Positions 1 to 64,000 of a stretch of 64,000 nucleotides of DNA are shown in pieces. Location of the stretch: contig NZ_NEVL01000004.1 in the NCBI RefSeq assembly GCF_002261335.1, positions 682,001-746,000 of the forward strand, written 5' to 3'. A program made the translations under genes and the position numbers. How positions within the stretch are numbered: position 1 is the stretch's first letter; each line of letters opens with the position of its first letter. Under the pieces are notes generated by a model. That model did no database searches and was not told the origin of the DNA. It saw nothing but the letters and a program-made list of their open reading frames with translations. Source of the DNA: Bordetella genomosp. 1. GTDB taxonomy: Bacteria; Pseudomonadota; Gammaproteobacteria; Burkholderiales; Burkholderiaceae_B.

Positions 1-88
1 GGCGCAATGACTGCATGGAGAAGATCCCGTCTTCAGAGGTGGTGCGGACGGCGCGCGAGCGGGGCCGGGCCCCGCCCGCGGCGCGGAC

Positions 89-1189
89 TTACTTGCCCGC
101 GGCGGCGCGCCACTGCTTGATGAATTCCAGGCGCTTGTTCTGCTCGAGGTAGTCGAGCAGGGTCTCATTGACGGGGATCGGCTTGAGCGCGTTGCCCAGC
201 TTCTTGGTCAGGCCGTCGACGTCGTTGTCGCCGTCGATGTCGTCGCGGATCGAGGCCATGTCGGCCTTGTTGGCGACGATGTCCTGGCCCTTCTTGGACA
301 GCAGGTAGTCCATCCAGAGCTTGGCCGCGTTCTTGTTCTTGGCCTTCTTGCTGATGAAGGCCACGCGCGACAGCACCAGCGTGTAGTCGGTGGGGTACGA
401 CACGCCCAGCGACGGATCGGTCTTGGCCCGCGTCTCGGCATAGGAGCCGAGGATGTTGTAGCCGACGAGGTTCTCGCCGGACGACACGCGTTCCATCATG
501 GTGCCGGTGGACGACTGCACGATCAGGCCGCCCTTCGCGGTGTCGCGCAGCGTGTCGAAGTAGTGGGCGTCGTTGGCCTTGTCCTGCACCGCCAGCATGA
601 AGCCCACGGCCGACTTCTCGATGTCGTAGGTCGTGACCTTGTTCTTGAACTTGTCGGGCTGGCTCGCGATCAGCTTGGCCAGCGCGGTGTGCGTGGTCGG
701 CACCTCGTTCTGCGGGATCAGGCGCTTGTTGTAGATGAAGACGGCCGGCTCGTAGGTGGTGCCGTAGGCCGAGTCTTTCCAGACCGCCCACTTCGGCAGC
801 TTGTCGGCTTCGGGCGAACGGTATTGCAGCGCGTAATCCACGGCGAGCTTGAGCGCCGAGTCCATCGACGAGCTCCACACCACGTCGCCGCTGCCGCTGC
901 CCGAGGCCTGTTCGCTGATGTAGCGGTTGTACAGCTCGGTGCTGTTCATGTCGTTGTATTCCACCTTCACGCCCGGGAACGCGGCCTCGAAGCCGGCGAT
1001 GATCGGGCCCGCGGCCTTGGTGTCGGTGGTGGAATAGATCACGACCTTGCCCTCTTTCTTGGCGCCGTCGATGATCTTCTGATAATCGGCCGGATAGCCT
1101 TCGGGGGCTTGCTGCGCGAGCGCCGCGCCGGACGCGAAGGTGGTCAGGGCGGCCGTCAGGGCGGCGGCCAGGCAGGACTTGGCGAACAT
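89..1189 (-). CDS. ABC-type extracellular solute-binding protein (iron/PgtC-like family)
   Basis: Predicted periplasmic binding protein of about 366 residues. The ATG at 1189 is preferred over upstream in-frame ATGs because GGAGAAGACAGCC lies directly before it, and the protein then opens with a typical Sec signal peptide ending ALA-QQ. The mature part has the fold-type motifs of Fe3+/phosphoglycerate-regulatory (PgtC-like) binding proteins: WAVWKD, YEPAVFIYN, TTYDI and GYNILGSYA. It lies 120 bp downstream of a kinase whose C-terminal domain has the same motifs in the same order, so the two probably sense or bind related ligands. No permease or ATPase genes adjoin it inside the window. Its ligand cannot be read from sequence. 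Confidence 0.85.
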   Translation of the reverse strand: MFAKSCLAAALTAALTTFASGAALAQQAPEGYPADYQKIIDGAKKEGKVVIYSTTDTKAAGPIIAGFEAAFPGVKVEYNDMNSTELYNRYISEQASGSGSGDVVWSSSMDSALKLAVDYALQYRSPEADKLPKWAVWKDSAYGTTYEPAVFIYNKRLIPQNEVPTTHTALAKLIASQPDKFKNKVTTYDIEKSAVGFMLAVQDKANDAHYFDTLRDTAKGGLIVQSSTGTMMERVSSGENLVGYNILGSYAETRAKTDPSLGVSYPTDYTLVLSRVAFISKKAKNKNAAKLWMDYLLSKKGQDIVANKADMASIRDDIDGDNDVDGLTKKLGNALKPIPVNETLLDYLEQNKRLEFIKQWRAAAGK

Positions 1190-1310
1190 GGCTGTCTTCT
1201 CCATTGGAATGATGAAACTGGCTCTATGACCAGCCTGCGAGCATCTTAGGAGTCGCACTCTGTCGGCGTCCTGTCAGCAGCGCCGCCGCATTCCTGGGAC
1301 AAACCCTAGC

Positions 1311-3782
1311 CTAGCGCCGCGCCTCCGGCGTGTCCGTGACCAGCCGCATCCAGTTCTGCACGAAGCGCGATTGACGCTGTTGGTCGAGTCCGACGAGCAG
1401 CGCCGGGCTCAGTACCACGGGCTGCACGATGCCGCGCGTGCGCGCCTGCAGCGCATCGGCGGTCCAGGGCCCCTCGGTGCCCTGCACCAGCGCGCCCAGC
1501 GCGGCGTGGCTCGCCGCCACCCGCTGGCCGGCCGGCGACACCAGCCAGTCGACCAGGTTGCGCGCGAGGTCGGGATTGGGCGCGCGGCGCGCGATCAGCG
1601 CCGAGCGCGCCAGCACCAGCATGTAGTCCTGCGGCAGCACCACGCCGATCTGCGCGCCCGCGGCCTGGCGCGCCAGCGCATACGAGCCCAGCAGGTTGTA
1701 GCCGAGGTCGAGCTCGCCGCGCTCGATCGCGCCCAGCAGCTCGCCGCTGGTGGCGGCCAGCCGCACGCCGACCTGCCCCAGCGCGTTGGCCAGGCCCCAG
1801 AAGTTCGACGACACCAGCTCGTCCTGCTCGGCCAGCACATAGCCCACGTTGCTCGCCGCGATGTCGTAGGTGCCGACGCGGCCGCGCAGGCTGGCACCCT
1901 CGCGCTCGAGCAGGCGCAGCAGCGCCTGGCGCGAGCGCGGCACCGTGTCTTCGTTGAAGCGGCGCGGGTTGTAGACGATCACCGCGGGCTCGAAGGTGAA
2001 GCCGTAGACCTCGTCGCGCCACACCGCCCACGACGGCAGCGTGCGCGCGTACGGCGAGGCATGGCTCATGGCGTAGCCGTCGTTGGCCAGCCGCACCTGC
2101 AGGTCCGGCGCGGAGCTGATCAGCACGTCCACGTCCGCAAGCTCGCCCGCGATGGTGGCCTCGTAGAGCTCGCGGCTGCCCATCTCGCGGTAGACCACGG
2201 TCACGTCGGGCCGCTCCTGCTGGAAGCCGGCGATCAGCGGCGCGAACACCGGCGTGTCGGTCGGGCCCGCCACGGTCAGCACGCGGCTCGACGGCCGCGG
2301 CGCGGGATAGCGGCTCTCGACGTAGCGTTCGGCCGCGGGCGCCGGCGCGGGCAGCAGGCCGCCCAGCAGCACCGCCGCGAGCAGCCAGCCCGCCAGCCGC
2401 CGGCCCGCACGCGGCCGCGCCAGGGGCAGCACGATGCGCGCCATCAGGCCGCCACCGGGCCGGTCCTGCAGCCAGAGCGAGCCGCCGTGCGCCTGCGCCA
2501 CCGAGCGCACGATCGCCAGGCCCAGCCCCGAGCCCGGCAGGCCGCTGGCGCCGCGCTCGAAGCGCTGCTGCACGCGTTCCTTGTCGGCATCCTCGATGCC
2601 GGGGCCGCGATCCGACACGGTGAGCGCGAGCCGATAGCCCGCCACCGGCGTCACCTGGATGTCCACCTGCGACGCCGGCGCGTAGCGCAGCGCGTTGTCG
2701 ACCAGGTTGCGCAGCATCTCGCGCAGCGCCACGCGATCGCCCAGCACCCGGGCGCGGCGCAGCTCCGGCGCGATCGCGATGCGCAGCCGGCGCGCGTCCA
2801 GCGGGCCGATGCGCCGGCGGGTCTCGTTGACGGTCTCGGCCACGCCCACCGCGGTGCGCTCGCCGCGCCCGAGCCGGTGCGCGATGGTGGCATCCATCAG
2901 CAGCTGGTTGATGAGCTGGCTCGCCTGCGTGGCGTTCTGGTGGATGCGGTCGACGCGCTCGCGCAGGCGTTCGGGGTCGCGCTCCTCGAGCGCCACTTCC
3001 GCTTGCGCGCGCAACGATGCCAGCGGCGTGCGAACCTGGTGGGCCGAGTCGGCCACCAGCGTGTTGAGGCTGTCCATCATGGTCGCCAACCTGCGCATGA
3101 ATGCATTGAGGGCCTCGGCCAGGCGCCGCACCTCGTTGGGCACGGGCGCACGCAGGGGCGCGAGGTCGTCGGGTTCGCGGTGGCGCAGCTCGCGCTCCAC
3201 CGCGGCCAGCGGCGCGAAGGCGCGCTGGATGCCGAACCACAGCAGGGCCAGCGCCACGCCCACCACCACCAGCAGCGGCCACAGGCTGCGGTTGAGGATC
3301 TCGGCGGCGAGCGCCTGGCGCGATCCCAGCGTCTCGGCCACGCGCACCGTCACCCAGCCCGCATGCTGGCTGGCCGACACCAGCCGCCCCACCGTCGCCA
3401 CCCGCACCGGCTCGTCGTGATACTCGCCATACGAGAACTGCGGCACGGCGGAATCGGCCAGCGGCAGGCCGGGCGCGAGGTCGGCATAGCCCGTGATCGC
3501 GCGGCCGCTGCTGTTGAGCGCCTGATAGAACACCCGCTCGCTGCCCGGCAGCATGGCCAGCGAAGAAAACGGCGGCTCCACCGTCACGCCCGCGTCGTCG
3601 ATCTGCACCGAGCCCGCGATGGTGAGCGCGGAGGCCGCCAGCAGCCGGTCGAAGGCCTGTTCCGAGGCGCGATGGGCGTAGGCGCGCAGGAAGAAGAACA
3701 GCGCGATCGAGGCACAGGCCAGCGCCACCAGCGCGAGCACGAACACGCGCCGCCGGATCGAGAATCCGTCAGTCCGCCTCAT
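1311..3782 (-). CDS. Sensor histidine kinase fused to a C-terminal solute-binding domain
   Basis: An 823-residue fusion. Residues 1-450 are a TctE-like sensor kinase: membrane segment 14-33, periplasmic loop, second membrane segment 167-186, HAMP, HisKA with the phospho-acceptor H248 in AHQVRTPLASLR, and HATPase with N363, DRGPGI (391-396) and GSGLGLAI (417-424). Residues 463-483 form a further hydrophobic stretch that ends APAPAA like a signal sequence. Residues 500-823 are a periplasmic-binding-protein domain homologous to the gene at 89-1189 (WAVWRD, FEPAVIVYN, GTYDI, GYNLLGSYA). Its start overlaps the response regulator by 14 bp, so the pair is co-translated. The kinase part is sure; whether the binding domain stays tethered or is cleaved off is unknown. 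Confidence 0.9.
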   Translation of the reverse strand: MRRTDGFSIRRRVFVLALVALACASIALFFFLRAYAHRASEQAFDRLLAASALTIAGSVQIDDAGVTVEPPFSSLAMLPGSERVFYQALNSSGRAITGYADLAPGLPLADSAVPQFSYGEYHDEPVRVATVGRLVSASQHAGWVTVRVAETLGSRQALAAEILNRSLWPLLVVVGVALALLWFGIQRAFAPLAAVERELRHREPDDLAPLRAPVPNEVRRLAEALNAFMRRLATMMDSLNTLVADSAHQVRTPLASLRAQAEVALEERDPERLRERVDRIHQNATQASQLINQLLMDATIAHRLGRGERTAVGVAETVNETRRRIGPLDARRLRIAIAPELRRARVLGDRVALREMLRNLVDNALRYAPASQVDIQVTPVAGYRLALTVSDRGPGIEDADKERVQQRFERGASGLPGSGLGLAIVRSVAQAHGGSLWLQDRPGGGLMARIVLPLARPRAGRRLAGWLLAAVLLGGLLPAPAPAAERYVESRYPAPRPSSRVLTVAGPTDTPVFAPLIAGFQQERPDVTVVYREMGSRELYEATIAGELADVDVLISSAPDLQVRLANDGYAMSHASPYARTLPSWAVWRDEVYGFTFEPAVIVYNPRRFNEDTVPRSRQALLRLLEREGASLRGRVGTYDIAASNVGYVLAEQDELVSSNFWGLANALGQVGVRLAATSGELLGAIERGELDLGYNLLGSYALARQAAGAQIGVVLPQDYMLVLARSALIARRAPNPDLARNLVDWLVSPAGQRVAASHAALGALVQGTEGPWTADALQARTRGIVQPVVLSPALLVGLDQQRQSRFVQNWMRLVTDTPEARR

Positions 3783-4440
3783 CGAGTCGCGCCTGGTAAC
3801 CCACGCCGCGCACCGTCACGATGTCGACCGACGCGCCCGCCAGCTTCTTGCGCAGGCGCGAGATCAGCAGCTCCAGTGCGTTGAGCGACACGTCGTCGGC
3901 GTCGAACAGTTGCGCCATCAACCGTTCCTTGGCCACGGTCTGGCCCTGCCGCGCCAGCAGGATCTCGAGCAGGCGGAACTCGCGCCGGCCCAGCTCGAGC
4001 GCCGTGCCGTCGAGCGCGACGCTGCGGTTGGCGGCGTCCAGCGTCAGGTTGCCGAACGCCACCGTGCTGGAGGTCTGGCCCGAGGGGCGGCGCATCAGCG
4101 CGCGCAGCCGCGCCTCGAGTTCGCGCAGGTCGAACGGCTTGACCAGGTAATCGTCGGCGCCCAGGTCGAGCATGTCGACCTTGTCCTCGATCTCGGCACG
4201 CGCCGTCATGACCAGCACCGGCGACTCCAGGCCGCCGCCGCGCAGCTCGCGCAGCACGGCAAAGCCATCCTTGGCCGGCAGATTGATGTCGAGCACCAGC
4301 GCGTCCCAGGGCTCGGCGCGGCCCCATTGCACCGCGGCCGCGCCGTCGCGCACCCATTGCACGCTGTGGCCGGCATTGCGCAGCTTGCTCTCCACGGCAT
4401 CACCCAGGTCGGCGTTGTCCTCGACCAGCAGAATGCGCAT
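3769..4440 (-). CDS. OmpR/PhoB-family response regulator (TctD-like)
   Basis: A 223-residue two-component regulator. The start at 4440 is chosen because GAGGGGAGACGAGAC precedes it and the protein then begins MRILLVEDNADLG, the canonical receiver start. The receiver domain has the acidic ED pair at 7-8 and phospho-acceptor D51 in LVLDINLP. The C-terminal winged helix (about 125-220) carries the LGRREFRLLEILL and ISRLRKKL segments of OmpR-type DNA-binding domains. The gene heads the operon with the kinase-binding-protein fusion and the free binding protein. By analogy with TctDE or Pgt systems it would control a solute-uptake function, but no transporter target is visible nearby. Confidence 0.92.
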   Translation of the reverse strand: MRILLVEDNADLGDAVESKLRNAGHSVQWVRDGAAAVQWGRAEPWDALVLDINLPAKDGFAVLRELRGGGLESPVLVMTARAEIEDKVDMLDLGADDYLVKPFDLRELEARLRALMRRPSGQTSSTVAFGNLTLDAANRSVALDGTALELGRREFRLLEILLARQGQTVAKERLMAQLFDADDVSLNALELLISRLRKKLAGASVDIVTVRGVGYQARLDEAD

Positions 4441-4538
4441 GTCTCGTCTCCCCTCTGCATTTTTTTCGAGGTTGTGTGCGAGGGAGTGTAGCCCGCGGGG
4501 GCTTTCAGATGGCATTCATCGCGCGCGGGCGGGAGGCC

Positions 4539-4904
4539 TCACAGGAAGCGCATCGCGCCGGCCTCGATCCAGGGCAGGCCCAGGCCCGCCGCCGTCGCGC
4601 ACAGGGCCAACCCACCGAGCCGGCGCGGCGCCAGGCTGAGCGTCAGCGCCGCCAGCAGCGCGCCGCACGACAGCATGCCGGCCCAGACCACGGTCGCGAC
4701 CGCCGCCCCCCAGGGTTGCAGGCAGGCGGCCAGTGCCGCGGCCGCCAGCAGCAGCGCGCACAGGCGCAGCGCGCGGCGCAGGCGCGGCGGCACGGCTTCG
4801 CTGCCGGTGGCCTGCTCGAAATGGCGGTCCATGGCCAGCGCGAGGCAGGCGCAGGCCGCGTAGAGCAGCGCCAGGGCGGCCAGCGCCGCGGTGGTCGTGC
4901 TCAT
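4539..4904 (-). CDS. DUF3325 family small membrane protein
   Basis: A 121-residue, strongly hydrophobic protein starting MSTTTAALAALALLYAACA, with about four predicted membrane segments. The start at 4904 overlaps the stop of the PepSY protein as ATGA, so the two are translationally coupled. DUF3325 proteins are commonly the last gene behind a TonB siderophore receptor and a PepSY membrane protein, which is the arrangement here. The biochemical role is not established; a part in inner-membrane handling of iron or siderophore is an inference from the neighbours. A longer same-frame reading frame running upstream to 6716 is only a GC-rich shadow of the PepSY gene. Confidence 0.8.
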   Translation of the reverse strand: MSTTTAALAALALLYAACACLALAMDRHFEQATGSEAVPPRLRRALRLCALLLAAAALAACLQPWGAAVATVVWAGMLSCGALLAALTLSLAPRRLGGLALCATAAGLGLPWIEAGAMRFL

Positions 4905-6760
4905 GCCGGCGCCATCAGCCAGGCCAGCGGCGCCAGCACGGCCAGCGCCAGCAGCAGCCCGCACCAGGCGCGCCGCGCGGCGAACACCCACAGCGCGGCC
5001 ACCGCGTAGAACAGGAAGGCCAGCAGGCTGGCGGCGACCACGCCCAGTGCCGGGCGGGCGAGGCCGGTGTCCGCCAGTAGGCGGGCCAGCACGGCGGCGG
5101 CCGACGCCGCCAACGCGTAGCCGCCCGCGACGGCGCAGACCACGCGCCCCAGCACGCGCCAGCGGTGACCGGCCGGTGTTGCCACGCCGCGCAGGCGCCA
5201 GGCCAGCACCGCAAACAGCCCGCCGAACCCGACCACGGTGGTCTCCACCAGCGCCGGCTGCCAGTCGCCCTGGCGCGCATAGCCGAGCAGATGCTGGCCG
5301 GTGCTCAGCGCGTTGCTCAATGGCAGCGCCAGGCACAGCAGCGCGGCGCAGGCGAACTGCTCGACCCAGGCGCGCTGCGGCGGCCGCAGGCAGGCATGCA
5401 GCAGGCTCGCGAGCCACACCGCGAAAAAGGCCTGGATCTCCCAGGCGTCGCGGCCCGGCTGCGCGGCCGGGATCAGGCGGTTGGCATGGAAGTACGCGAT
5501 ACAGGCCACGCAGGCGCCGGCGATGGCCGCCACGTTGAGCGATTCGGCCACGCGGTAGAACGCCGGCGTCGCCGCGCCGAACTCCGACTCGCCGCGGTTG
5601 CGGCGCTTGAGCATGAAGAGCACCACGCCGGAGGCCATCATCAGCGCGCCCGCCAGGCCCAGGACGAAGTACAGCCAGCGCACCGTCCAGCCGCCGAACG
5701 ACGCCACGTGCAGCCGTTCCATGACCTCGTGCGCGGCATCCGCCGGCTGGCGTCCGGCCGCGCGATGCACGGCGATGTAGGCGCCGCTGGCGCCGTCGAA
5801 CACGGCCCGGCCGGCCGGGCTGGAGAGATCGCGGATCGCGGCCTCGGGATCCGGCCGCGCATAGACGCTGACGCGCGCCCCGGGCTGTCCGGGGCGCTCG
5901 ACCATGACCATGCGCGCGGGGCTGCTTAGCTCGCGCTGCGCGGCCTGCACCAGCGCGTCGAGCTGGCGGTGCACGGGCCGGTCCGCCGCGAGCGCGGGCG
6001 CCGCGGGCAACACCTGCGTCCGGTCGGCGCCGGCCGCGTCGGCCTGCTCGGCCTGCCAACGCGCCATGCCCTGCTCGCCATACAGCGCATGCAGCGGCAG
6101 CGGCATGTAGCTCACGTAGAAGATCGCCAGGCCGGTGTAGGCGATCATCAGCTGGAACGGCAGCGTGAGCACGGCGGACGCGTTGTGGCCGTCGAGCCAG
6201 GCGCGCTGGCCACGACCGGGCCGGAAGGTGAAGAAATCCTTGAAGATGCGCTTGTGCACCACCACGCCGGAGAGCAGCGCCACCAGCATGCCGACCGTCA
6301 GCCAGCCCACCAGCCAGAAACCGGTGGCGCCGGCATGCAGCGTGTAGTGCAGCGTCATGAAGTGGCGCCCGCCCTCGGTCTTGCGGCCCCACGGCTGCGG
6401 CAGCACGGCGCCGTTGCGGGGATCCAGCGCGGCCTCGTGCGTGACGCCGGCGGGGGTGCGCCAGACGGCCCGCAGCGCCTGGCCGGGCTGCTCGGGCAGC
6501 TCGATGCGCCAGAAGCGCGCTCCCGTCCCCTGCGCCTCGAGCAGCGCGACGGCGGCGTCCAGCGCGCGCGCCAGCGCCGCGGCCGGGTCCGCCACCGTGG
6601 CCGCGGGCGGCAGCGCGGGCTCGGCCGTCATCCAGCGCGAGATCGGCGCGCGGAACACGCTGATGCTGCCCGCCAGGAAGATCATGCACAGCAGCCAGCC
6701 GCACACCAGTCCGCACCAGGTGTGCAGCCAGCTCATGCGCTGGCGCAGGCCCGCCTGCAT
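4901..6760 (-). CDS. PepSY-associated TM protein (iron-regulated, PiuB-like)
   Basis: About 619 residues, starting MQAGLRQRMSWLHTWCGLV at 6760, two bases after the stop of the TonB receptor. The opening segment with the WLHTW..L motif and membrane helix is typical of PepSY-TM family proteins, and several more helices follow (near HFMTLHYTLHAG, the segment before WLDGHNASAVL, and the C-terminal third). Conserved histidines in HTW, LHY and DGH are candidate heme or metal ligands; some family members are ferric-siderophore reductases. The location between a siderophore receptor and DUF3325 supports a role in inner-membrane release or reduction of siderophore iron. Upstream in-frame sequence within the receptor gene is not coding. 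Confidence 0.85.
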   Translation of the reverse strand: MQAGLRQRMSWLHTWCGLVCGWLLCMIFLAGSISVFRAPISRWMTAEPALPPAATVADPAAALARALDAAVALLEAQGTGARFWRIELPEQPGQALRAVWRTPAGVTHEAALDPRNGAVLPQPWGRKTEGGRHFMTLHYTLHAGATGFWLVGWLTVGMLVALLSGVVVHKRIFKDFFTFRPGRGQRAWLDGHNASAVLTLPFQLMIAYTGLAIFYVSYMPLPLHALYGEQGMARWQAEQADAAGADRTQVLPAAPALAADRPVHRQLDALVQAAQRELSSPARMVMVERPGQPGARVSVYARPDPEAAIRDLSSPAGRAVFDGASGAYIAVHRAAGRQPADAAHEVMERLHVASFGGWTVRWLYFVLGLAGALMMASGVVLFMLKRRNRGESEFGAATPAFYRVAESLNVAAIAGACVACIAYFHANRLIPAAQPGRDAWEIQAFFAVWLASLLHACLRPPQRAWVEQFACAALLCLALPLSNALSTGQHLLGYARQGDWQPALVETTVVGFGGLFAVLAWRLRGVATPAGHRWRVLGRVVCAVAGGYALAASAAAVLARLLADTGLARPALGVVAASLLAFLFYAVAALWVFAARRAWCGLLLALAVLAPLAWLMAPA

Positions 6761-6762
6761 CG

Positions 6763-9240
6763 TCAGAACGTGCCGCGCAGGGTCAGCATGGCATTGCGGG
6801 GATCGCCGTAATGGATGCCGTTGACCATGTTGCCCACCGCGCTGTAGTAGGTTTTGTCGAAGATGTTGTTGACGTTGAGCGAGGCGGCCCAGTTGCGGTT
6901 GATCTGGTACCTGGCGTACGCGTTCCAGACCGCGCGGCCGCTCGCCTTCGCCTCCAGTTCGCCGATCTGGCGCGACTGGCCGCTCTGCACGTTGACGCCG
7001 CCGCCCACGGTGAAGGCGCTCAGGTCGCCGGGCAGCTGATAGGTGGTCCAGAGGCGGAAGATGTGCTTGGGCGCGTACCAGGCGAAGGCCTTGCCCTCGC
7101 TGTCCTGGTCCTTCAGGTACTTGGTGGTGTTGAAGGTATAGCCGGCATACAGATTCCAGCCGCGCGTGAGCTCGCCGCTGATCTCGGCGTCGAAGCCCTG
7201 GCTGCGCACCTTGCCGCCGTCGGTGTAGCAGTAGTAGTCGGCGGCGCAGGTCGGGCTGCTGTTGAAGTCGACCTGGGCGCGGTTGCTCTGGTCGATGCGG
7301 AACAGCGCGAAGGCCGTGTTGATGCGGCCGTCGAGCAGCTCGCCCTTGAGTCCCAGCTCGTAGTTCTCGCCGACCACGGGCTTGAGATTCTGGCCCGCCG
7401 CGTTCACGTTGCTCTGCGGCTGGAAGATGTCGGTGTAGCTGAAGTAGGTGGTCCACTGCGGCGTCAGGTCGAGCACCAGCCCGGCGTAGGGCGTGAAGTG
7501 CGTGTTCTCCTGCACCGTCTGCCCGCTCACCTTCACGCCCGCCGTCGTGGTGTCGGTATCCCAGTAGCGGCTCGAGCGGCTGAAGCGCCCGCCCAGCACC
7601 AGCTTGAGCGGATCGGCCAGCTGCAGGCGCGTGGCGCCATAGAAACCGAGCTCGCGGGCCGAGCCGATGCGCATCTCGTCGGTGCCGGCGTGCATCGCGG
7701 CGCCGACGGGCTCGGGCAGGTCCGGGTCGAAGTTGAACGCATTGAAGTTCGCGTAATTGACCAGATACGAGTAGGTGGTGTCGATCCGGTTGTGCGAGTA
7801 GGTGGTGCCCAGCACGATCTCGTGCGTGCGGCCAAACGCCTGCACCTTGCCCAGCAGGTTCGCATCCAGGCCCGAGGTGTCGATGTCGGCCACCGTCTTG
7901 GCCACGTTGACCTGCGCCATGTTGGTCACCGGGTTCACCGCGCGGCTCGAGGTGGTGTACTTCAGGTACTGCTTTTCCTTGACGTAGGCGCCGGTCACCT
8001 TGACGCGCCAGTCGTCGTTGAAGGCGTGGGTGAAGTCGGCATAGAAGCCGTCGTTGGTGGTTTCCTGGCGGTTCCAGTTGGCGGCGAAGCTGGTGGAGCG
8101 CTTGAAGCCCACCTCCTCGCCGTTGCTGTAGCGCGGCAGGCCCGACACCGAGGGGCGGCCGCGCAGGTCTTCGTGGCTGTAGCCCAGGTTGAGCTGCGTG
8201 CGCGGCGAGAAGTCGTATTCCAGCGTGCCGTAGAAGGTGGTGTTCTTGAAGTTGACGCGATCGACGAACGAATGGACGTCCTGGCGGTCGATCAGCGCGC
8301 GGCCGCGCAGGCTGCCGTCCTCGTTCAGCACGCCGCTGCCGTCGAGCTGCACGCCGTAGCGGTCCCAGCTGCCGGCCTTGGTCTCGACCATGAAGTGGTC
8401 TTCGGCCAGCGGCCGCTTGCGCACCAGGTTCACCGCGCCGCCGGGCGAGCCCGAGCCCTGCAGCAGGCCGGCCGCGCCCCGCAGCACTTCCACGCGGTCA
8501 TACATGGCGGTGCCGCCGGAATAGTTGTTTGCGCGACCATAGAAGCCGCGCTCGAGCGGCACGCCGTCGTACTGGATCACCGAGTTCTCGAACCCGCGCG
8601 AATAGATGTACTTGCCGCCCTGCGGGCTCTGCTGCAGGGTCACGCCGGTGGTGTTCTCGAGCGCGTCGTAGACCGAGGCGAGGTTCTGCTCGTCGAGGCG
8701 CTGCCGCGTCACGACGCTGATCGACTGCGGAATCTCGCGCAGGCGCTGTTCGCCCTTGCCGATCGTGGCAGACGCGGTGGTGTACGAGCCGGTGCCCTCG
8801 GTCACGAGGCGATATTCCTGTCCGGTCACCGTCACCGGCTCGAGCATGGCGGTGCCGCCCGCGGGCAGCCTGCGCACGGCGAAACCGCCGCTGGCCAGGC
8901 GCGCGCCCTCGAAGCCGGTGCCGGCCAGCAGCGCGGCGAGGCCGCGGCTGGCGCTCCAGTTGCCCTTCAGGCCCGCCGTGCGCAGGCCTTCGACCTGCCC
9001 CGCGTCGAACGACACGTTCACGCCCGCGGCGCGGCCGAACTGGTTGAGCGCCTGGTCGAGCGGGCCGGCCTCGATGGCAAACGCATGTTCCGCTTCCTGC
9101 GGCGCGACGGCGGCCTGCGCCTGGGCGGCGGGCACATACCCGACGAGGGCGGCGCCGCAGAGCACGCCGGAGAGGGCCGCAGACAGTGCGGTGGGAACGG
9201 GCGCGCGGCGCGCCGACACACGAGGACGAGCGAGGGTCAT
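6763..9240 (-). CDS. TonB-dependent siderophore receptor with STN signalling domain
   Basis: An 825-residue outer-membrane receptor. A signal peptide covers residues 1-42. An STN (secretin/TonB N-terminal) domain covers about 52-123 (FAIEAGPLDQALNQFGRAAG), which is the signalling module of FecA/FpvA-type transducers. The plug starts about 165 (REIPQSISVVTRQRL) and the beta-barrel runs to a C-terminal phenylalanine in MLTLRGTF. The STN domain fits the sigma factor and FecR-like anti-sigma just upstream, so ligand binding should induce its own transcription. The arrangement resembles the Bordetella BfrZ type of xenosiderophore system, but the siderophore cannot be told from sequence. The downstream PepSY and DUF3325 genes are probably co-transcribed. 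Confidence 0.93.
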   Translation of the reverse strand: MTLARPRVSARRAPVPTALSAALSGVLCGAALVGYVPAAQAQAAVAPQEAEHAFAIEAGPLDQALNQFGRAAGVNVSFDAGQVEGLRTAGLKGNWSASRGLAALLAGTGFEGARLASGGFAVRRLPAGGTAMLEPVTVTGQEYRLVTEGTGSYTTASATIGKGEQRLREIPQSISVVTRQRLDEQNLASVYDALENTTGVTLQQSPQGGKYIYSRGFENSVIQYDGVPLERGFYGRANNYSGGTAMYDRVEVLRGAAGLLQGSGSPGGAVNLVRKRPLAEDHFMVETKAGSWDRYGVQLDGSGVLNEDGSLRGRALIDRQDVHSFVDRVNFKNTTFYGTLEYDFSPRTQLNLGYSHEDLRGRPSVSGLPRYSNGEEVGFKRSTSFAANWNRQETTNDGFYADFTHAFNDDWRVKVTGAYVKEKQYLKYTTSSRAVNPVTNMAQVNVAKTVADIDTSGLDANLLGKVQAFGRTHEIVLGTTYSHNRIDTTYSYLVNYANFNAFNFDPDLPEPVGAAMHAGTDEMRIGSARELGFYGATRLQLADPLKLVLGGRFSRSSRYWDTDTTTAGVKVSGQTVQENTHFTPYAGLVLDLTPQWTTYFSYTDIFQPQSNVNAAGQNLKPVVGENYELGLKGELLDGRINTAFALFRIDQSNRAQVDFNSSPTCAADYYCYTDGGKVRSQGFDAEISGELTRGWNLYAGYTFNTTKYLKDQDSEGKAFAWYAPKHIFRLWTTYQLPGDLSAFTVGGGVNVQSGQSRQIGELEAKASGRAVWNAYARYQINRNWAASLNVNNIFDKTYYSAVGNMVNGIHYGDPRNAMLTLRGTF

Positions 9241-9352
9241 TGCTTCTTCTTGAAAGGGCCAGGTTGAGAGCGTTCTTTCCCTGTAGGCCGGTCAAGAATC
9301 CAGATCCCCTCACTTTTTCGGAAAATATTTTTGCGCGGGGCCGCGCGGTGCG

Positions 9353-10333
9353 TCAGGCGGGGCCCACCGTGATCCAGAACCGGGTCCAGTAGCGCACGCG
9401 GATGGGCAGGGTCTGGGCCAGGAACTGCAGCGCCTGGTCGACGTCGTTGACGTGATAGGTGCCCGAGACACGCAGGTCGGCGATCTCGGGCGCGCAGCGG
9501 ATCCGGCCATGGCGGTAGCGCGCCAGTTCGGCGAGCAGGTCGGCCAGCCGCATGTTCTTGCCCACCACCGCGCCCTCGATCCAGGCGTCGGACGCCATGG
9601 CGGGCGCCACGATGCGGACCGCGCGCTGGCGGTCGAGGCGCCAGTCCTGGCCGGCCTCGGCCACCACCGGCGCGGCGCCGTTGGCGGGCCGCAGCGCGAC
9701 GGCGTCCTGCTGGACGCTGACGCGCGCGCTGTCGTCGTCGAGCCGCACCACGAAGCGCGTGCCCAGCGCCTGGACCGCGCCGAACGGCGTTTGCACGAAG
9801 AATGGCCGCCTCGCCGCGTGCGCGGCGTCGGCGCCGGTCGCGATCGAGACCTCGCCGCGGTACAGCACCAGCACCCGCTCGGCGCCGTCCATCCGCACGG
9901 CCACGGCCGTGTCGGTGTTGAGCACCAGCTCGGTGCCGTCGGGCAGCGTCCTGCGGCCGCGCCGGCCCACGCCGGTGCTGACGTCGGCCAGCACGCGTTG
10001 CCAGGGGGTCTGCTCGCGCACGACCCAGCCGGTGCCCAGCACGCCGCCCGCCAGCACGAGACCCTTGAGCACGGCACGGCGTTGCTGTCGCCGCGCCTGG
10101 TGCGCGCCACCCATGGCGGTGAGCGTGTCCAGCGCGAGGCGCTGCGGCACGGCGGCGAAGTCGGCGTTCAGGGACTGCATGCGCGACCAGGCCCGCTCGT
10201 GCACGGCCGCGGCCTGGCGCCAGCGTTCGAACGCAGCACGGGTGGCGGAATCAGGCTCGCCGAAATGCAGCTTCACCGACCAGGCGATGGCCTCATCGAC
10301 CACCGCCGACGGGATCGGGACGGCTTCGCTCAT
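9353..10333 (-). CDS. FecR-family anti-sigma factor / sigma regulator
   Basis: A 326-residue regulator of the ECF sigma factor encoded just upstream; the start at 10333 overlaps the sigma stop as ATGA. The N-terminal cytoplasmic part (1-80) has the DUF4880-type DEAIAWSVKLH opening. A single hydrophobic segment (about 89-105) is preceded by RRAVLK, resembling a twin-arginine motif, which fits reports that E. coli FecR is inserted by the Tat route. The FecR periplasmic domain includes FFVQTPFGAVQALGTRF, and the C-terminal STN-like region would contact the receptor STN domain. It should relay receptor occupancy to the sigma factor. Confidence 0.92.
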   Translation of the reverse strand: MSEAVPIPSAVVDEAIAWSVKLHFGEPDSATRAAFERWRQAAAVHERAWSRMQSLNADFAAVPQRLALDTLTAMGGAHQARRQQRRAVLKGLVLAGGVLGTGWVVREQTPWQRVLADVSTGVGRRGRRTLPDGTELVLNTDTAVAVRMDGAERVLVLYRGEVSIATGADAAHAARRPFFVQTPFGAVQALGTRFVVRLDDDSARVSVQQDAVALRPANGAAPVVAEAGQDWRLDRQRAVRIVAPAMASDAWIEGAVVGKNMRLADLLAELARYRHGRIRCAPEIADLRVSGTYHVNDVDQALQFLAQTLPIRVRYWTRFWITVGPA

Positions 10334-10836
10334 GGCGCACCGAAACGGAAGGCATAGCACTGGCGCAGGCCCGCGGCCACGTAGCGCTCGGCGGTCGCGA
10401 GCGACACCCCCAGCCGCTCGGCGATCTGCGGGCAGCTCATGCCGTCGAGCTGCGCCCACAGAAAGACCTGCCGCACCCGGGGCTTGAGCGCATCCAGCAT
10501 CTGGTCGATCCTGATGAGCGCCTCCAGCACCAGCAGCCGGTCTTCGGGCGAGGGCGCCAGCGGCTCGGGCGTGCGCGCCAGCACCTCGAGCCAGGCGCGC
10601 TCGAGCTCGCGGCGGCGCCAGTGGTCGACCAGCAGCCCGCGTGCGATGGTGCTCAGGTAAGCGCGCGGTTCGCGCGTCTCGACGGCCGCCGGACGGCGCA
10701 GCAGGCGCACGAACACGTCGTGCGCGAGGTCGGCGGCCTCGCAGGAATTGCCCAGTTGCCGGCGCAACCATCCCTGCAGCCAGCCATGATGGTCCGCATA
10801 CAGCGTTTCGACTCGGTCTTGCGTCGTGGGGGGCAT
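10330..10836 (-). CDS. ECF RNA polymerase sigma factor, FecI-like
   Basis: A 168-residue ECF sigma factor. Region 2 includes DLAHDVFVRLLRRP and the following REPRAYLSTIARGLL segment; region 4 holds PRVRQVFLWAQLDGMSCPQIAERLGV with its helix-turn-helix. It overlaps the FecR-like gene by 4 bp and lies just downstream of a strong Fur-box match at 10846-10864. It should therefore be made under iron starvation, be released by the FecR/receptor relay, and drive the receptor operon. The spacing between fecR and the receptor (112 bp) leaves room for a sigma-dependent promoter, but no consensus was confirmed there. Confidence 0.93.
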   Translation of the reverse strand: MPPTTQDRVETLYADHHGWLQGWLRRQLGNSCEAADLAHDVFVRLLRRPAAVETREPRAYLSTIARGLLVDHWRRRELERAWLEVLARTPEPLAPSPEDRLLVLEALIRIDQMLDALKPRVRQVFLWAQLDGMSCPQIAERLGVSLATAERYVAAGLRQCYAFRFGAP

Positions 10837-10845
10837 CGCTGGCTT

Positions 10846-10864
10846 GCAAATGATAACTATTATC
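10846..10864 (-). promoter_or_regulatory. Fur box upstream of the ECF sigma gene
   Basis: The 19-bp sequence GCAAATGATAACTATTATC matches the E. coli Fur consensus GATAATGATAATCATTATC at 15 of 19 positions. It sits 10-28 bp upstream of the sigma-factor ATG at 10836, in an AT-rich island within very GC-rich DNA. It would repress the sigma/anti-sigma pair when iron is plentiful. Confidence 0.8.
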
Positions 10865-10949
10865 TAGTTTAGTGCAGCCCCTCGAACCGAGGCAAGGCTG
10901 CGCGTGGCGCCCGCCCCTCGAGGCCGCGCCGCGCTCGACGGCTCGCCGT

Positions 10950-13232
10950 TCAGGCGCTGCGCAGCGGCGGCGCCTGCCAGGCGCGATGCGCCACGGGCGC
11001 GCCGGCGTGGCGCTCCACCTGCACCAGCGCGGTCTGCGCGCTCGGCCCCTGGGTCAGGCGCGAGGTGCCGACGTCGGCGGTCAGCGTATTGGGATTGCCG
11101 TGCCGATCGAGGTCGCCGTCGGGGTCCGACCAGGCGCCGGTGGCCATGATGACCACGCCGCGCAACAGCCCCGGATCGAGCACCGCGCCGGCCAGGCAGG
11201 CGCCCCGTTCGTTGTAGACGCGCACCACATCGCCGGCCTGGATGCCGCGCTCGGCGGCGTCCTCCGGGTTGAGGGCCACCGGCTCGTGCCCGGCCACCTT
11301 GCTCGCGCGCGACAGCGCCGCCGGATCGAGCTGGCTGTGCAGCCGCGTGCGCGGCTGGTTGGTGAGCAGGTGCAGCGGCCAGGTACGGGCCGCGTCTGCG
11401 CCCAGCCATTCGGTGGGCGCGAGCCAGGCCGGGTGGCCCGGACAGTCGTCGTAGCCGAACCCGCCCACCACCTCGGAATAGAGCTCGATCCTGCCCGACG
11501 GGGTGCGCAGCCGATGCGCCACCGGATCGTGGCGGAAGCCCTCGAACAGCACATAGGGCCGCTCGGGCGGCGGCACCTCCGCATGGCCCCGCTGCCAGAA
11601 CACCTCGAAGGGCGGCAGCTCGACGCCGCGCTCGGCGCAGCCCGCGCGCATGCCCTCGTAGACGTGGCGGCACCAGCCGTCGACGTCGCGGCCGGCGGTG
11701 TAGGTGTCGTGAAAACCAGCGCGGCGCGCCAGCTCGGCAAAGATGTCGAAGTCGTTGCGCGCCTCGCCCTGCGGCGCGATGGCCGGATGCATCGCGAACA
11801 CATACGGGTCGCGCGAGGAGCCGCCCACGTCGGCGCGCTCGAGCGGCGTCGTGACCGGCAGCACGATGTCGGCGCGGCGCGCCAGCGGCGTCCACCAGGA
11901 TTCGTGCACGATCACCGTCTCCGGCTGGCGCCAGGCGGCGCGCAGGCGGTTCTGGTCCTGGTGATGATGGAACGGGTTGCCGCCCGCCCAGTAGATCAGC
12001 TTGATGTCGGGATAGACGTGGCGCTCGCCATTGAAATCATATTCAGCGCCCGGCGCGAGCAGCATGTCGGTGATGCGCGCCACCGGGATCGCGAGCTGCG
12101 CGGGATTGCGCGGCACCGGCACCTCGGGCCCCGGCACGATGCGGCGCGGCTGTCCTATGCCGTTGAGCGAGGCGTGGCCGAACGCGAAGCCGCCGCCCGG
12201 CAGGCCGATCTGGCCGATCAGCGCGGCCAGCCCGATCAACGCCCAATACGGCTGCTCGCCATGCTTGGCGCGCTGCAACGACCACGCCGCCGTCAGCAGG
12301 CTGCGTTGATCGGCCACGGCGCGCGCCAGCGTCACGATGGTGTCGGCCGGCACGCCCGTGATGCCCGCGGCCCAGGTCGCGTCCTTGGCCTGGCCGTCGG
12401 TGTCGCCACGCAGATACGCGGCCCAGCGTTCGAAACCGGTGCAATGGCTGGCGACGAACGCCGCGTCGTGGCGGCCCTCGGCGATCAGGGTATGGGCCAT
12501 CGCCAGCATCAGCGCCGTGTCGGTGTTGGGCCGGATCGGGATCCAGTCGGCGTTGCTGCCCGCGGGAATGTCGGCGCGGGTCGGCGTGACCGCGACCAGC
12601 CGGATGCCGCGCGCCTGCGCCTCCTCGAGCCAGCCGGGCAGGTTGTGCAGCCCCGCGCCGCCCGAGGTGACCTGGCTGTTCTTGACCGGGATGCCGCCGA
12701 ACGCCACGATGATGCGGGTGTTGCCCAGCACGCTGTCCCAGTCGGTCACGTCGCCGCTCACCGGGCTGATGCTGCCGATCACGTGCGGCAGCAGGAACTG
12801 CGCCGCGCCCCAGCTGTAGTTGCCGATCTGGTCGACGCAGCCGCCCCCCTGGAACAGAAAGCGCCGGATCAGGCTGCGCGCGTGATGCACGCGGCCCGCC
12901 GACGACCAGCCGTAGGAGCCGCCGAAGATGCCCGCGGGGCCGGCGCTGGCGCGCACGCGCGCCAGCTCGTCCGAAACCAGCGTGAGCGCGCGCTCCCACG
13001 ACACCTCGACATATTCGTCGTTCTCGCGCTCGCGATTGCCCTCGAGCCAGCCGCGCCGCACCGCGGGACGCTGGATGCGCAGCGGCGAATGCACCATCTC
13101 GGGAATCGACGCCAGCATGTCCGAAGGCGCCGGATCGGCGCCGAACGGCTCGCAGGCGATCAGGCGCCCGCCTTCGGTGACGGCGGTGAAGGCGCCCCAA
13201 TGCGCGAGCGAGGGACTGCGGAGACGGGTCAT
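10950..13232 (-). CDS. Molybdopterin oxidoreductase of the BisC/TorZ/DMSO-reductase family
   Basis: About 760 residues counted from the ATG at 13232 (MTRLRSPSLAHWGAF), matching the usual length of biotin/methionine sulfoxide and TMAO reductases. Active-site features of the DMSO-reductase type are visible: GGSYGWSSAG with Y107 and W109, and GNYSWGAAQ with S140, the expected molybdenum-ligating serine, 33 residues after Y107 as in DMSO reductase. There is no N-terminal Fe-S cysteine cluster and no twin-arginine leader, so it is probably a cytoplasmic BisC-like S- or N-oxide reductase. The reading frame extends upstream of 13232, but that part lacks family similarity. It lies apart from the iron locus and probably has its own promoter. 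Confidence 0.88.
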   Translation of the reverse strand: MTRLRSPSLAHWGAFTAVTEGGRLIACEPFGADPAPSDMLASIPEMVHSPLRIQRPAVRRGWLEGNRERENDEYVEVSWERALTLVSDELARVRASAGPAGIFGGSYGWSSAGRVHHARSLIRRFLFQGGGCVDQIGNYSWGAAQFLLPHVIGSISPVSGDVTDWDSVLGNTRIIVAFGGIPVKNSQVTSGGAGLHNLPGWLEEAQARGIRLVAVTPTRADIPAGSNADWIPIRPNTDTALMLAMAHTLIAEGRHDAAFVASHCTGFERWAAYLRGDTDGQAKDATWAAGITGVPADTIVTLARAVADQRSLLTAAWSLQRAKHGEQPYWALIGLAALIGQIGLPGGGFAFGHASLNGIGQPRRIVPGPEVPVPRNPAQLAIPVARITDMLLAPGAEYDFNGERHVYPDIKLIYWAGGNPFHHHQDQNRLRAAWRQPETVIVHESWWTPLARRADIVLPVTTPLERADVGGSSRDPYVFAMHPAIAPQGEARNDFDIFAELARRAGFHDTYTAGRDVDGWCRHVYEGMRAGCAERGVELPPFEVFWQRGHAEVPPPERPYVLFEGFRHDPVAHRLRTPSGRIELYSEVVGGFGYDDCPGHPAWLAPTEWLGADAARTWPLHLLTNQPRTRLHSQLDPAALSRASKVAGHEPVALNPEDAAERGIQAGDVVRVYNERGACLAGAVLDPGLLRGVVIMATGAWSDPDGDLDRHGNPNTLTADVGTSRLTQGPSAQTALVQVERHAGAPVAHRAWQAPPLRSA

Positions 13233-13522
13233 GGGCGTAGCGGAAGACGGCGGCCGGGCGCGGCCGGATGACGGCGCATGGCGCGCCTGGCCGACGGGCC
13301 AGGCTCCCCCGAAGCATAAAGGAAAAGCCCCGCCCGCCCTGTCCGCAGGCGACGCCCATGCGCCCCGCCCCCGCCGCGCGGCGCCACGGCGGCGTGCATC
13401 AGGGCGACACGGCGCGCAAATCATCGAGGCAGCGCGCCAATGGTATGGTGCAGCACGCGCGCCGGGCGCGCGGCGGTGCACCCCACGCGGTACCGATCAA
13501 CACCGACGCAGAGAAGCGATCC

Positions 13523-14146
13523 ATGGAACACCTGACTCAACTGCTCACGCTCTCGGGCATCGTGCTGCTGGCCTGCGCCAGCCCCGGCCCCGACTTCGTC
13601 GCCGTCACCTCGCACGCGCTCAACGACCGCCGCTCGGGCATGGTCGTCGGGCTGGGCATCGCGTGCGCGGTCGTGCTCTGGGCCACCCTTGCCATCCTGG
13701 GGTTCGGCCTGCTGATCCGCGAAATGTTCTGGCTCTACGAGACCATCCGCCTGGCCGGCGCCGCCTATCTGGTCTACCTGGGCGCGCGCATGCTGATCGG
13801 CGCGTTCAAGGCCGCACCCGGCACGCCGCGCGTGCACGGCGCCGCCGCCCTGGCCCCGATGCAGGCCTGGCGCCAGGGCTTCATGGTGGGCATCACCAAT
13901 CCCAAGACGGCGACCTTCTTCGCCACCCTGTTCGTGACCGTGCTGCCGGCCCACGCCCCCGCCTGGGTCTACGTCAGCGTGGTGGCCCTGGTCGGCCTCA
14001 TCACCGCCGCCTGGCTCTGTGCGCTGGCCGCCTTCTTCTCGGCCGGCCGCGTGCGCGCCGTCTACGCCCGCATCAGCCGCGCCATCGACGCCCTGATGGG
14101 CGCCGCCCTGGTCGCCCTCGGCATCCGCCTCGCCACCAGCCGCTGA
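13523..14146 (+). CDS. LysE/RhtB family amino-acid exporter
   Basis: A 207-residue inner-membrane protein starting MEHLTQLLTLSGIVLLACASPGPDF, with the family-typical SPGPD motif (residues about 20-24), about six hydrophobic segments and the conserved GITNPKT segment near residue 125. RhtB/LysE proteins export amino acids such as homoserine, threonine or lysine; the substrate is not predictable here. The start at 13523 has AGAGAAG about 8 bp upstream. It is divergent from the molybdoenzyme, with about 290 bp of GC-rich spacer in which no clear site was recognised. It is the last gene before the island junction. Confidence 0.9.
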   Translation: MEHLTQLLTLSGIVLLACASPGPDFVAVTSHALNDRRSGMVVGLGIACAVVLWATLAILGFGLLIREMFWLYETIRLAGAAYLVYLGARMLIGAFKAAPGTPRVHGAAALAPMQAWRQGFMVGITNPKTATFFATLFVTVLPAHAPAWVYVSVVALVGLITAAWLCALAAFFSAGRVRAVYARISRAIDALMGAALVALGIRLATSR

Positions 14147-14208
14147 AGCGGCCGGCCCGGGCGGCACAGGCAGCCACGGAGCCGGCGCCACGCGCCGCAC
14201 CAAAGACA

Positions 14209-14246
14209 AAGGGCTTACAGACAATGATCTGTAAGCCCTTGATTTT
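14209..14246. terminator. Rho-independent terminator after the LysE-type gene
   Basis: A perfect 13-bp inverted repeat (AAGGGCTTACAGA ... TCTGTAAGCCCTT, 14209-14240) with a 6-nt loop, followed by GATTTT on the plus strand and a pyrimidine-rich run on the minus strand. It could end both the exporter transcript and transcription of the original tRNA-Pro gene. Confidence 0.75.
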
Positions 14247-14248
14247 CC

Positions 14249-14293
14249 TGGTCGGGGCGGCGGGATTCGAACTCGCGACCCTCTGCTCCCAAA
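14249..14293 (-). other. 3' fragment of tRNA-Pro(TGG): integration (att) site
   Basis: Read on the minus strand, this 45-bp stretch is the 3' part of a tRNA-Pro. It has anticodon loop TTTGGGA (anticodon TGG), 3' anticodon-stem strand GCAGA, variable loop, T-arm GCGAG-TTCGAAT-CCCGC (one A-C mismatch), acceptor strand CGCCCCG, discriminator A and an encoded CCA ending at 14249. The 5' half is missing: beyond 14293 the sequence is unrelated. The CCA end faces the chromosome and the broken end faces the integrase, as expected for the displaced repeat left by site-specific insertion into a tRNA 3' end. The complete tRNA should lie at the far island end outside the window. Confidence 0.8.
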
Positions 14294-14304
14294 TTAGAAA
14301 CGCA

Positions 14305-14400
14305 CGAACGCCAGCGAACGCCAACGAACCAATAACCGACTGATTCATAAGGATTTATCCAAATTCCCTTGTTCGTCGACGTTCGCTAATGTACGCTAAC
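14305..14400. repeat. Two sets of 10-bp repeats next to the att site (candidate integrase arm sites)
   Basis: Set one is CGAACGCCAG, CGAACGCCAA and a partial CGAACC in tandem at 14305-14330. Set two is GTTCGTCGAC, GTTCGCTAAT and GTACGCTAAC in tandem at 14371-14400. The GTTCG and CGAAC cores make the two sets partly inverted to each other. Short repeats flanking a core site are typical of arm-type or excisionase binding sites of tyrosine recombinases; binding here is inferred. Confidence 0.6.
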
Positions 14401-14410
14401 AGCCGCAAAA

Positions 14411-14434
14411 ATGTTGTCCCATATGTTGTCCCAT
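14411..14434 (+). repeat. Perfect tandem 12-bp repeat upstream of the integrase
   Basis: ATGTTGTCCCAT occurs twice head to tail (14411-14422 and 14423-14434), 40-63 bp upstream of the integrase ATG. It may be a regulatory or recombinase-binding site; the function is not shown by sequence. Confidence 0.65.
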
Positions 14435-14474
14435 ATGGCGCTTGAGACAGAAGAACGGAGAGATTCGGGGAAAT

Positions 14475-15965
14475 ATGACGAGATACCCAAAACGCGGAAA
14501 AGGTGCGCGGTGGACCGTCAAAGAACTGGAAGCGGTACCGGCGGAATGGGTCGGTGATCACCTGGCCGATGGAGACGGCCTGACTGGGGAAATCCGCATT
14601 CAGCGTGGAACCATGGCCGTGGTGTGGCGATACGCCTATCGCATGGGCGATAAGGTAAAGAGATTCTACTGCGGCTCATGGCCGGAACGCACACTCGACG
14701 AGATCCGCTCCGCCAGAAACAAAGCGCGGGCGGACATTAAAGCTGGCCGCAATCCGTCAGCCGTCCGCGACTTGGAAAAGGCCCAGGTGCGGGAAGCTAT
14801 GGCAGCTGAATCTGCCGCTATAACCGCCGCTGAAGAAGAGGCCACGACCGACGCCCTTTCGTTCCAAGAGATGTATAAAAGCTGGCTGGAATCGGGAGTG
14901 AAGCGAGCAGATGGCAACACCGAAGTGAAACGCATCGTTGAAAAAGACGTGCTCCCCTTGATCGGTAGTACTCCCGTGCGATCAATCCGCGAGAAGGATA
15001 TTGAGCGAGTGATCCGCTCAATTGTCGGCCGCGGTTGCAATCGGCTTGCCGAGGTGACCTACCAAATACTGGGCCAGATGTTCCATTGGGCAGAAAAGCG
15101 CCAACCATGGCGAAAGCTGCTTTCGGAAGGAAATCCGGTTGAACTAGTTGAATTGGAGGTGCTCCTGGCAGACGACTACGATCCGGATAATGCCCGCGAA
15201 CGCGTTCTGCCCCCCATTGAGATCGTTGAGCTCCAGACTCGATACCAAGAGTTGGAGGAGCAGTATCTCACTTCGGACGACAAGCGAAGGAAAAAACCTC
15301 CATCCAAGGCGTTGCAGGCAGTCTCCTGGATCTGCTTGAGCACGCTATGCCGGATAGGGGAATTACACCTGACTGAAATTGCTCATGTCGATCTCAGAGA
15401 GGGCACATGGTTCATTCCCAAGGCTAACGTCAAGGGCAGAAAATCTCAGAAACGCGACCACCTGGTTTTTCTTTCACCCTTCGCAGTTAAGCACTTCGCG
15501 ACCCTTGTCAGCTTGGCGGGATCATCTCGCTGGCTGCTACCCTCGCGCGACAATGGTGACGCGGAGGTCGACCAACCGATGTACAAGCAGGCCTTTACTA
15601 AGCAAATCAAGGATCGGCAAGCCATATTCAACGTAAAGCCCAAAGCGCGCCGCGCTTCGGACAACTCCCTGGTGCTCGGCAAGGGCCAAAACGGCAATTG
15701 GACCCCTCATGATTTACGGCGAACGGGGTCGACGATCATGGAGTCGCTGGGAGTCGACCCAAACGTCATCGACCGCTGCCAGAATCACGTCATTCACACG
15801 GGTAAGAACCGTGTCAGGCGGCACTACCAGCTGTACGACTACGCCGACGAAAAGCGAGCAGCATGGGCGACGCTCGGCGCATACTTGGAAAGACTGCTTT
15901 CGGGAGCAGTGGCGCCGGCCGATCTTCAAAGGCGGCTAACCGCCAAGCAGTTACTTGCCGCGTAA
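14475..15965 (+). CDS. Tyrosine recombinase / integrase
   Basis: About 496 residues from the ATG at 14475 (MTRYPKRGKG); an in-frame TTG at 14442 is a weaker alternative. The N-terminal part (about residues 15-100) is a DUF4102-like arm-binding domain, followed by a core-binding domain and a C-terminal phage-integrase domain. Catalytic elements are visible: R in LCRIGELHLTE, HxLRR in TPHDLRRTGST, the late H in CQNHVIHTG and the nucleophilic Y in RRHYQLYDY. It lies beside the tRNA-Pro fragment and presumably catalysed the insertion. Lower GC and different codon use from the upstream genes support foreign origin. Confidence 0.93.
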   Translation: MTRYPKRGKGARWTVKELEAVPAEWVGDHLADGDGLTGEIRIQRGTMAVVWRYAYRMGDKVKRFYCGSWPERTLDEIRSARNKARADIKAGRNPSAVRDLEKAQVREAMAAESAAITAAEEEATTDALSFQEMYKSWLESGVKRADGNTEVKRIVEKDVLPLIGSTPVRSIREKDIERVIRSIVGRGCNRLAEVTYQILGQMFHWAEKRQPWRKLLSEGNPVELVELEVLLADDYDPDNARERVLPPIEIVELQTRYQELEEQYLTSDDKRRKKPPSKALQAVSWICLSTLCRIGELHLTEIAHVDLREGTWFIPKANVKGRKSQKRDHLVFLSPFAVKHFATLVSLAGSSRWLLPSRDNGDAEVDQPMYKQAFTKQIKDRQAIFNVKPKARRASDNSLVLGKGQNGNWTPHDLRRTGSTIMESLGVDPNVIDRCQNHVIHTGKNRVRRHYQLYDYADEKRAAWATLGAYLERLLSGAVAPADLQRRLTAKQLLAA

Positions 15966-15968
15966 AAG

Positions 15969-16000
15969 AATAGCCGAAGACCATACGGTCTTCGGCTATT
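15969..16000. terminator. Bidirectional hairpin terminator after the integrase
   Basis: A perfect 14-bp inverted repeat AATAGCCGAAGACC ... GGTCTTCGGCTATT with a 4-nt loop starts 4 bp after the integrase stop. The flanks are AAAAG on the left and AAACG on the right, so the U-run is better on the minus strand (TTCTTTT). Confidence 0.75.
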
Positions 16001-16144
16001 AAACGCATGCGGGCAAGTCTAGATCCAGCCCTGCCGCGGGCCTGTAGAGGCCGGCTACCCCACTGCCAGTGAATGTGCTGCCCTACAAACTGGTTGTTGT
16101 CGCAGCGGGCGGCACGTCGGTCACGCCAACAGCGAGGGAAACAG

Positions 16145-16366
16145 TTATCGGACAATGGAGCCCCACATTAGCGGGGCTTTCGCTTTGCAGCCTTCGTGCC
16201 GGCAGACAACGCATTCGCCCTCATCGGCTATTGCGTCGATCAGTTGATCGGTAGCACGGAGAGTCTTCCCCTTGAAGTGGCGCTCGCACACGCATCTCCA
16301 ACCTGCTGTGCAGGGTTCCGCGGGGGCCGTTGCATTGCTTGCTGCTAATCGATCATTGCGGCTCAA
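16145..16366 (-). CDS. Small cysteine-rich hypothetical protein (doubtful)
   Basis: A 73-residue frame with cysteines at CTAGWRCVCERH and CVVCRHEGC, spacing that could bind zinc. It starts inside the 3' end of the Bug gene region and contains the hairpin at 16159-16180 in its last codons. No family was recognised. The cysteine pattern argues for a real small protein, while the overlap and lack of a clear ribosome-binding site argue against. Confidence 0.25.
   Translation of the reverse strand: MSRNDRLAASNATAPAEPCTAGWRCVCERHFKGKTLRATDQLIDAIADEGECVVCRHEGCKAKAPLMWGSIVR
16159..16180 (+). terminator. Possible hairpin terminator
   Basis: AGCCCC and GGGGCT form a 6-bp stem around ACATTAGC, followed by TTTCGCTTT on the plus strand. 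The stem is short, so the call is tentative. Confidence 0.35.
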
Positions 16367-17345
16367 TGTTTGCGTCGACCGCGCGCTGAGTCCAAACCTG
16401 GCGCTGCGATTGCGCGAAGGCCTGATGTTCGGCGAGCGTGTTGGGCGAGACCTGCATACCCAGTGATTCGAAGCGCTGCAGGACGTCCGGCTCTCGCAGG
16501 ATCGCTGTGACTTCCTGGTTCAGCTTCTGCGCGATCGTGTCGGGCGTCTTGGCCGGTACGGCCACGCCGACCCACACGACCAGATCGAACTTCTCGTAGC
16601 CCAATTCGGAGAGCGTCGGCACAGTCGGAAAGTCTTTTGCGCGTTTGTGGCCAGTGTAGGCTAGGCCACGCAGTTTGCCCGCTTGCATGAAGGACGTGAC
16701 GACGGACAGGTCCGCGAACAGGTAGTCGACGTGCCCGCCCAGCAAATCAGTCACGGCGGGCGGCTGGCTCTTGTATGGCACGCCATTGGCGGCAGCGCCC
16801 GCCACCGTATTGAAGGTGGCGCCCGCGATCTGGCTGGTCGGCGAGCCGTAGGCGTAGTTCAGCGGTTTGGCCTGCGTTGCCTTGACGAGTTCCTGCAGCG
16901 ACTTGTAAGGCGCGTCTTCTCGCACCACGAGCATCATCGGAATTGTGGCGATGCGGACGACGTGAGTGAAATCTCCCGTGGGGTCGAACGGCAGCTTACG
17001 GAACAGCGCCGGCGTTGCGGAGTGTGTGGAGCTGCTGGTGAGAATGAGCGTATAACCGTCGGGCTGCGCCCGCGCGACAAACGAGGCTCCAATGGTGCCC
17101 GACGCGCCGGGCTTGTTTTCAATCACGACCGGCACGTTCAGACGCGGACCGAGCTTTTCGGCAATGATGCGCGCGCTGGTGTCGGTAGCACTGCCTGGCG
17201 AGAAAGGTACGACGATGGTGATGGGCTTGTCGGGATATGCGCCTTGCGCCAGCGCCGTGGACGGCATCGCGCCAGCAAGCGTGGAGAGTACTGCAAGGCT
17301 GCCAGCAGCCAGCAGGCGTCGACGGGCGCCAAACGGTCGGATCAT
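16353..17345 (-). CDS. Bug/TctC-type tripartite tricarboxylate transporter receptor
   Basis: A 330-residue periplasmic receptor with an arginine-rich signal peptide ending TALAQ. Typical Bug motifs are YPDKPITIVVPFSPG, VIENKPGASGTIG, PDGYTL, the region before GVPYKSQPPAVTDLLGG and the segment FPTVPTLSELG. Bug proteins bind small carboxylates, usually through backbone and water contacts, so the ligand is not predictable. It is the last gene of a minus-strand set (hydratase, CaiB, LysR, Bug), 115 bp after the LysR stop. That gap holds an AATAAGTCTA motif shared with the promoter region at 20416-20427. ACAGGAGACAAGC before the ATG is a good ribosome-binding site. Confidence 0.92.
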   Translation of the reverse strand: MIRPFGARRRLLAAGSLAVLSTLAGAMPSTALAQGAYPDKPITIVVPFSPGSATDTSARIIAEKLGPRLNVPVVIENKPGASGTIGASFVARAQPDGYTLILTSSSTHSATPALFRKLPFDPTGDFTHVVRIATIPMMLVVREDAPYKSLQELVKATQAKPLNYAYGSPTSQIAGATFNTVAGAAANGVPYKSQPPAVTDLLGGHVDYLFADLSVVTSFMQAGKLRGLAYTGHKRAKDFPTVPTLSELGYEKFDLVVWVGVAVPAKTPDTIAQKLNQEVTAILREPDVLQRFESLGMQVSPNTLAEHQAFAQSQRQVWTQRAVDANIEPQ

Positions 17346-17439
17346 GCTTGTCTCCTGTAAGGGGCCACGGATTGGCCCTCTTGAACTGTGACCGTATGAT
17401 GCTGGCGACTTGCTTATCCCAACAAGCGATTAATTTTCA

Positions 17440-17451
17440 TAGACTTATTCC
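17440..17451 (-). promoter_or_regulatory. Candidate operator GGAATAAGTCTA upstream of a Bug gene
   Basis: On the minus strand GGAATAAGTCTA lies about 95-106 bp upstream of the Bug start. The same element with one change (GAAATAAGTCTA) lies in the promoter region at 20416-20427. In both, a TAATTTTCAT element is close by. It may be a site for the two paralogous LysR proteins encoded here. Confidence 0.4.
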
Positions 17452-17460
17452 AAACCAGGA

Positions 17461-18372
17461 TTAGTTCGTTTCGAGCTGCAGCTGCCGAAGATATTCCTCC
17501 GTGGATTGAAGAAAGGCTGAGGCCGCCATTGACAATCGCGCATTGCGGCGCTGGATAAGCCACAGCTCGTGCCCATGCTTGCGCGCCCCGTCGATAGTCA
17601 ATATTCGCAGACCCAACTGCCGCGCAAGGTCGCAGGCATACCCCGGCACCACAGTGATCCCCAGGCCCGCGCCGACCAGTTTCAGCGCCGACGTCAACAT
17701 GCCGGCCTCGATACGGTATCGAAATTCCAGATTCAGATCGGCAGCCACGCGGTCCAGGCTGCGGCGCACGCTGTACACGTTGCGTAGCATGATGTGGTCG
17801 TGGGCGGCCACGTCGGCCCACGATACGGGACGCTTGCGCGCCAAGGCGTGGCGCGGCGCGCACACCGCATACATGGTGTCGCGGTAGATGACCCGCGTAG
17901 CCAGTTCTTCCAACGGTGTTTCGACCGAGACAATGCCAAAATCGGCACGGCCGTTGCGCACGTGTTCGATCGTGTCGTCGGTAGACAGTTCAAATAGATC
18001 CAACTTCACGCTGGGATGGGCGCGGTGGTAGTCGGCCACCACGTCACCCAACAGGCCGACCATCATCAAGGGCGACGTCGCCACGCCCACGGTGCCGCGT
18101 TCCAACGTGCGCAGGCCCGACATGCTTCGCTCGGCCGCGCGCACCGTACCCAGGATCTCTTGTGCATAGGCGTAGAAGTCCGCCGCCCCGTCGCAGGGAG
18201 TGACACTGCGGGTGGAGCGTTCGAACAGTGGCTGGCCAACTTCGGCCTCCAGTTCCGCGCAGAGTTTGCTGACCGCCGACTGGGTCACGAAGGCAGCGCG
18301 GGCTGCCGCCGTGAAACTGCGCAGTTCGTACAGCGCGCAGAACGCGCGCAATTGCTTGAGAGTGATGTTCAT
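17461..18372 (-). CDS. LysR-family transcriptional regulator
   Basis: A 303-residue regulator with the LysR helix-turn-helix in residues 1-60 (LRSFTAAARAAFVTQSAVSK) and a substrate-binding domain after about 90. It is clearly paralogous to the regulator at 20494-21426, sharing QLRAFCA, QSxVSKLC and the AASPxMM segment. It is oriented with, not divergent from, the CaiB and hydratase genes upstream, and the Bug gene follows it. It probably controls this operon or the divergent one, with a CoA-pathway intermediate or substrate as effector. Confidence 0.92.
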   Translation of the reverse strand: MNITLKQLRAFCALYELRSFTAAARAAFVTQSAVSKLCAELEAEVGQPLFERSTRSVTPCDGAADFYAYAQEILGTVRAAERSMSGLRTLERGTVGVATSPLMMVGLLGDVVADYHRAHPSVKLDLFELSTDDTIEHVRNGRADFGIVSVETPLEELATRVIYRDTMYAVCAPRHALARKRPVSWADVAAHDHIMLRNVYSVRRSLDRVAADLNLEFRYRIEAGMLTSALKLVGAGLGITVVPGYACDLARQLGLRILTIDGARKHGHELWLIQRRNARLSMAASAFLQSTEEYLRQLQLETN

Positions 18373-18411
18373 GGTCGAAGTCGCCGATCAGCGCCGCCGG
18401 CCATTCCGGCC

Positions 18412-19548
18412 TCAGCGCGCAGGCTCGAGCATATCGCGATCGGCACCCTGGCGCGGCGCCTGACGCTTTATCTCCCCAGGGGTCCGCGAGAATCGCACCG
18501 GAATGCCAGCCGCCATCAACGGTCCTTCAGTCGGGTGCTCGACGGATTGGAAAAAGCCCGTCGCCTGCAAATGCGGATCTTCGAACAAGGCTTCCGGCGT
18601 ATTGACGCGTGAGTGCGGGATGTCCGCATTGTCCAGCAGTCCCAACCAATCTTCGGTCCCACGCAGCGCGACGATGTCCGCCAAATCCTGGTAGAGCTCA
18701 TCGAAATGCTGCGCGCGTGAGGTCGCGTCGATGTAGCGCGGGTCCGCCGCCAGGTCGGCGCGGTCAGCCAGAGCGAAAAAGCGCCGCCACTGCGCATCGG
18801 TGTAAGGCAGCAAGGCCAAATATCCGTCGCTTGTACGGTAGGGCCGCCGTTGCGGCGATAACACTCGGCTATAGCCCATGGGCCCCAGTGGTGGCACGAA
18901 ACTGTGACCGCTCATGTGCTCGACCAGGGTGAAGGACACCAGGGTTTCGAACATCGGGACTTCGATGGCCTGCCCTTCTCCCGAACGTTCACGCTCGTAC
19001 AGCGCCATGGGAATGGCGTACGCCAGCGTTAGTCCGGCAACCTTGTCTGCGAGGATGGTGTTTACGTAGGCAGGCGCGCCGCTGTTGCGGCCCTGCAGGT
19101 CGGCCAGGCCGCTCATAGCCTGGATGATGTCGTCAAAGGCCGGGCGCGCGGCGTACGGGCCGCCCTGGCCGAAGCCCACCGCCGAGCAGTGGATCAGGCG
19201 AGGATTGCGCGCGCGCAACGTGTCGGCGTCCAGACCCAGACGCCCCAGGGCCGCCGTGCGCACGTTGGACACGAAGACGTCTGCCGTGTCGATCAGGCGC
19301 AGCAGACTGTCCCGGTCGGACGGCGTTTTGGCATCCAGCGTCACGCTGTACTTGTTGCGGTTGAGGTTCAGATAGGCTGGCCCCATGCCCGGACTCATCG
19401 CGGGCGCCGACGTGCGGAACACGTCACCTTCAGGCGACTCGACCTTGATGACCTCGGCTCCCATATCGGCCAGGATCTGCGTGCCGTATGGCCCCATGGC
19501 GACAGAGGTCATATCGATGACGCGCACGCCCGTGAGCGGACCAGCCAT
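18412..19548 (-). CDS. CaiB/BaiF (class III) CoA-transferase
   Basis: A 378-residue enzyme of the formyl-CoA/carnitine CoA-transferase family, which moves CoA between acyl-CoA and free acids through an aspartyl anhydride. Features are the opening LTGVRVIDMTSVAMGP, the LADMGAEVIKVE motif and D168 in LADKVAG, the expected catalytic aspartate. The start codon overlaps the stop of the hydratase homologue as TAATG, so the two are coupled. It probably activates an acid substrate taken up with help of the neighbouring Bug receptors. Confidence 0.92.
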   Translation of the reverse strand: MAGPLTGVRVIDMTSVAMGPYGTQILADMGAEVIKVESPEGDVFRTSAPAMSPGMGPAYLNLNRNKYSVTLDAKTPSDRDSLLRLIDTADVFVSNVRTAALGRLGLDADTLRARNPRLIHCSAVGFGQGGPYAARPAFDDIIQAMSGLADLQGRNSGAPAYVNTILADKVAGLTLAYAIPMALYERERSGEGQAIEVPMFETLVSFTLVEHMSGHSFVPPLGPMGYSRVLSPQRRPYRTSDGYLALLPYTDAQWRRFFALADRADLAADPRYIDATSRAQHFDELYQDLADIVALRGTEDWLGLLDNADIPHSRVNTPEALFEDPHLQATGFFQSVEHPTEGPLMAAGIPVRFSRTPGEIKRQAPRQGADRDMLEPAR

Positions 19549-20342
19549 TATTCGACCTCCTGGTGCTTCTTGCGGTTGACGAACGGCGCCATAAATCGGC
19601 GAGGCTCGTCGGTGGTGAAGGCCTCGCCGAACGCGGCTACGCTGCGGTCCAGGCCCGCTTCCACCGTCGACTCGCTCCAGTAGCGCAGCAGCGCCTTCTG
19701 TGAACGGACGGCAATCGGACCGCTTTCCGCGATGGGCCCCACCGTGCGTTCAACCAGCGCGTCCAGCGCCCCGGTCTCGCTGACGAATTCCAGGAAGCCC
19801 CACTGCCGAGCCTGCGCCGCGTCCACGGTCTCGCCGGTCAGCAACAGCCAGTTGGTGGGACCGGGACCAATGATCGCCGGGAGCAGCACGGCATGGATCA
19901 CCGATGGGATACCCACACGCACCTCGGGCATGCCGAACACGGCGTCCGCCGACGCAAGGCGGATATCGCAAGCCGCGGCCAGCTCCATGCCTGCCCCCAG
20001 GCAGAAGCCTGGAATGCGGGCGATGGTGGGCACCGGAATTGCCGTGACCGCATCGCACAGGTCGCGCAGGCGGGTGATGAATTCGCGTGCGCCCTGCGGA
20101 TCGAGTTCGGCCATTTCATAGATGTTGGCGCCGCCCACGAATGCGCGCTCGCCCGAACCACGGATAACGACCGCGCGGGCATCGTCCTGGGCCGCGATCC
20201 AGCGCGCGGCCTCACTCAGGCACAGTGTGACTGTCGAGGCCAGGATGTTCAGGCTCTTGGCATCGTGGATCTGCAGGGTGTAGACACCGCGCTCGTCACG
20301 AGTCACGAGGGCATGGGCGAAGGTTGGAATAGGCGCAGTCAT
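19548..20342 (-). CDS. Enoyl-CoA hydratase/isomerase family protein
   Basis: A crotonase-fold enzyme of 264 residues. The ATG at 20342 is chosen because GGAGCTTTC precedes it; an in-frame ATG at 20369 has no such site. The oxyanion-hole segment FVGGANI is present, as are two acidic residues at the hydratase positions (E120 in GAGMELAAA and E140 in GMPEVRVG), so hydration of a 2-enoyl-CoA is plausible. It is paralogous to the gene at 32080-32877 in module B and paired in both places with a CaiB-type CoA-transferase. The start lies 151 bp from a divergent LysR gene. Confidence 0.9.
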   Translation of the reverse strand: MTAPIPTFAHALVTRDERGVYTLQIHDAKSLNILASTVTLCLSEAARWIAAQDDARAVVIRGSGERAFVGGANIYEMAELDPQGAREFITRLRDLCDAVTAIPVPTIARIPGFCLGAGMELAAACDIRLASADAVFGMPEVRVGIPSVIHAVLLPAIIGPGPTNWLLLTGETVDAAQARQWGFLEFVSETGALDALVERTVGPIAESGPIAVRSQKALLRYWSESTVEAGLDRSVAAFGEAFTTDEPRRFMAPFVNRKKHQEVE

Positions 20343-20415
20343 GAAAGCTCCGGCAAGGGTTATGGCCACCGATGCTAAGTGCCGCGTTTCATCACTACAA
20401 ACGAGTAATTTTCAT

Positions 20416-20427
20416 GAAATAAGTCTA
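20416..20427 (+). promoter_or_regulatory. Candidate LysR operator in the divergent promoter region
   Basis: GAAATAAGTCTA directly overlaps the right half of the near-palindrome TTTCATGAAA (20410-20419) in the 151-bp gap between the divergent hydratase and LysR genes. A one-mismatch copy occurs at 17440-17451. The position suits a LysR autoregulatory and activation site; binding is inferred. Confidence 0.4.
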
Positions 20428-20493
20428 GATCGGAATAAATGCGCAAGTCCGCCCGGCTTGGGTACGATAGCCGCCTCTTGCGGGAGTCGCATC

Positions 20494-21426
20494 ATGGGAA
20501 TCACCCTGCGCCAGTTACGGGCTTTTTGCGCCGTGTACGAGCTGAAGAACTTCACTCGCGCCGCCGAGGCGCTCAATCTGACGCAATCCACGGTCAGCAA
20601 ACTCTGCTCCGACCTGGAGAAAGCGATAGGCATGGCGCTATTCGAACGTTCGGCGCGCGGGGTGGAACTGCTGGAGGGCGCCGCCGAGCTCTACGTCTAC
20701 GCGCAGGAAGCCTTCGGCTCCCTGCGAGCAGCCGAGCGCAGCCTGAGTAGCTTGGCCGACCTGGAGCGCGGGGAGGTGTCCATCGCAGCCTCGCCCATCA
20801 TGATGCATACCCTGATCGCGCCGGTGGTTACGCACTTTCATGCGCGGCATCCCAACATCATCTTTGATCTGCACGAGCTTACGGGCGACGAAGTTACCGA
20901 GCACGTGCTGCACGGCAGGGCCGATCTGGGCATCGTGGCGATGGAGAGTCAGGATCCCAGGTTGGACTGCCGGATCGTCTACCGCGGCCCCATGTACGCC
21001 GTGGTGCCGGCTGGCCACCCCTTGGCGCGGCACGAACAGGCAGCCTGGCGCGATCTCGCCCGCTACCCGCACATTCTGCTGCGCGGCACGTACACGGTGC
21101 GCCGCAAAATGGACCAGATTCTGCAGGACCAAGGGCTGACGGTGCGCAGCGTGGCGCAGACGGGCAGCCTGACCACCGCTTTCGCCATGATCCGCGGCGG
21201 TATGGGCATCACCGTCATGCCAGGCTATGTGCGCAACGTCTGCCAGGAAATGGGCCTGAAGGCGCTGTGCATAGCCGACCGACCTCAAACCATGCACGAG
21301 CTTTCCGTCCTGCGTCGGGCTGACTACCGGTTGTCGCGAGCAGCCGACGCGTTTCTCACCGCCTTCGAAGCGCACCTCAGTGAACAAGGACAGCCCGCAG
21401 CGGCAGGCGATTCATCACTTTGTTGA
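20494..21426 (+). CDS. LysR-family transcriptional regulator
   Basis: A 310-residue LysR protein starting MGITLRQLRAFCAVYELK at 20494, where GGGAG lies 8 bp upstream; upstream in-frame sequence is not family-like. The helix-turn-helix lies at about 18-38 (FTRAAEALNLTQSTVSKLC). It is divergent from the hydratase/CaiB operon and directly upstream of the long module A operon, so it is the best candidate for its regulator. It is a paralogue of the protein encoded at 17461-18372. Confidence 0.93.
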   Translation: MGITLRQLRAFCAVYELKNFTRAAEALNLTQSTVSKLCSDLEKAIGMALFERSARGVELLEGAAELYVYAQEAFGSLRAAERSLSSLADLERGEVSIAASPIMMHTLIAPVVTHFHARHPNIIFDLHELTGDEVTEHVLHGRADLGIVAMESQDPRLDCRIVYRGPMYAVVPAGHPLARHEQAAWRDLARYPHILLRGTYTVRRKMDQILQDQGLTVRSVAQTGSLTTAFAMIRGGMGITVMPGYVRNVCQEMGLKALCIADRPQTMHELSVLRRADYRLSRAADAFLTAFEAHLSEQGQPAAAGDSSLC

Positions 21427-21457
21427 ATGCCTTCATGATAATTAATCAATTGTTTGC

Positions 21458-21478
21458 ATGATGGATGGCTTCCATCAT
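21458..21478. promoter_or_regulatory. Inverted repeat upstream of module A
   Basis: ATGATGGA and TCCATCAT form a perfect 8-bp inverted repeat with 5-nt spacer, about 100 bp before the Bug start at 21580 and in an AT-richer segment than its surroundings. It is a possible operator for the module A operon; no known consensus was matched. Confidence 0.4.
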
Positions 21479-21579
21479 TAGCGCGTCGAGGTAGACACTC
21501 CACGCGCTATCCGGGCCCACGGTCACCTCGACGCCATAACCAGCAGGGCAAACCAGCCCCAGAACGAGGAGACCCCAAT

Positions 21580-22542
21580 ATGACATTCAAGCCTGGCCTG
21601 AAGCAGTTGCTGACGCTGCTCGCCGCCCTTCCCTCCATTGCCGCCGCCGACACCTATCCGGCCAAGCCCGTCACCCTGGTGGTGGCTTATGCGCCCGGGG
21701 GCATGACCGATATCCTGACGCGGCGCATTGCGGCCGATCTGCAGACCCGCCTGGGCAAGCCCTTCGTAGTCGAAAACAAGCCCGGCGCAACCGGCCAGAT
21801 CGCTACCGAGTATGTGTCGCGCCAAAAACCCGACGGCTATACCATTCTGGTGGGCGCGACGAGCCACGTGATCAATCCCGCGATGAAGAAGCTGCCCTAT
21901 AACGCCCGCAAGGACTTCGCTCCCGTGGCGCTGCTGGCTGTCAGCCCCAACTTCCTGCTGGTCAACGCCAACCAGGGCATCAAGACTTACGCCGACTTCA
22001 AGGCTTATGCCCAGAAGCAACCTTCGGTGCCCTACGGCACGGCCGGCGCCGGCGGCGCGCCTCACATCGTGGGCGAACTGCTGCGCTCACAAAGTGGCCT
22101 GCCGCTGATGCACGTGTCCTATCGTGGCGCGGGGCCCGCCATGACGGATCTGGTATCGGGCCAAGTTCCCTTCGGCATGGCCGAATCGGTGACGGCCAAC
22201 GCGTACCTGCAGTCGGGCAAGATCGTGCCCCTGGCCATCGCTTCCGCACAGCGCCAGGCGCGTTATCCCGACGTGCCCACGCTCAACGAGCTTGGCTATA
22301 AGGGCTTTGACCTAAGCACATGGGTCGGCGTCTACGCCCCAGCCGGCACGCCGGCCGACATCGTACAAACACTGAATACTGAAATCCGCAAGTCGGTGAT
22401 GCAGCCAGCGACCCAGGAGTACATCCGGTCTACAGGCTCCGAACCTGGCGACAAGGATCTGGCCCAATACCAGAAGTTCGTCAGCGACGAGATGGACAAG
22501 TGGCAGGCAGTCATCACCCAGGCGGGAGTCAAGGATGAGTGA
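21580..22542 (+). CDS. Bug/TctC-type solute receptor
   Basis: A 320-residue periplasmic receptor starting MTFKPGLKQLLTLL at 21580 with the strong site GAGGAGACC upstream. A signal peptide ends IAAAD. Bug motifs are present: YPAKPVTLVVAYAPGGMTD, VVENKPGATGQIA, KPDGYTI, and the stretch before YPDVPTLNELG. It resembles the module B receptor at 35333-36307 more than the other Bug proteins here, consistent with duplication of the whole module. It is the first gene of the module A catabolic operon and overlaps the DUF35 gene by 8 bp. The substrate is unknown. Confidence 0.93.
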   Translation: MTFKPGLKQLLTLLAALPSIAAADTYPAKPVTLVVAYAPGGMTDILTRRIAADLQTRLGKPFVVENKPGATGQIATEYVSRQKPDGYTILVGATSHVINPAMKKLPYNARKDFAPVALLAVSPNFLLVNANQGIKTYADFKAYAQKQPSVPYGTAGAGGAPHIVGELLRSQSGLPLMHVSYRGAGPAMTDLVSGQVPFGMAESVTANAYLQSGKIVPLAIASAQRQARYPDVPTLNELGYKGFDLSTWVGVYAPAGTPADIVQTLNTEIRKSVMQPATQEYIRSTGSEPGDKDLAQYQKFVSDEMDKWQAVITQAGVKDE

Positions 22543-22909
22543 AGTCCACATCGGATCCCTGTCGCCAGAGGCGTATTTTTCCGAGGCGCTGCGCGCGGGA
22601 CGGTTGGAGGTCCAGGTGTGCCGCAGTTGCGGGCTCTCGTTCTTCTTTCCGCGCACGCACTGCGCTCATTGCCGTTCGCAGGAGTACGCCTGGCGCCCCA
22701 TGCGTACCGGCGCCACGCTGTACTCCTATTCGGAAATCCCGGCCACGCCGCAAGCGCCCGCGCGTAACGTCATCCTGGCTGACATGGACGAAGGGTTCCG
22801 CATGATGTCCACGCTGCTAGATGAAGGCGAACTGCGGATCGGCATGCGGCTGACGGCCAGGCCGGATCCGCAGCGCACCCGGGTGGTCTTTGGACCGGAG
22901 GCGCCATGA
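22535..22909 (+). CDS. DUF35 zinc-ribbon/OB-fold protein, thiolase partner
   Basis: A 124-residue protein with a rubredoxin-like zinc ribbon (C29, C32, C43, C46 in CRSCG and CAHC) followed by an OB-fold. It overlaps the next gene, a thiolase-like protein, by 4 bp. DUF35 proteins form complexes with SCP2-type thiolase-like proteins, for example ChsH2 with the aldolase Ltp2 in steroid side-chain degradation. It is expected to be a structural or acyl-CoA-binding partner of the thiolase-like protein, and a paralogue with the same four cysteines is encoded at 43331-43717. Confidence 0.9.
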   Translation: MSEVHIGSLSPEAYFSEALRAGRLEVQVCRSCGLSFFFPRTHCAHCRSQEYAWRPMRTGATLYSYSEIPATPQAPARNVILADMDEGFRMMSTLLDEGELRIGMRLTARPDPQRTRVVFGPEAP

Positions 22910-24072
22910 CGGACTGGAACAAGAGTCTGCGCGGCGCCATCGCCATCACCGGCTGCGCCACGGCGGGCATAGGCGATGCCGGGGGCCTGAACGACCTCGA
23001 GCTCACTTCGTTGGCCGTACATGCGGCGGTGCGCGATGCCGGCCTGCGCATGGACGACGTCGACGGTCTGATGAGCGCCAGCCTGTCCTCGTCGATGTGG
23101 CTGAACAAGCTCTCGGAATACCTAGGCTTGTTCCCGCGCTTTATGGACAGCACTCAGATTGGCGGCGCATCCTTCGTGGGTCACCTGCTGACAGCCGCGG
23201 CAGCAATTCAGGCGGGCCTGTGCAGCAATATCGTGATCGCCTATGGCGCCGCTCCGCGCGGCGGCAACGGCGTATCGGCGACGTCCGGCGCCCGTGCGCG
23301 GCTGGATCCGTTTCCCTACGAGGAGCCGTTTCAGCCCTTCAATCCGCCAACCAGTTACGCGCTGGCGACCCGGCGGCACATGCATGAGTACGGCACCACT
23401 CGCGAACAACTCGCCGAAGTAGCGGTTGCCGCGCGCGCCTGGGCCCGCCTGAATCCGGAAGCCTACAAGCGCGAGCCACTGTCGATCGATGACGTATTGG
23501 CGGCGCGCGTGATTTCTTCGCCGCTGACCGCGCGCGACTGCTGCCTGGTGACCGACGGTGCAGGTGCCATCGTAGTCACCGCGGCAGAACGCGCCGACAC
23601 GGCGCGGCCCGTGTATGTGCAAGGCACTGCCATGGCGCACTCACATCGGCAGATCGCCTGCATGGCCGACCTGACACGCACCGTGGCGGGCCAGAGCGCT
23701 GGCCTGGCTCGGGAACGGGCCGGCGTGGCGCTTGCCGACATCGACTTGGTGCAGCTCTACGACGCCTTCACCATCAATCCCATCCTGTTCCTTGAAGACA
23801 TGGGGTTCTGCGACAAGGGTGAAGGCGGCGCATTCGTGTCGGGCGGGAGAATTGCGCCCGGCGGCGAACTGCCAGTGAACACCAACGGCGGCGGACTTTC
23901 CTGCGTGCATCCCGGCATGTACAGCATGTTCGGCCTGGTGGAGGCGGTGCGCCAGCTTCGCGGCGATTGTGGGGAACGGCAGGTGAAGCAAGCCCGCACG
24001 GCGCTCGTGCATGGCAATGGTGGAGTTTTGAGCGCCCAGGCCACGACCGTGCTGACCAATTGGATGGACTGA
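22906..24072 (+). CDS. SCP2/Ltp2-type thiolase-like protein lacking the nucleophilic cysteine
   Basis: A 388-residue thiolase-fold protein. Where thiolases carry the acyl-accepting cysteine, this protein has IGGASFVGH (residues 85-93). The C-terminal NTNGGGLS...HPG segment with its histidine is kept. Together with the coupled DUF35 gene this resembles aldolases such as Ltp2 rather than true thiolases, suggesting retro-aldol or other C-C cleavage of a 3-hydroxyacyl-CoA. The paralogue at 42171-43334 has the same replacement. Assigning an exact reaction would be a guess. Confidence 0.88.
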   Translation: MTDWNKSLRGAIAITGCATAGIGDAGGLNDLELTSLAVHAAVRDAGLRMDDVDGLMSASLSSSMWLNKLSEYLGLFPRFMDSTQIGGASFVGHLLTAAAAIQAGLCSNIVIAYGAAPRGGNGVSATSGARARLDPFPYEEPFQPFNPPTSYALATRRHMHEYGTTREQLAEVAVAARAWARLNPEAYKREPLSIDDVLAARVISSPLTARDCCLVTDGAGAIVVTAAERADTARPVYVQGTAMAHSHRQIACMADLTRTVAGQSAGLARERAGVALADIDLVQLYDAFTINPILFLEDMGFCDKGEGGAFVSGGRIAPGGELPVNTNGGGLSCVHPGMYSMFGLVEAVRQLRGDCGERQVKQARTALVHGNGGVLSAQATTVLTNWMD

Positions 24073-24084
24073 AGGAGATTCGAC

Positions 24085-24990
24085 ATGCTGGAAGGAAAAG
24101 TGGTGGTCGTCACCGGCGCGGCCAACGGCATCGGCCGCGCTGCGGCCGTGGCCTTGGCGGCCCAAGGCGCCCGAGTGGTGGTCAATGACCTGAACGTTTC
24201 GCTGGACGGCACCAGCACCTCGCATAGCACGGCCGCCCAGGTCGTCGAGGAAATACGCGCCGCTGGCGGTGAAGCCATTGCCAATGGAGACTCGGTTGCC
24301 GAATATGCAAGCGCGCAACGCATCATCGAGGCGGCCGCCGATACCTATGGGAGGGTGGACGGCGTGGTGAACAATGCCGGCATCGTGCGCGACAAGATGT
24401 TCCACCGGCTCACGCCAGAAGACTTCGACGCGGTGGTCAAGGTGCATCTGTACGGTTGCTTCAACCTCAGCCATGCTGCGGCCAGGCACTTCCGTGAGCA
24501 GGGTGGCGGAAGCCTGATCAACATGACATCCAACTCGGCGGTCATCGGCAACCGCGGCCAGGCCAATTATTGTGCCGCCAAGCTGGGCATCGTTGGTCTT
24601 TCCAAGGCCATGGCGCTGGACATGGCTGCCTTCAACGTGCGATCCAACTGCCTCGCGCCGCTGGCCTGGAGCCGCATGACGGAGACCATCCCAGCCAAGA
24701 CCGAGGAACAGGCGCGTCATGTCGAGAAGATCCGCCGCATGGGACCCGAGACGATCGCGCCCCTGATCTGCTACCTGGCGTCAGACGCCTCGTCCGACGT
24801 GTCGGGACAGGTGTTCGCCATACGCTTGAACGAGATTTTCCTGATGAGCCAGTCCCGTCCGGTGCGCTCGGTGCATCGCTCCGACGGCTGGACTGCCGAG
24901 AGCATCGCGGAACACGGCATGGCTGCGTTGCGCGCCTCGTTCATGCCACTCGACACCTCAGCCCAGGTGTTCGCCTGGGATCCGGTCTGA
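24085..24990 (+). CDS. SDR-family dehydrogenase (hydroxyacyl-CoA or alcohol dehydrogenase)
   Basis: A 301-residue classical short-chain dehydrogenase: TGAANGIG (10-17), NNAG (96-99), a serine-rich active-site segment near 148-151, Y162 and K166 in YCAAK. A C-terminal extension of about 60 residues (QSRPVRSVHRSDGW...) resembles the SDR part of HSD17B4-like multifunctional enzymes. This fits the MaoC-type hydratase encoded right after it: the pair would perform hydration and oxidation. It is very similar to the protein at 30144-31049. Confidence 0.92.
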   Translation: MLEGKVVVVTGAANGIGRAAAVALAAQGARVVVNDLNVSLDGTSTSHSTAAQVVEEIRAAGGEAIANGDSVAEYASAQRIIEAAADTYGRVDGVVNNAGIVRDKMFHRLTPEDFDAVVKVHLYGCFNLSHAAARHFREQGGGSLINMTSNSAVIGNRGQANYCAAKLGIVGLSKAMALDMAAFNVRSNCLAPLAWSRMTETIPAKTEEQARHVEKIRRMGPETIAPLICYLASDASSDVSGQVFAIRLNEIFLMSQSRPVRSVHRSDGWTAESIAEHGMAALRASFMPLDTSAQVFAWDPV

Positions 24991-24997
24991 GGCTGCC

Positions 24998-25873
24998 ATG
25001 GCGCTGGACTATCACAGCCTAAAAACCCACGTTTTCACGCCTGAGCGCCAAGCCTATGGTGAGGATGACTGCATCCTCTACGCCTTAGGCGTTGGCGCGG
25101 GGCTTTCCGAAGACGACGCAGTCGGCGATGAAATCCAATTCATCTATGAACGCGGGTTGCGCGCCCTGCCCGCCATGGCTTGCGTACTGGCCTATCCCGG
25201 CTTCTGGATGCGCGATCCGCGCCACTGCCTGGACTGGACCCGGGTGATACACGGCGAGCAGCGCATGCGCTTTGCGCACCGCCTACCCACCAGCACTGAA
25301 GTGGTATGCGAGATGGAGGTGTCCCGCATCGCGGACAAAGGTCCGGGCGCCTTCGTCGTAACGCGGCGCACGCTGACCGACGCGGCAACGGGCCAGGAGC
25401 TCGCTCTTATCGAGCAACTGAACATCTGCCGTGGAGACGGTGGCTACTCGCGCGGCGACGCTGCGCTTAGCGATGCGCTGGCGGCGCCGATCCCCGCGCC
25501 GCCGGCCTCCTTGCCGGACATCGTCATCATCCTGCCCACCAGCCGCAACCAGGGCGCTTTGTACCGCCTGAACGCCGACCGCAATCCCCTGCACGTGGAT
25601 CCGGATAGCGCGCGGCGGGCCGGCTATGAGCGGCCCATCCTGCATGGCGCCGCGCTGCTGGGCATGGTCAATCGCGCCCTCGAAGCGGTGTTGAGGCGTC
25701 TGCCGGGCCTGCGGCTGGGCGAGTTGGACATGCGCTTCATGGCTCCAGCCTATCCAGGCCTGGATGTCTCGATATCGCTGTGGCATCAGCCGCAAGGAAT
25801 CGCCCTAGCCTGCCACCAGGCCGGCGCCTTGTGCGCGCAGGGCCGCGCGGCCTGGACCGAGGAGCAACAATGA
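24998..25873 (+). CDS. MaoC-type (R)-specific enoyl-CoA hydratase
   Basis: A 291-residue double-hotdog protein like the hydratase-2 part of peroxisomal multifunctional enzyme. The signature is clear in LNADRNPLHVDPDSA, giving catalytic D194 and H199, followed by AGYERPILHG. It would hydrate a 2-enoyl-CoA to the (R)-3-hydroxyacyl-CoA, which the SDR just upstream could oxidise. The stop overlaps the CoA-transferase A start as ATGA. No counterpart occurs in module B, where a FadJ-like fusion is present instead. Confidence 0.92.
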   Translation: MALDYHSLKTHVFTPERQAYGEDDCILYALGVGAGLSEDDAVGDEIQFIYERGLRALPAMACVLAYPGFWMRDPRHCLDWTRVIHGEQRMRFAHRLPTSTEVVCEMEVSRIADKGPGAFVVTRRTLTDAATGQELALIEQLNICRGDGGYSRGDAALSDALAAPIPAPPASLPDIVIILPTSRNQGALYRLNADRNPLHVDPDSARRAGYERPILHGAALLGMVNRALEAVLRRLPGLRLGELDMRFMAPAYPGLDVSISLWHQPQGIALACHQAGALCAQGRAAWTEEQQ

Positions 25874-26538
25874 AAGACAAGACTTGCGCCGACGTGCAAG
25901 ACGCCCTGAGCGGCGTCGAATCCGGCGCGGTGATTTTCGTGGGCGGCTTTGGCGGCTCTGGCATTCCCGCACGCCTGCTGGCCGGCCTACTGGCCAGACG
26001 AGACGTAAACAACCTCACCCTGATCAACAACAACGCCGGAGCGGGCGAAGCCAGCTTTCTCGCCCTGGTGGCATCCGGCCGCGTCAGCCGCATCGTCTGC
26101 TCGTACCCGCGCATGCCGGGCAATGACGTGATCCGCGAACGGGTGCAAGCGGGTAGCTTGGCGGTGGAAGTCATGCCACAGGGTACGCTGGTGGAGCGCA
26201 TCCGCGCGGGCGGCGCCGGCATGGGGCCCTTCTACTCCCCTACCGGTTACGGAACACCGCTGGCCGAAGGCCGCGAGACCCGAGTATTTGGTGGTCGCGG
26301 CTACGTGCTGGAAGAGCCGCTGCGAGCGGACTTCGCGTTCATCCGCGCGCATCGGGCCGATCCGCTGGGCAATCTGGTCTATCGCCGCGCTCAGCGAAAT
26401 TTCGGCCCCGTCATGTGCATGGCAGCTCGAAGCACCATCGTCGAAGTCGACGAGATCGTACCCTGCGGCGCGCTGGATCCTGACGCCATCGTCACGCCCA
26501 GCCTGTTCGTGCACCGCCTGTTGGGAGCCCCACAATGA
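25870..26538 (+). CDS. 3-oxoacid-type CoA-transferase subunit A
   Basis: A 222-residue alpha subunit of a type I CoA-transferase (PcaI/ScoA/AtoD-like). The start at 25870 overlaps the MaoC stop; upstream in-frame sequence is not homologous. Family motifs are the glycine-rich GGFGGSGIP near residue 24, NNNAG, and PTGYGTPLAEG. It overlaps subunit B by 4 bp and would act with it to transfer CoA, probably from succinyl- or acetyl-CoA, to the substrate acid. The paralogous pair is at 40821-42163. Confidence 0.93.
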   Translation: MKDKTCADVQDALSGVESGAVIFVGGFGGSGIPARLLAGLLARRDVNNLTLINNNAGAGEASFLALVASGRVSRIVCSYPRMPGNDVIRERVQAGSLAVEVMPQGTLVERIRAGGAGMGPFYSPTGYGTPLAEGRETRVFGGRGYVLEEPLRADFAFIRAHRADPLGNLVYRRAQRNFGPVMCMAARSTIVEVDEIVPCGALDPDAIVTPSLFVHRLLGAPQ

Positions 26539-27203
26539 AACGACTTTCACGCGATGAGTTGGCGGCCCTCGTGGCGAACGACTTGCCGGCGGGCGCCGTG
26601 GTCAACCTGGGCATAGGCATGCCTACCCTGGTCACTGATCGTTTGGACCCGTCGCGCGGGGTGCAGTTGCACAGCGAAAACGGGATCCTGGGGATGCGCC
26701 TGCTGCACGGTCACGAGACCGCGGATGGCGACCTCATCAATGCCAGCAAGCAGTCGATCGCCCTTACCGAGGGCGCCGCCATCTTCGACCACGTCTATTC
26801 GTTCTCCATCATGCGGGGCGGGCACATCGACATTACGGTACTAGGCGCCTTCGAAGTCTCCTGCCATGGCGATTTGGCGAATTGGTCGCTGGGCGCGAAC
26901 GATCCCATGCCTTCGGTGGGCGGGGCCATGGACCTAGCCGTGGGCGCGCGCAACGTCTGGGTCATGATGGAAGCGCTGACGCGCGAAGGCACGCCGCGCC
27001 TGCGCGACCGATGCGCCCTGCCCCTTACCGGCGCGGGCGTGGTTGGGCGGGTCTATACCGACATCGGCATCTTCGACGTGCGAAGCGGCGCCTTCGTCCC
27101 CTTGGCGCTGGTCGACGGCCTGACACCATCCGAGCTGGATCGCTGGATCGACGCGCCTGTGCGCATTGAAGGCGTGCCGCGGGTCCTGCATTTCAACTTC
27201 TGA
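26535..27203 (+). CDS. 3-oxoacid-type CoA-transferase subunit B
   Basis: A 222-residue beta subunit with NLGIGMP near residue 24 and SENGILG, in which E48 is the catalytic glutamate that forms the enzyme-CoA thioester. The motif is intact, so a working transferase is expected rather than an IpdAB-type hydrolase, which lacks it. It is coupled by overlap to subunit A and followed after 12 bp by the first acyl-CoA dehydrogenase. Confidence 0.94.
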   Translation: MKRLSRDELAALVANDLPAGAVVNLGIGMPTLVTDRLDPSRGVQLHSENGILGMRLLHGHETADGDLINASKQSIALTEGAAIFDHVYSFSIMRGGHIDITVLGAFEVSCHGDLANWSLGANDPMPSVGGAMDLAVGARNVWVMMEALTREGTPRLRDRCALPLTGAGVVGRVYTDIGIFDVRSGAFVPLALVDGLTPSELDRWIDAPVRIEGVPRVLHFNF

Positions 27204-27215
27204 TTTCTCTTCGCC

Positions 27216-28391
27216 ATGATACGAACCGAACATTTTCTTGAAGACGCCGAGGCGTGGTTGCGTGGCGCGCTCACGCAGCTGCGTGAAATGCATCCAGTCA
27301 CTGCGTCCCACACCCAGGAGTGCCGGCAGGTCTGGAACCGAATGCTTTGCGACGCCGATCTCATCGCGCTCACGTGGCCACGAGAGCATGGGGGCCGAGA
27401 ACTCAGCACCGCCACCCTGATCTCTTTTCACGAACTGTGCGCGCGTATGCACGCGCCCCAGCCCATCAACAGCATCGCCCACGCAATCCTGGCGCCTACC
27501 CTGCTGCGGTTCGGCACACCCGAACAAAAGGCAAAGTTCCTTCCCGGCATCCGCCAAGGCAGCGAAATCTGGTGCCAAGGCTACTCCGAGCCCCAGACCG
27601 GGTCCGACCTGTCATCCGTGCGCACCCGGGCCCGACCAGACGGTTCCGGCTGGTGCGTCAGCGGCCGCAAAATCTGGACAACTCAGGCGCATCTGGCGAA
27701 ATGGTGCTTCGCACTTGTGCGCACCGATCCCGACAGCCAGGCCCACCGCGGGCTGAGCTTCATGCTCATCGACATGCAGGCAGACGGGGTGCGGGTCGAA
27801 CCCATCCGCCAGATGACGGGTGAAGCCGATTACAACGAGGTTTTGTTCGACGCGACGCCGGTCCCGGACGGCAGCATTCTGGGTGACGCCGGCGGAGGTT
27901 GGCGCATCGCCATGGCGGCCGCCGAATACGAGCGCGGCATCTATTTCATGCCTCGTGTTGTCCAGCTGGAAGACGAACTGCGGCAATTGACCGACGCGCT
28001 GGCACAGGTCCGGCTCGGCCAAGCCGAGCGCGCGGTGGAGGAGCACCGCGTGCGCGAGTTGGCCGATTTGTGCCACGTCATTCGCTGGCGGGTGGATCGT
28101 GTGCTGCGGCAGGTCGCCGAAGGCAACACGCCTGGCATCGACGGCGCCATGCTCAAGCTGCTGTGGAGTGAAACCCGCCAGAAGATCTGGGAGCAGCGCG
28201 TCGCGCTGCTGGGCGAAGCTGCCATCCTCGGTCCTCAAGCAAGCGCGCCGCATGCCGACACGGCTAGCGTGCTACGCGAATTCCTGTGGTCGCGCGCCGA
28301 GACCATCGTGGCCGGCACCTCGGAAATTCAACGCAATATCGTGGGCGAACGCCTGCTCGGCCTGCCCAAGGACAAGGCACAACATGCATAG
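27216..28391 (+). CDS. Acyl-CoA dehydrogenase, subunit with full C-terminal motif
   Basis: A 391-residue flavin-dependent acyl-CoA dehydrogenase. FAD/substrate motifs are WCQGYSEPQTGSDLSS, the WTTQAHLAKWCF segment and the C-terminal AGTSEIQRNIVGERLLG. The gene overlaps the next acyl-CoA dehydrogenase by 8 bp. Pairs of unlike subunits encoded together are known in steroid catabolism as alpha2beta2 heteromers (ChsE and relatives), and the same pairing recurs at 38505-40831. It would introduce a 2,3 double bond into the CoA-activated acid. Confidence 0.93.
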   Translation: MIRTEHFLEDAEAWLRGALTQLREMHPVTASHTQECRQVWNRMLCDADLIALTWPREHGGRELSTATLISFHELCARMHAPQPINSIAHAILAPTLLRFGTPEQKAKFLPGIRQGSEIWCQGYSEPQTGSDLSSVRTRARPDGSGWCVSGRKIWTTQAHLAKWCFALVRTDPDSQAHRGLSFMLIDMQADGVRVEPIRQMTGEADYNEVLFDATPVPDGSILGDAGGGWRIAMAAAEYERGIYFMPRVVQLEDELRQLTDALAQVRLGQAERAVEEHRVRELADLCHVIRWRVDRVLRQVAEGNTPGIDGAMLKLLWSETRQKIWEQRVALLGEAAILGPQASAPHADTASVLREFLWSRAETIVAGTSEIQRNIVGERLLGLPKDKAQHA

Positions 28392-29340
28392 CGAAATCAG
28401 GACATTGTTGTCCTCCACCTTTGGGCGTCTGTTAGAAGAGCAGCATCCTCCCGCCTACGCCCGCCGCGCTCTTGCCGCGGACGACGACGCTCAGCGCGCG
28501 CTTTGGAGGGAACTGGCGGAGGGCGGCTGGCTGGACGCTGGATCGGAAGCCTTCCAGGCCGAGTATGGCGCCGGCATCCAGCTCATGGGCGAATGGGCCG
28601 GCCACGCTCTGCTCACCTTGCCTTATGGCGCGTCGACATTCTTGGCCAGCACACTACTTGAGCAATCCCCTGCCCTCTCAGAGGTTATGCTGGATCTGGT
28701 CGTGCATCCGGCTAGCATCCGCTGTGACCGTGGCGACGACGAGCAGGGGTGGATCGACGCCTACGGCCCCGCCGCCCAATATCTGCGGCTGAGCCGCCAG
28801 GACCAGGGCTGGCTGATGGCACGTTACGACCCGGCAAAGCTCGAACCGGTCCAGGGGCTGGACCCAACGGTCGCGCTCGCTCGTCTGTGTGGACCGGCCA
28901 TCGCGCAGGCCGACCTGCCTGCCACGCTAGTTCTGCCCGCGGTACAACGCCATCTGGCCTTCGTGCTGGCGCAATTAACCGGCACAGCTGGGGCGGCCCT
29001 GGACTTGGCAATCGCCTACGCCAAAGAGCGCGAGCAATTTGGCCGGCCCATCGGGCAGTTCCAGGCGATCAAGCACTCACTGGTTGACGCCTGGACCGGT
29101 CTGGATAACAGCCGTTATGCCGTGGAAGCCCTGCTGGCAGTGCGCTCGTCACCGGATCCGGAGCTTGCAGCGCTGGCCGCTCGACTGACTGCTAACGCGT
29201 CGCGTCGTGCCGTCAAGCTTGCGATACAGGTGCATGGGGGCATAGGGTTCTCCTGGGAACATGACGCCCAGCTTTACCTGAAACGCGCATACCGCTTGGC
29301 AATCGAGGCCGAAAGGTTAGCCACGCTAATGCGGAGCTGA
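28384..29340 (+). CDS. Acyl-CoA dehydrogenase, short second subunit
   Basis: A 318-residue protein, shorter than the usual 380-400, starting MHSEIRTLLSSTFGRLLEEQ at 28384 inside the end of the previous gene. The C-terminal domain is clear: EREQFGRPIGQFQAIKH and VHGGIGFSWEHDAQLY. The TSEIQ segment of its partner is missing, as expected for the second subunit of a heteromeric enzyme. The N-terminal domain is shortened. An in-frame longer reading from 28099 is a shadow of the partner gene. This is the last gene of the module A operon. Confidence 0.88.
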   Translation: MHSEIRTLLSSTFGRLLEEQHPPAYARRALAADDDAQRALWRELAEGGWLDAGSEAFQAEYGAGIQLMGEWAGHALLTLPYGASTFLASTLLEQSPALSEVMLDLVVHPASIRCDRGDDEQGWIDAYGPAAQYLRLSRQDQGWLMARYDPAKLEPVQGLDPTVALARLCGPAIAQADLPATLVLPAVQRHLAFVLAQLTGTAGAALDLAIAYAKEREQFGRPIGQFQAIKHSLVDAWTGLDNSRYAVEALLAVRSSPDPELAALAARLTANASRRAVKLAIQVHGGIGFSWEHDAQLYLKRAYRLAIEAERLATLMRS

Positions 29341-29748
29341 CGTTGCATCGCATGAGCGCCCGCGATTGCAACACGGAGGTAGCTGTCCAGCGACAACGGC
29401 GCTCAACAGCTACGGCCGCAGCCGAGACCGTAGCTTCCAAATGAAAGTGAGGAATAAAGTCGGTCGCAGGCTGTTCGGATTCGTAAAGGGTGGGGCGGCT
29501 ATCCGATCAAGAGCGACCAGCAGATCGCGTACGACCTGCTGGAACAAAACGCGTGTTGATCATCCACGGCACCCGTTTCAATTGGGTCAACCACGACCAC
29601 TTCCGCGTGGTGTTCCTGCCCAACATGAAAGACCTGACGGAAGCCATCGGCCGAATTGAGCGCTTCCTGTCGCGCATGCGCAAGGAAGGATCAGTCCCCG
29701 CAGCCCCGCCGCGCGGCAGCCCGGTTGTCGCGCGCGCTTCTCGCAGTC
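29341..29748. other. Intergenic gap between modules A and B, with an aminotransferase relic
   Basis: After the module A stop there is an imperfect hairpin (GTTGCA-TCGC against GCGATTGCAAC, about 29342-29371), then about 120 bp with nothing recognisable, then the aminotransferase relic at 29495-29700 and a GC-rich tail up to the thioesterase stop. Confidence 0.5.
29495..29700 (+). pseudogene. Relic of the C-terminal end of an AlaT-type aminotransferase
   Basis: Two frames joined end to end read like the C-terminus of a class I/II alanine aminotransferase. First comes GYPIKSDQQIAYDLLEQ, then after a frame change KRVLIIHGTRFNWVNHDHF and RVVFLPNMKDLTEAIGRIERF. The change of frame falls in the A-run at 29546-29549, where one extra A would restore a continuous frame. 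No start and no N-terminal two-thirds are present. It looks like the stump of a chromosomal gene cut by rearrangement at the module junction. Confidence 0.75.
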
Positions 29749-30159
29749 TCAGTCACGCACGGCGAAGATCGCGTTGGCCTTGAGCACATTGCGATCTCCC
29801 ACCCGCACATAGCAGGTGGCATAGATCAGGCGGCGGCCGCGCTTGTCGATCGTGACGTGCACCTCCAACCAGTCATCCATCTTCACGCTGCTCAGGTAGT
29901 CCAGCGCCATCTGCGCCGTGACCACCGCCGTGCCGGTTTCCTCCACCAGCACGGTGCCCAGCGCGCAATCCACCAGCGTGGCCAGGAAACCGCCATGCGC
30001 GATGCCGTGCACATTGGCATGCGCCGGCGTGATCCGCACCGCCAGTACCTTCTCCGAAGCGTCCCAGTACAGCTCGCCCAGATCCGCCATGCGGGTCATG
30101 AAGGCGCTGGTCGAGTCCCAGGGGACATATTGGCCAGGTATGTTCAAACTGGATCCCAC
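29749..30159 (-). CDS. PaaI-family hotdog thioesterase
   Basis: A 136-residue hotdog-fold thioesterase with the motif NVHGIAHGGFLATLVDCALG, which holds the conserved HGG and the acidic residue of PaaI-like acyl-CoA thioesterases. It overlaps the SDR stop by 16 bp and so is the second gene of a two-gene minus-strand operon. It probably hydrolyses a pathway acyl-CoA to free CoA, as a release valve. A second member of the family is at 60920-61318. Confidence 0.88.
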   Translation of the reverse strand: MGSSLNIPGQYVPWDSTSAFMTRMADLGELYWDASEKVLAVRITPAHANVHGIAHGGFLATLVDCALGTVLVEETGTAVVTAQMALDYLSSVKMDDWLEVHVTIDKRGRRLIYATCYVRVGDRNVLKANAIFAVRD

Positions 30160-31049
30160 GAGAAAACATCAGCGGACGTGTCCAGCGGCATGAACGATGC
30201 GCGCAGTGCCGTCATGCCATGCTCGGCGATGCCCTGCGCCGTCCAACCGTCGGAGCTGTGCACCGATCGAACGGGCCGCGACTGGCTCATCAGGAAGATC
30301 TCGTTGAGCCGGATCGCGAAGATCTGCCCAGAGACATCGCGCGAGGCATCGGACGCAAGATAGCAGACAAGCGGCGCGATCGTCTCGGGCCCCATGCGGC
30401 GAATCTTCTCGACGTGGCGCGCCTGCTCGGGCGTCCTAGCCGGAATCGTCTCGGTCATTCGGCTCCACGCCAGGGGTGCGATGCAATTGGAGCGCACGCC
30501 GAATGCCGCCATGTCGAGCGCCATGGCCTTGGACAGGCCTACGATGCCCAGCTTGGCCGCGCAGTAGTTCGCCTGGCCGCGATTGCCGATCACCGCGGAG
30601 TTCGACGTCATGTTGATCAGGCTGCCCGTCTGCTGCGCGCGGAAGTGCGCGGCTACCGCATGGCTCAGGTTGAAAGTGCCGTACAAATGCACGCGCACCA
30701 CCGCGTCGAAGTCTTCGGGCGTCAGCCGGTGGAACATTTTGTCGCGCACGATGCCCGCGTTGTTGACGATGGCGTCGACACGGCCATAGGTGTCCAGCGC
30801 GGCTTGCACGATGCGTTTGGCCGATGCGTACTCGTCCACCGAGTCGCCGCTGGCGACCGCCTCGCCTCCCGCCGCCCGGATCTCGTCGGACACCTGCTGC
30901 GCTGTGCCCCGCACGGAGCCCGCGCCGTCCAGCGTCACGCCCAGGTCATTGACGACCACGCGCGCGCCCTCTTGCGCCAGTGCCAATGCCGCGGCGCGCC
31001 CAATGCCTTGCGCTGCACCCGTCACCACCACCACCTTACCTTCCAGCAT
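30144..31049 (-). CDS. SDR-family dehydrogenase, close paralogue of the module A SDR
   Basis: A 301-residue classical SDR with TGAAQGIG (10-17), NNAG (96-99), Y162 and K166 in YCAAK, the same length and C-terminal extension as the protein at 24085-24990. Long identical stretches such as DKMFHRLTPEDFDAVV and GNRGQANYCAAKLGIVGLSK show recent duplication or strong selection. It is divergent from the LysR gene at 31158, with a 108-bp shared promoter region. It likely oxidises the equivalent hydroxyacyl-CoA in module B. Confidence 0.92.
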   Translation of the reverse strand: MLEGKVVVVTGAAQGIGRAAALALAQEGARVVVNDLGVTLDGAGSVRGTAQQVSDEIRAAGGEAVASGDSVDEYASAKRIVQAALDTYGRVDAIVNNAGIVRDKMFHRLTPEDFDAVVRVHLYGTFNLSHAVAAHFRAQQTGSLINMTSNSAVIGNRGQANYCAAKLGIVGLSKAMALDMAAFGVRSNCIAPLAWSRMTETIPARTPEQARHVEKIRRMGPETIAPLVCYLASDASRDVSGQIFAIRLNEIFLMSQSRPVRSVHSSDGWTAQGIAEHGMTALRASFMPLDTSADVFSWDPV

Positions 31050-31157
31050 GTCTGTCTCCAGTGTTTCGAAGCGAATCGAGAATTTCGTGGCTCGTCGCGC
31101 ATCGGCGCGAATGCCCGCTAGAATTGCAAAAAAACCCTATAAAACGAGGATGACGGC

Positions 31158-32072
31158 ATGCGCTACGAACTGACCGACCTGAAGCTTTTCCTGGCGATCG
31201 CCGATGCCAAGAGCCTGTCGGGCGGCGCAGACACCGTCCATCTCACGGCCTCGTCGGCCAGCTACCGCCTGAAGAACCTCGAACTGGCCATGGGCGTGCC
31301 GCTGTTCAAGCGCGAGGCGCGCGGCATGGAACTGACGACCGAAGGCGAGTTCGTGCTCAAGCACGTGCGCACCCTGTTGGCCGGCGTGGCGCGCATGCAC
31401 GGCGAGGTCAGCGGCTTCGCCAGCGGACTCAAGGGCAACGTCAAGCTGTTTGCCAACAGCAGTTCGCTCAACAGTTTCATCGTGCCCAGCCTGGCGCGCT
31501 TTCTCAGTGCCAATCCCAGCGTCAACATCCAGCTCGAGGAACGCTCCAGCACCGCCATCGAATCGGCCATCGCGGGCGGCGAGGCGGACATCGGCATCTT
31601 TGCCGGCCACGCCGAATCCGCCGGGGTCGAGGCGGTGCGCTATGCCGTCGATGAACTGGTGATCGCCGCGCCGCTGGACCATCCCATCGCCGAACACCAG
31701 GTCGTGCGCTTTCCCGCCGCGCTCGACCTGGACTTCGTCTGCATGAGCCGCAACAGCAGCAACTACATCTTCCTGCGCGACATGGCCAAGCTGGCCGGCA
31801 AGATGCTGCGCATCCGCATCCACGTGCACACCTTCGAGGCCGCGCTGTCAATGGTGGAGGCCGGCGTGGGCGTCAGCCTGGTGCCGCGCAGCATCGCGGC
31901 GGCGGCCCTGCGCACGCAGCGCATCGCCGCCGTGGCCCTGAACGAGCCCTGGGCGCTGCGCGAGCTGACGTTGGTCACCTCGGCCTCCACGCCCATCTCG
32001 CCCTTTGTCGAGCAGATCGCCCGTTACCTGCTGGACGACCCGGTCGTGGCGGCCACCCGCCAGGGACGCTGA
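31158..32072 (+). CDS. LysR-family transcriptional regulator
   Basis: A 304-residue LysR protein starting MRYELTDLKLFLAIADAKSLSGGA, with the helix-turn-helix in about 17-37 (LSGGADTVHLTASSASYRLK). It belongs to a different LysR branch from the two in module A. It is divergent from the SDR/thioesterase pair and ends 7 bp from the convergent hydratase gene. It probably controls module B genes. Confidence 0.92.
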   Translation: MRYELTDLKLFLAIADAKSLSGGADTVHLTASSASYRLKNLELAMGVPLFKREARGMELTTEGEFVLKHVRTLLAGVARMHGEVSGFASGLKGNVKLFANSSSLNSFIVPSLARFLSANPSVNIQLEERSSTAIESAIAGGEADIGIFAGHAESAGVEAVRYAVDELVIAAPLDHPIAEHQVVRFPAALDLDFVCMSRNSSNYIFLRDMAKLAGKMLRIRIHVHTFEAALSMVEAGVGVSLVPRSIAAAALRTQRIAAVALNEPWALRELTLVTSASTPISPFVEQIARYLLDDPVVAATRQGR

Positions 32073-32079
32073 GTCTGCG

Positions 32080-32877
32080 CTAGCCCGCTTGTTTCTCGCG
32101 CTTGCGCGCCAAGAACTCGTTCATGAAGCGCTGCGGTTCCCCCGTGTTGAAGGCGCGGCCAAACTCGGCCACGCTGTCCTCGATGGCCTCGTCGATCGAC
32201 ATCCGGTCCCAGCGGCGCAGCAGCGTCTTCTGTTGACGCAGCACCGCTGGCCCCAATGCGGCCAGCGCCAGCGCCTGCGTGCGCACCGCCTCGTCCAGGC
32301 CCTCGGCTGGCACAGCCTCGTTCACAAGGCCCCAGGCCAGCGCCTTGGACGCGTCGACCAGATCGCCGGCCAGCAGCATCCATGCGGTATGCGCCGAGCC
32401 GATCAGCGAGGGCATCAGCGCCGCATGAATCACCGAAGGAATTCCCACCTTGACCTCGGGCATGCCAAACTGCGCATGATCGGCGGTGATGCGCAGGTCG
32501 CAGGCCAGCGCCAACTCCATGCCGCCGCCCAGGCACCAGCCGGGAATGCGCGCGATGACCGGCACGGGGAAGTGGCGGACCGCGTTGCAGAGGTCGCGAA
32601 GATTGGAAATGAAGTGGCGGGCCGAGGCCTCGTCCAGCGCGGCCATCTCGGCGATGTCCGCGCCCGCGACAAATGCCCGGTCGCCCGTGCCGCGCAACAC
32701 CAGCACGCGCACTGCGGGGTTGTCGGCCAGGCGAACCATTGCATCGCGCAGATCGGTCATCACCGGTGTGCCCAGGATGTTCAACACGCCCGCGTTGGCG
32801 ATGGTCAGGACGCCGACACCCTCGGCGTCGATGTCCGCCCTGGCGTGGACAAGCTCAAAGGAATACGTGCTGCTCAT
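32080..32877 (-). CDS. Enoyl-CoA hydratase/isomerase family protein
   Basis: A 265-residue crotonase-fold protein, paralogous to 19548-20342. It shares the FVAGADI oxyanion segment and the two glutamates E121 (GGGMELALA) and E141 (GMPEVKVG), so hydratase activity is likely. The start at 32877 follows the Bug stop by 11 bp; in-frame sequence further upstream runs through the Bug gene and is not coding. It ends the operon CaiB-Bug-hydratase. Confidence 0.9.
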   Translation of the reverse strand: MSSTYSFELVHARADIDAEGVGVLTIANAGVLNILGTPVMTDLRDAMVRLADNPAVRVLVLRGTGDRAFVAGADIAEMAALDEASARHFISNLRDLCNAVRHFPVPVIARIPGWCLGGGMELALACDLRITADHAQFGMPEVKVGIPSVIHAALMPSLIGSAHTAWMLLAGDLVDASKALAWGLVNEAVPAEGLDEAVRTQALALAALGPAVLRQQKTLLRRWDRMSIDEAIEDSVAEFGRAFNTGEPQRFMNEFLARKREKQAG

Positions 32878-32888
32878 GATCCAATCTC

Positions 32889-33857
32889 CTAGTTCATCTT
32901 TTCGAACTTGATGTCCTCGACCACCTTGCCCCAGTGGCCATACGACTCGGCGATCAACTGGCCGAAGACCTTGCGCGGCATGTAGGCGGGAATGGCGCCC
33001 TGCTTCTCGATGGCCTCGATGGTGGCGGGGTCGGCCAGCGTTTCCTTCACCGCGGCGTTCAGCTTGTCCAGCACGGCGTCCGGCGTACCGGCGGGCGCGG
33101 CCAGCCCGAACCACGAGGGATTGTTCATGGCGGGCAGCCCCGCTTCCGCGTACGTCGGCACGTCGGGCAGCACCTTCAGGCGCTGCTGGGCGGCCACCGC
33201 CAGCGGTCGGATGCGCTGCGCCTGCATCAACGGATAGGACGAAGGAATGTTGTCGAAGACCACCTGCACCTGGCCGGCCACCAGGTCGTTCAGCGCCGGG
33301 CCCAGTCCCTTGTACGGCACGTGCAGCATGCGCGTGCCCGTGGTCTGCATGAACAGTTCGCCGTTCATGTGGCTCAGCCCGCCGTTGCCGGATGAACCGA
33401 ACGCGTACTTGTCCGGCGAGGCCTTCAGCAGGGCCAGGAAGGCGCCGATGTCCTTAACAGGCAGTTCGGGATTGACCACCAGCACATTGGGCACGTCGGC
33501 CAGGTTGCTGATCGGCGCGAAGTCCTTGACCGGGTCGTAGGCCTGCTTGACATACACGTTGGGATTCACGGCGTGCGAACTCTCTACCGCCATGACCAGC
33601 GTATAACCGTCGGCGGGCTGGCGGGCCGCAAAGGCCGAACCGATGTTGCCGCCCGCGCCAGGCCGGTTCTCGATGATGACCGACTGGCCCAGCACCATGC
33701 CCAGCTTGTTGCCGACCACGCGGGCGACGATGTCGGTGGTGCCGCCCACGGCATAGGGCACGACCAGGCGGATGGGTTTGTCGGGATAGCCGGCGGCGGC
33801 AGCAGGCAAGGCCGCGCAGGCCAGCAACGCGGCCAGGGCGTGATGGATGATTTTTAT
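32889..33857 (-). CDS. Bug/TctC-type solute receptor with apparent AUA start
   Basis: About 322 residues: a signal peptide (IKIIHHALAALLACAALPAAAA) and a mature Bug domain (YPDKPIRLVVPYAVGG, VIIENRPGAGGNIG, PADGYTL, LHVPYKGLGPALNDLVAG, LPDVPTYAEAG). No ATG, GTG or TTG fits the start. The ribosome-binding site TGGAG lies 6-7 bp before an ATA codon at 33857-33855, exactly where the signal peptide should begin. It either starts at AUA or CUG at low efficiency, or has lost its start by an ATG-to-ATA change. It lies 17 bp after CaiB and 11 bp before the hydratase. Confidence 0.82.
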   Translation of the reverse strand: MKIIHHALAALLACAALPAAAAGYPDKPIRLVVPYAVGGTTDIVARVVGNKLGMVLGQSVIIENRPGAGGNIGSAFAARQPADGYTLVMAVESSHAVNPNVYVKQAYDPVKDFAPISNLADVPNVLVVNPELPVKDIGAFLALLKASPDKYAFGSSGNGGLSHMNGELFMQTTGTRMLHVPYKGLGPALNDLVAGQVQVVFDNIPSSYPLMQAQRIRPLAVAAQQRLKVLPDVPTYAEAGLPAMNNPSWFGLAAPAGTPDAVLDKLNAAVKETLADPATIEAIEKQGAIPAYMPRKVFGQLIAESYGHWGKVVEDIKFEKMN

Positions 33858-33874
33858 TGCAGTCTCCAGTGTGG

Positions 33875-35059
33875 TTATCGATTCTTCGTCGCGTCCGCCA
33901 GCACGGCGCCGGTGTGCTCGCCTAGCAGGGGCGGCGCGCTGCCCAGCGATTGCGCGGGCGTGCCAGCCAACAAGGGATTGCGTACCAGCCTGACCGGGCC
34001 CAGCACCGGATGCGTCGCTTCTTGCAGCAGTTGCCTGTGCTTGACCTGTGGATGCGCGAACACCTCGTCCAGCGTGTGGATCGGCCCCCAGGGCACGCCC
34101 GCCGCGTCGAACGCATCGGTCCAGCGGATGCGGGCCTCGCGCGCCAACACCTCGGCGATCAGAGGACGCAGGATCGCCATGTTGACTAGCCGCGCGCTGT
34201 TGGTGCGAAAGCGCGCATCGCTGGCCCAATGCGGCTGTTGGACGACGCCGCAGAATTTCGTGAACTGGCCGTCGTTGCCGATCGCCAGGATCAGGTGGCC
34301 ATCGGCGCAGGCGAAGACCTCGTACGGCGCGCAGTTGGGATGGGCGTTGCCGGTACGTTGCGGCACCTGGCCGGACACCAGGTAGTTCGCTGCCTGGTTG
34401 GCGTTCAGCGCCACCGCCACGTCCAGCAGGCAGATGTCCAGCGACATGCCCCGCCCCGTCTGGTCTCGCTGGCGCAGCGCCGCCAACACGGCCGAGGTCG
34501 CATACATGCCGGTCATCAGGTCAACCACGGCCACGCCCGTGCGCAAGGGGCCAGCGCCCGGCGTGCCGTCGGGCTGGCCCGTATAGCTCATCAGCCCGCC
34601 CATGCCCTGGAACACGTAGTCGTAACCCGGTTTGGCCGCCAGCGGGCCATCCTGGCCATAACCCGTGATGGACAGGTATACCAGCCGTGGATTGATCTCG
34701 GACAGCGCGGTGTAGTCCAGGCCGTACTTGGCCAGTCCACCCGCCTTGTAGTTCTCGACGAACACGTCGGCATCGGCCACCAGCTCGCGGATCCGGGCTT
34801 GGCCCTGCTCGCTGGCGAAGTCGATGGCCACCGAGCGCTTGCCGCGGTTGCAGGCCATGAAATAGGCCGACATGCGGTCTTGGCCATCGGGTGCGATCTG
34901 GTCAGGCGGTCCCCAGCCGCGGGTATCGTCGCCGCGCTCGGGATGCTCGATCTTGATTACGTCCGCCCCCATGTCGGCCAGGTTTTGGGTACACCAGGGG
35001 CCTGCCAGGATGCGCGAGAGGTCGACGACCTTTACGCTGCGCAAAGCGTTGTGAAGCAT
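33875..35059 (-). CDS. CaiB/BaiF (class III) CoA-transferase
   Basis: A 394-residue CoA-transferase with VKVVDLSRILAGPWC at the start, LADMGADVIKIEHPERGD, and D180 in VVDLMTG as the expected catalytic aspartate. It heads a three-gene minus-strand operon (CaiB, Bug, hydratase) and is divergent from the Bug gene at 35333. It is the module B counterpart of 18412-19548, but its sequence is closer to the common succinyl-CoA:acid transferases. Confidence 0.93.
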   Translation of the reverse strand: MLHNALRSVKVVDLSRILAGPWCTQNLADMGADVIKIEHPERGDDTRGWGPPDQIAPDGQDRMSAYFMACNRGKRSVAIDFASEQGQARIRELVADADVFVENYKAGGLAKYGLDYTALSEINPRLVYLSITGYGQDGPLAAKPGYDYVFQGMGGLMSYTGQPDGTPGAGPLRTGVAVVDLMTGMYATSAVLAALRQRDQTGRGMSLDICLLDVAVALNANQAANYLVSGQVPQRTGNAHPNCAPYEVFACADGHLILAIGNDGQFTKFCGVVQQPHWASDARFRTNSARLVNMAILRPLIAEVLAREARIRWTDAFDAAGVPWGPIHTLDEVFAHPQVKHRQLLQEATHPVLGPVRLVRNPLLAGTPAQSLGSAPPLLGEHTGAVLADATKNR

Positions 35060-35130
35060 GTTGTCTCCGGATTTTCGGGGTATGCGAAAAATTATGTCAG
35101 CGGCATGTCCGGGCGAGGAGTCGAATGTTT

Positions 35131-35145
35131 CGAACGCAGCGTTCG
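35131..35145. promoter_or_regulatory. Palindrome in the CaiB / Bug divergent region
   Basis: CGAACGC-A-GCGTTCG is a perfect 7-bp inverted repeat with one central base, in the 273-bp gap between divergent genes. A further AGCGTTCGAATTTT copy of the half-site occurs about 60 bp downstream (near 35210). It is a likely operator for a local regulator. Confidence 0.45.
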
Positions 35146-35332
35146 CGAGGATTCAAGCAGCCCCACCCGCCCCAGAGACGGCTGCCTCGCGTTTGAGACA
35201 CACGAAGCCAGCGTTCGAATTTTCCTGATTGAGTCCCCAAAACCGCGCCTCCATACTCGTCGGGCAACGGTGACGCGCGCCCCGAAGCGCCGCGCCGTTA
35301 CGCAAGCGACTAATCAAAGATCTGGAGACAGC

Positions 35333-36307
35333 ATGACCCGCAAGCTCTTTCGCCGTGCCGCGCTCTGCGCCGCGTTCATCGGTACGCTGGCCTCGGCGCC
35401 GGCGTTCGCCGATTACCCCACCCGCCCCGTCACCGTCGTCGTCTCGTTCGCGCCTGGCGGCATGACCGACATCGTGGCCCGCATGCTGAGCGCCGAACTG
35501 GGCAAGAAGCTGGGCCAGACCTTCGTGGTCGAGAACCGTCCCGGCGCCGCCGGCCAGGTCGGCACCGAAATGGTGGCCCGCCAGAAGAACGACGGCTACA
35601 CGCTGCTGATCAGCGCCACCGGCCACGTCATCGGCCCCGCCGTCAACGACAAGGTCCACTACGACCCCATCAAGGACGTCGCCACCATCTCCATCCTGGC
35701 GCGCGCGCCGAACCTGCTGGTCGTCAACGCGGGCCTGCCCGTGCACGACATCAAGGAGTTCCTGGCCTGGGGCAAGCAGCAGAAAGGCGTGCCGTACGGG
35801 TCGGCGGGCTTCGGCGGCTCCACCCACCTGGGCGGCGAGTGGCTGAAGAAGATCACCGGCATCCCGATGGAGCACATCCCCTACAAGGGCGCCTCACCCG
35901 CCACCAACGCGGTGGTCTCGGGCGAATTGAAAGTCGCCGTGCAGGACTCGATGAGCGTCGCGGCGTTCATCAAGTCGGGTCAGTTGCGACCCATCGGCAC
36001 CGTCAGCGCCGAGCGCAGCAAGCTGTTCCCCAACCTGCCTACGTTCGCAGAGTCCGGCGTCAAGGGCCTGGACGTCTACACCTGGCTGGGGTTCTACGCC
36101 CCCGCCGGCACCGACCCGGCCATCATCGCCAAGCTCAACGCGGCCACCAACGAAATCATGAATTCGCCCGAGATGGTGGAGCGCCTGACGGCGCAGAACA
36201 GCGAGACCCTGGGCCGCATGACGCCGCAGCAGGCCGCTGACTTCGTGGCGCGAGAAACGGCCAAGTGGAAGAAGGTGGTGCAGACGACGGGCGTGAAGGT
36301 CAAGTGA
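35333..36307 (+). CDS. Bug/TctC-type solute receptor
   Basis: A 324-residue receptor starting MTRKLFRRAALCAAFIGTL at 35333 after the good site TGGAGACAGC; a long in-frame extension upstream is antisense shadow of the CaiB gene. Signal peptide ends AFAD. Bug motifs: YPTRPVTVVVSFAPGGMTD, VVENRPGAAGQVG, NDGYTL, and HIPYKGASPATNAVVSG. Nearest relative in the window is the module A receptor at 21580-22542. It is a single-gene transcript, followed by two strong terminators. Confidence 0.93.
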   Translation: MTRKLFRRAALCAAFIGTLASAPAFADYPTRPVTVVVSFAPGGMTDIVARMLSAELGKKLGQTFVVENRPGAAGQVGTEMVARQKNDGYTLLISATGHVIGPAVNDKVHYDPIKDVATISILARAPNLLVVNAGLPVHDIKEFLAWGKQQKGVPYGSAGFGGSTHLGGEWLKKITGIPMEHIPYKGASPATNAVVSGELKVAVQDSMSVAAFIKSGQLRPIGTVSAERSKLFPNLPTFAESGVKGLDVYTWLGFYAPAGTDPAIIAKLNAATNEIMNSPEMVERLTAQNSETLGRMTPQQAADFVARETAKWKKVVQTTGVKVK

Positions 36308-36315
36308 CCGCAAAG

Positions 36316-36340
36316 GCCCGGCGCGCAGCCGGGCTCTTTT
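36316..36340 (+). terminator. Rho-independent terminator of the Bug gene
   Basis: GCCCGGC and GCCGGGC form a 7-bp stem with 5-nt loop, followed by TCTTTT, starting 8 bp after the stop. Confidence 0.8.
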
Positions 36341-36354
36341 GGATCTCCTGAGAA

Positions 36355-36395
36355 AAAGCCGCCGGCGGGAGGCTAGACCTCCCGCCGGCGGCTTT
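36355..36395 (-). terminator. Strong hairpin terminator between convergent genes
   Basis: A perfect 18-bp inverted repeat (AAAGCCGCCGGCGGGAGG and its complement) around CTAGA. On the minus strand it is followed by TTCT after the TTT end, making a U-run suited to ending the FadJ-like operon; it can serve the plus strand too. Confidence 0.85.
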
Positions 36396-36408
36396 CCCAC
36401 ATGGGGCA

Positions 36409-38508
36409 TCAGAACGATTTCGCGCCTTGCTCGGCCAGCTTCAGCAGCAAGGGCGCGGGTGTCCAGTGTTCGCCGTGCTCGTGCTGCAGGGCCTGTATGC
36501 GAGCCAGCGTCTCTGAAATACCCAACGTCTGGGCATGGAACATGGGACCGCCCCGTGCGCCCGGAAACCCGTAGCCGTGCACGTAGACCACGTCCACGTC
36601 GGAGGCTCGCTGCACGATGCCCTCGTCGATGATGCGCGCGCCTTCGTTCACCAGCGCCAGCACGCAGCGCGACACGATCTCGTCGTCGGTGACGGACCGG
36701 CGCTCGATACCGGCCTCGCGCGCGCATTGCTCGATGAGGCCGTCGACGACCGGATCATGCAGCGGCTGCCGGCTGCCCGCCTCGTAGCGGTAGTAGCCGC
36801 CACCCGTCTTCTGCCCGAAACGCCCCTGCTCGCAGATGCGGTCGGCCACCTTCGAATAACGCAGATGCGCCGGCCGCGTGGGCGCCAGGCGCTTGCGGGT
36901 GGCCCAGTTGATGTCCATGCCCGCTAGGTCCGCCATGGCCAGGGGACCCATCGCCATGCCGAAGCGCGTCATCGCGTCGTCGATCTGCCGGACGGACGCG
37001 CCCTCTTCCAGCAGGAAGCCGGCTTCGCGCCAATAGCCCGTCAGCATGCGGTTGCCGACGAAGCCCTCGCACACGCGCACCAGCACCGGAATCTTGCCGA
37101 TCTTCTGCGCCATGGCCATGCAGGTGGCGATCGTGTCCGCGCCGGTGGCCTGGCCGCGCACCACCTCCAGCAGCTTCATCACATTGGCCGGGCTGAAGAA
37201 ATGCAGGCCGATCACGGCCTCGGGACGGCGGGTGACGGCGGCGATCTCGTCGATGTTCAGGCGCGACGTGTTGGTAGCCAGGATCGCGCCCGGCTTGCAG
37301 ACCTCGTCCAGTTGACGGAACACCGCCTGCTTGACGGCCATGTCCTCGAACACGGCCTCGATGGCCAGGTCCACGGTCTTCAGGTCGCCGACATCCAGGC
37401 TGGGCGCGATGCGCGCCAGCCTGGCCTCCACGCCCACTGCATCGAGCTTGCCCTTGGCGGCGGTGATCTCGTAGTTCTTGCGGATCAGCGCCAGCCCCCG
37501 GTCCAGCGCCGCCTGGTCGCGTTCGTACAGCACGACCTCGCAGCCCGCATTGGCGAACGCCATGGCGATGCCGCCGCCCATGGTGCCCGCGCCCAGGATG
37601 CCGACGCGCGCGATCTCGCCCGGCCTGGCGCCGCCGATCACCCGCGCGGCTTCCTTTTCGGCGAAGAACAGATGACGCAGCGCCTTGGACGTGTCTCCGG
37701 CGACCAGGGCATCGAAATGCCGGCGCTCTTCATCCAGGCCCGCCTGCAGGGGCAGGCGCGTCGCCGCCTCGACGCAATCGATGGCCGCGCGCTGCGCCAG
37801 GGCATTGCGGGCACGAGCGTTGACCTTGGCGCGCGCCTGCGCGAAGTCCACGTCGCCCCGCACCGCCCGCTGGCCGGCGACCGGGTGGCGGGCATGGGCG
37901 GCGCAGCGGATCGCATATCGCAGGGCGTTGCCCAACAGGTCGTCCTGCACCACCTCGTCGACCAGGCCGGCCTGCCGGGCACGGCCCGCGTCGATGGGCT
38001 TGCCCGACTGGATCATCTCCAGCGCACGCGCCACGTCCATCACGCGTGGCAAACGCTGCGTGCCGCCTCCGCCAGGCACCAATCCGAGGTTGACCTCGGG
38101 CAGCCCCAGGCGGGCGCCGTCCAGCGCCAGCCGGTAATGGCAGCCCAGCGCCAGCTCCAGGCCGCCGCCCAGGGCAAAGCCCTGGATGGCCGCCACGACG
38201 GGCTTGTCCGATGCCTCGATGGCGGCGATCACGTCCCGCAGCATGGGGCGGGCCGTTGCCGCGGGCGTGTTGAACTGGCGGATGTCGGCGCCGCCGCAAA
38301 AGGCCCTGCCTTCGCCGATGACGACCACGGCCACGATGGCCGCGTCCGCCTGCGCGCGCGCCAGGCCCTCGTACAGGCCCGCCCGCACCGTATCGCCCAG
38401 CCCGTTGACGGGCGGGTTGTCCAGGAACAGGACGGCAACGGCATTGTGCGTCTCGTAGCGTACGGTGGTCGACAGCATGGTCGACCGGCGTTCAGTGCTG
38501 TCGGTCAT
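36409..38508 (-). CDS. FadJ/FadB-like enoyl-CoA hydratase / 3-hydroxyacyl-CoA dehydrogenase fusion
   Basis: A 699-residue bifunctional beta-oxidation enzyme. The N-terminal crotonase domain (about 15-190) has FCGGADI, E118 in GGGLELALG and E138 in GLPEVNLG. The NAD-binding domain begins at GILGAGTMGGGIAMA (303-317), and two 3-hydroxyacyl-CoA dehydrogenase C-terminal domains follow (VGNRMLTGYWREA, GYGFPGARGGPM). The start at 38508 overlaps the previous stop as ATGA; an in-frame ATG at 38478 is an alternative. It ends the module B operon and takes the place of the MaoC/SDR step of module A. Confidence 0.93.
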   Translation of the reverse strand: MTDSTERRSTMLSTTVRYETHNAVAVLFLDNPPVNGLGDTVRAGLYEGLARAQADAAIVAVVVIGEGRAFCGGADIRQFNTPAATARPMLRDVIAAIEASDKPVVAAIQGFALGGGLELALGCHYRLALDGARLGLPEVNLGLVPGGGGTQRLPRVMDVARALEMIQSGKPIDAGRARQAGLVDEVVQDDLLGNALRYAIRCAAHARHPVAGQRAVRGDVDFAQARAKVNARARNALAQRAAIDCVEAATRLPLQAGLDEERRHFDALVAGDTSKALRHLFFAEKEAARVIGGARPGEIARVGILGAGTMGGGIAMAFANAGCEVVLYERDQAALDRGLALIRKNYEITAAKGKLDAVGVEARLARIAPSLDVGDLKTVDLAIEAVFEDMAVKQAVFRQLDEVCKPGAILATNTSRLNIDEIAAVTRRPEAVIGLHFFSPANVMKLLEVVRGQATGADTIATCMAMAQKIGKIPVLVRVCEGFVGNRMLTGYWREAGFLLEEGASVRQIDDAMTRFGMAMGPLAMADLAGMDINWATRKRLAPTRPAHLRYSKVADRICEQGRFGQKTGGGYYRYEAGSRQPLHDPVVDGLIEQCAREAGIERRSVTDDEIVSRCVLALVNEGARIIDEGIVQRASDVDVVYVHGYGFPGARGGPMFHAQTLGISETLARIQALQHEHGEHWTPAPLLLKLAEQGAKSF

Positions 38509-39641
38509 GGAAGATCCTGCAAAGTTGCCGCCGGCGCCAGGCGCTGGTAGCGGTTGAGATGATGGTGCGCATCGCCCAGCGTGTAGTCGATCGCCATCAG
38601 GCGCTTCACGTGGCGGCCGACGCCAAGTTCCTGCGTCATGCCCATGCCGCCATGCAGATGGATGCTCTGCTGCCCGATATGGCGGCCAGCCTGGCCGCAC
38701 TTGTACTTGGCCGCCGAGGCCAGCCGGGCGCACGACGGATCGCCGGCCTGGGCTGCCGATGCCGCCCGCCACATCAGCGAGCGCGACTGTTCCAGCAACA
38801 GCAGCATGTCGACCAGCCGATGCTGCAAGGCCTGGAACGCGATCAGGGGCTTGCCGAACTGTTTGCGGGTTTCCAGATAACCGCGTGTGCTGTCCAACAG
38901 GGCCTGCATCGATCCCACGGCTTCGGCGCACAGGCCGATGCGTGCCAGGTCCGCCGCATGCGCCAGCGCCTGTCCCGCCAGGCCCAGGCACGCATCGGCC
39001 GGCACCTGGCAGCCGGAGAAGCGCAGATCCGCGTAACTGCGCCCGTCCAGCCCGGCCTGTCCGCGCCGGGCGAGTCCTTGCGCCGCGCCATCCACCAGGA
39101 AGACCGCCACGCCGTCATCGGTACGGGCGGTCACCAGCAGATGCGCCGCGCCGGCGCCATGGGCAATCCGGCACTTCGCGCCGTCCAGCACCCAGCCATC
39201 GCCGTCGCGCCGGGCCAGGGTCCGCACATCGTCCAGCGAGGCGTCGGAATGCGCTTCGGTATGCGCCAGAACGGGTGCCGCGCGGCCTTCGGCCAGCGCC
39301 GCCAGCAAGGCCTGGGCACGATCTGCCGCAGGCAACAGGGCCAGCAGCTGGCCGCACAGCAGCGCACTGATGTCGTACGGCTCGGTCACCTGGGCATATC
39401 CGAGCCGCTGCATCACCACGCAGACGTCGGTCAGCCCTGCCCCCATGCCGCCCGCCGATTCCGGCAGGCCCAACCCGATCAGGCCCATGCCGGCGAACGC
39501 CTGCCAATGCGCCGAATCGACCGGATCGGCCGTGGGGTCGCAGGCGCCACGCGGCTGGCCCACGGCCGGATACTCCTGCGACACGTAGCGCGCCACCGCG
39601 TCATCCAGCAGGCGCTGGTCTTCGGTCAGGTCTCTTTGCAC
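38505..39641 (-). CDS. Acyl-CoA dehydrogenase, second-subunit type
   Basis: A 378-residue acyl-CoA dehydrogenase homologue. The C-terminal domain has TRKQFGKPLIAFQALQHRL and LHGGMGMTQELGVGRHVKR. It lacks the GGTDEVQ motif found in its neighbour, so the two probably form a heteromer, as the pair at 27216-29340 may do. It lies 2 bp after its partner and overlaps the FadJ-like gene. Confidence 0.92.
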   Translation of the reverse strand: MQRDLTEDQRLLDDAVARYVSQEYPAVGQPRGACDPTADPVDSAHWQAFAGMGLIGLGLPESAGGMGAGLTDVCVVMQRLGYAQVTEPYDISALLCGQLLALLPAADRAQALLAALAEGRAAPVLAHTEAHSDASLDDVRTLARRDGDGWVLDGAKCRIAHGAGAAHLLVTARTDDGVAVFLVDGAAQGLARRGQAGLDGRSYADLRFSGCQVPADACLGLAGQALAHAADLARIGLCAEAVGSMQALLDSTRGYLETRKQFGKPLIAFQALQHRLVDMLLLLEQSRSLMWRAASAAQAGDPSCARLASAAKYKCGQAGRHIGQQSIHLHGGMGMTQELGVGRHVKRLMAIDYTLGDAHHHLNRYQRLAPAATLQDLP

Positions 39642-39643
39642 GG

Positions 39644-40831
39644 TTATGCCTCCAGGCCCGACTTGGCGATGATGTTCTTCTGCACTTCGTCCGTGCCACC
39701 ATAGATCGATATCTTGCGCAGGTTCAGATAGAACCCCGGTATGGCCTGCAAGGCCTCTTCCAGCGTGGGTTCACCGTCCATGTATGTGCGCTCCAGCGCC
39801 GCGGAACAATAGGCCAGTCCGTGCATGCCGGCCATGTCGGCCTGCATCCGCGAAATCGCCTGCGCCAGGTTGGACCCCATCAGCTTCAACATCGACGCCT
39901 CGGCGCCGTGCCCTGCGCCGCGCTGCGTCCGCGCGATCAGCCGCAGGTTGGTCTGCTCCAGCGCCAGCGTGTCGATCTCGAGTTCCGCCAGCCGGCTGGC
40001 ATGCAGCGGATCGTCGGCCAGCGGCCTTCCATCGACCAGGCGCTCGGTGGCATAACGGCGCAAATGGGCAAGCTCGCGCTTGGCCCGCCCCACCCGCGCG
40101 GCGCCGAAGCGCTCGTGCGACAGCAGATACTTCGCGTATGTCCAGCCCTGGTTCAACTCGCCGATCCAGTGCGAGCGCGGCACGGCCACCTCGTCCAGGA
40201 ACACCTCGTTGATCTCGTGGCCGCCATCCAGCGTCTCGATCGGCCGCACCGACACGCCGGGACCGCGCATGTCCACCAGCACGAACGAGATGCCCTCCTG
40301 CGGCTTGGCCCCCGGGTCGGTACGCACCAGGCAGAACATCATGTCCGCATACTGCGCATACGTGGTCCAGGTCTTCTGGCCATTGACGACCAGCACGTCG
40401 CTCTCCTGCCTGGCGGACGTCTTCAAGGACGCCAGGTCCGATCCCGATCCCGGCTCGGAATAGCCCTGGCACCACCAGTCCTCGCCGCTGAGGATACGCG
40501 GCAGGAAATGCCGCTTCTGCCAATCGGAACCATAGGCCATGATCACCGGGCCGACCATGCGCAACCCGAAGGGCACGGTCTCGGGCGCGCCGGCCAGCGC
40601 GCTCTCTTCGTCGAAGACATCGCGTTGCTCGATGCTCCACGCCACGCCGCCGTGCTCCGCCGGCCAGCTGGGCGCCACCCAGCCCTGCTCGCGCAGGATG
40701 TGATGCCAGCGCAGCAGGTCCTGCTTGTCCAGGCGCTGGTGATCCATCACCTTGCGACGCAGGTCCGCGGGCAGGCGCTCGTGGAGGAAATCCCGCACGT
40801 CCTGACGGAACGCAGCCAGATCAACCGCCAT
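39644..40831 (-). CDS. Acyl-CoA dehydrogenase, subunit with full C-terminal motif
   Basis: A 395-residue acyl-CoA dehydrogenase with WWCQGYSEPGSGSDLASLKT, the WTTYAQYADMMFCLVRTD segment and C-terminal IYGGTDEVQKNIIAKSGL. It overlaps CoA-transferase subunit B by 11 bp. It is the module B counterpart of 27216-28391, expected to dehydrogenate the activated acid and pass electrons to ETF. Confidence 0.93.
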   Translation of the reverse strand: MAVDLAAFRQDVRDFLHERLPADLRRKVMDHQRLDKQDLLRWHHILREQGWVAPSWPAEHGGVAWSIEQRDVFDEESALAGAPETVPFGLRMVGPVIMAYGSDWQKRHFLPRILSGEDWWCQGYSEPGSGSDLASLKTSARQESDVLVVNGQKTWTTYAQYADMMFCLVRTDPGAKPQEGISFVLVDMRGPGVSVRPIETLDGGHEINEVFLDEVAVPRSHWIGELNQGWTYAKYLLSHERFGAARVGRAKRELAHLRRYATERLVDGRPLADDPLHASRLAELEIDTLALEQTNLRLIARTQRGAGHGAEASMLKLMGSNLAQAISRMQADMAGMHGLAYCSAALERTYMDGEPTLEEALQAIPGFYLNLRKISIYGGTDEVQKNIIAKSGLEA

Positions 40832-41483
40832 CGCCCACCTCCAGCGCGAATTGCAACGGCGCCTCGGTAGCGTCCTGCAAGGCCTGGCGCGTCAGGCCGG
40901 GCGCCATGCCACGCACGACGAAGCCCTCGGGCGTCACGTCCAGCGTCGCCAGGTCGGTGTAGACACGGTCGACGCAGGCCGCGCCGGTCAGCGGCAGGTC
41001 GCACACGCGCTTCAGGCGCGGACGGCCATCGCGCGAGGTGTGCTCCATCAGTACGTGCACACGCTTGGCGCCCACCGCCAGATCCATCGCGCCGCCCACC
41101 GCGGCGGCCAGGCGCGTATCGCCCAGCGACCAGTTGGCCAGGTCGCCGCGCTCCGACACCTGGTAGGCGCCCAGGATGCAGTAATCCAGATGCCCGCCCC
41201 GCATCATCGCGAACGAGTCCGCGTGATGGAAGAAGCTGCCGCCCACCGCCAGCGCCACGCTGGTCTTGCTGGCGTTGGTCAGGTCGGGGTCGACGGGGTC
41301 ATCCGCCGTGCGGGCGCGCATACCGAGGATGCCGTTCTCGCTGTGCACCGTGATGCCATCCTCGGGCCGCCAGTGATCCAGCGCCATCACCGGCATGCCG
41401 ATACCCAGGTTGACGTAGGAACCTGCGGGAATGTCCCGCGCGGCGCGGCGCGCCATTTCGTTTCGTGTGAACCGTTCGATCAT
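40821..41483 (-). CDS. 3-oxoacid-type CoA-transferase subunit B
   Basis: A 220-residue beta subunit starting MIERFTRNEMARRAARD at 41483, overlapping the subunit A stop as ATGA. Motifs: NLGIGMP (25-31) and SENGILG with catalytic E49. An in-frame extension upstream to 42014 reads through subunit A and is not coding. Confidence 0.93.
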   Translation of the reverse strand: MIERFTRNEMARRAARDIPAGSYVNLGIGMPVMALDHWRPEDGITVHSENGILGMRARTADDPVDPDLTNASKTSVALAVGGSFFHHADSFAMMRGGHLDYCILGAYQVSERGDLANWSLGDTRLAAAVGGAMDLAVGAKRVHVLMEHTSRDGRPRLKRVCDLPLTGAACVDRVYTDLATLDVTPEGFVVRGMAPGLTRQALQDATEAPLQFALEVGDGG

Positions 41484-42163
41484 GATTGCGCTCCATACCA
41501 GGCATCGGGCACCTGCACCACGCGCTGCACAAAAATGCCCGGCGTGACGATGTGCTCCGGGTCCAGCTTGCCCGCCTGTCCGACGGTATGCACCTGCACG
41601 ATGGCCGTGCGGCCCGCCATGCACATCAGGGGACCGAAGTTGCGGCCCGCCTTGCGATACATCACGTTGCCCAGCGGGTCCGCCCGATAGGCCTTCACCA
41701 GCGCATAATCCGCGCGCAACGGTTTCTCGAACACATGGCCCACGCCGTCGATCATGCGCGTCTCCTTGCCTTCGGCCAGCAGCGTGCCGTAGCCCGTGGG
41801 CGTGAAGAAGCCACCCAGTCCGGCGCCGGCGGCCCTCAACCGTTCTGCCAAGGTGCCCTGCGGCACGCACTCGTACTGGATGCGCCCCTCGGCGAAGGCA
41901 GACTCGAAGGCCTGCGACTCGGCTCCACGCGGATACGATGCGATCAGCTTGCGTACCCGTCCCAGCCGGATCATGCGGGCCAGGCCCGCGTCGCCGGTGC
42001 CGCTGTTGTTGCACACCACCGTCAGGTCGCGCGCGCCCTGCTCCACCAGGGCATCGATCAATTCGACCGGCTGCCCGGCCAGGCCGAAACCGCTGATCAA
42101 CACGGTCGCGCCATCGGGCACGTCCGCCAGCGCCCGTGCGGGCGACTCCACTATCTTGTCCAT
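41480..42163 (-). CDS. 3-oxoacid-type CoA-transferase subunit A
   Basis: A 227-residue alpha subunit starting MDKIVESPARALADVPDG at 42163, 7 bp after the thiolase-like gene. Motifs: ISGFGLAGQP, NNSGTGD and PTGYGTLLAEG. Pairs with 40821-41483. The order A-B is followed by the two dehydrogenases, as in module A. Confidence 0.93.
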   Translation of the reverse strand: MDKIVESPARALADVPDGATVLISGFGLAGQPVELIDALVEQGARDLTVVCNNSGTGDAGLARMIRLGRVRKLIASYPRGAESQAFESAFAEGRIQYECVPQGTLAERLRAAGAGLGGFFTPTGYGTLLAEGKETRMIDGVGHVFEKPLRADYALVKAYRADPLGNVMYRKAGRNFGPLMCMAGRTAIVQVHTVGQAGKLDPEHIVTPGIFVQRVVQVPDAWYGAQS

Positions 42164-42170
42164 GTCCGCC

Positions 42171-43334
42171 TCACACGCTATGCGAAAGAATGGCTGTCGC
42201 CTGGCTGGACAGCACGCCGCCATTGCCATGCACCAGCGCGACGTCGGCACGCTCCACCTGCCGCTCGCCGGCCTCCCGGCGCAATTGCGCCACCGCCTCG
42301 ATCACCAGGAAGATGCTGTACATGCCCGGATGGCCAAACGACAGGCCGCCACCGTTGGTGTTCATGGGAAAATCGCCGCCGGGCGCGATACGGCCGCCAC
42401 TGACGAACGCGCCGCCCTCGCCCTTGGCGCAAAAGCCCAGGTCTTCCAAGAACAGGATCGGGTTGATGGTGAAGGCGTCGTACAGCTGCACTAGGTCGAC
42501 GTCCGAGGGGCCCAGCCCCGCCTCGGCGAACGCGTCCCGGCCCGAGTCCACGGCAGGGGTCACCGTCAGGTCTGGCATGCACGAGATCTGTCGGTGCCAA
42601 TGCGCGTGCCCCGATCCCAGCACGTAGATCGGCCGCTCGTGCAGGCCGCGGGCCCGGTCCGCGCGCGTGGCCACGTAGGCGCCGGCGCCGTCCGTCACCA
42701 GGCAGCAATCGCGCACGCTCAGAGGGTCGGACACGAGCGGAGAAGCCAGCACGTCCTCAACCGTCAGCGGTTTGCGCGAGAAGGCCTGCGGATTTAGCTG
42801 CGCCCACCGCCGGGCGGCCACCGCCACCTCGGCCAGTTGCCGACGCGTGGTGCCGTACTGGTACATGTGCCGCGATGCGGCCAGCGCATAACTGGAAACG
42901 GGATTGAAGGGCTTGTACGGATGCTCGTAGGGCTGGGGATCCAGTGCGGCGCGCATCTGGTTGATCTGGCTGCTGCTGGGCACGCTGCGCGGGTTGGCGC
43001 CGTAGCAAACGAGCACGTTCTCGCACAGCCCGGCGTCGATGGCCATCGCGGCGACCTTCAGGTCGGCGATGAACGACGAACCGCCGAACATGGTGCTATC
43101 CGAGAACGATGGCCGGATACCCAAGTACTCGGCCATGCGCATGACCCACCACGGCGACGTCAGGCTGGACGTAATGATGCCGTCGATCTGTGCCATCTTC
43201 AGTCCGCTGGCGGCCACCGCGTGGTGCGCCGCCTGCGCGATGATCTCCTGCTCGGTGCGGCCGCCGCAATCGCCCAATCCCGCCATGCCGGTACCCAGCA
43301 CAGCGATCGCGCCTCGATAGCTCTTCCTGGTCAT
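42171..43334 (-). CDS. SCP2/Ltp2-type thiolase-like protein lacking the nucleophilic cysteine
   Basis: A 387-residue paralogue of 22906-24072. The position of the thiolase nucleophile reads FGGSSFIADL (83-92), again without cysteine, while NTNGGGLSFGHPG near the C-terminus is kept. It overlaps the DUF35 gene by 4 bp. The combined evidence favours a C-C bond cleaving aldolase or a related acyl-CoA enzyme over a thiolase. Confidence 0.88.
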   Translation of the reverse strand: MTRKSYRGAIAVLGTGMAGLGDCGGRTEQEIIAQAAHHAVAASGLKMAQIDGIITSSLTSPWWVMRMAEYLGIRPSFSDSTMFGGSSFIADLKVAAMAIDAGLCENVLVCYGANPRSVPSSSQINQMRAALDPQPYEHPYKPFNPVSSYALAASRHMYQYGTTRRQLAEVAVAARRWAQLNPQAFSRKPLTVEDVLASPLVSDPLSVRDCCLVTDGAGAYVATRADRARGLHERPIYVLGSGHAHWHRQISCMPDLTVTPAVDSGRDAFAEAGLGPSDVDLVQLYDAFTINPILFLEDLGFCAKGEGGAFVSGGRIAPGGDFPMNTNGGGLSFGHPGMYSIFLVIEAVAQLRREAGERQVERADVALVHGNGGVLSSQATAILSHSV

Positions 43335-43717
43335 GGCGCCTCCGTCGCTGAGAACACCAGCAGCGGCTGGCCATCCTGGCGCGCCACGCGGGCACGCACG
43401 CGCAGCCCGATGGCAACGCGCTCGCTGTCCGTATCGACGACGGTGCTCATCAGGCGAGGGCCCTCGTCCAGATCAACCAAGCAGACATTGTGTGAGCCGT
43501 TCTTGCCGCGCACCGTCGTGGTGGCGTAGACCGTGCCCTGGCCGCTGGGCGATACCCATCGTAGGCTGTCGGCGCCGCAATGTGGGCAGATCACACGGGG
43601 AAAGAAATGGTGCCGGTTGCAGGCCTGGCATAGGGGGATCATGAACTGGCCGTCAGCCAGGAACTCAAAGTATTCGCGATCGGCGCTGCCGGCCGCTTCA
43701 CTGCTGGTATGCGACAT
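43331..43717 (-). CDS. DUF35 zinc-ribbon/OB-fold protein, thiolase partner
   Basis: A 128-residue protein with zinc-ribbon cysteines C30, C33, C44 and C47 and a C-terminal OB-fold. The start at 43717 (MSHTSSEAAG) has GGGA 6 bp upstream and gives a length close to the module A paralogue. The frame stays open upstream to 43918, with no similarity to the family, so the longer form is judged unlikely. First gene of the seven-gene module B minus-strand operon. Confidence 0.85.
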   Translation of the reverse strand: MSHTSSEAAGSADREYFEFLADGQFMIPLCQACNRHHFFPRVICPHCGADSLRWVSPSGQGTVYATTTVRGKNGSHNVCLVDLDEGPRLMSTVVDTDSERVAIGLRVRARVARQDGQPLLVFSATEAP

Positions 43718-44189
43718 GCGTTCCCACGCTGCCCGATGGGCAGCAGTCTCCGGTTCAAGGTATGCCCGCCGCGCAAGAGGCCGGCGAAGATTGGCGAACC
43801 ATTCTAGGATTGGCGGCCTCGCACGACCATCCGAAAGATTCGAAGTCGCCATTGGTGAGATTCGAATCGAGGCCAGGCCCAGAGGAAAAGCAGTGAACTC
43901 ATGTCCTGCGAGGTTCATGCGCCGCGTAATGCAATTGGCGCTTTCGAAACCGCACGCGAGCGCTGATGTCGCCTCTCACGGTCGATCAGTCCCGGTTACG
44001 GGCGGGACGTCCATAAATTCCACCTCGCCGGGACGGCACGCAATATCCCTACAGCACGTTCTTCATCAACGTGCTCGACGCCCTCATCATCGGCATCACC
44101 TTCGTGATTCCGGGATTGAAGACCTCGCTACCGCAGTCGGCCCTCCTGTTCGGTGCGGCGTCGCGGCGTTGTGCGGGCGCGGACAAGTG

Positions 44190-44400
44190 CGCGTAGCGAT
44201 CGGCTCAAGAACTTTACCCGGTTTGATGTGCACACGTGCCAACTTCAGAATTTCCTTCCCAAGCTGGACATTGGCAGATCGCGAAATCACGCATTAGACA
44301 CGCGAGTCGATCCTTGTTTCGATCTCCCGGAACGCAACGCCCTTGATGCCGATATGCAGCAGAAAATCCGGCACGATCGCGACGCCCATGTCGCCTTAGC
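44190..44400 (-). pseudogene. Relic of the C-terminal end of a LysR regulator
   Basis: On the minus strand this piece closely matches the last 65 or so codons of the LysR gene at 59984-60913: MGVAIVPDFLLHIGIKGVAF then, after a TAA stop (44294-44296) in place of CAG, CVISRSANVQLGKEILKL and ARVHIKPGKVLEPIAT. Similarity stops abruptly at both ends. It is a dead fragment from a second copy of that gene. Confidence 0.85.
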
Positions 44401-44616
44401 GCCATACCGGAAGGCGTTAGAGATTGGCGCCCACGACTCCGACGCAGGCGTGGCTCAGCAGCGTCAACGGCGCCGGACGGCTACGCCTATCACTCGACAA
44501 CAGAGTCTATAGCCCGAGCCTTCCAGTGAACTCGAACTCATACTGGTCGAAACGTCTAACGCGACACCGGTCAAGCGTTCAATGCGGCTCCCTACGCCGG
44601 TCCAGTCAGCCGGGTC

Positions 44617-44634
44617 TCAATATTCACATATTGA
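44617..44634. promoter_or_regulatory. AT-rich dyad upstream of the Bug-monooxygenase operon
   Basis: TCAATAT-TCAC-ATATTGA is a perfect 7-bp inverted repeat with 4-nt spacer, about 140 bp before the first ATG of the operon. It may be an operator for the IclR regulator at the operon end or for a LysR protein. Confidence 0.45.
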
Positions 44635-44774
44635 ACAAATCGTGAAATTGACGTGGTAAGCCGTCTTCATTCCCTGAAGAATTGATCCCGCGCAAAGACA
44701 AGAGAAAACTCTTGCGGGCGCAAAGAAGAAGGACCTGAAACAAGGTCGCTAACATCAAAACTCAGGAGACAGCA

Positions 44775-45749
44775 ATGATCACGAGGCGCCAAGCCGGGAT
44801 CTATATGGCAATGTGCGTAATGGGCGCAAAGTTCTCCAATGCCCTCGCCAGCACGTGGCCCGCCCCGGAATCCGTAATTCGGCTCGTCGTACCCTTTTCC
44901 CCCGGTGGCACCACGGACATTCTGGGCCGGATGATGGCCGACGGGCTGCGCAAAGAGCTCGGCGTAAGCGTCATTGTCGAGAACCTCGCAGGCGCAAATG
45001 GCAATCTGGGCGCCACTAACGTGCTTCGCGCCAAAGCGGATGGGCTCACGCTCATGCTGGGAACACCTGGCCCCATGATTGTCAACAAGTACGTCTACAG
45101 CAACCTGAACTACGACCCTCTGACGGCCTTCTCTCATGTAGCACTCGTGGCCGCACTACCCAATGTGTTGATGGTCCGCAAGGAGCTTCCCGTCAATAGC
45201 GTGGCTGACCTCGTTGCCCTTGCCGGAAAGAAGGACCTCAGTTTCGGCAGCCCTGGGGTAGGTTCCAGCGGTCACGTCTCAAGCGAGCTGTTCAATCTAC
45301 AGTCCAAGATCAAGGCCGCTCACATCCCCTACAAGGGAAGCTCGCCGATGCTGGTGGACTTGGCTGGCGGCAACATTGATTACAGCATTGACCAAATCTC
45401 GTCGGCGCTGAAGCTCGTTCAAGCAGGCCAGATTCGGGCGTTGGCCGTTACATCGAAAGAGCGATCTCCGGAACTTCCTGATGTTCCTACGCTGCAGGAA
45501 GCCGGCCTCTCCGACTATGAAGTGTCCGTATGGTTCTGCATAGCCGCGCCGGCGAAAACGCCACCGGAAACCGTGCTGAAACTCAACGCCGCGATCAACA
45601 AGGTCCTCCAGGATCCTGCAGTGATTCAACGCATTGCCGGGTTCGGCGCACGTCCGCTTGGCGGCCATCCTGAAGACCTCACTCGGCAGGTCCAGGTGGA
45701 GCAGCAGAACATCATCGCAGTCGCCAAGGTCGTCAATTTCTCCAACTAG
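44775..45749 (+). CDS. Bug/TctC-type solute receptor
   Basis: A 324-residue receptor starting MITRRQAGIYMAMCVMGA after AGGAGACAGCA. Its N-terminal hydrophobic part after TRR resembles a signal peptide ending ALAS. Bug motifs: VIRLVVPFSPGGTTDILG, VIVENLAGANGNLG, ADGLTL, HIPYKGSSPMLVDLAGG. First gene of the monooxygenase operon, suggesting that it captures the substrate or a related acid. Confidence 0.92.
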   Translation: MITRRQAGIYMAMCVMGAKFSNALASTWPAPESVIRLVVPFSPGGTTDILGRMMADGLRKELGVSVIVENLAGANGNLGATNVLRAKADGLTLMLGTPGPMIVNKYVYSNLNYDPLTAFSHVALVAALPNVLMVRKELPVNSVADLVALAGKKDLSFGSPGVGSSGHVSSELFNLQSKIKAAHIPYKGSSPMLVDLAGGNIDYSIDQISSALKLVQAGQIRALAVTSKERSPELPDVPTLQEAGLSDYEVSVWFCIAAPAKTPPETVLKLNAAINKVLQDPAVIQRIAGFGARPLGGHPEDLTRQVQVEQQNIIAVAKVVNFSN

Positions 45750-45781
45750 CCCAAAGCTACCGTTCAGGTGCTCTACATCAC

Positions 45782-46630
45782 ATGCCTTTCAACACCAACG
45801 TAAAGAGCCTATCCACGTCTACCCCGGACGGAGTCAAGATCGACTACTACGACTCCGATCCCGAAAAGAAGGGGCGTGGCACCATCGTTTTGCTTCACGG
45901 CACTGCAGGCTCTGCCCAGAACAATTTCTGGGCGCTGTATCCGATGCTGTCGCTCCGTCACCGGGTCGTGGCCCTGGACTTCGTCGATCCCGAGGATGCG
46001 ACGCCCGAGGCGGAGACGTACGTTCGCCAGGTACACGCCGTTGTCAGTGCGGCTGATCAGGGTGAACCCGTGCACCTGGTCGGTTATTCCTTCGGTGCCG
46101 TCATCGCTGCGCTGTATGCCGCCCAGCATGGCGCAGCGGTTCGATCTCTTACGCTGGTGTGCGGCTGGGTGAAGACCGACAATCAGCAGCGCCTGCGCAA
46201 CACAATATGGCGCAGCCTGTATGAGAGCAAGCATGACGCAATTGCGGAATTCTCCGTATTCGCAAACTACAGTCAGCCGTTCCTGAATGCGAAAAACGAA
46301 AGTGAGCTCAAGGCGCTTGTCGACGCGGTCCGAACCGGTCCCGACCGCTCCAAGAAGATGGCCTTCAACCTGAACGTGGATATCAGCCGAGACCTCGGTG
46401 CCATCGGCGTGCCGTCGCTTGTGGTCGGATGCACGCTGGACCTCACGACACCGATGCGACACGCCAGGATGCTGTTCGGCGGCATCGCCGATAGTCGATT
46501 CGCGGAAATCTACTGCGGCCATGGCGTCGTCCATGAACGTCCTGCCGAGCTGTTCACGATGATCGACGAATTTGTTCAGAATCCGGCCGCCCAGCCTGCC
46601 GGACACGTATTTCAGAATGCCCACGCCTGA
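45782..46630 (+). CDS. Alpha/beta hydrolase (esterase/lactonase type)
   Basis: A 282-residue alpha/beta-hydrolase: HGTAGS oxyanion segment at 39-44, nucleophile S103 in GYSFGA, a late Asp in CTLDLTTPM and a histidine in GHGVVHERPAE. It lies 12 bp before the Baeyer-Villiger-type monooxygenase, so hydrolysis of the lactone or ester produced by that enzyme is the most natural role. Substrate is inferred from context only. Confidence 0.88.
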   Translation: MPFNTNVKSLSTSTPDGVKIDYYDSDPEKKGRGTIVLLHGTAGSAQNNFWALYPMLSLRHRVVALDFVDPEDATPEAETYVRQVHAVVSAADQGEPVHLVGYSFGAVIAALYAAQHGAAVRSLTLVCGWVKTDNQQRLRNTIWRSLYESKHDAIAEFSVFANYSQPFLNAKNESELKALVDAVRTGPDRSKKMAFNLNVDISRDLGAIGVPSLVVGCTLDLTTPMRHARMLFGGIADSRFAEIYCGHGVVHERPAELFTMIDEFVQNPAAQPAGHVFQNAHA

Positions 46631-46642
46631 GGTTTACCTTCC

Positions 46643-48151
46643 ATGAACGCTTCAACGACACAAACCGAAAACTTGCTCACCCAGACCTCGGTACTGATCA
46701 TCGGGTCCGGCTTTTCTGGCCTGGGAATGGCCGTAGGCCTCAAACGCGAAAATAAGCACGACTTCATCGTGCTTGAGCGCGCGACCGATGTAGGCGGAAC
46801 GTGGCGTGATAACACCTATCCCGGCGCGGCGTGCGACATCCAATCTCATCTGTACTCCTATTCCTTCAAGCCGAACCCGCGATGGAGTCGCGTCTACGCA
46901 CCACAACCCGAGATTCTGGACTACCTGCGGCGTACCGCCCAGGAAGAAAACATTCTTCCGCACGTGCGATTCGGCGCCAACGTGGAGCGCGCAGCTTGGG
47001 ATGAAGATCGTGGAATTTGGGTCGTGAAAACTTCCGTCGGAGTGTTCGAAGCTCCCGTTCTGATTTCCGCGGCCGGACATCTTTCAGACCCTTCCTATCC
47101 AGACATTCCGGGAATCTGCAGCTTCAAGGGAGATATCTTTCATTCTGCAAAGTGGGACCATTCATACGATTGGTCGGGAAAGCGCGTAGGTGTGATTGGG
47201 ACCGGCGCATCTGCAATACAGATCGTTCCCGAACTCGCCCGTAGCGCCTCGCATCTGACAGTATTCCAGCGCTCCGCCCCATACGTCATTCCTCGCCGTG
47301 ACCACGTTTACAGTCCGGCCGAGCAGGGAATGTTCGAGCGATTCCCAGAATCCATGCAGGAGCTGCGCGACGAACTGTTCTGGGGGAATGAGTCACGATT
47401 TCCCCAGCGCCGCCAGGTGCCGGCATTCATCGAAATGATCCGCGGCATGGCCGTCAATCACCTGCAGGCCCAGGTTCCCGATGAAGCGCTTCGGACCAAG
47501 CTCACGCCCCATTACGCCATCGGCTGCAAGCGAATTCTGATCTCGAACGATTACTACCCTACCCTGATGCGACCCAACGTGGATTTGGAAACGGCGGGTA
47601 TCGCTAGCATTGACGAAACAGGCGTAGTGCTGACAAGCGGCGAGAGAGTTGAACTCGACCTGTTGGTCGTCGCTACGGGCTTCGAAGCGACCGAGCTCCC
47701 GATCGCGGAGGTAATCCAAGGAGTCGGCAATCAAAGTTTGGCGCACAAATGGAAGGACGGTGGGCACGCGTTCGCGTGCACCACGATGGCAGGCTTCCCG
47801 AACTTCTTCTTCATGCTTGGACCCAACACTGGGCTGGGAGCGGGGTCCATGATCTTCATGATTGAAACGCAGATCAACTACATCCGAGAGGCCGCGAATT
47901 ACGTTCTGGAGCAGGAAGTCGTACTGGATCCCAATGCGCAAGCCGAGCAGGCGTATACCGATAGCATCCAAACTCGAAGCCAGGGGACCGTGTGGGTGTC
48001 GGGAGGTTGCAGCAGTTGGTACCTCCATCCGTCCAGCGGCAAATTGACGGCGCTATGGCCGGATTTCATGTCGCAATTCCGCAAGGAAAACGGTTCCTTC
48101 CGTACCGATGGCTATAACCTGCGGCCTGCCATGGCCCTGGAGAAGGCATGA
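46643..48151 (+). CDS. Baeyer-Villiger-type flavin monooxygenase
   Basis: A 502-residue class B flavoprotein monooxygenase. FAD-binding GSGFSG lies at 21-26, NADPH-binding GTGASA at 186-191, and between them FKGDIFHSAKWD at 161-172 fits the BVMO fingerprint FxGxxxHxxxW(P/D). The length matches family members acting on ketones. It would insert oxygen next to a ketone to make an ester or lactone. It overlaps the next gene as ATGA. Confidence 0.92.
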   Translation: MNASTTQTENLLTQTSVLIIGSGFSGLGMAVGLKRENKHDFIVLERATDVGGTWRDNTYPGAACDIQSHLYSYSFKPNPRWSRVYAPQPEILDYLRRTAQEENILPHVRFGANVERAAWDEDRGIWVVKTSVGVFEAPVLISAAGHLSDPSYPDIPGICSFKGDIFHSAKWDHSYDWSGKRVGVIGTGASAIQIVPELARSASHLTVFQRSAPYVIPRRDHVYSPAEQGMFERFPESMQELRDELFWGNESRFPQRRQVPAFIEMIRGMAVNHLQAQVPDEALRTKLTPHYAIGCKRILISNDYYPTLMRPNVDLETAGIASIDETGVVLTSGERVELDLLVVATGFEATELPIAEVIQGVGNQSLAHKWKDGGHAFACTTMAGFPNFFFMLGPNTGLGAGSMIFMIETQINYIREAANYVLEQEVVLDPNAQAEQAYTDSIQTRSQGTVWVSGGCSSWYLHPSSGKLTALWPDFMSQFRKENGSFRTDGYNLRPAMALEKA

Positions 48152-49071
48152 ACCGGGGTACTCGCAGCGCATCCACGCATGTCGCCGTCCTCGGCGCTGG
48201 CCTTATGGGACATGGCATTGCCCAGGTGTTCTCCCAAGCAGGTTTCGGGGTTTCCATCTGGGATCCGGACCAGATGGCACTCACCGACGTGCCGCGCAGG
48301 ATAGCTGAGCATCTGGAACAGCTCGGCGAGACGCCTAAAGGCGAAATCACGCTTTCTTCCACCTTGGCCGAATGTGTTCGCGGATGCGACCTCGTGGTCG
48401 AGGCTGCGCCCGAACGACTGGAGCTCAAGCAAAACTTGATCCGCCAGATCGACGAAGCGAATCCTGATTGCATCATCGCCAGTAACACCTCGGTGCTGCG
48501 CATTACCGAAATTGCCTTGAATGCCCGGAATCCGCACCGCATAGTCGGTACGCACTGGTGGAATCCGCCCTATCTGATCCCCGTCGTCGAGGTCGTGCGA
48601 GGTGAGCAGACTGGCGAGGGGGCTGCGGCGCGAGTCACGCAGTGGCTGCTTGATGCGGGCAAGCTACCGGTGGATGTCTTCAAGGACGCGCCAGGATTTG
48701 TCGGAAACCGGATGCAGTTCGCATTGGTCCGCGAGGCGGCCCACATCGTGGACGAAGGCATCTGCTCTGCAGAGACGGTCGACCTGGTCGCGCGGCATAC
48801 CTTTGGCCGTCGTATTGCCGCAGTAGGCCCTCTGCGCAACTCGGATTACATCGGCCTGGACCTGGTCGAAGCCATTCTCGACTATCTAGCGCCTAGTCTA
48901 TCTGATGCCAGAAGGACGCCGGCCCTCATCCGGAAACTTGTTGCGGACGGGAGAAAGGGAGCCAAAACGGGGAGCGGAATCTTCGAATGGCGCGAAGGTG
49001 AGCGAAAGGAAGCGGAGGAACGTCTTCTCAAGCACCTGATGGCCATGCAGTCGCTCACGGCCAGCCACTGA
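48148..49071 (+). CDS. 3-hydroxyacyl-CoA dehydrogenase (NAD-binding, stand-alone)
   Basis: A 307-residue enzyme of the HCDH family with GAGLMG at 16-21, the NTSVL segment, HWWNPPYLIPVVE and GFVGNRMQFAL. The HWWNPP motif places it with L-carnitine dehydrogenase or lambda-crystallin-like members rather than classic FadB, so a small hydroxyacid or hydroxyacyl-CoA is possible. It is translationally coupled to the monooxygenase. Confidence 0.9.
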   Translation: MNRGTRSASTHVAVLGAGLMGHGIAQVFSQAGFGVSIWDPDQMALTDVPRRIAEHLEQLGETPKGEITLSSTLAECVRGCDLVVEAAPERLELKQNLIRQIDEANPDCIIASNTSVLRITEIALNARNPHRIVGTHWWNPPYLIPVVEVVRGEQTGEGAAARVTQWLLDAGKLPVDVFKDAPGFVGNRMQFALVREAAHIVDEGICSAETVDLVARHTFGRRIAAVGPLRNSDYIGLDLVEAILDYLAPSLSDARRTPALIRKLVADGRKGAKTGSGIFEWREGERKEAEERLLKHLMAMQSLTASH

Positions 49072-49109
49072 CGCTGGCGGAAAGTTGTTCTCACATTGCC
49101 GGGATGGAT

Positions 49110-49126
49110 CTCGCGGCTAACGCGAG
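49110..49126. other. Small hairpin between dehydrogenase and ABC transporter genes
   Basis: CTCGCG-GCTAA-CGCGAG forms a 6-bp stem in the 144-bp gap. No U-run follows, so it may be an attenuator or mRNA-stabilising element rather than a full terminator. Confidence 0.35.
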
Positions 49127-49215
49127 TATCCAAGGGAGGATTCGTCCCGGCGCGTTATCGACGGCTGCCCTCAATCTAAATTTCAAGACACAAAAAAACC
49201 ATTAAGGAGACCATC

Positions 49216-50376
49216 GTGTCTGTCATCAACGGACTAATTGGAAGACTCGCACTGGCGTTCACGAGTGCCGTTCTGGCCACAGCATCTATAGCAGCGGAAC
49301 CGATCAAGGTAGGAGCGCTGTTCCCGCTTAGCGGGGGCTCCGGTCCGCAAGGTCAGGATGTCATCAAGGCAGTGAACGCAATGGCTTCACTGATCAACGA
49401 ATCAGGCGGCGTCCTGGGCCGCCCCATCCAGATCCTGGCGCGGGACGATGAGTCCACGCCCGCGGTGGGAATCTCCCGGGCGAGCGAACTTGTTTCCGAA
49501 AAGGTGGCGGTCGTCATTGAGGGCTACTCAAGCACGGTCACGCTGGCCACGCAGCCGGTCTTCGCCCGCGCGAATATTCTGGATATCACTGCCAATGCGA
49601 AGGCGGACACGATACTTTCCAGTCCGGCGAATCCCCTTGCGATCCGTTTGAATAGTTCGAACGAACAGGACGGGGCTGTAATTGCAGAGTATCTTGCCAA
49701 TGCGCTAAAGGCCAAACGGATCGCCTTCCTCACACAAAACGACACCTACGGTGCGGGTGCTCAAGCGTCAATCGAAGATGGTCTGAAAAAACGCGGGCAT
49801 ACCTACGAGACCGTTGCGGCGGAGAAGTTTCCCTTCAACCAGGTCGACTTCCGCATCGCCTTGACCACGGTCGCATCGGCCAAACCGGATGCCGTGGTGC
49901 TCATCAACGCCAACTCCGGCGCTGGACTCCCTGCCCTCATTCAGCAGGCCAAGCGGGCTCGTCTGACGGCCACCCTTGTGACGCCTGCCGGCATCTACTC
50001 CCCCAGCGTCGCCAAGGTCGCCGGCCGAGCTGCAGATGGAGTGGTCGGAGCAGAGATCTACATTCCCGACGTTGAGCCCTTTGTCAGCTACCCGGCCAAC
50101 ACTCAATTTGTAGCCCGTCTTAAGGACGAGGCAGGCGCGACGCCGGACAAGTTCATGGCAGTTGCGGCCCTCTCTCTACAGGTGTGGGCCATGGCCGCCA
50201 ACGAATTGAAGACACTGGATCGTCAGGCACTCGCCAACCGCATTCGTGGCGGAAGCTTCGAGAACACCATATTCGGAAACGTAAGTTTCGAGCCGAATGG
50301 CCAAATGAAGACGACACATTATCTATTTGTCTCCAAGGATGGCCGCTTGGCGGTGAACAATGGAGGTGCCGAATGA
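49216..50376 (+). CDS. Branched-chain amino-acid-type ABC transporter substrate-binding protein
   Basis: A 386-residue periplasmic binding protein of the LivJ/Peripla_BP_6 type, with a GTG start at 49216 after AAGGAGACCATC. The signal peptide ends SIAAE; the mature protein begins PIKVGALFPLSGGSG, typical of this family, which in soil bacteria often binds aromatic or aliphatic acids instead of amino acids. A Bug gene follows with ATGA overlap, then an SDR, then the ATPase and permease genes. Confidence 0.92.
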   Translation: MSVINGLIGRLALAFTSAVLATASIAAEPIKVGALFPLSGGSGPQGQDVIKAVNAMASLINESGGVLGRPIQILARDDESTPAVGISRASELVSEKVAVVIEGYSSTVTLATQPVFARANILDITANAKADTILSSPANPLAIRLNSSNEQDGAVIAEYLANALKAKRIAFLTQNDTYGAGAQASIEDGLKKRGHTYETVAAEKFPFNQVDFRIALTTVASAKPDAVVLINANSGAGLPALIQQAKRARLTATLVTPAGIYSPSVAKVAGRAADGVVGAEIYIPDVEPFVSYPANTQFVARLKDEAGATPDKFMAVAALSLQVWAMAANELKTLDRQALANRIRGGSFENTIFGNVSFEPNGQMKTTHYLFVSKDGRLAVNNGGAE

Positions 50377-51362
50377 AAGGACGACTCCTCAATCAGGCGC
50401 GGCATCTGGCAATTCTTGGAGCGGTGACGATGATGGCCACTTGGGCGGGCCTCGCGTCCGCTCAGAGCTACCCCAACAAACCGATACGTTTCATCGTCCC
50501 GTTTTCCGCAGGCGGTTCCACTGACATCACTGCCAGGACAATCGGAGACGCAATGTCCAAACATCTCGGCCAGAGTGTCATCATCGAGAACAGGACGGGC
50601 GCGGCAGGATCGCTCGGCGCCGCGCTCGCCGCAAAGGCACCCGCCGACGGCTATACGGTCCTGGTCGGCGGCGTGGGTCCGATGATGGTTGTCCCCGCAC
50701 TGGACCCGACGCTCCCGTACAGCCCCGCGAAGGATTTTGAACCCGTTGGCCACGTAACGGACAATGACTACGGATGGGTCGTCAGCGCATCCAGCCCGTT
50801 CAAGACGGCAAACGACCTGCTTAGCGAAGCCCGCTCTCGACCCGGGCAGATCTCGTACATGACCACCGGCGTCGGCGGGCCGCTGCATGTCAGCATGGAA
50901 TACCTTGCCAAGAAGCAAGGCCTCCAACTCAATCACATTCCTTATCAAGGGGAAAGCCAGGCGGTGGGTGACCTGCTGTCGGACCGATTGGATGTGGCCA
51001 TCATGTCCGTTACGGCCGCCGCTCCCCTGATGAAAGCCGGCAAAGTCCGAATGCTCACGCTCCTGAGCGCCAAACGCTCTGCTGCGGTCCCCGACGTTCC
51101 TACCATCGCCGAAGCGGGCTACCCAGGCAACGAAGTGCCGATCTGGCTAGGTCTGTTCGTTCCGAAAGGTACGCCTGAAGGCGTTATCGAACGGTTATAT
51201 CAAGGGATGAGCCACGCCTTACAGCTGGAGGATGTGCGCGGCCGGATGAAGGATCTGGGCGCGGAGCCGGTTGGAGGCACGCGTACTGAGTATCAGGCCT
51301 TCCTTGATGCCGAGATCGCGCGCTGGACCGAGCGAATTGCCGAGACGGGCATCCGGCGCTAG
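50373..51362 (+). CDS. Bug/TctC-type solute receptor inside an ABC transporter operon
   Basis: A 329-residue receptor starting MKGRLLNQARHLAIL at 50373, overlapping the LivJ-like stop. Signal peptide ends ASAQ. Bug motifs: YPNKPIRFIVPFSAGGSTD, VIIENRTGAAGSLG, ADGYTV, HIPYQGESQAVGDLL. Its coupling to an ABC-type binding protein gene is unusual, since Bug proteins are normally linked to Tct transporters. Confidence 0.92.
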   Translation: MKGRLLNQARHLAILGAVTMMATWAGLASAQSYPNKPIRFIVPFSAGGSTDITARTIGDAMSKHLGQSVIIENRTGAAGSLGAALAAKAPADGYTVLVGGVGPMMVVPALDPTLPYSPAKDFEPVGHVTDNDYGWVVSASSPFKTANDLLSEARSRPGQISYMTTGVGGPLHVSMEYLAKKQGLQLNHIPYQGESQAVGDLLSDRLDVAIMSVTAAAPLMKAGKVRMLTLLSAKRSAAVPDVPTIAEAGYPGNEVPIWLGLFVPKGTPEGVIERLYQGMSHALQLEDVRGRMKDLGAEPVGGTRTEYQAFLDAEIARWTERIAETGIRR

Positions 51363-51398
51363 ACCTTTGCACGCTTATCCAGGAATAAGGACAGTTTC

Positions 51399-52127
51399 AT
51401 GAAACAACAGCTCACTGCACTGGTTACCGGTGCGAGCAATGGCATAGGCCGAGCCACCGTGCAAAGGTTCGCTGCGGACGGCTACAAAATCGTCACGGTT
51501 GACCGCAGCCCCCCCGCCGAACTTGTTGGTTCCGAAACCTTCATACAGGCCGACCTGCTGGACGCCGGTGACAGAGAACGCGCTCTGGAGCATATCCGGG
51601 AGCAGTTCAACGTGGACGTGCTCGTTAACAACGTCGCCATCGTCAAGCTTTCACCTGTCGAAGACGTGACGCTCGGAGATCTTCAAACGAGCGTAGATCT
51701 CAACATCGTCGCGGCGCTTCGCTTTGCTCAGACAGTCATTCCTGGGATGAAGCGCAGAGGCTACGGACGCATTGTGAACATCGCCAGCCGGGCCGCGCGC
51801 GGGAAGGAACTGCGGACTGCCTACTCGGCCACGAAAGCCGCCGTCATCGGAATGACGCGAACCTGGGCGCTCGAACTGGCCCCTCACGGCATTACCGTCA
51901 ACTGCATCGGGCCGGGCCCGATTGCCACGGAGATGTTCAGAGCCGCAAATCCACCAGATTCGGAGCAGACCAAGACGATCCTTAGGTCAATACCCGTGCA
52001 ACGTCTGGGTGAACCCGAAGAGATCGCGCATGCGGTGGCCTTCTTTTCACACAGGCTTGCCGGCTTCACCACAGGCCAAGTCATCTACGTCTGCGGTGGG
52101 ATGACTGTGGGCCTTGGGTCCATTTGA
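51399..52127 (+). CDS. SDR-family oxidoreductase
   Basis: A 242-residue classical SDR: TGASNGIG (10-17), NNVA (77-80), S130, Y142 and K146 in AYSATK. The start at 51399 has AAGGA 8 bp upstream. In this operon it could oxidise a cyclic or secondary alcohol to the ketone used by the Baeyer-Villiger-type enzyme. Confidence 0.92.
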   Translation: MKQQLTALVTGASNGIGRATVQRFAADGYKIVTVDRSPPAELVGSETFIQADLLDAGDRERALEHIREQFNVDVLVNNVAIVKLSPVEDVTLGDLQTSVDLNIVAALRFAQTVIPGMKRRGYGRIVNIASRAARGKELRTAYSATKAAVIGMTRTWALELAPHGITVNCIGPGPIATEMFRAANPPDSEQTKTILRSIPVQRLGEPEEIAHAVAFFSHRLAGFTTGQVIYVCGGMTVGLGSI

Positions 52128-52145
52128 AATCGCAGGGAGGCTTTC

Positions 52146-52991
52146 TTGAATATCGCCGCACCCTCGAAAGTCATCTCATCTGTAGAAGGATCCTCCCATA
52201 AAATGCGAGGCCGCCCGATGACGCCGCACATTCCGGCCATTGAGGTTGAAGGCTTGGTCGTTAACTACGGTGCCCTCAAAGCCTTGGACGGCGTCAGTTG
52301 GCGCGCGTATCCCGGAGAACTTCTGGGAATCATCGGACCTAATGGCGCAGGAAAGAGCACTTGCTTCGATGCTGTTACGTCGATGGTGCAGCGACGCGGA
52401 TCCGTGCGACTGGACGGACAGGATATTTCCCACCTTTCGCCCGACCGCTTGGGTGGGGTAGGCGTCAAGCGCGCATTCCAACAGAACGCATTCTTTGATG
52501 AGCTGTCCGTTCTGGACAACATGCTTGCTGTGCTCGGCAAGGATGCCCAGCCCGGCCTGCTGCGATCCATCTTCGACCCCTTTTCGACTTCCCGCATGAA
52601 GCGCGAAGCAACCCCTAGGGCGTCGGAGACGCTCGAGCGATTCTCAATCCCTCTTGAATTGCACGATCTGAAACCGTCGCAATTGCCTTATGGGACCCAG
52701 CGGATGCTGTCCATCGCATTGGCGTATGGGTTGGGCGCCAAGGTTCTGCTGCTTGACGAGCCCGCGGCCGGCCTGGGAGGGAAAGATATGCAGGCGCTCA
52801 AGCAATTGATGCGATCTCTCCTTAACGAATCTGTGGCTATCGTGATGATCGAGCACCATATGGAGCTGGTTATGGAAACCGCCACCCGCATCGTGGTGCT
52901 GGACCTCGGAACGCAGATTGCGCAAGGTTCCCCATCGGAAATACAGAGGGACCACCGGGTAATCGAGGCATACCTGGGGAAAGCGCAATGA
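52146..52991 (+). CDS. LivG-like ABC transporter ATP-binding protein
   Basis: A 281-residue ATPase with Walker A GPNGAGKST (64-72), signature-region LPYGTQRMLSIAL and Walker B VLLLDEP, plus the LivG-type C-terminal segment. A TTG start at 52146 is placed because GGGAGG lies 5-6 bp before it; ATG codons at 52203 and 52218 are alternatives without such a site. Overlaps the next ATPase gene by 4 bp. Confidence 0.92.
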   Translation: MNIAAPSKVISSVEGSSHKMRGRPMTPHIPAIEVEGLVVNYGALKALDGVSWRAYPGELLGIIGPNGAGKSTCFDAVTSMVQRRGSVRLDGQDISHLSPDRLGGVGVKRAFQQNAFFDELSVLDNMLAVLGKDAQPGLLRSIFDPFSTSRMKREATPRASETLERFSIPLELHDLKPSQLPYGTQRMLSIALAYGLGAKVLLLDEPAAGLGGKDMQALKQLMRSLLNESVAIVMIEHHMELVMETATRIVVLDLGTQIAQGSPSEIQRDHRVIEAYLGKAQ

Positions 52992-53722
52992 GTCCGTTGC
53001 TTCATGTCGATTCGTTATGTGTCTCTTACGTTGGAAATGAAGTCCTGAATATCGCGAACTTCTCCATCGACAGTGGAGAAATCGTCGGGATCGTGGGCGC
53101 CAACGGGGCGGGTAAGACCACCTTGGTGAATGCCATTGCGGGCTGGTCTCGCAGTTCGCCCCAAGTAAGGGCGCATATCCAGTTCGCAGGCGCCACCGTC
53201 AGCGAACTGGCTGCCCACGAACGTGCACGCCGGGGACTTCTTCTGGTGCCTGAAAGCAAGCTTGTTTACTCCTCTCTTTCAGTACAAGACAACCTGGCCA
53301 GCCCTTCTTTCGCCTTATCCACCGAAAACAAAGGCAGACGATACACGCGCGCCGAGGTTTATCAGCTGTTCCCGCGCTTGGAGGAACGGCGGTCGCACCT
53401 GGGCTCCGAATTGTCGGGCGGTGAAAGGCAAATGCTGGGAATAGGACGGGCCCTGATGCTCGGGCCACAGCTTCTCGTGGTTGACGAGCCGTCCATAGGG
53501 CTGTCGCCATTGCTGACGCAACAGGTCCTGGCAACCATGCGGCAGCTCGCTGACGAAGGGATCGCCGTCCTGGTGGCAGAGCAAAACGTACGCGCAGCGG
53601 TGCAAGTCGTGGACCGTATGGTTGTGCTGGAACGGGGCGCCATTGCCCTTCAGGGGCCAACCGAGGTGTTGCGCAACGATCCGCGCGTGGCGCAAGCATA
53701 TCTTGGAGTCGAAGCGGCATGA
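52988..53722 (+). CDS. LivF-like ABC transporter ATP-binding protein
   Basis: A 244-residue ATPase with Walker A GANGAGKTT (37-45), signature LSGGERQML and Walker B LLVVDEPSIGLSP. It overlaps both neighbours by 4 bp, and forms the ATPase heterodimer with the protein encoded just upstream. Confidence 0.94.
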   Translation: MSPLLHVDSLCVSYVGNEVLNIANFSIDSGEIVGIVGANGAGKTTLVNAIAGWSRSSPQVRAHIQFAGATVSELAAHERARRGLLLVPESKLVYSSLSVQDNLASPSFALSTENKGRRYTRAEVYQLFPRLEERRSHLGSELSGGERQMLGIGRALMLGPQLLVVDEPSIGLSPLLTQQVLATMRQLADEGIAVLVAEQNVRAAVQVVDRMVVLERGAIALQGPTEVLRNDPRVAQAYLGVEAA

Positions 53723-54591
53723 ACATCACCCAGCAAATAATCAACGGCCTAGTTCTGGGCCATGCCTATGCGTTGATCGCGGTCGGATGGACAGTGCTCG
53801 TCGGCGTAGCGCGTTCCGTTAATTTTGCTCATGGCCAAATCTATATGCTCGCCGCGTTCGTCGCGTGGGCGTGCACAGCCATCGTCGGCCTCCCCTACCC
53901 GCTCGCCATTCTTGTGTCCATTGTGGCGGGAGCGCTTATCGGGATCGCCATGCAACTGATCATGATGAAAGCCACACTCGAAAAGAATGTCGTTTCAATC
54001 ATGATCATGACGCTCGGCTTCGGCTATGTTCTGCATGGCGCGGCAGCGCTGTTTTTTGGGTCGACAGCCAAGATGTTCGATACGCCCCTGTCTTTCAGGG
54101 ATGTGGAGATATCCACCGTTATCCTAACCTGGCAGGACCTGGTTATCGTGATGGCGGCCATAGCCGTTTTCATCGGCCTAAAACTGGTCGTTGATCGCAC
54201 GGCCCTCGGCCGAATCATCCGCATGGTAGCGGAAGACCCCCCACTAAGCATGCTCGCGGGAATCAACGTTCGTGCAGTCTACCTGCTGATCTTCGCGTTC
54301 GAAGGCGCCGCCGTCGCGCTGGCCGCGGGTCTGGTGGCTCCACGCACCCCGATCCTGACCTCCATGGGTTTCGAGGAGGTCATCATGACATTCGTGGTCG
54401 TTGTCCTGGGCGGAATGGGAAGCATCGTGGGCGGCTATGTCGCCGGATTGAGCCTTGGACTATTCACGGCTCTATTTGGCGCCTTCATATCTCCGGCCTA
54501 CACCACCACGGCGGCATTCGTTGTTCTGGTCGCGATTCTGGTTCTGCGTCCAGGCGGCTTGGCCACGCACCAAGCGAAATCGGCTCACTGA
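53719..54591 (+). CDS. LivH-like ABC transporter permease
   Basis: A 290-residue, very hydrophobic permease with the LivH opening (QQIINGLVLGHAYALIAVGW) and about eight membrane segments. The region GMGSIVGGYVAGLSLG near residue 235 is typical of LivH. Ends one base before the second permease start. Confidence 0.93.
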   Translation: MNITQQIINGLVLGHAYALIAVGWTVLVGVARSVNFAHGQIYMLAAFVAWACTAIVGLPYPLAILVSIVAGALIGIAMQLIMMKATLEKNVVSIMIMTLGFGYVLHGAAALFFGSTAKMFDTPLSFRDVEISTVILTWQDLVIVMAAIAVFIGLKLVVDRTALGRIIRMVAEDPPLSMLAGINVRAVYLLIFAFEGAAVALAAGLVAPRTPILTSMGFEEVIMTFVVVVLGGMGSIVGGYVAGLSLGLFTALFGAFISPAYTTTAAFVVLVAILVLRPGGLATHQAKSAH

Positions 54592-54592
54592 C

Positions 54593-55558
54593 ATGAAACA
54601 ACGCCTATCCTTTATCGCTGCTCTAGCAGCCATCGCATTCCTGCCGGGCTTTTTCGGCAGCAGCGATTCCCTCAACGGCACGCTCGTGACGATCGCAATC
54701 TTCGCCGTAATGGCGTACGGCCTGGACATGGTCGTTTCCGATCTGGGCGAAGTCAGCCTCGCGCACACGGTATTTTTCGCGGCGGGCGCTTATGCGACGG
54801 GCTACTTATCCACGAGCTTCGGCGCAGGTCCATTGACAACACTCGCCGCCGGCATCGCAATCTCCATATCGCTGGCCGCACTGGTCGGCTGGGCCACGTT
54901 GCACTTGCGGGAGTTCGTGTTCTCGCTAGTCACCTACGCAATGGCAATTGTCGCGCTGACGGTCGCACAGAACTGGACGTTGCTGGGAGGCTCAGACGGC
55001 CTGCGGGGGATTCCACCGCTGCAAGTCTCCCTCGGGGAGTGGTCATGGTCTGCCAGCGGGGACCGTGATCTTTGGCCGATCGCGTTCGGACTACTCGCGC
55101 TGACACTGTACGTGATCACCAAGTTTCGGGCCTCCTCGCTGGGGAAAGCGGCATTGATGAGCCACCAGAATCCTCGACTTGCGCTGATGAGCGGCATTCG
55201 CCCGGAGCGAGTTCGGATGCAGGTGTTCATTCTTTCCGCGCCAATAACGGCAAGCGCGGGATGGCTGTATGCCTACCAGCGCGCGTACGTCAGCGCAGAT
55301 GTGCTGGACACCTACTTCCTGATCCTCATGTTGACTGCAGTCATCTTGTTCGGTCGGCGCCAATTGTTGGGGCCATTGATCGCCATTGGACTGATCCTGA
55401 CGCAGGAGCGGGTGTTTTCCTTGGGCGCCTACTACGACAAGATTCTCCTTGGTGCCGTCATTGTCATCACGCTGGCGTTCTTTCCCGGCGGCATCCTCTC
55501 TGCCTTCTCGAAACTCTTTGCACGGCGCTCCCCCGCACCCAAAAGGTCTCTGACATGA
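54593..55558 (+). CDS. LivM-like ABC transporter permease
   Basis: A 321-residue permease starting MKQRLSFIAALAAIAFLPG at 54593; an in-frame reading from 54455 is antisense-free shadow of the LivH gene. It has about nine hydrophobic segments and the cytoplasmic loop segment ASSLGKAALMSHQNPRLA corresponding to the EAA-like loop of LivM. Its stop overlaps the amidohydrolase start as ATGA. Confidence 0.92.
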   Translation: MKQRLSFIAALAAIAFLPGFFGSSDSLNGTLVTIAIFAVMAYGLDMVVSDLGEVSLAHTVFFAAGAYATGYLSTSFGAGPLTTLAAGIAISISLAALVGWATLHLREFVFSLVTYAMAIVALTVAQNWTLLGGSDGLRGIPPLQVSLGEWSWSASGDRDLWPIAFGLLALTLYVITKFRASSLGKAALMSHQNPRLALMSGIRPERVRMQVFILSAPITASAGWLYAYQRAYVSADVLDTYFLILMLTAVILFGRRQLLGPLIAIGLILTQERVFSLGAYYDKILLGAVIVITLAFFPGGILSAFSKLFARRSPAPKRSLT

Positions 55559-56532
55559 ATACGGAAGCTCAAGAGGAAATCATCGACCCTTCCAGGGAAA
55601 TTATTGATTGTCATCATCATCTTTGGGACCGTCCAGGCTCACGGTACATGGTCGATGAATTCCTGGGTGACGCACAAGATGGGCACCGCGTCGTGCAATC
55701 CGTTTTTATACAGTGTCGCACGGGTTACAAGCACGGCACCCTGGACTCCCCCGCGCTGGAGACCACGGCCATCGCCCACGCAACGCACGCGAACCAGGGG
55801 CAAGCGTCTACCGTCCGGGTCGGCGCGGGCATCGTAGGCTACGCAGACATGCGCGGTGGCGCCGGAATCGCACCCCTGTTGGACGCCCATATCGCATCTG
55901 GCTGCGGCCGCTTCAAAGGGGTACGACACATTGTCTCCTGGGCAGACGGACCGGAGTTCCAGGTCGAAGGCTATCCGACCTCTCCCGGCATGATGAGTAC
56001 CCCGGAGTTCGGAGCGGCGTTGCAACAATTGGCCGTTCGAGACCTGTCCTTTGAAGCCATGGTCTATCACACTCAGCTGGGCGAACTTGCGACGATCGCT
56101 AGAACGCATGATGACACGCGCTTTGTCCTGAATCACATCGGCCTTCCGCTGGGAATTGGCGCATTCTCGTCCCTGAAAGATCAGGCGTTCGCTGACTGGC
56201 GAGCGGGACTTCAAGCCGTCGCCGGGTGCGAAAACGTCTACATCAAGCTGGGAGGGATGGGCATGCACATGCTTGGCCTGCCGCTTGATTCCGAAACGGG
56301 GCCCCTCACATCCCAACGGATAGCAGAGGCGTATCGCCCATACGTTGACGAATGCGTCAGCGCCTTTGGTGCGGATCGCTGCATGTTCGAATCGAACTTT
56401 CCGGTCGACCGGCGCCGTTGCGACTATCGCACGCTCTGGAATGCGTTCAAGCGCATCGCTTCGTCCTACACCGAAGATGAGAAGGACATGCTGTTCTCCC
56501 AGACCGCTCGGCATTGCTATGGGTTGGAATGA
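55555..56532 (+). CDS. Amidohydrolase-2 family metal-dependent hydrolase (lactonase type)
   Basis: A 325-residue TIM-barrel hydrolase starting MNTEAQEEIIDPSREIID at 55555. It has DCHHHLWD (D18, H20, H22) near the N-terminus, HIG in FVLNHIGLPLG and the C-terminal FESNFPVDR segment, as in fuconolactonase- or LigI-like enzymes that open lactones. It is co-translated with the transporter. It could open a lactone made by the monooxygenase, or its substrate may be the imported compound itself. Confidence 0.9.
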   Translation: MNTEAQEEIIDPSREIIDCHHHLWDRPGSRYMVDEFLGDAQDGHRVVQSVFIQCRTGYKHGTLDSPALETTAIAHATHANQGQASTVRVGAGIVGYADMRGGAGIAPLLDAHIASGCGRFKGVRHIVSWADGPEFQVEGYPTSPGMMSTPEFGAALQQLAVRDLSFEAMVYHTQLGELATIARTHDDTRFVLNHIGLPLGIGAFSSLKDQAFADWRAGLQAVAGCENVYIKLGGMGMHMLGLPLDSETGPLTSQRIAEAYRPYVDECVSAFGADRCMFESNFPVDRRRCDYRTLWNAFKRIASSYTEDEKDMLFSQTARHCYGLE

Positions 56533-56603
56533 CCCGTTTTCGGATCTTGGCGTTTCCCACTGAGCAGATCGTGGCCGCCGTCTAGTACATAAGAGGTGAT
56601 ATC

Positions 56604-57353
56604 TTGGATTTTGGAATTAACGGACAAGTGGCATTGGTGACCGGTGCAGCCAATGGCATCGGCAAAGCAATTGCACGGGGTTTGGCCCAGGAGGGTTGCA
56701 GAGTCGCCGTACTGGACCGCGACGGCGCGTCAGCGGACGTGGCCGCGCTGGAAATTACGGATGGCGGCGGCCAGGCACTCGCCATCGCTGTGGACGTGAC
56801 AAAGCCGGACAGCGTAGCGAAGTCTGCGGAGATTGCAGCCAGGGAACTCGGCGGCCTCCACATCGTGGTCAATTGCGCGGGATTCTCCAAGGACTCTCCC
56901 GTGTCCAGCATGACGGATGATCAATGGCAGAGCGTGCTGGACGTCACACTTAATGGCGCGTTCAACATGATACGTGCCGTCGCACCCATGCTCAGGGAAC
57001 AGCGGTACGGCCGCATTATCAATATCACTTCACGAGCGCATTTCGGTGATGTCAACAAAGCCAATTACTCCTCCGCAAAGGCCGGACTTATCGGACTGAC
57101 CAAAGCGCTTTCCCTCGAACTGGCTCCCGAAGGCATAACCGTCAATGCGGTCGCGCCGGGGATCATCGAGACCGAGCGCCTGCGCGCACTGCCCTATTTC
57201 AAGGGGATCGAAGAACGATCCAAAGCTGGCATGCCAATCAAGAGGTTCGGGACCGTCGAAGAGGTTGCGGCTTTGGTCGCGTTTCTGGCCTCGGCCCAAG
57301 CGGGCTTTATTTCTGGCGAGGTAGTTCATATCAGCGGCGGCCGTTACGGATAA
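56604..57353 (+). CDS. SDR-family oxidoreductase (FabG-like)
   Basis: A 249-residue classical SDR: TGAANGIG (13-20), NCAG (90-93), S143, Y155 and K159 in NYSSAK, with a C-terminal GQAGFISGEVVHISGG-type end. A TTG start at 56604 with AGAGGTG 6 bp upstream is used. Probably a second alcohol or hydroxyacid dehydrogenase of the pathway. Confidence 0.9.
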   Translation: MDFGINGQVALVTGAANGIGKAIARGLAQEGCRVAVLDRDGASADVAALEITDGGGQALAIAVDVTKPDSVAKSAEIAARELGGLHIVVNCAGFSKDSPVSSMTDDQWQSVLDVTLNGAFNMIRAVAPMLREQRYGRIINITSRAHFGDVNKANYSSAKAGLIGLTKALSLELAPEGITVNAVAPGIIETERLRALPYFKGIEERSKAGMPIKRFGTVEEVAALVAFLASAQAGFISGEVVHISGGRYG

Positions 57354-57375
57354 GCCGCGGCTTAGGAATCGGACA

Positions 57376-58725
57376 ATGACTCAACAACACTCGCTGGCCC
57401 GTGAGCTCTCCAACTGGGCTATGACACTGCGTTTCGATCAGGCACCCGCGGACACACGGCAGGCGATCGCTAATTGCCTGCTGTATAACCTGACCATGGG
57501 CCTTGCGGTGGACGACAGTAATGACCAGCTCGGGATGGTATTGCGCTCCATTGCCCACGCGGACGGTCCCGCGCGTTTATTCAGGGGTCGCGGGACCCGC
57601 AGTGCAGCAGATGCCGCCTTCATCAATGCCGGGCTTATCACGGCGCGCGGCCAGAACGACACCCATCCCCAAGTCGTCACGCACATCGGTTGCATCGTCA
57701 TACCGGCAGTGCTTGCAGTAGCCGACATAGTCAAGGCTCCCCCGCGCCGCATACTAGACGCGGTCCTAGTGGGCTATGAGTCCATCCCCCGAATCGCGCA
57801 GGCGTTGTCGGCCGAGACCACTCGTCGAGGATTTCGCGCCTCGTCGCTGTATGGATCGCTGGGCGCCGCGCTGGCCTGTTCCTCGCTCCTCGGATTAACC
57901 GCCCGACAAGCACAGGCCTCCGTGTCCATTGCCACCAACATGGCGTCCGGCCTCTTGCAGACATGGATCGATGGTTCTGAGGAGTGGCGGCTGCAGATTG
58001 CCAAAACAAGCCGGGACGGCGTGCATGCCGCGTTGCTCGCGATGGAAGGCTTGAGCGGCGCCGAGTTCTGTCTTGAGGGGGCAAGCGGATTCGCCAGGGC
58101 CTACGCGGGTGTACCCCCTGCTCTCGACCTCTCCGGCTGGCGCACGCCGGAGATGGTGTTCAAACCCTATCCCGGCTGCGCCTTCAATCAGGCTCCGGTA
58201 CAGGCACTGCGAGACCTTGTAATGGGCGTGACGATCAAGGTCCAGGACGTCCAACGCTTGGACATCTTCATGAATCCAACTGACGCTGGCTACCCAGGGG
58301 TAGCGCTCCACGGTCCGTTCGAAACGTCTGCAGGCGCCATCATGAGCGCACCATTCATGTTGGCTGCAACACTCGTCCACGGCAGACCTCGAATCTCGGA
58401 CTTTCAGGAGCAGGCCCGGCGCGAAGAACTGCATCAACTTTCGCGCAAAATATGCGTTCGTCCAACGCCATCAATCGCCCCGTGGACGTGCGAGTTGGAG
58501 CTGGAGACCAGCGCCGGATACGTTCACCGCCAACGATTCGCGCCGGCGACTCCATTCCGGCTGGATTGGGGCGAAACGTGGCGCCTGACGTCTGAAGTGG
58601 CGCAGGAATGGAACTTACCTGCCGCGAATGAGAAGTTCGGCAGACTCGTGGCTTGCACCGAAAATGTCCCATCCGCCCACCTCGATTTGGAATCGCTCAT
58701 ACACGTGCTATATACCGACCATTAA
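57376..58725 (+). CDS. MmgE/PrpD family protein
   Basis: A 449-residue member of the MmgE/PrpD family (2-methylcitrate dehydratase and cis-aconitate decarboxylase relatives). Typical segments are the N-terminal DTRQAIANCLLYNLTMGL, GYESIPRIAQAL and FKPYPGCAFNQAPV. The family dehydrates or decarboxylates hydroxy- or unsaturated polycarboxylates. Start at 57376 follows AGGAATCGGACA. It lies 20 bp before the IclR gene and is likely part of the same pathway. Confidence 0.9.
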   Translation: MTQQHSLARELSNWAMTLRFDQAPADTRQAIANCLLYNLTMGLAVDDSNDQLGMVLRSIAHADGPARLFRGRGTRSAADAAFINAGLITARGQNDTHPQVVTHIGCIVIPAVLAVADIVKAPPRRILDAVLVGYESIPRIAQALSAETTRRGFRASSLYGSLGAALACSSLLGLTARQAQASVSIATNMASGLLQTWIDGSEEWRLQIAKTSRDGVHAALLAMEGLSGAEFCLEGASGFARAYAGVPPALDLSGWRTPEMVFKPYPGCAFNQAPVQALRDLVMGVTIKVQDVQRLDIFMNPTDAGYPGVALHGPFETSAGAIMSAPFMLAATLVHGRPRISDFQEQARREELHQLSRKICVRPTPSIAPWTCELELETSAGYVHRQRFAPATPFRLDWGETWRLTSEVAQEWNLPAANEKFGRLVACTENVPSAHLDLESLIHVLYTDH

Positions 58726-58745
58726 GGTCGCGCAACGGAAATCAG

Positions 58746-59507
58746 ATGAAGGGTCCCCAAACAGTCATTCGTGCTTTGACATTGCTCCGATACATTGCGG
58801 GCATTCACCCCCATGGCATAGCTATTGGCGCGCTGGCCGACATGGCGGAATTGGATAGGGCCACCGCGTATCGGCTCGTGTCGAGCCTGGTGGAGTTCGG
58901 CCTGGTCACGAGAGACCCGTCGAAGAACTACCGGCTTGGCATCGAGGCCATGCAGCTTGGACTAGCAGCCATGCGATCGGCTCCCATCATTGACCGGGTC
59001 AGGCCGGTTATGCAGCGGTTAGCTCGTCGAACGGACGACACGGTCTTTCTGGTTGTCCGAAATGGCGACTACGGCCATTGCGTTCATTGCGAAGAAGGCT
59101 CGTATCCCGTCAAGGCACTGGTCCTCCAGGTTGGCGGGATGCGTGTCCTGGGCATTGGAAGCGCGGGCGTAACGTTGCTGTCAACCCTGCCCGACAACGA
59201 GGTTGACGCGCTCTACCAGAGGCATCTGGAGGAATTCAAGCCCCGGGGACCTTCCGTTTCGAAATTAAAAAAGTTGCTGGAAGATACCAGGCGGCGTGGA
59301 TATGCGGATACCAATGATTTGGTTACGGATGGCGTCAGCGGCGTGGGAATGCGCTTCGAGATTGCGACGGGCAGCCAAGCTGCCATCAGCGTTGCTGCGA
59401 TTAAGGGGCGGATGACTTCCGAAAGGAAAATCTGGATAGCCCAGTTGATCGCAGAGGAGCTACGAGCGAGCGACTTTACCCCTACCCTACCCGCCGATCC
59501 AACTTGA
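58746..59507 (+). CDS. IclR-family transcriptional regulator
   Basis: A 253-residue IclR regulator starting MKGPQTVIRALTLLRYIAG at 58746. It has an N-terminal winged helix (GALADMAELDRATAYRLVSSL, about 28-48) and an effector domain from about 80 on (HCVHCEEGSYPVK, GVSGVGM). IclR proteins control degradation operons in response to aromatic or organic acids. Located at the 3' end of the operon, it may regulate the operon and itself. Confidence 0.92.
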   Translation: MKGPQTVIRALTLLRYIAGIHPHGIAIGALADMAELDRATAYRLVSSLVEFGLVTRDPSKNYRLGIEAMQLGLAAMRSAPIIDRVRPVMQRLARRTDDTVFLVVRNGDYGHCVHCEEGSYPVKALVLQVGGMRVLGIGSAGVTLLSTLPDNEVDALYQRHLEEFKPRGPSVSKLKKLLEDTRRRGYADTNDLVTDGVSGVGMRFEIATGSQAAISVAAIKGRMTSERKIWIAQLIAEELRASDFTPTLPADPT

Positions 59508-59983
59508 ATGTTGCCGGTTTTCAAGGGAGCGCCGTCAACCTCGGTGCCACGCGAGATTTGATCTCAGCCGGACACTGGAGGGCGGCCTGCACGTCTGGCT
59601 GCTGGAACGCGATGCAGATAACGCCAGTCGGGGTTGAAGGAGCGTCGTGCAAGTGTACGACAGGCTCGTTTCCAAGGCGCGCCTGACGAAGCCGCAAAGC
59701 TGGAAATTTTTCAGCGCTTTCCTGATTACTGATTACGCGGCGTTAACCAATGTCGATCTGGTCATCGAAGCGGTTTTCGAAGACATCGCAGAAAAGACGG
59801 CACCTGCGGATCTACTGGTCAGACTCGTCGCCCAAGGAAGGGACTTTAGCAACCTGAACTGCACAGCCCCTTATAGCGACGCTTAGGAATTCGGTGGTCC
59901 GGGCGCGCCTTTCCAGATCTCGTCCGTACGAAGCGTGTGGTGCATGAAGTCGCTAGTGGCCAGCCGGTGCGTGCGCCGATGCC
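59508..59983. other. Gap with a 3-hydroxyacyl-CoA dehydrogenase relic
   Basis: Contains the dehydrogenase relic at 59525-59802. Between 59803 and 59983 nothing was recognised, apart from the end of the convergent LysR gene. Confidence 0.5.
59525..59802 (+). pseudogene. Relic of a 3-hydroxyacyl-CoA dehydrogenase
   Basis: Conceptual joining of frames gives segments typical of the NAD-binding half of FadB/FadJ-like dehydrogenases: a degenerate LGAT-type start, LHVWLLERDADNASRG, an in-frame TGA at 59635-59637, VYDRLVSKARLT, and DYAALTNVDLVIEAVFEDIA. The order matches GAGTMG...LLERD...VIEAVFEDM of intact enzymes. Frameshift, stop and truncation show it is dead. Confidence 0.75.
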
Positions 59984-60913
59984 CTAGACCGTAGCGATCG
60001 GCTCCAGGACTTGACCCGGGCTGATGTGCACACGTGCCAACTTCAGCATTTTCTCGCCAAGCTCGACATTGGCAAAGCGTGACATCACGCACTGAACACG
60101 CGAGTCGATTTTTGTGTCGATCTCGCGGAACGCAACGCCCTTGATGCCGGTATGCAGCAAACATTCCGGCACGATCGCAACACCCATGCCTATCGATACG
60201 CAGGAAACCGCAGTTAGCCATTGACTGACATGATGCTCTATGCGCGGAGAGAATCCGGCCTCTATGCACAGGGAGAGGATCGTATCGAAGTAGTATGGCG
60301 ACGATTTCCGGTTAAAGATGATGAAATTCTCCTCCTGGAATTGGGCCAGTCGGACCGGACCGGCAGCCGCCCTGCCCTGATCGGGCATACACAGTAAGAA
60401 TCGCTCCGAAAACAAGGTTGTACAGTGCGAAAGGCGATCATCGTTCGGTACGATGGAATGCGTGAATCCCACATCGATATCACCGCGCTGGATCGCGGCC
60501 AACTGATCCATTGAGGACATTTCGTGCAGCGACACACGCACATCCGGGTGAGCCTGACGGAACGCCGATACGAGGTTCCCCAGACCGCGGTAGATCATCG
60601 AGGCGTGAAAGCCAACGTTCAGTCGCGACCGGATTCGACTATCGTACGCGCGGATGTCGTCGATTGACTGGGCGGCTTGGCTGACCAAGACCAGGGCCCG
60701 GCGATAAAACTCCCTTCCCACTTCGGAGAGCTCGACACTGCGACTATTGCGCAGCACGAGCTGAAGTCCGAGAGCGGCTTCTAGTTGCTGAATCGCGACA
60801 CTGAATGGAGGTTGGGACACATGGCAACGTGCTGCCGCCTTACCAAAGCTCAGTTCTTCAGCCAGCGCCACAAAATATCGAAGATGCCGCAGCTCGATCG
60901 CATCCTTGTGCAT
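59984..60913 (-). CDS. LysR-family transcriptional regulator
   Basis: A 309-residue LysR protein of the CbbR/BenM-like branch that opens IELRHLRYFVALAEELSFG; helix-turn-helix about 20-40 (FGKAAARCHVSQPPFSVAIQ). A relic of a second copy of its 3' end lies at 44190-44400. It is transcribed in the same direction as, and downstream of, the CaiB-VOC-PaaI genes, with 6 bp to the PaaI start side, so it may be part of that operon. Confidence 0.92.
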   Translation of the reverse strand: MHKDAIELRHLRYFVALAEELSFGKAAARCHVSQPPFSVAIQQLEAALGLQLVLRNSRSVELSEVGREFYRRALVLVSQAAQSIDDIRAYDSRIRSRLNVGFHASMIYRGLGNLVSAFRQAHPDVRVSLHEMSSMDQLAAIQRGDIDVGFTHSIVPNDDRLSHCTTLFSERFLLCMPDQGRAAAGPVRLAQFQEENFIIFNRKSSPYYFDTILSLCIEAGFSPRIEHHVSQWLTAVSCVSIGMGVAIVPECLLHTGIKGVAFREIDTKIDSRVQCVMSRFANVELGEKMLKLARVHISPGQVLEPIATV

Positions 60914-60919
60914 GATTCC

Positions 60920-61318
60920 TCATATCTTTGCCAGCTTGAATGACCCAGTCGCGATCGCCACCTTGATCCCCTGAGCATCGTAGACCACGCCGCTCGCGAA
61001 GGCCAGCGTTCGGCCCCTTGATTCACAGCGGCATTCGGCCATCAGTTGGCCGATGGCGGGTTTGAGAAATTTGATGGCCAAGTCTATCGTCCAAGCACGC
61101 AGGACTAGTGGATCGTGAGCGCGCACGGCAGCGGCAAGCGTGAAGTCCAGCAGCGCCATTACAGCAGGGCCGCTAATGGTGCCATGCGCGTTCAGGTTGG
61201 CCGGGGCCTCTGGAAGGATTGCGCACGCGGTATCGTCCACGAGAGAGTGCGGACGCAGCCCAAAATGCTCGATCACCGGCGCGCGAATTCCAAAGAAGGT
61301 GCCATCCTCCAAGTTCAT
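60920..61318 (-). CDS. PaaI-family hotdog thioesterase
   Basis: A 132-residue hotdog-fold protein with NLNAHGTISGPAVMALLDF, a variant of the PaaI active-site region, and the C-terminal RTLAFASGVVYDAQG. Its start overlaps the VOC gene stop as ATGA. Predicted to hydrolyse an acyl-CoA; the HGG motif is not strict here (HGT), so activity is less certain than for the protein at 29749-30159. Confidence 0.85.
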   Translation of the reverse strand: MNLEDGTFFGIRAPVIEHFGLRPHSLVDDTACAILPEAPANLNAHGTISGPAVMALLDFTLAAAVRAHDPLVLRAWTIDLAIKFLKPAIGQLMAECRCESRGRTLAFASGVVYDAQGIKVAIATGSFKLAKI

Positions 61319-61767
61319 CGTGCGGCAAGTCCGTAGTACGAGAGAATTTCGGCCGGCCTTTCGGGGCCGGGTTCAAATACCTCCAAGAGAACCCTGTCGG
61401 GGGCCTCCACCATGAAGTATCCTCCGCCGTCTGACGCACGTATCCCGTTCGGGATATGAAGGCCTGCAGCGCTCATACGTCCGTGAAGCTCTTCCAGGCC
61501 AACGACCTGAATTCCCAAGTGATGCACTGCATTGCGAGGGCTCGGATCGATAGCCTTTTCGTACATGTGAACCGCGCCAAGTCCTATCTTCAGAAAAACG
61601 TTTCGCGTTCCAGCATACAAACCATCCCAGATGACTTCGGCCTCAAACCAACGAGTATAGAAATCAACTGCGTGCGCAATGTCTCCACAGATCAGGTGCG
61701 GATGATGCATGTGGTAGCGCTTGTCCGAGCCGTATGGGTAGCGCGCGGTAGAGGGATCAAAGTCCAT
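61315..61767 (-). CDS. VOC-family (glyoxalase/dioxygenase fold) protein
   Basis: A 150-residue protein of the vicinal-oxygen-chelate superfamily, starting MDFDPSTARYPYGSDKRYH at 61767 after AGGGAGCGCAC. The beta-alpha-beta motifs YHMHHPHLICGDI and NAVHHLGIQVVGLEELHGR carry histidines, and LLEVFEPG carries the late glutamate, giving candidate metal ligands. Members include methylmalonyl-CoA epimerases, lyases and dioxygenases. It overlaps the CaiB stop by 11 bp. Confidence 0.87.
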   Translation of the reverse strand: MDFDPSTARYPYGSDKRYHMHHPHLICGDIAHAVDFYTRWFEAEVIWDGLYAGTRNVFLKIGLGAVHMYEKAIDPSPRNAVHHLGIQVVGLEELHGRMSAAGLHIPNGIRASDGGGYFMVEAPDRVLLEVFEPGPERPAEILSYYGLAAR

Positions 61768-62875
61768 GTGCGCTCCCTGCGCGAAGTTCAGGCGGAGCAA
61801 GGCGATAACTGGCCGGGGTATCGCTCAAGCGAATCGGGGATGCAACTCCCCGATAGCCGCCAGGCAGGGTCACCTCCAGCCCCATGTGCGATGTATGTGG
61901 GTGGCCGAGCACCTCCGCGACGGAGCAGATCGGCGCGCAGGGGACGCCGAGTTTGACGAGGTCCTGAGCCAATTCGCGGCCGTCCGCCGGCGATAGCGCC
62001 TGTTCGAGAATTTCGCGCAGCGCCTGCCGATTTACGGAGCGAGAAGGGTTTGCGGAAAATCGTGGATCAAGCGCCACTGTTCCGATACCGAGTCGCTCGC
62101 AAAGCGCCACGAACTGGGTATCGTTTCCGACTGCAAGATAAATTGTGCCGTTCGCGGTCTGAAAGCTGTCATACGGATAGATGTTCGGGTGCGCGTTTCC
62201 TGTCCTTTCCGGATTCTTGCCGGTCGCATAATAGTTGCTGGCATGCGGATGCAGCAATGACACGGCATTCGCATACAGCGTGGTTTCCACCATCTGACCG
62301 CGCCCGGTGCGGTGGCGTGCCTGCAAAGCCAGCAGTACCGCGATGACGGCATTCAGCCCCGTGGTCATGTCAACAACGGGCAGCCCTACGCGTGTCGCAT
62401 CCGCGCCGCCATTGACGCTCATCAGGCCGCATAGCGCCTGAACGGCAGTGTCATACGCCGGCAGTCCTCCGTAAGGTCCGTCCGAGCCAAAGCCCGAAAC
62501 GCGACAATGAATAAGGCGTGGATTGACTTCGACGAAGCTATTTAGATTCCACCCCCATTTGCTCAAAGTGGACAGTTTGAAGTTCTCGATCAGCACATCA
62601 GCCTGGGCCACCTGCTCCATCAATGTCGCACGCCCTGACTCGGTACCAAGATTCAGCATGCGGCTGCGCTTGTTGCGGTTCGCTCCAGAAAAGTACGCCG
62701 ACGTCTGTCCGAGATATGGCGGCCCCCAACTCCGCGTATCGTCGCCGTCCGGCCCCTCGATCTTGAGTACGTCGGCCCCATGGTCGCCCAAAACCTGACC
62801 GGCATATGGGCCGCCCAGTACCCGTGACACATCGAGCACCCGTACGCCTGCCAACGCTCCTTCGCTTGCTTCCAT
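61757..62875 (-). CDS. CaiB/BaiF (class III) CoA-transferase
   Basis: A 372-residue CoA-transferase with LAGVRVLDVSRVLGGPYAG, LGDHGADVLKIEGPDGDDTR, and D169 in VVDMTTG as the expected catalytic aspartate. First gene of a minus-strand operon CaiB-VOC-PaaI-LysR. It is divergent from the Bug gene at 63055. Probably activates the acid for which that receptor is specific. Confidence 0.93.
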   Translation of the reverse strand: MEASEGALAGVRVLDVSRVLGGPYAGQVLGDHGADVLKIEGPDGDDTRSWGPPYLGQTSAYFSGANRNKRSRMLNLGTESGRATLMEQVAQADVLIENFKLSTLSKWGWNLNSFVEVNPRLIHCRVSGFGSDGPYGGLPAYDTAVQALCGLMSVNGGADATRVGLPVVDMTTGLNAVIAVLLALQARHRTGRGQMVETTLYANAVSLLHPHASNYYATGKNPERTGNAHPNIYPYDSFQTANGTIYLAVGNDTQFVALCERLGIGTVALDPRFSANPSRSVNRQALREILEQALSPADGRELAQDLVKLGVPCAPICSVAEVLGHPHTSHMGLEVTLPGGYRGVASPIRLSDTPASYRLAPPELRAGSAHGL

Positions 62876-63054
62876 CGTTCGTATCCTGTCTGCGGCCCCC
62901 GGCTAGTCGGAAAGGGCATCGAGCAACAGCATATCGTTTAGCAATGAGGCATCTATTCGAAACGAGTATGGACGGATACTGAAATCCAATCGCCGCGCGA
63001 TGTGGTGCTCCTAGAATTTGCCTCAAACAACAATTGCGACGAGGAGACAACCCC

Positions 63055-64000
63055 ATGCATCGTGCCTTCAAGACAACCCTATTTGCAGTCAGCCTTTTGG
63101 CCAGCGCCGGTGCGAGCGCTAAGGAAAACTGGCCGCAGCGGCCAATCACGTTCGTGGTCCCTTACCCGCCGGGCGGCCCTGCAGATCTGATTGCCCGCAG
63201 CGTGGCAAGGAAAATGAGCGACTTTGCCAAGCAAAGCATCATCGTCGAAAACAAGGCCGGCGCCAGCGGCAACATTGCCGGCGAGTACATAGCGCGCGCG
63301 CCGAAGGATGGCTATACGCTACTTTTTGGGTCATCGCCAGTACTGGTGATTAATCCCGGGTTGTACCCGAAGCTCGGCTTTGATCCATTGCGCGATTTCC
63401 AGCCAATAGCGGATTTCGGCAGCCTGCCCAACGCGGTTCTGGTCAATGCCGCGCTTCCCGTTTCCTCAGTCCAAGACCTGATCGCGTATGCTCGTCGAGA
63501 GCCCGCTACGTTCGCGTCGGCAGGCAGCGGCGGCACCACGCATCTTGCCGGGTTGCTCTTTGCCCAGGCTGCGGGGCTCAAGGACGTGACGCACGTACCG
63601 TACAAGGGTTCGGCGCCGGCGCTGCAATCTCTGCTTGCCAACCAGGTGACAATGACCTTCACAGACGTATACACCGCCTATCCATTCCTGACTTCCGGAA
63701 AATTGAAGGTGCTGGGAATCACCTCGGCCCAGCGCTCTGCGCTGTTGCCAGACGTTCAGACCTTGCAACAACAGGGAATGCCCGGAATCGACGTCAGTGT
63801 TTTCTTTGCATTGTTGGGCCCGGCCGGCATGCCGCCATCTGTTGTCCAGCGCTTGAGCGCGCTTTCCCAGCAAGTACTGCAGGATCCTGAGATCCGAAGT
63901 CAGTTCAAAGAGCGTGGATTGGAGCTGCCAGCTGATGAAAGTCCGGACGCACTGCGCTCCCGCATGGAGCGAGAAACGGAGACGTGGGGACAGCTAATCA
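63055..64000 (+). CDS. Bug/TctC-type solute receptor (cut by window end)
   Basis: A reading frame open from the ATG at 63055 to the end of the window (315 codons), after the strong site GACGAGGAGACAACCCC. It begins MHRAFKTTLFAVSLLASAG (signal peptide ending ASA) and shows Bug motifs NWPQRPITFVVPYPPGG, IIVENKAGASGNIA, KDGYTL, HVPYKGSAPALQSLLA and LLPDVQTLQQQG. Only about 10 residues should be missing compared with the usual length. Divergent from CaiB at 62875, with about 180 bp of shared promoter region. Confidence 0.92.
   Translation, partial: MHRAFKTTLFAVSLLASAGASAKENWPQRPITFVVPYPPGGPADLIARSVARKMSDFAKQSIIVENKAGASGNIAGEYIARAPKDGYTLLFGSSPVLVINPGLYPKLGFDPLRDFQPIADFGSLPNAVLVNAALPVSSVQDLIAYARREPATFASAGSGGTTHLAGLLFAQAAGLKDVTHVPYKGSAPALQSLLANQVTMTFTDVYTAYPFLTSGKLKVLGITSAQRSALLPDVQTLQQQGMPGIDVSVFFALLGPAGMPPSVVQRLSALSQQVLQDPEIRSQFKERGLELPADESPDALRSRMERETETWGQLI

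Follow-up and report, generated by a model that had tools for sequence, protein, structure and literature searches.

A histidine kinase and a periplasmic-binding protein domain encoded in one frame in Bordetella and related genera: a putative nutrient sensor

Introduction

Can a sensor kinase and the periplasmic binding protein (SBP) that informs it be made as one chain? The question is raised by a gene in the window analysed here, a stretch of 64,000 nucleotides from Bordetella genomosp. 1, in which a complete SBP is encoded behind a complete kinase. Sensor kinases with a separate SBP are already known, and the matching of SBP amount and place to the kinase is hard to test. The predicted topology of the fused protein is also unusual for a kinase, with the catalytic core between two membrane-crossing parts and the periplasmic receptor at the C terminus.

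Gene organization and domain order

The coordinates given for the gene in a preliminary description, 1311..3782, are correct; the strand is minus, and a long open frame is present there on the plus strand too. The features of the gene are as follows.

1311..3782, minus strand, fused sensor histidine kinase–SBP gene, 823 codons, reading from 3782 to 1311
3297..3716, minus strand, 2CSK_N match, residues 23-162, part of TM1 and periplasmic sensor domain (Pfam PF08521, E 2.3e-32)
3222..3290, minus strand, TM2, about residues 165-187 (from hydrophobicity; boundaries approximate, set by eye)
2883..3068, minus strand, HisKA dimerisation domain, residues 239-300, carrying H248 (Pfam, E 1.8e-12)
2418..2741, minus strand, HATPase_c, residues 348-455, with N363, D391 and GSGLGLAI at 417-424 (Pfam, E 8.7e-25)
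2331..2396, minus strand, third hydrophobic segment and AxA-type site, residues 463-484, candidate cut after A483
1338..2279, minus strand, SBP domain of MctA/FbpA type, about residues 502-815 (Pfam and structure-chain matches)

Pfam matches confirm the proposed single frame of 823 residues with a complete kinase (H248, N363, GSGLGLAI) and a complete SBP, of which residues 502-758 match SBP_bac_11 (E 2e-18). The order along the chain is TM1, 2CSK_N, TM2, HisKA, HATPase, a short linker, a signal-like hydrophobic segment and the MctA/FbpA-type SBP. Residues 188-236, without a Pfam match, are HAMP-like by position and length only. At the seam between kinase and SBP, a few residues rich in arginine are followed by a hydrophobic stretch (about residues 463-477) and by PAPAPAA (478-484), in agreement with the signal-like segment described earlier behind the kinase.

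Occurrence of the fused frame

A stop or frameshift near codon 455, splitting the gene in two, had been named as the observation that would overturn the fusion. Instead, the same open frame is carried by 67 other genomes in 10 genera, and this conservation excludes an assembly error. An assembly or base-calling artefact joining two genes can for practical purposes be dismissed, as nothing was found in its favour and the sole genome with broken frames (G176) points the opposite way.

The suggested search for the same domain order was carried out in the family, where matches at E<=1e-60 were obtained in 78 of 268 genomes and none in the other 190. One open frame with kinase and SBP is present in 68 of the 268 genomes, from 10 of 43 genera (counted by hand, own genome included). 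In 61 of these a single match spans nearly the full protein, and in seven there are two matches inside the single frame. The remaining 10 matching genomes comprise two in which the match ends at a contig edge (G015, G019), one with broken frames (G176) and seven others with the kinase alone, or with kinase and SBP as separate matches, as judged from table rows (sequence inspected for G079 only). In G176 (locus L056), the fused gene and the permease gene both have broken frames, which suggests sequencing errors or decay. Three named loci, from Bordetella pseudohinzii, B. hinzii and B. genomosp. 12, show 85-89% identity.

Matches were found in 8 of 369 genomes of a class sample (E 1e-60), 83 of 398 of a phylum sample (E 1e-50) and four of 399 of an order sample (E 1e-80), all four from the same family; these samples overlap and contain the own genome, and a maximum of two candidates per genome was scored. 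Outside the family, no match in the samples of 369, 398 and 399 genomes had both parts in one frame. The kinase and SBP frames differ in each of the 18 relatives' loci inspected (17 places) and in a further inspected set, other rows being judged from the table. By sequence search within this sample, no other family has the fusion; the search would miss a more diverged form.

The alignment used below covers 46 of the 68 fused genomes, and 22 are not in it. The omitted rows are L012-L014, which duplicate L061-L063 and share their identity values; L001 and L003-L005, which repeat the own gene; and L056, with its broken frames. The homologues are related to each other, and the counts are not independent. 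Eight residues of the H, N and G boxes (H248, N363 and six more) are invariant in 46/46. These boxes, the domain order and an adjoining OmpR/TctD-type regulator are those of a TctE-like (2CSK_N) kinase. Identity is 38% at the junction, compared with 60-82% for TM1, TM2 and the domains.

Unfused relatives and origin of the fusion

In relatives with unfused tandem genes, the SBP gene begins before the stop codon of the kinase gene is complete in all 20 pairs measured. The overlap is 4 nt (ATGA or GTGA) in 16 and longer in L059, L120, L121 and L122; the start codons were chosen by the analyst, and some of the pairs belong to the same genus and are not independent. An identical frame offset is shared by all 13 pairs from one set of 18 loci. 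These 13 are the same-strand pairs of the set, and its other five loci (four places) have opposite-strand genes. Kinase and SBP genes on opposite strands were seen in L068/L075, L072, L109/L114, L118, L125 and L126.

Unfused SBPs next to the kinase carry their own signal-like N terminus. Those of L112 and L123 have paired arginines, presumably twin-arginine-like, so that split and fused forms may not share an export route.

Midpoint-rooted trees were built from 31 kinases and 45 SBPs, with 19 of the 46 aligned fused proteins. The fused proteins form a single clade in the kinase tree (0.996) and in the SBP tree (0.999), and in the former this clade adjoins the unfused pairs L059, L060, L066 and L067. 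The trees fit one old fusion event. The simplest history would be a single small shift of frame where the two genes overlapped, by which the signal peptide of the SBP would have become a hydrophobic segment inside the chain. The separate overlapping genes of the relatives, together with trees that fit one fusion, suggest that the third segment descends from the signal peptide of the SBP.

Signal peptide or membrane helix at the seam

Signal peptidase I substrates have an n-, an h- and a c-region, and positions -3 and -1 are occupied by small residues. For the third segment, the preliminary description proposed either a membrane helix that places the SBP in the periplasm or cleavage at APAPAA. 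Net charge is higher before the segment than after it in 41/46 homologues, a bias that supports the N-in/C-out orientation of the first proposal.

The 19-residue mean hydrophobicity is 1.89 for segment 3, 2.73 for TM1, 2.47 for TM2 and 1.61 for signal peptides, the last taken from 13 of 30 training peptides (the longer ones). The range of these 13 includes 27/46 third segments, 0/46 TM1 and 1/46 TM2.

Sites were scored with a home-made weight matrix from 30 TctC-type signal peptides of the same genome, with sites marked by an A-x-A rule and the threshold set at the 10th percentile of the training set. The median score is 8.2 at the junction, 3.3 in TM1, 3.4 in TM2 and 2.6 in shuffled junctions; the own junction scores 10.5, against a median of 12.7 for the training peptides. 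The threshold is passed by 25/46 junctions, 2/46 TM1, 0/46 TM2 and 13.5% of shuffled junctions. As a control, 41 of 42 distinct signal peptides of the separate SBP (SBP2, below) pass, with a median of 14.3 (the miss is L056), or 51 of 52 loci with copies included. The best-scoring window of the whole chain is at the junction in 34/46 and elsewhere in 12/46; poor junction scorers include L053, L043, L015 and L051.

Two other site measures were discarded. A loose AxA pattern is uninformative, with hits in TM1 (34/46), TM2 (42/46) and the junction (45/46). A first matrix, which placed 0/46 junctions above the lowest training score, had visibly wrong trained sites because it had latched onto the conserved start of mature TctC proteins. 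An internal translation start for the SBP was also rejected, as an ATG, GTG or TTG before the hydrophobic stretch is not conserved and is absent in several homologues.

In score and hydrophobicity, cleavage fits the seam better than a permanent third helix, and signal peptidase is likely to cut there in many members; release of the domain at APAPAA, as proposed, is likely. A literature search for precedents of internal signal cleavage in bacteria returned nothing usable.

The segment might instead stay uncut and anchor the SBP in the membrane for good, as a co-receptor next to the periplasmic domain that the kinase itself has; this is a serious possibility, if clearly the less probable one. 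A useful tie would explain the persistence of the join in 10 genera, and no intact split orthologue was seen in the family (G015, G019 and G176 not being assessable). Site scores are weak in 21/46, the uninterrupted non-polar stretch averages 17.8 residues, and 19/46 segments surpass all 13 compared signal peptides in hydrophobicity. Weighing against a tether are the AxA-like ending in most homologues, a mean hydrophobicity closer to signal peptides than to TM1 or TM2, and linkers after the site that range from short to very long (L055, L057), a variation expected if the tie is not needed.

The short spacer between ATPase domain and segment 3 (median 8 residues) would also suit direct signalling from the SBP to the ATP-binding domain by way of the third helix, which would be a novel means of controlling a kinase. 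We consider this improbable: low conservation of the junction disfavours it, as do spacers of 35 residues in L053 and L058 and long insertions also in L055 and L057, and the unfused relatives are without such a link.

Operon and neighbouring genes

The fused gene lies between two others.

3769..4515 (likely start 4440), minus strand, OmpR/TctD-type response regulator (Response_reg and Trans_reg_C, Pfam)
89..1258 (likely start 1189), minus strand, second, separate SBP (SBP2), adjoining ABC permease and ATPase genes

The regulator gene overlaps the kinase start by 14 bases. Judged by its signal peptide, SBP2 more likely starts at 1189. The homology noted previously between the fused SBP domain and this neighbour holds, at 35% identity over fusion residues 495-813. 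Downstream, beyond the window start, are an ABC permease with two BPD_transp_1 stretches (589 aa) and an ABC ATPase (358 aa). NCBIfam matches of permease and SBP2 are all below curated cut-offs, as are the 25 of 173 listed for the ATPase. Both SBPs match SBP_bac models, and a TctC (PF03401) match is absent in both at E 0.1.

Regulator, kinase–SBP, SBP2, permease and ATPase genes occur together in 18/18 fused loci that reach far enough (L041-L048, L050-L055, L057, L061-L063); this count omits L049 and L058 (contig edge) and L056 (broken frames). In L016, SBP2 matches lie in two overlapping frames, a possible frame break.

Upstream of the operon, at 4901-9240 on the minus strand, there are genes for a TonB-dependent receptor and a PepSY-type membrane protein, named by a look at the sequence; they were rejected as parts of the system, as they are found only in own-genome loci among the loci then compared. 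In the minus-strand region 4441-4540, a block resembling TACACT/TAAACT lies some 40-50 bases ahead of the regulator start; it is a possible -10 element, and a sizeable share of the 27 upstream regions compared have it too. The own genome (e.g. G000:C5:698392-746011) also has 112 TctC (PF03401) matches, several of them within the window, a very large SBP set.

The shared operon, and the homology of the fused SBP to SBP2, would also be expected if the fused SBP mainly fed the ABC importer and merely shared a transcript with the kinase. This seems very unlikely. A separate SBP adjoins the importer genes in all 18 loci, and a homologous SBP gene follows the kinase gene in the 20 tandem pairs of relatives. 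In the SBP tree, the importer SBPs form a separate clade, with SBP2 apart from the fused SBPs; one odd relative, L068, with opposite-strand genes, groups with the importer SBPs instead. A division of labour may be proposed, in which the fused SBP senses and SBP2 serves the importer.

SBP domain and possible ligand

Fusion residues 485-823 match 3c9h (2.2e-66) and the MctA series (7f6e, 8.7e-43), and residues 496-815 align with 7f6e chain residues 18-339. PDB titles in the 7f6 series name MctA a metal-citrate-binding protein. Five mutated MctA positions were taken from mutant chain sequences and D28A from a PDB title, with 7f6u left out; as targets of mutation in MctA, these positions are probably ligand residues. 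Five of the six are kept in the fused SBPs: D509 in 46 of 46, S557 in 43, S644 in 46, S679 as S or T in 42 (S 30, T 12) and Y701 in 43. The sixth, P507, is P in 39, T in 4 and S in 3, and is T in 18/18 importer SBPs.

The largely kept pocket makes a citrate-like anion a fair guess as ligand, and the prevalence of proline at the sixth position means that the ligand may differ from that of MctA. The equivalence proposed earlier with the Salmonella Pgt system stands as an analogy of logic; the residues of the ligand site suggest an MctA-like (metal-citrate) protein and do not single out phosphoglycerate. The predicted model is poor (mean pLDDT 57), and its structural matches agree with a binding-protein fold, no more.

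Proposed mechanism

On balance, the locus probably encodes a three-component nutrient sensor that depends on an SBP, with this sensing SBP synthesised as the C-terminal portion of the kinase that it informs. The internal signal sequence would carry the SBP domain into the periplasm, where signal peptidase probably cuts it free in many species, so that each chain would yield one kinase and one SBP (1:1). The SBP, once bound to a ligand that is probably a citrate-like or metal-citrate anion, would dock on the 2CSK_N domain of the kinase. The kinase would then phosphorylate the OmpR-type regulator, and the importer (SBP2, permease, ATPase) would be induced. Whether the SBP is cut or tied, the former signal peptide should keep the ATPase domain membrane-tied unless the stub is cleared.

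The chances are about even that the protein represents a signalling polyprotein, that is, a membrane kinase with its ATP-binding domain pinned by a signal-peptide stub and a cut-free C-terminal periplasmic sensor at a fixed 1:1 ratio or, should no cut occur, a kinase that is regulated from the C-terminal side. Literature searches found no experiment on the fused protein. For Pseudomonas AgtS/AruS, no evidence is reported that the adjacent SBP activates the kinase (PMC11113362), so an SBP adjoining a kinase need not signal. With the fused form in 10 genera and overlapping gene pairs in relatives, cut, uncut and split versions are directly comparable.

Comparison with known systems

Among the matches listed from open-licence literature, no published kinase–SBP fusion of the same order was recognised. 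The Bradyrhizobium FbcH cytochrome b/c1 precursor is a fused membrane/periplasmic polyprotein that is cut at an internal signal sequence; it differs in being respiratory, not signalling. In BvgS and EvgS, the VFT domains lie N-terminal to the kinase. The tandem N-terminal VFT domains of that group are lacking here, where the one SBP match is C-terminal. In BvgS/EvgS, binding-protein domains likewise share the chain with a histidine kinase, but these are tandem periplasmic VFT domains and not one SBP behind the kinase after a third segment (PMC8534201).

Homology to MctA extends over the SBP domain, with five of six mutated positions kept; MctA differs in being a free SBP, and one mutated position is proline in 39 of 46 fused SBPs. 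In the Bordetella kinase BctE, citrate-loaded BctC is reported to dock on the periplasmic domain (PMC9602780), and a citrate-like ligand is possible for the fusion too. BctE is likened to the fused kinase by description, not by sequence. BctC is a TctC-family SBP of a tripartite transporter, whereas the SBP here is ABC-type, MctA/FbpA-like and on the same chain; neither SBP of the fusion locus matches the TctC family, to which the partner SBPs of Bct/Tct systems belong.

HptASR of Staphylococcus aureus is similar in that a dedicated secreted SBP binds the ligand and signals to a kinase on its periplasmic side, the kinase in turn controlling an uptake gene; ligand-bound HptA switches its contact on HptS (PMC8774646). 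HptA is a separate protein, and kinase and transporter are of other types. CuaDSR of Ruminiclostridium has a sensing-only second SBP beside the importer's own SBP, as in the division of labour proposed above, but in a separate gene and with cellobiose as ligand (PMC10384115).

PgtABC of Salmonella is likened by the description of its parts, not by PgtB/PgtC sequence. It has a sensor PgtC, a kinase PgtB, a regulator PgtA and control of a transporter, with the difference that the genes are separate and a PgtA domain is predicted to contact sigma-54 (PMC11077982). The regulator here is OmpR-type (Response_reg and Trans_reg_C), not sigma-54-type. With the SBP-kinase three-component systems, the present locus shares an SBP, a kinase and a regulator encoded with a transporter; the SBP, separate in those systems, is here part of one frame with the kinase.
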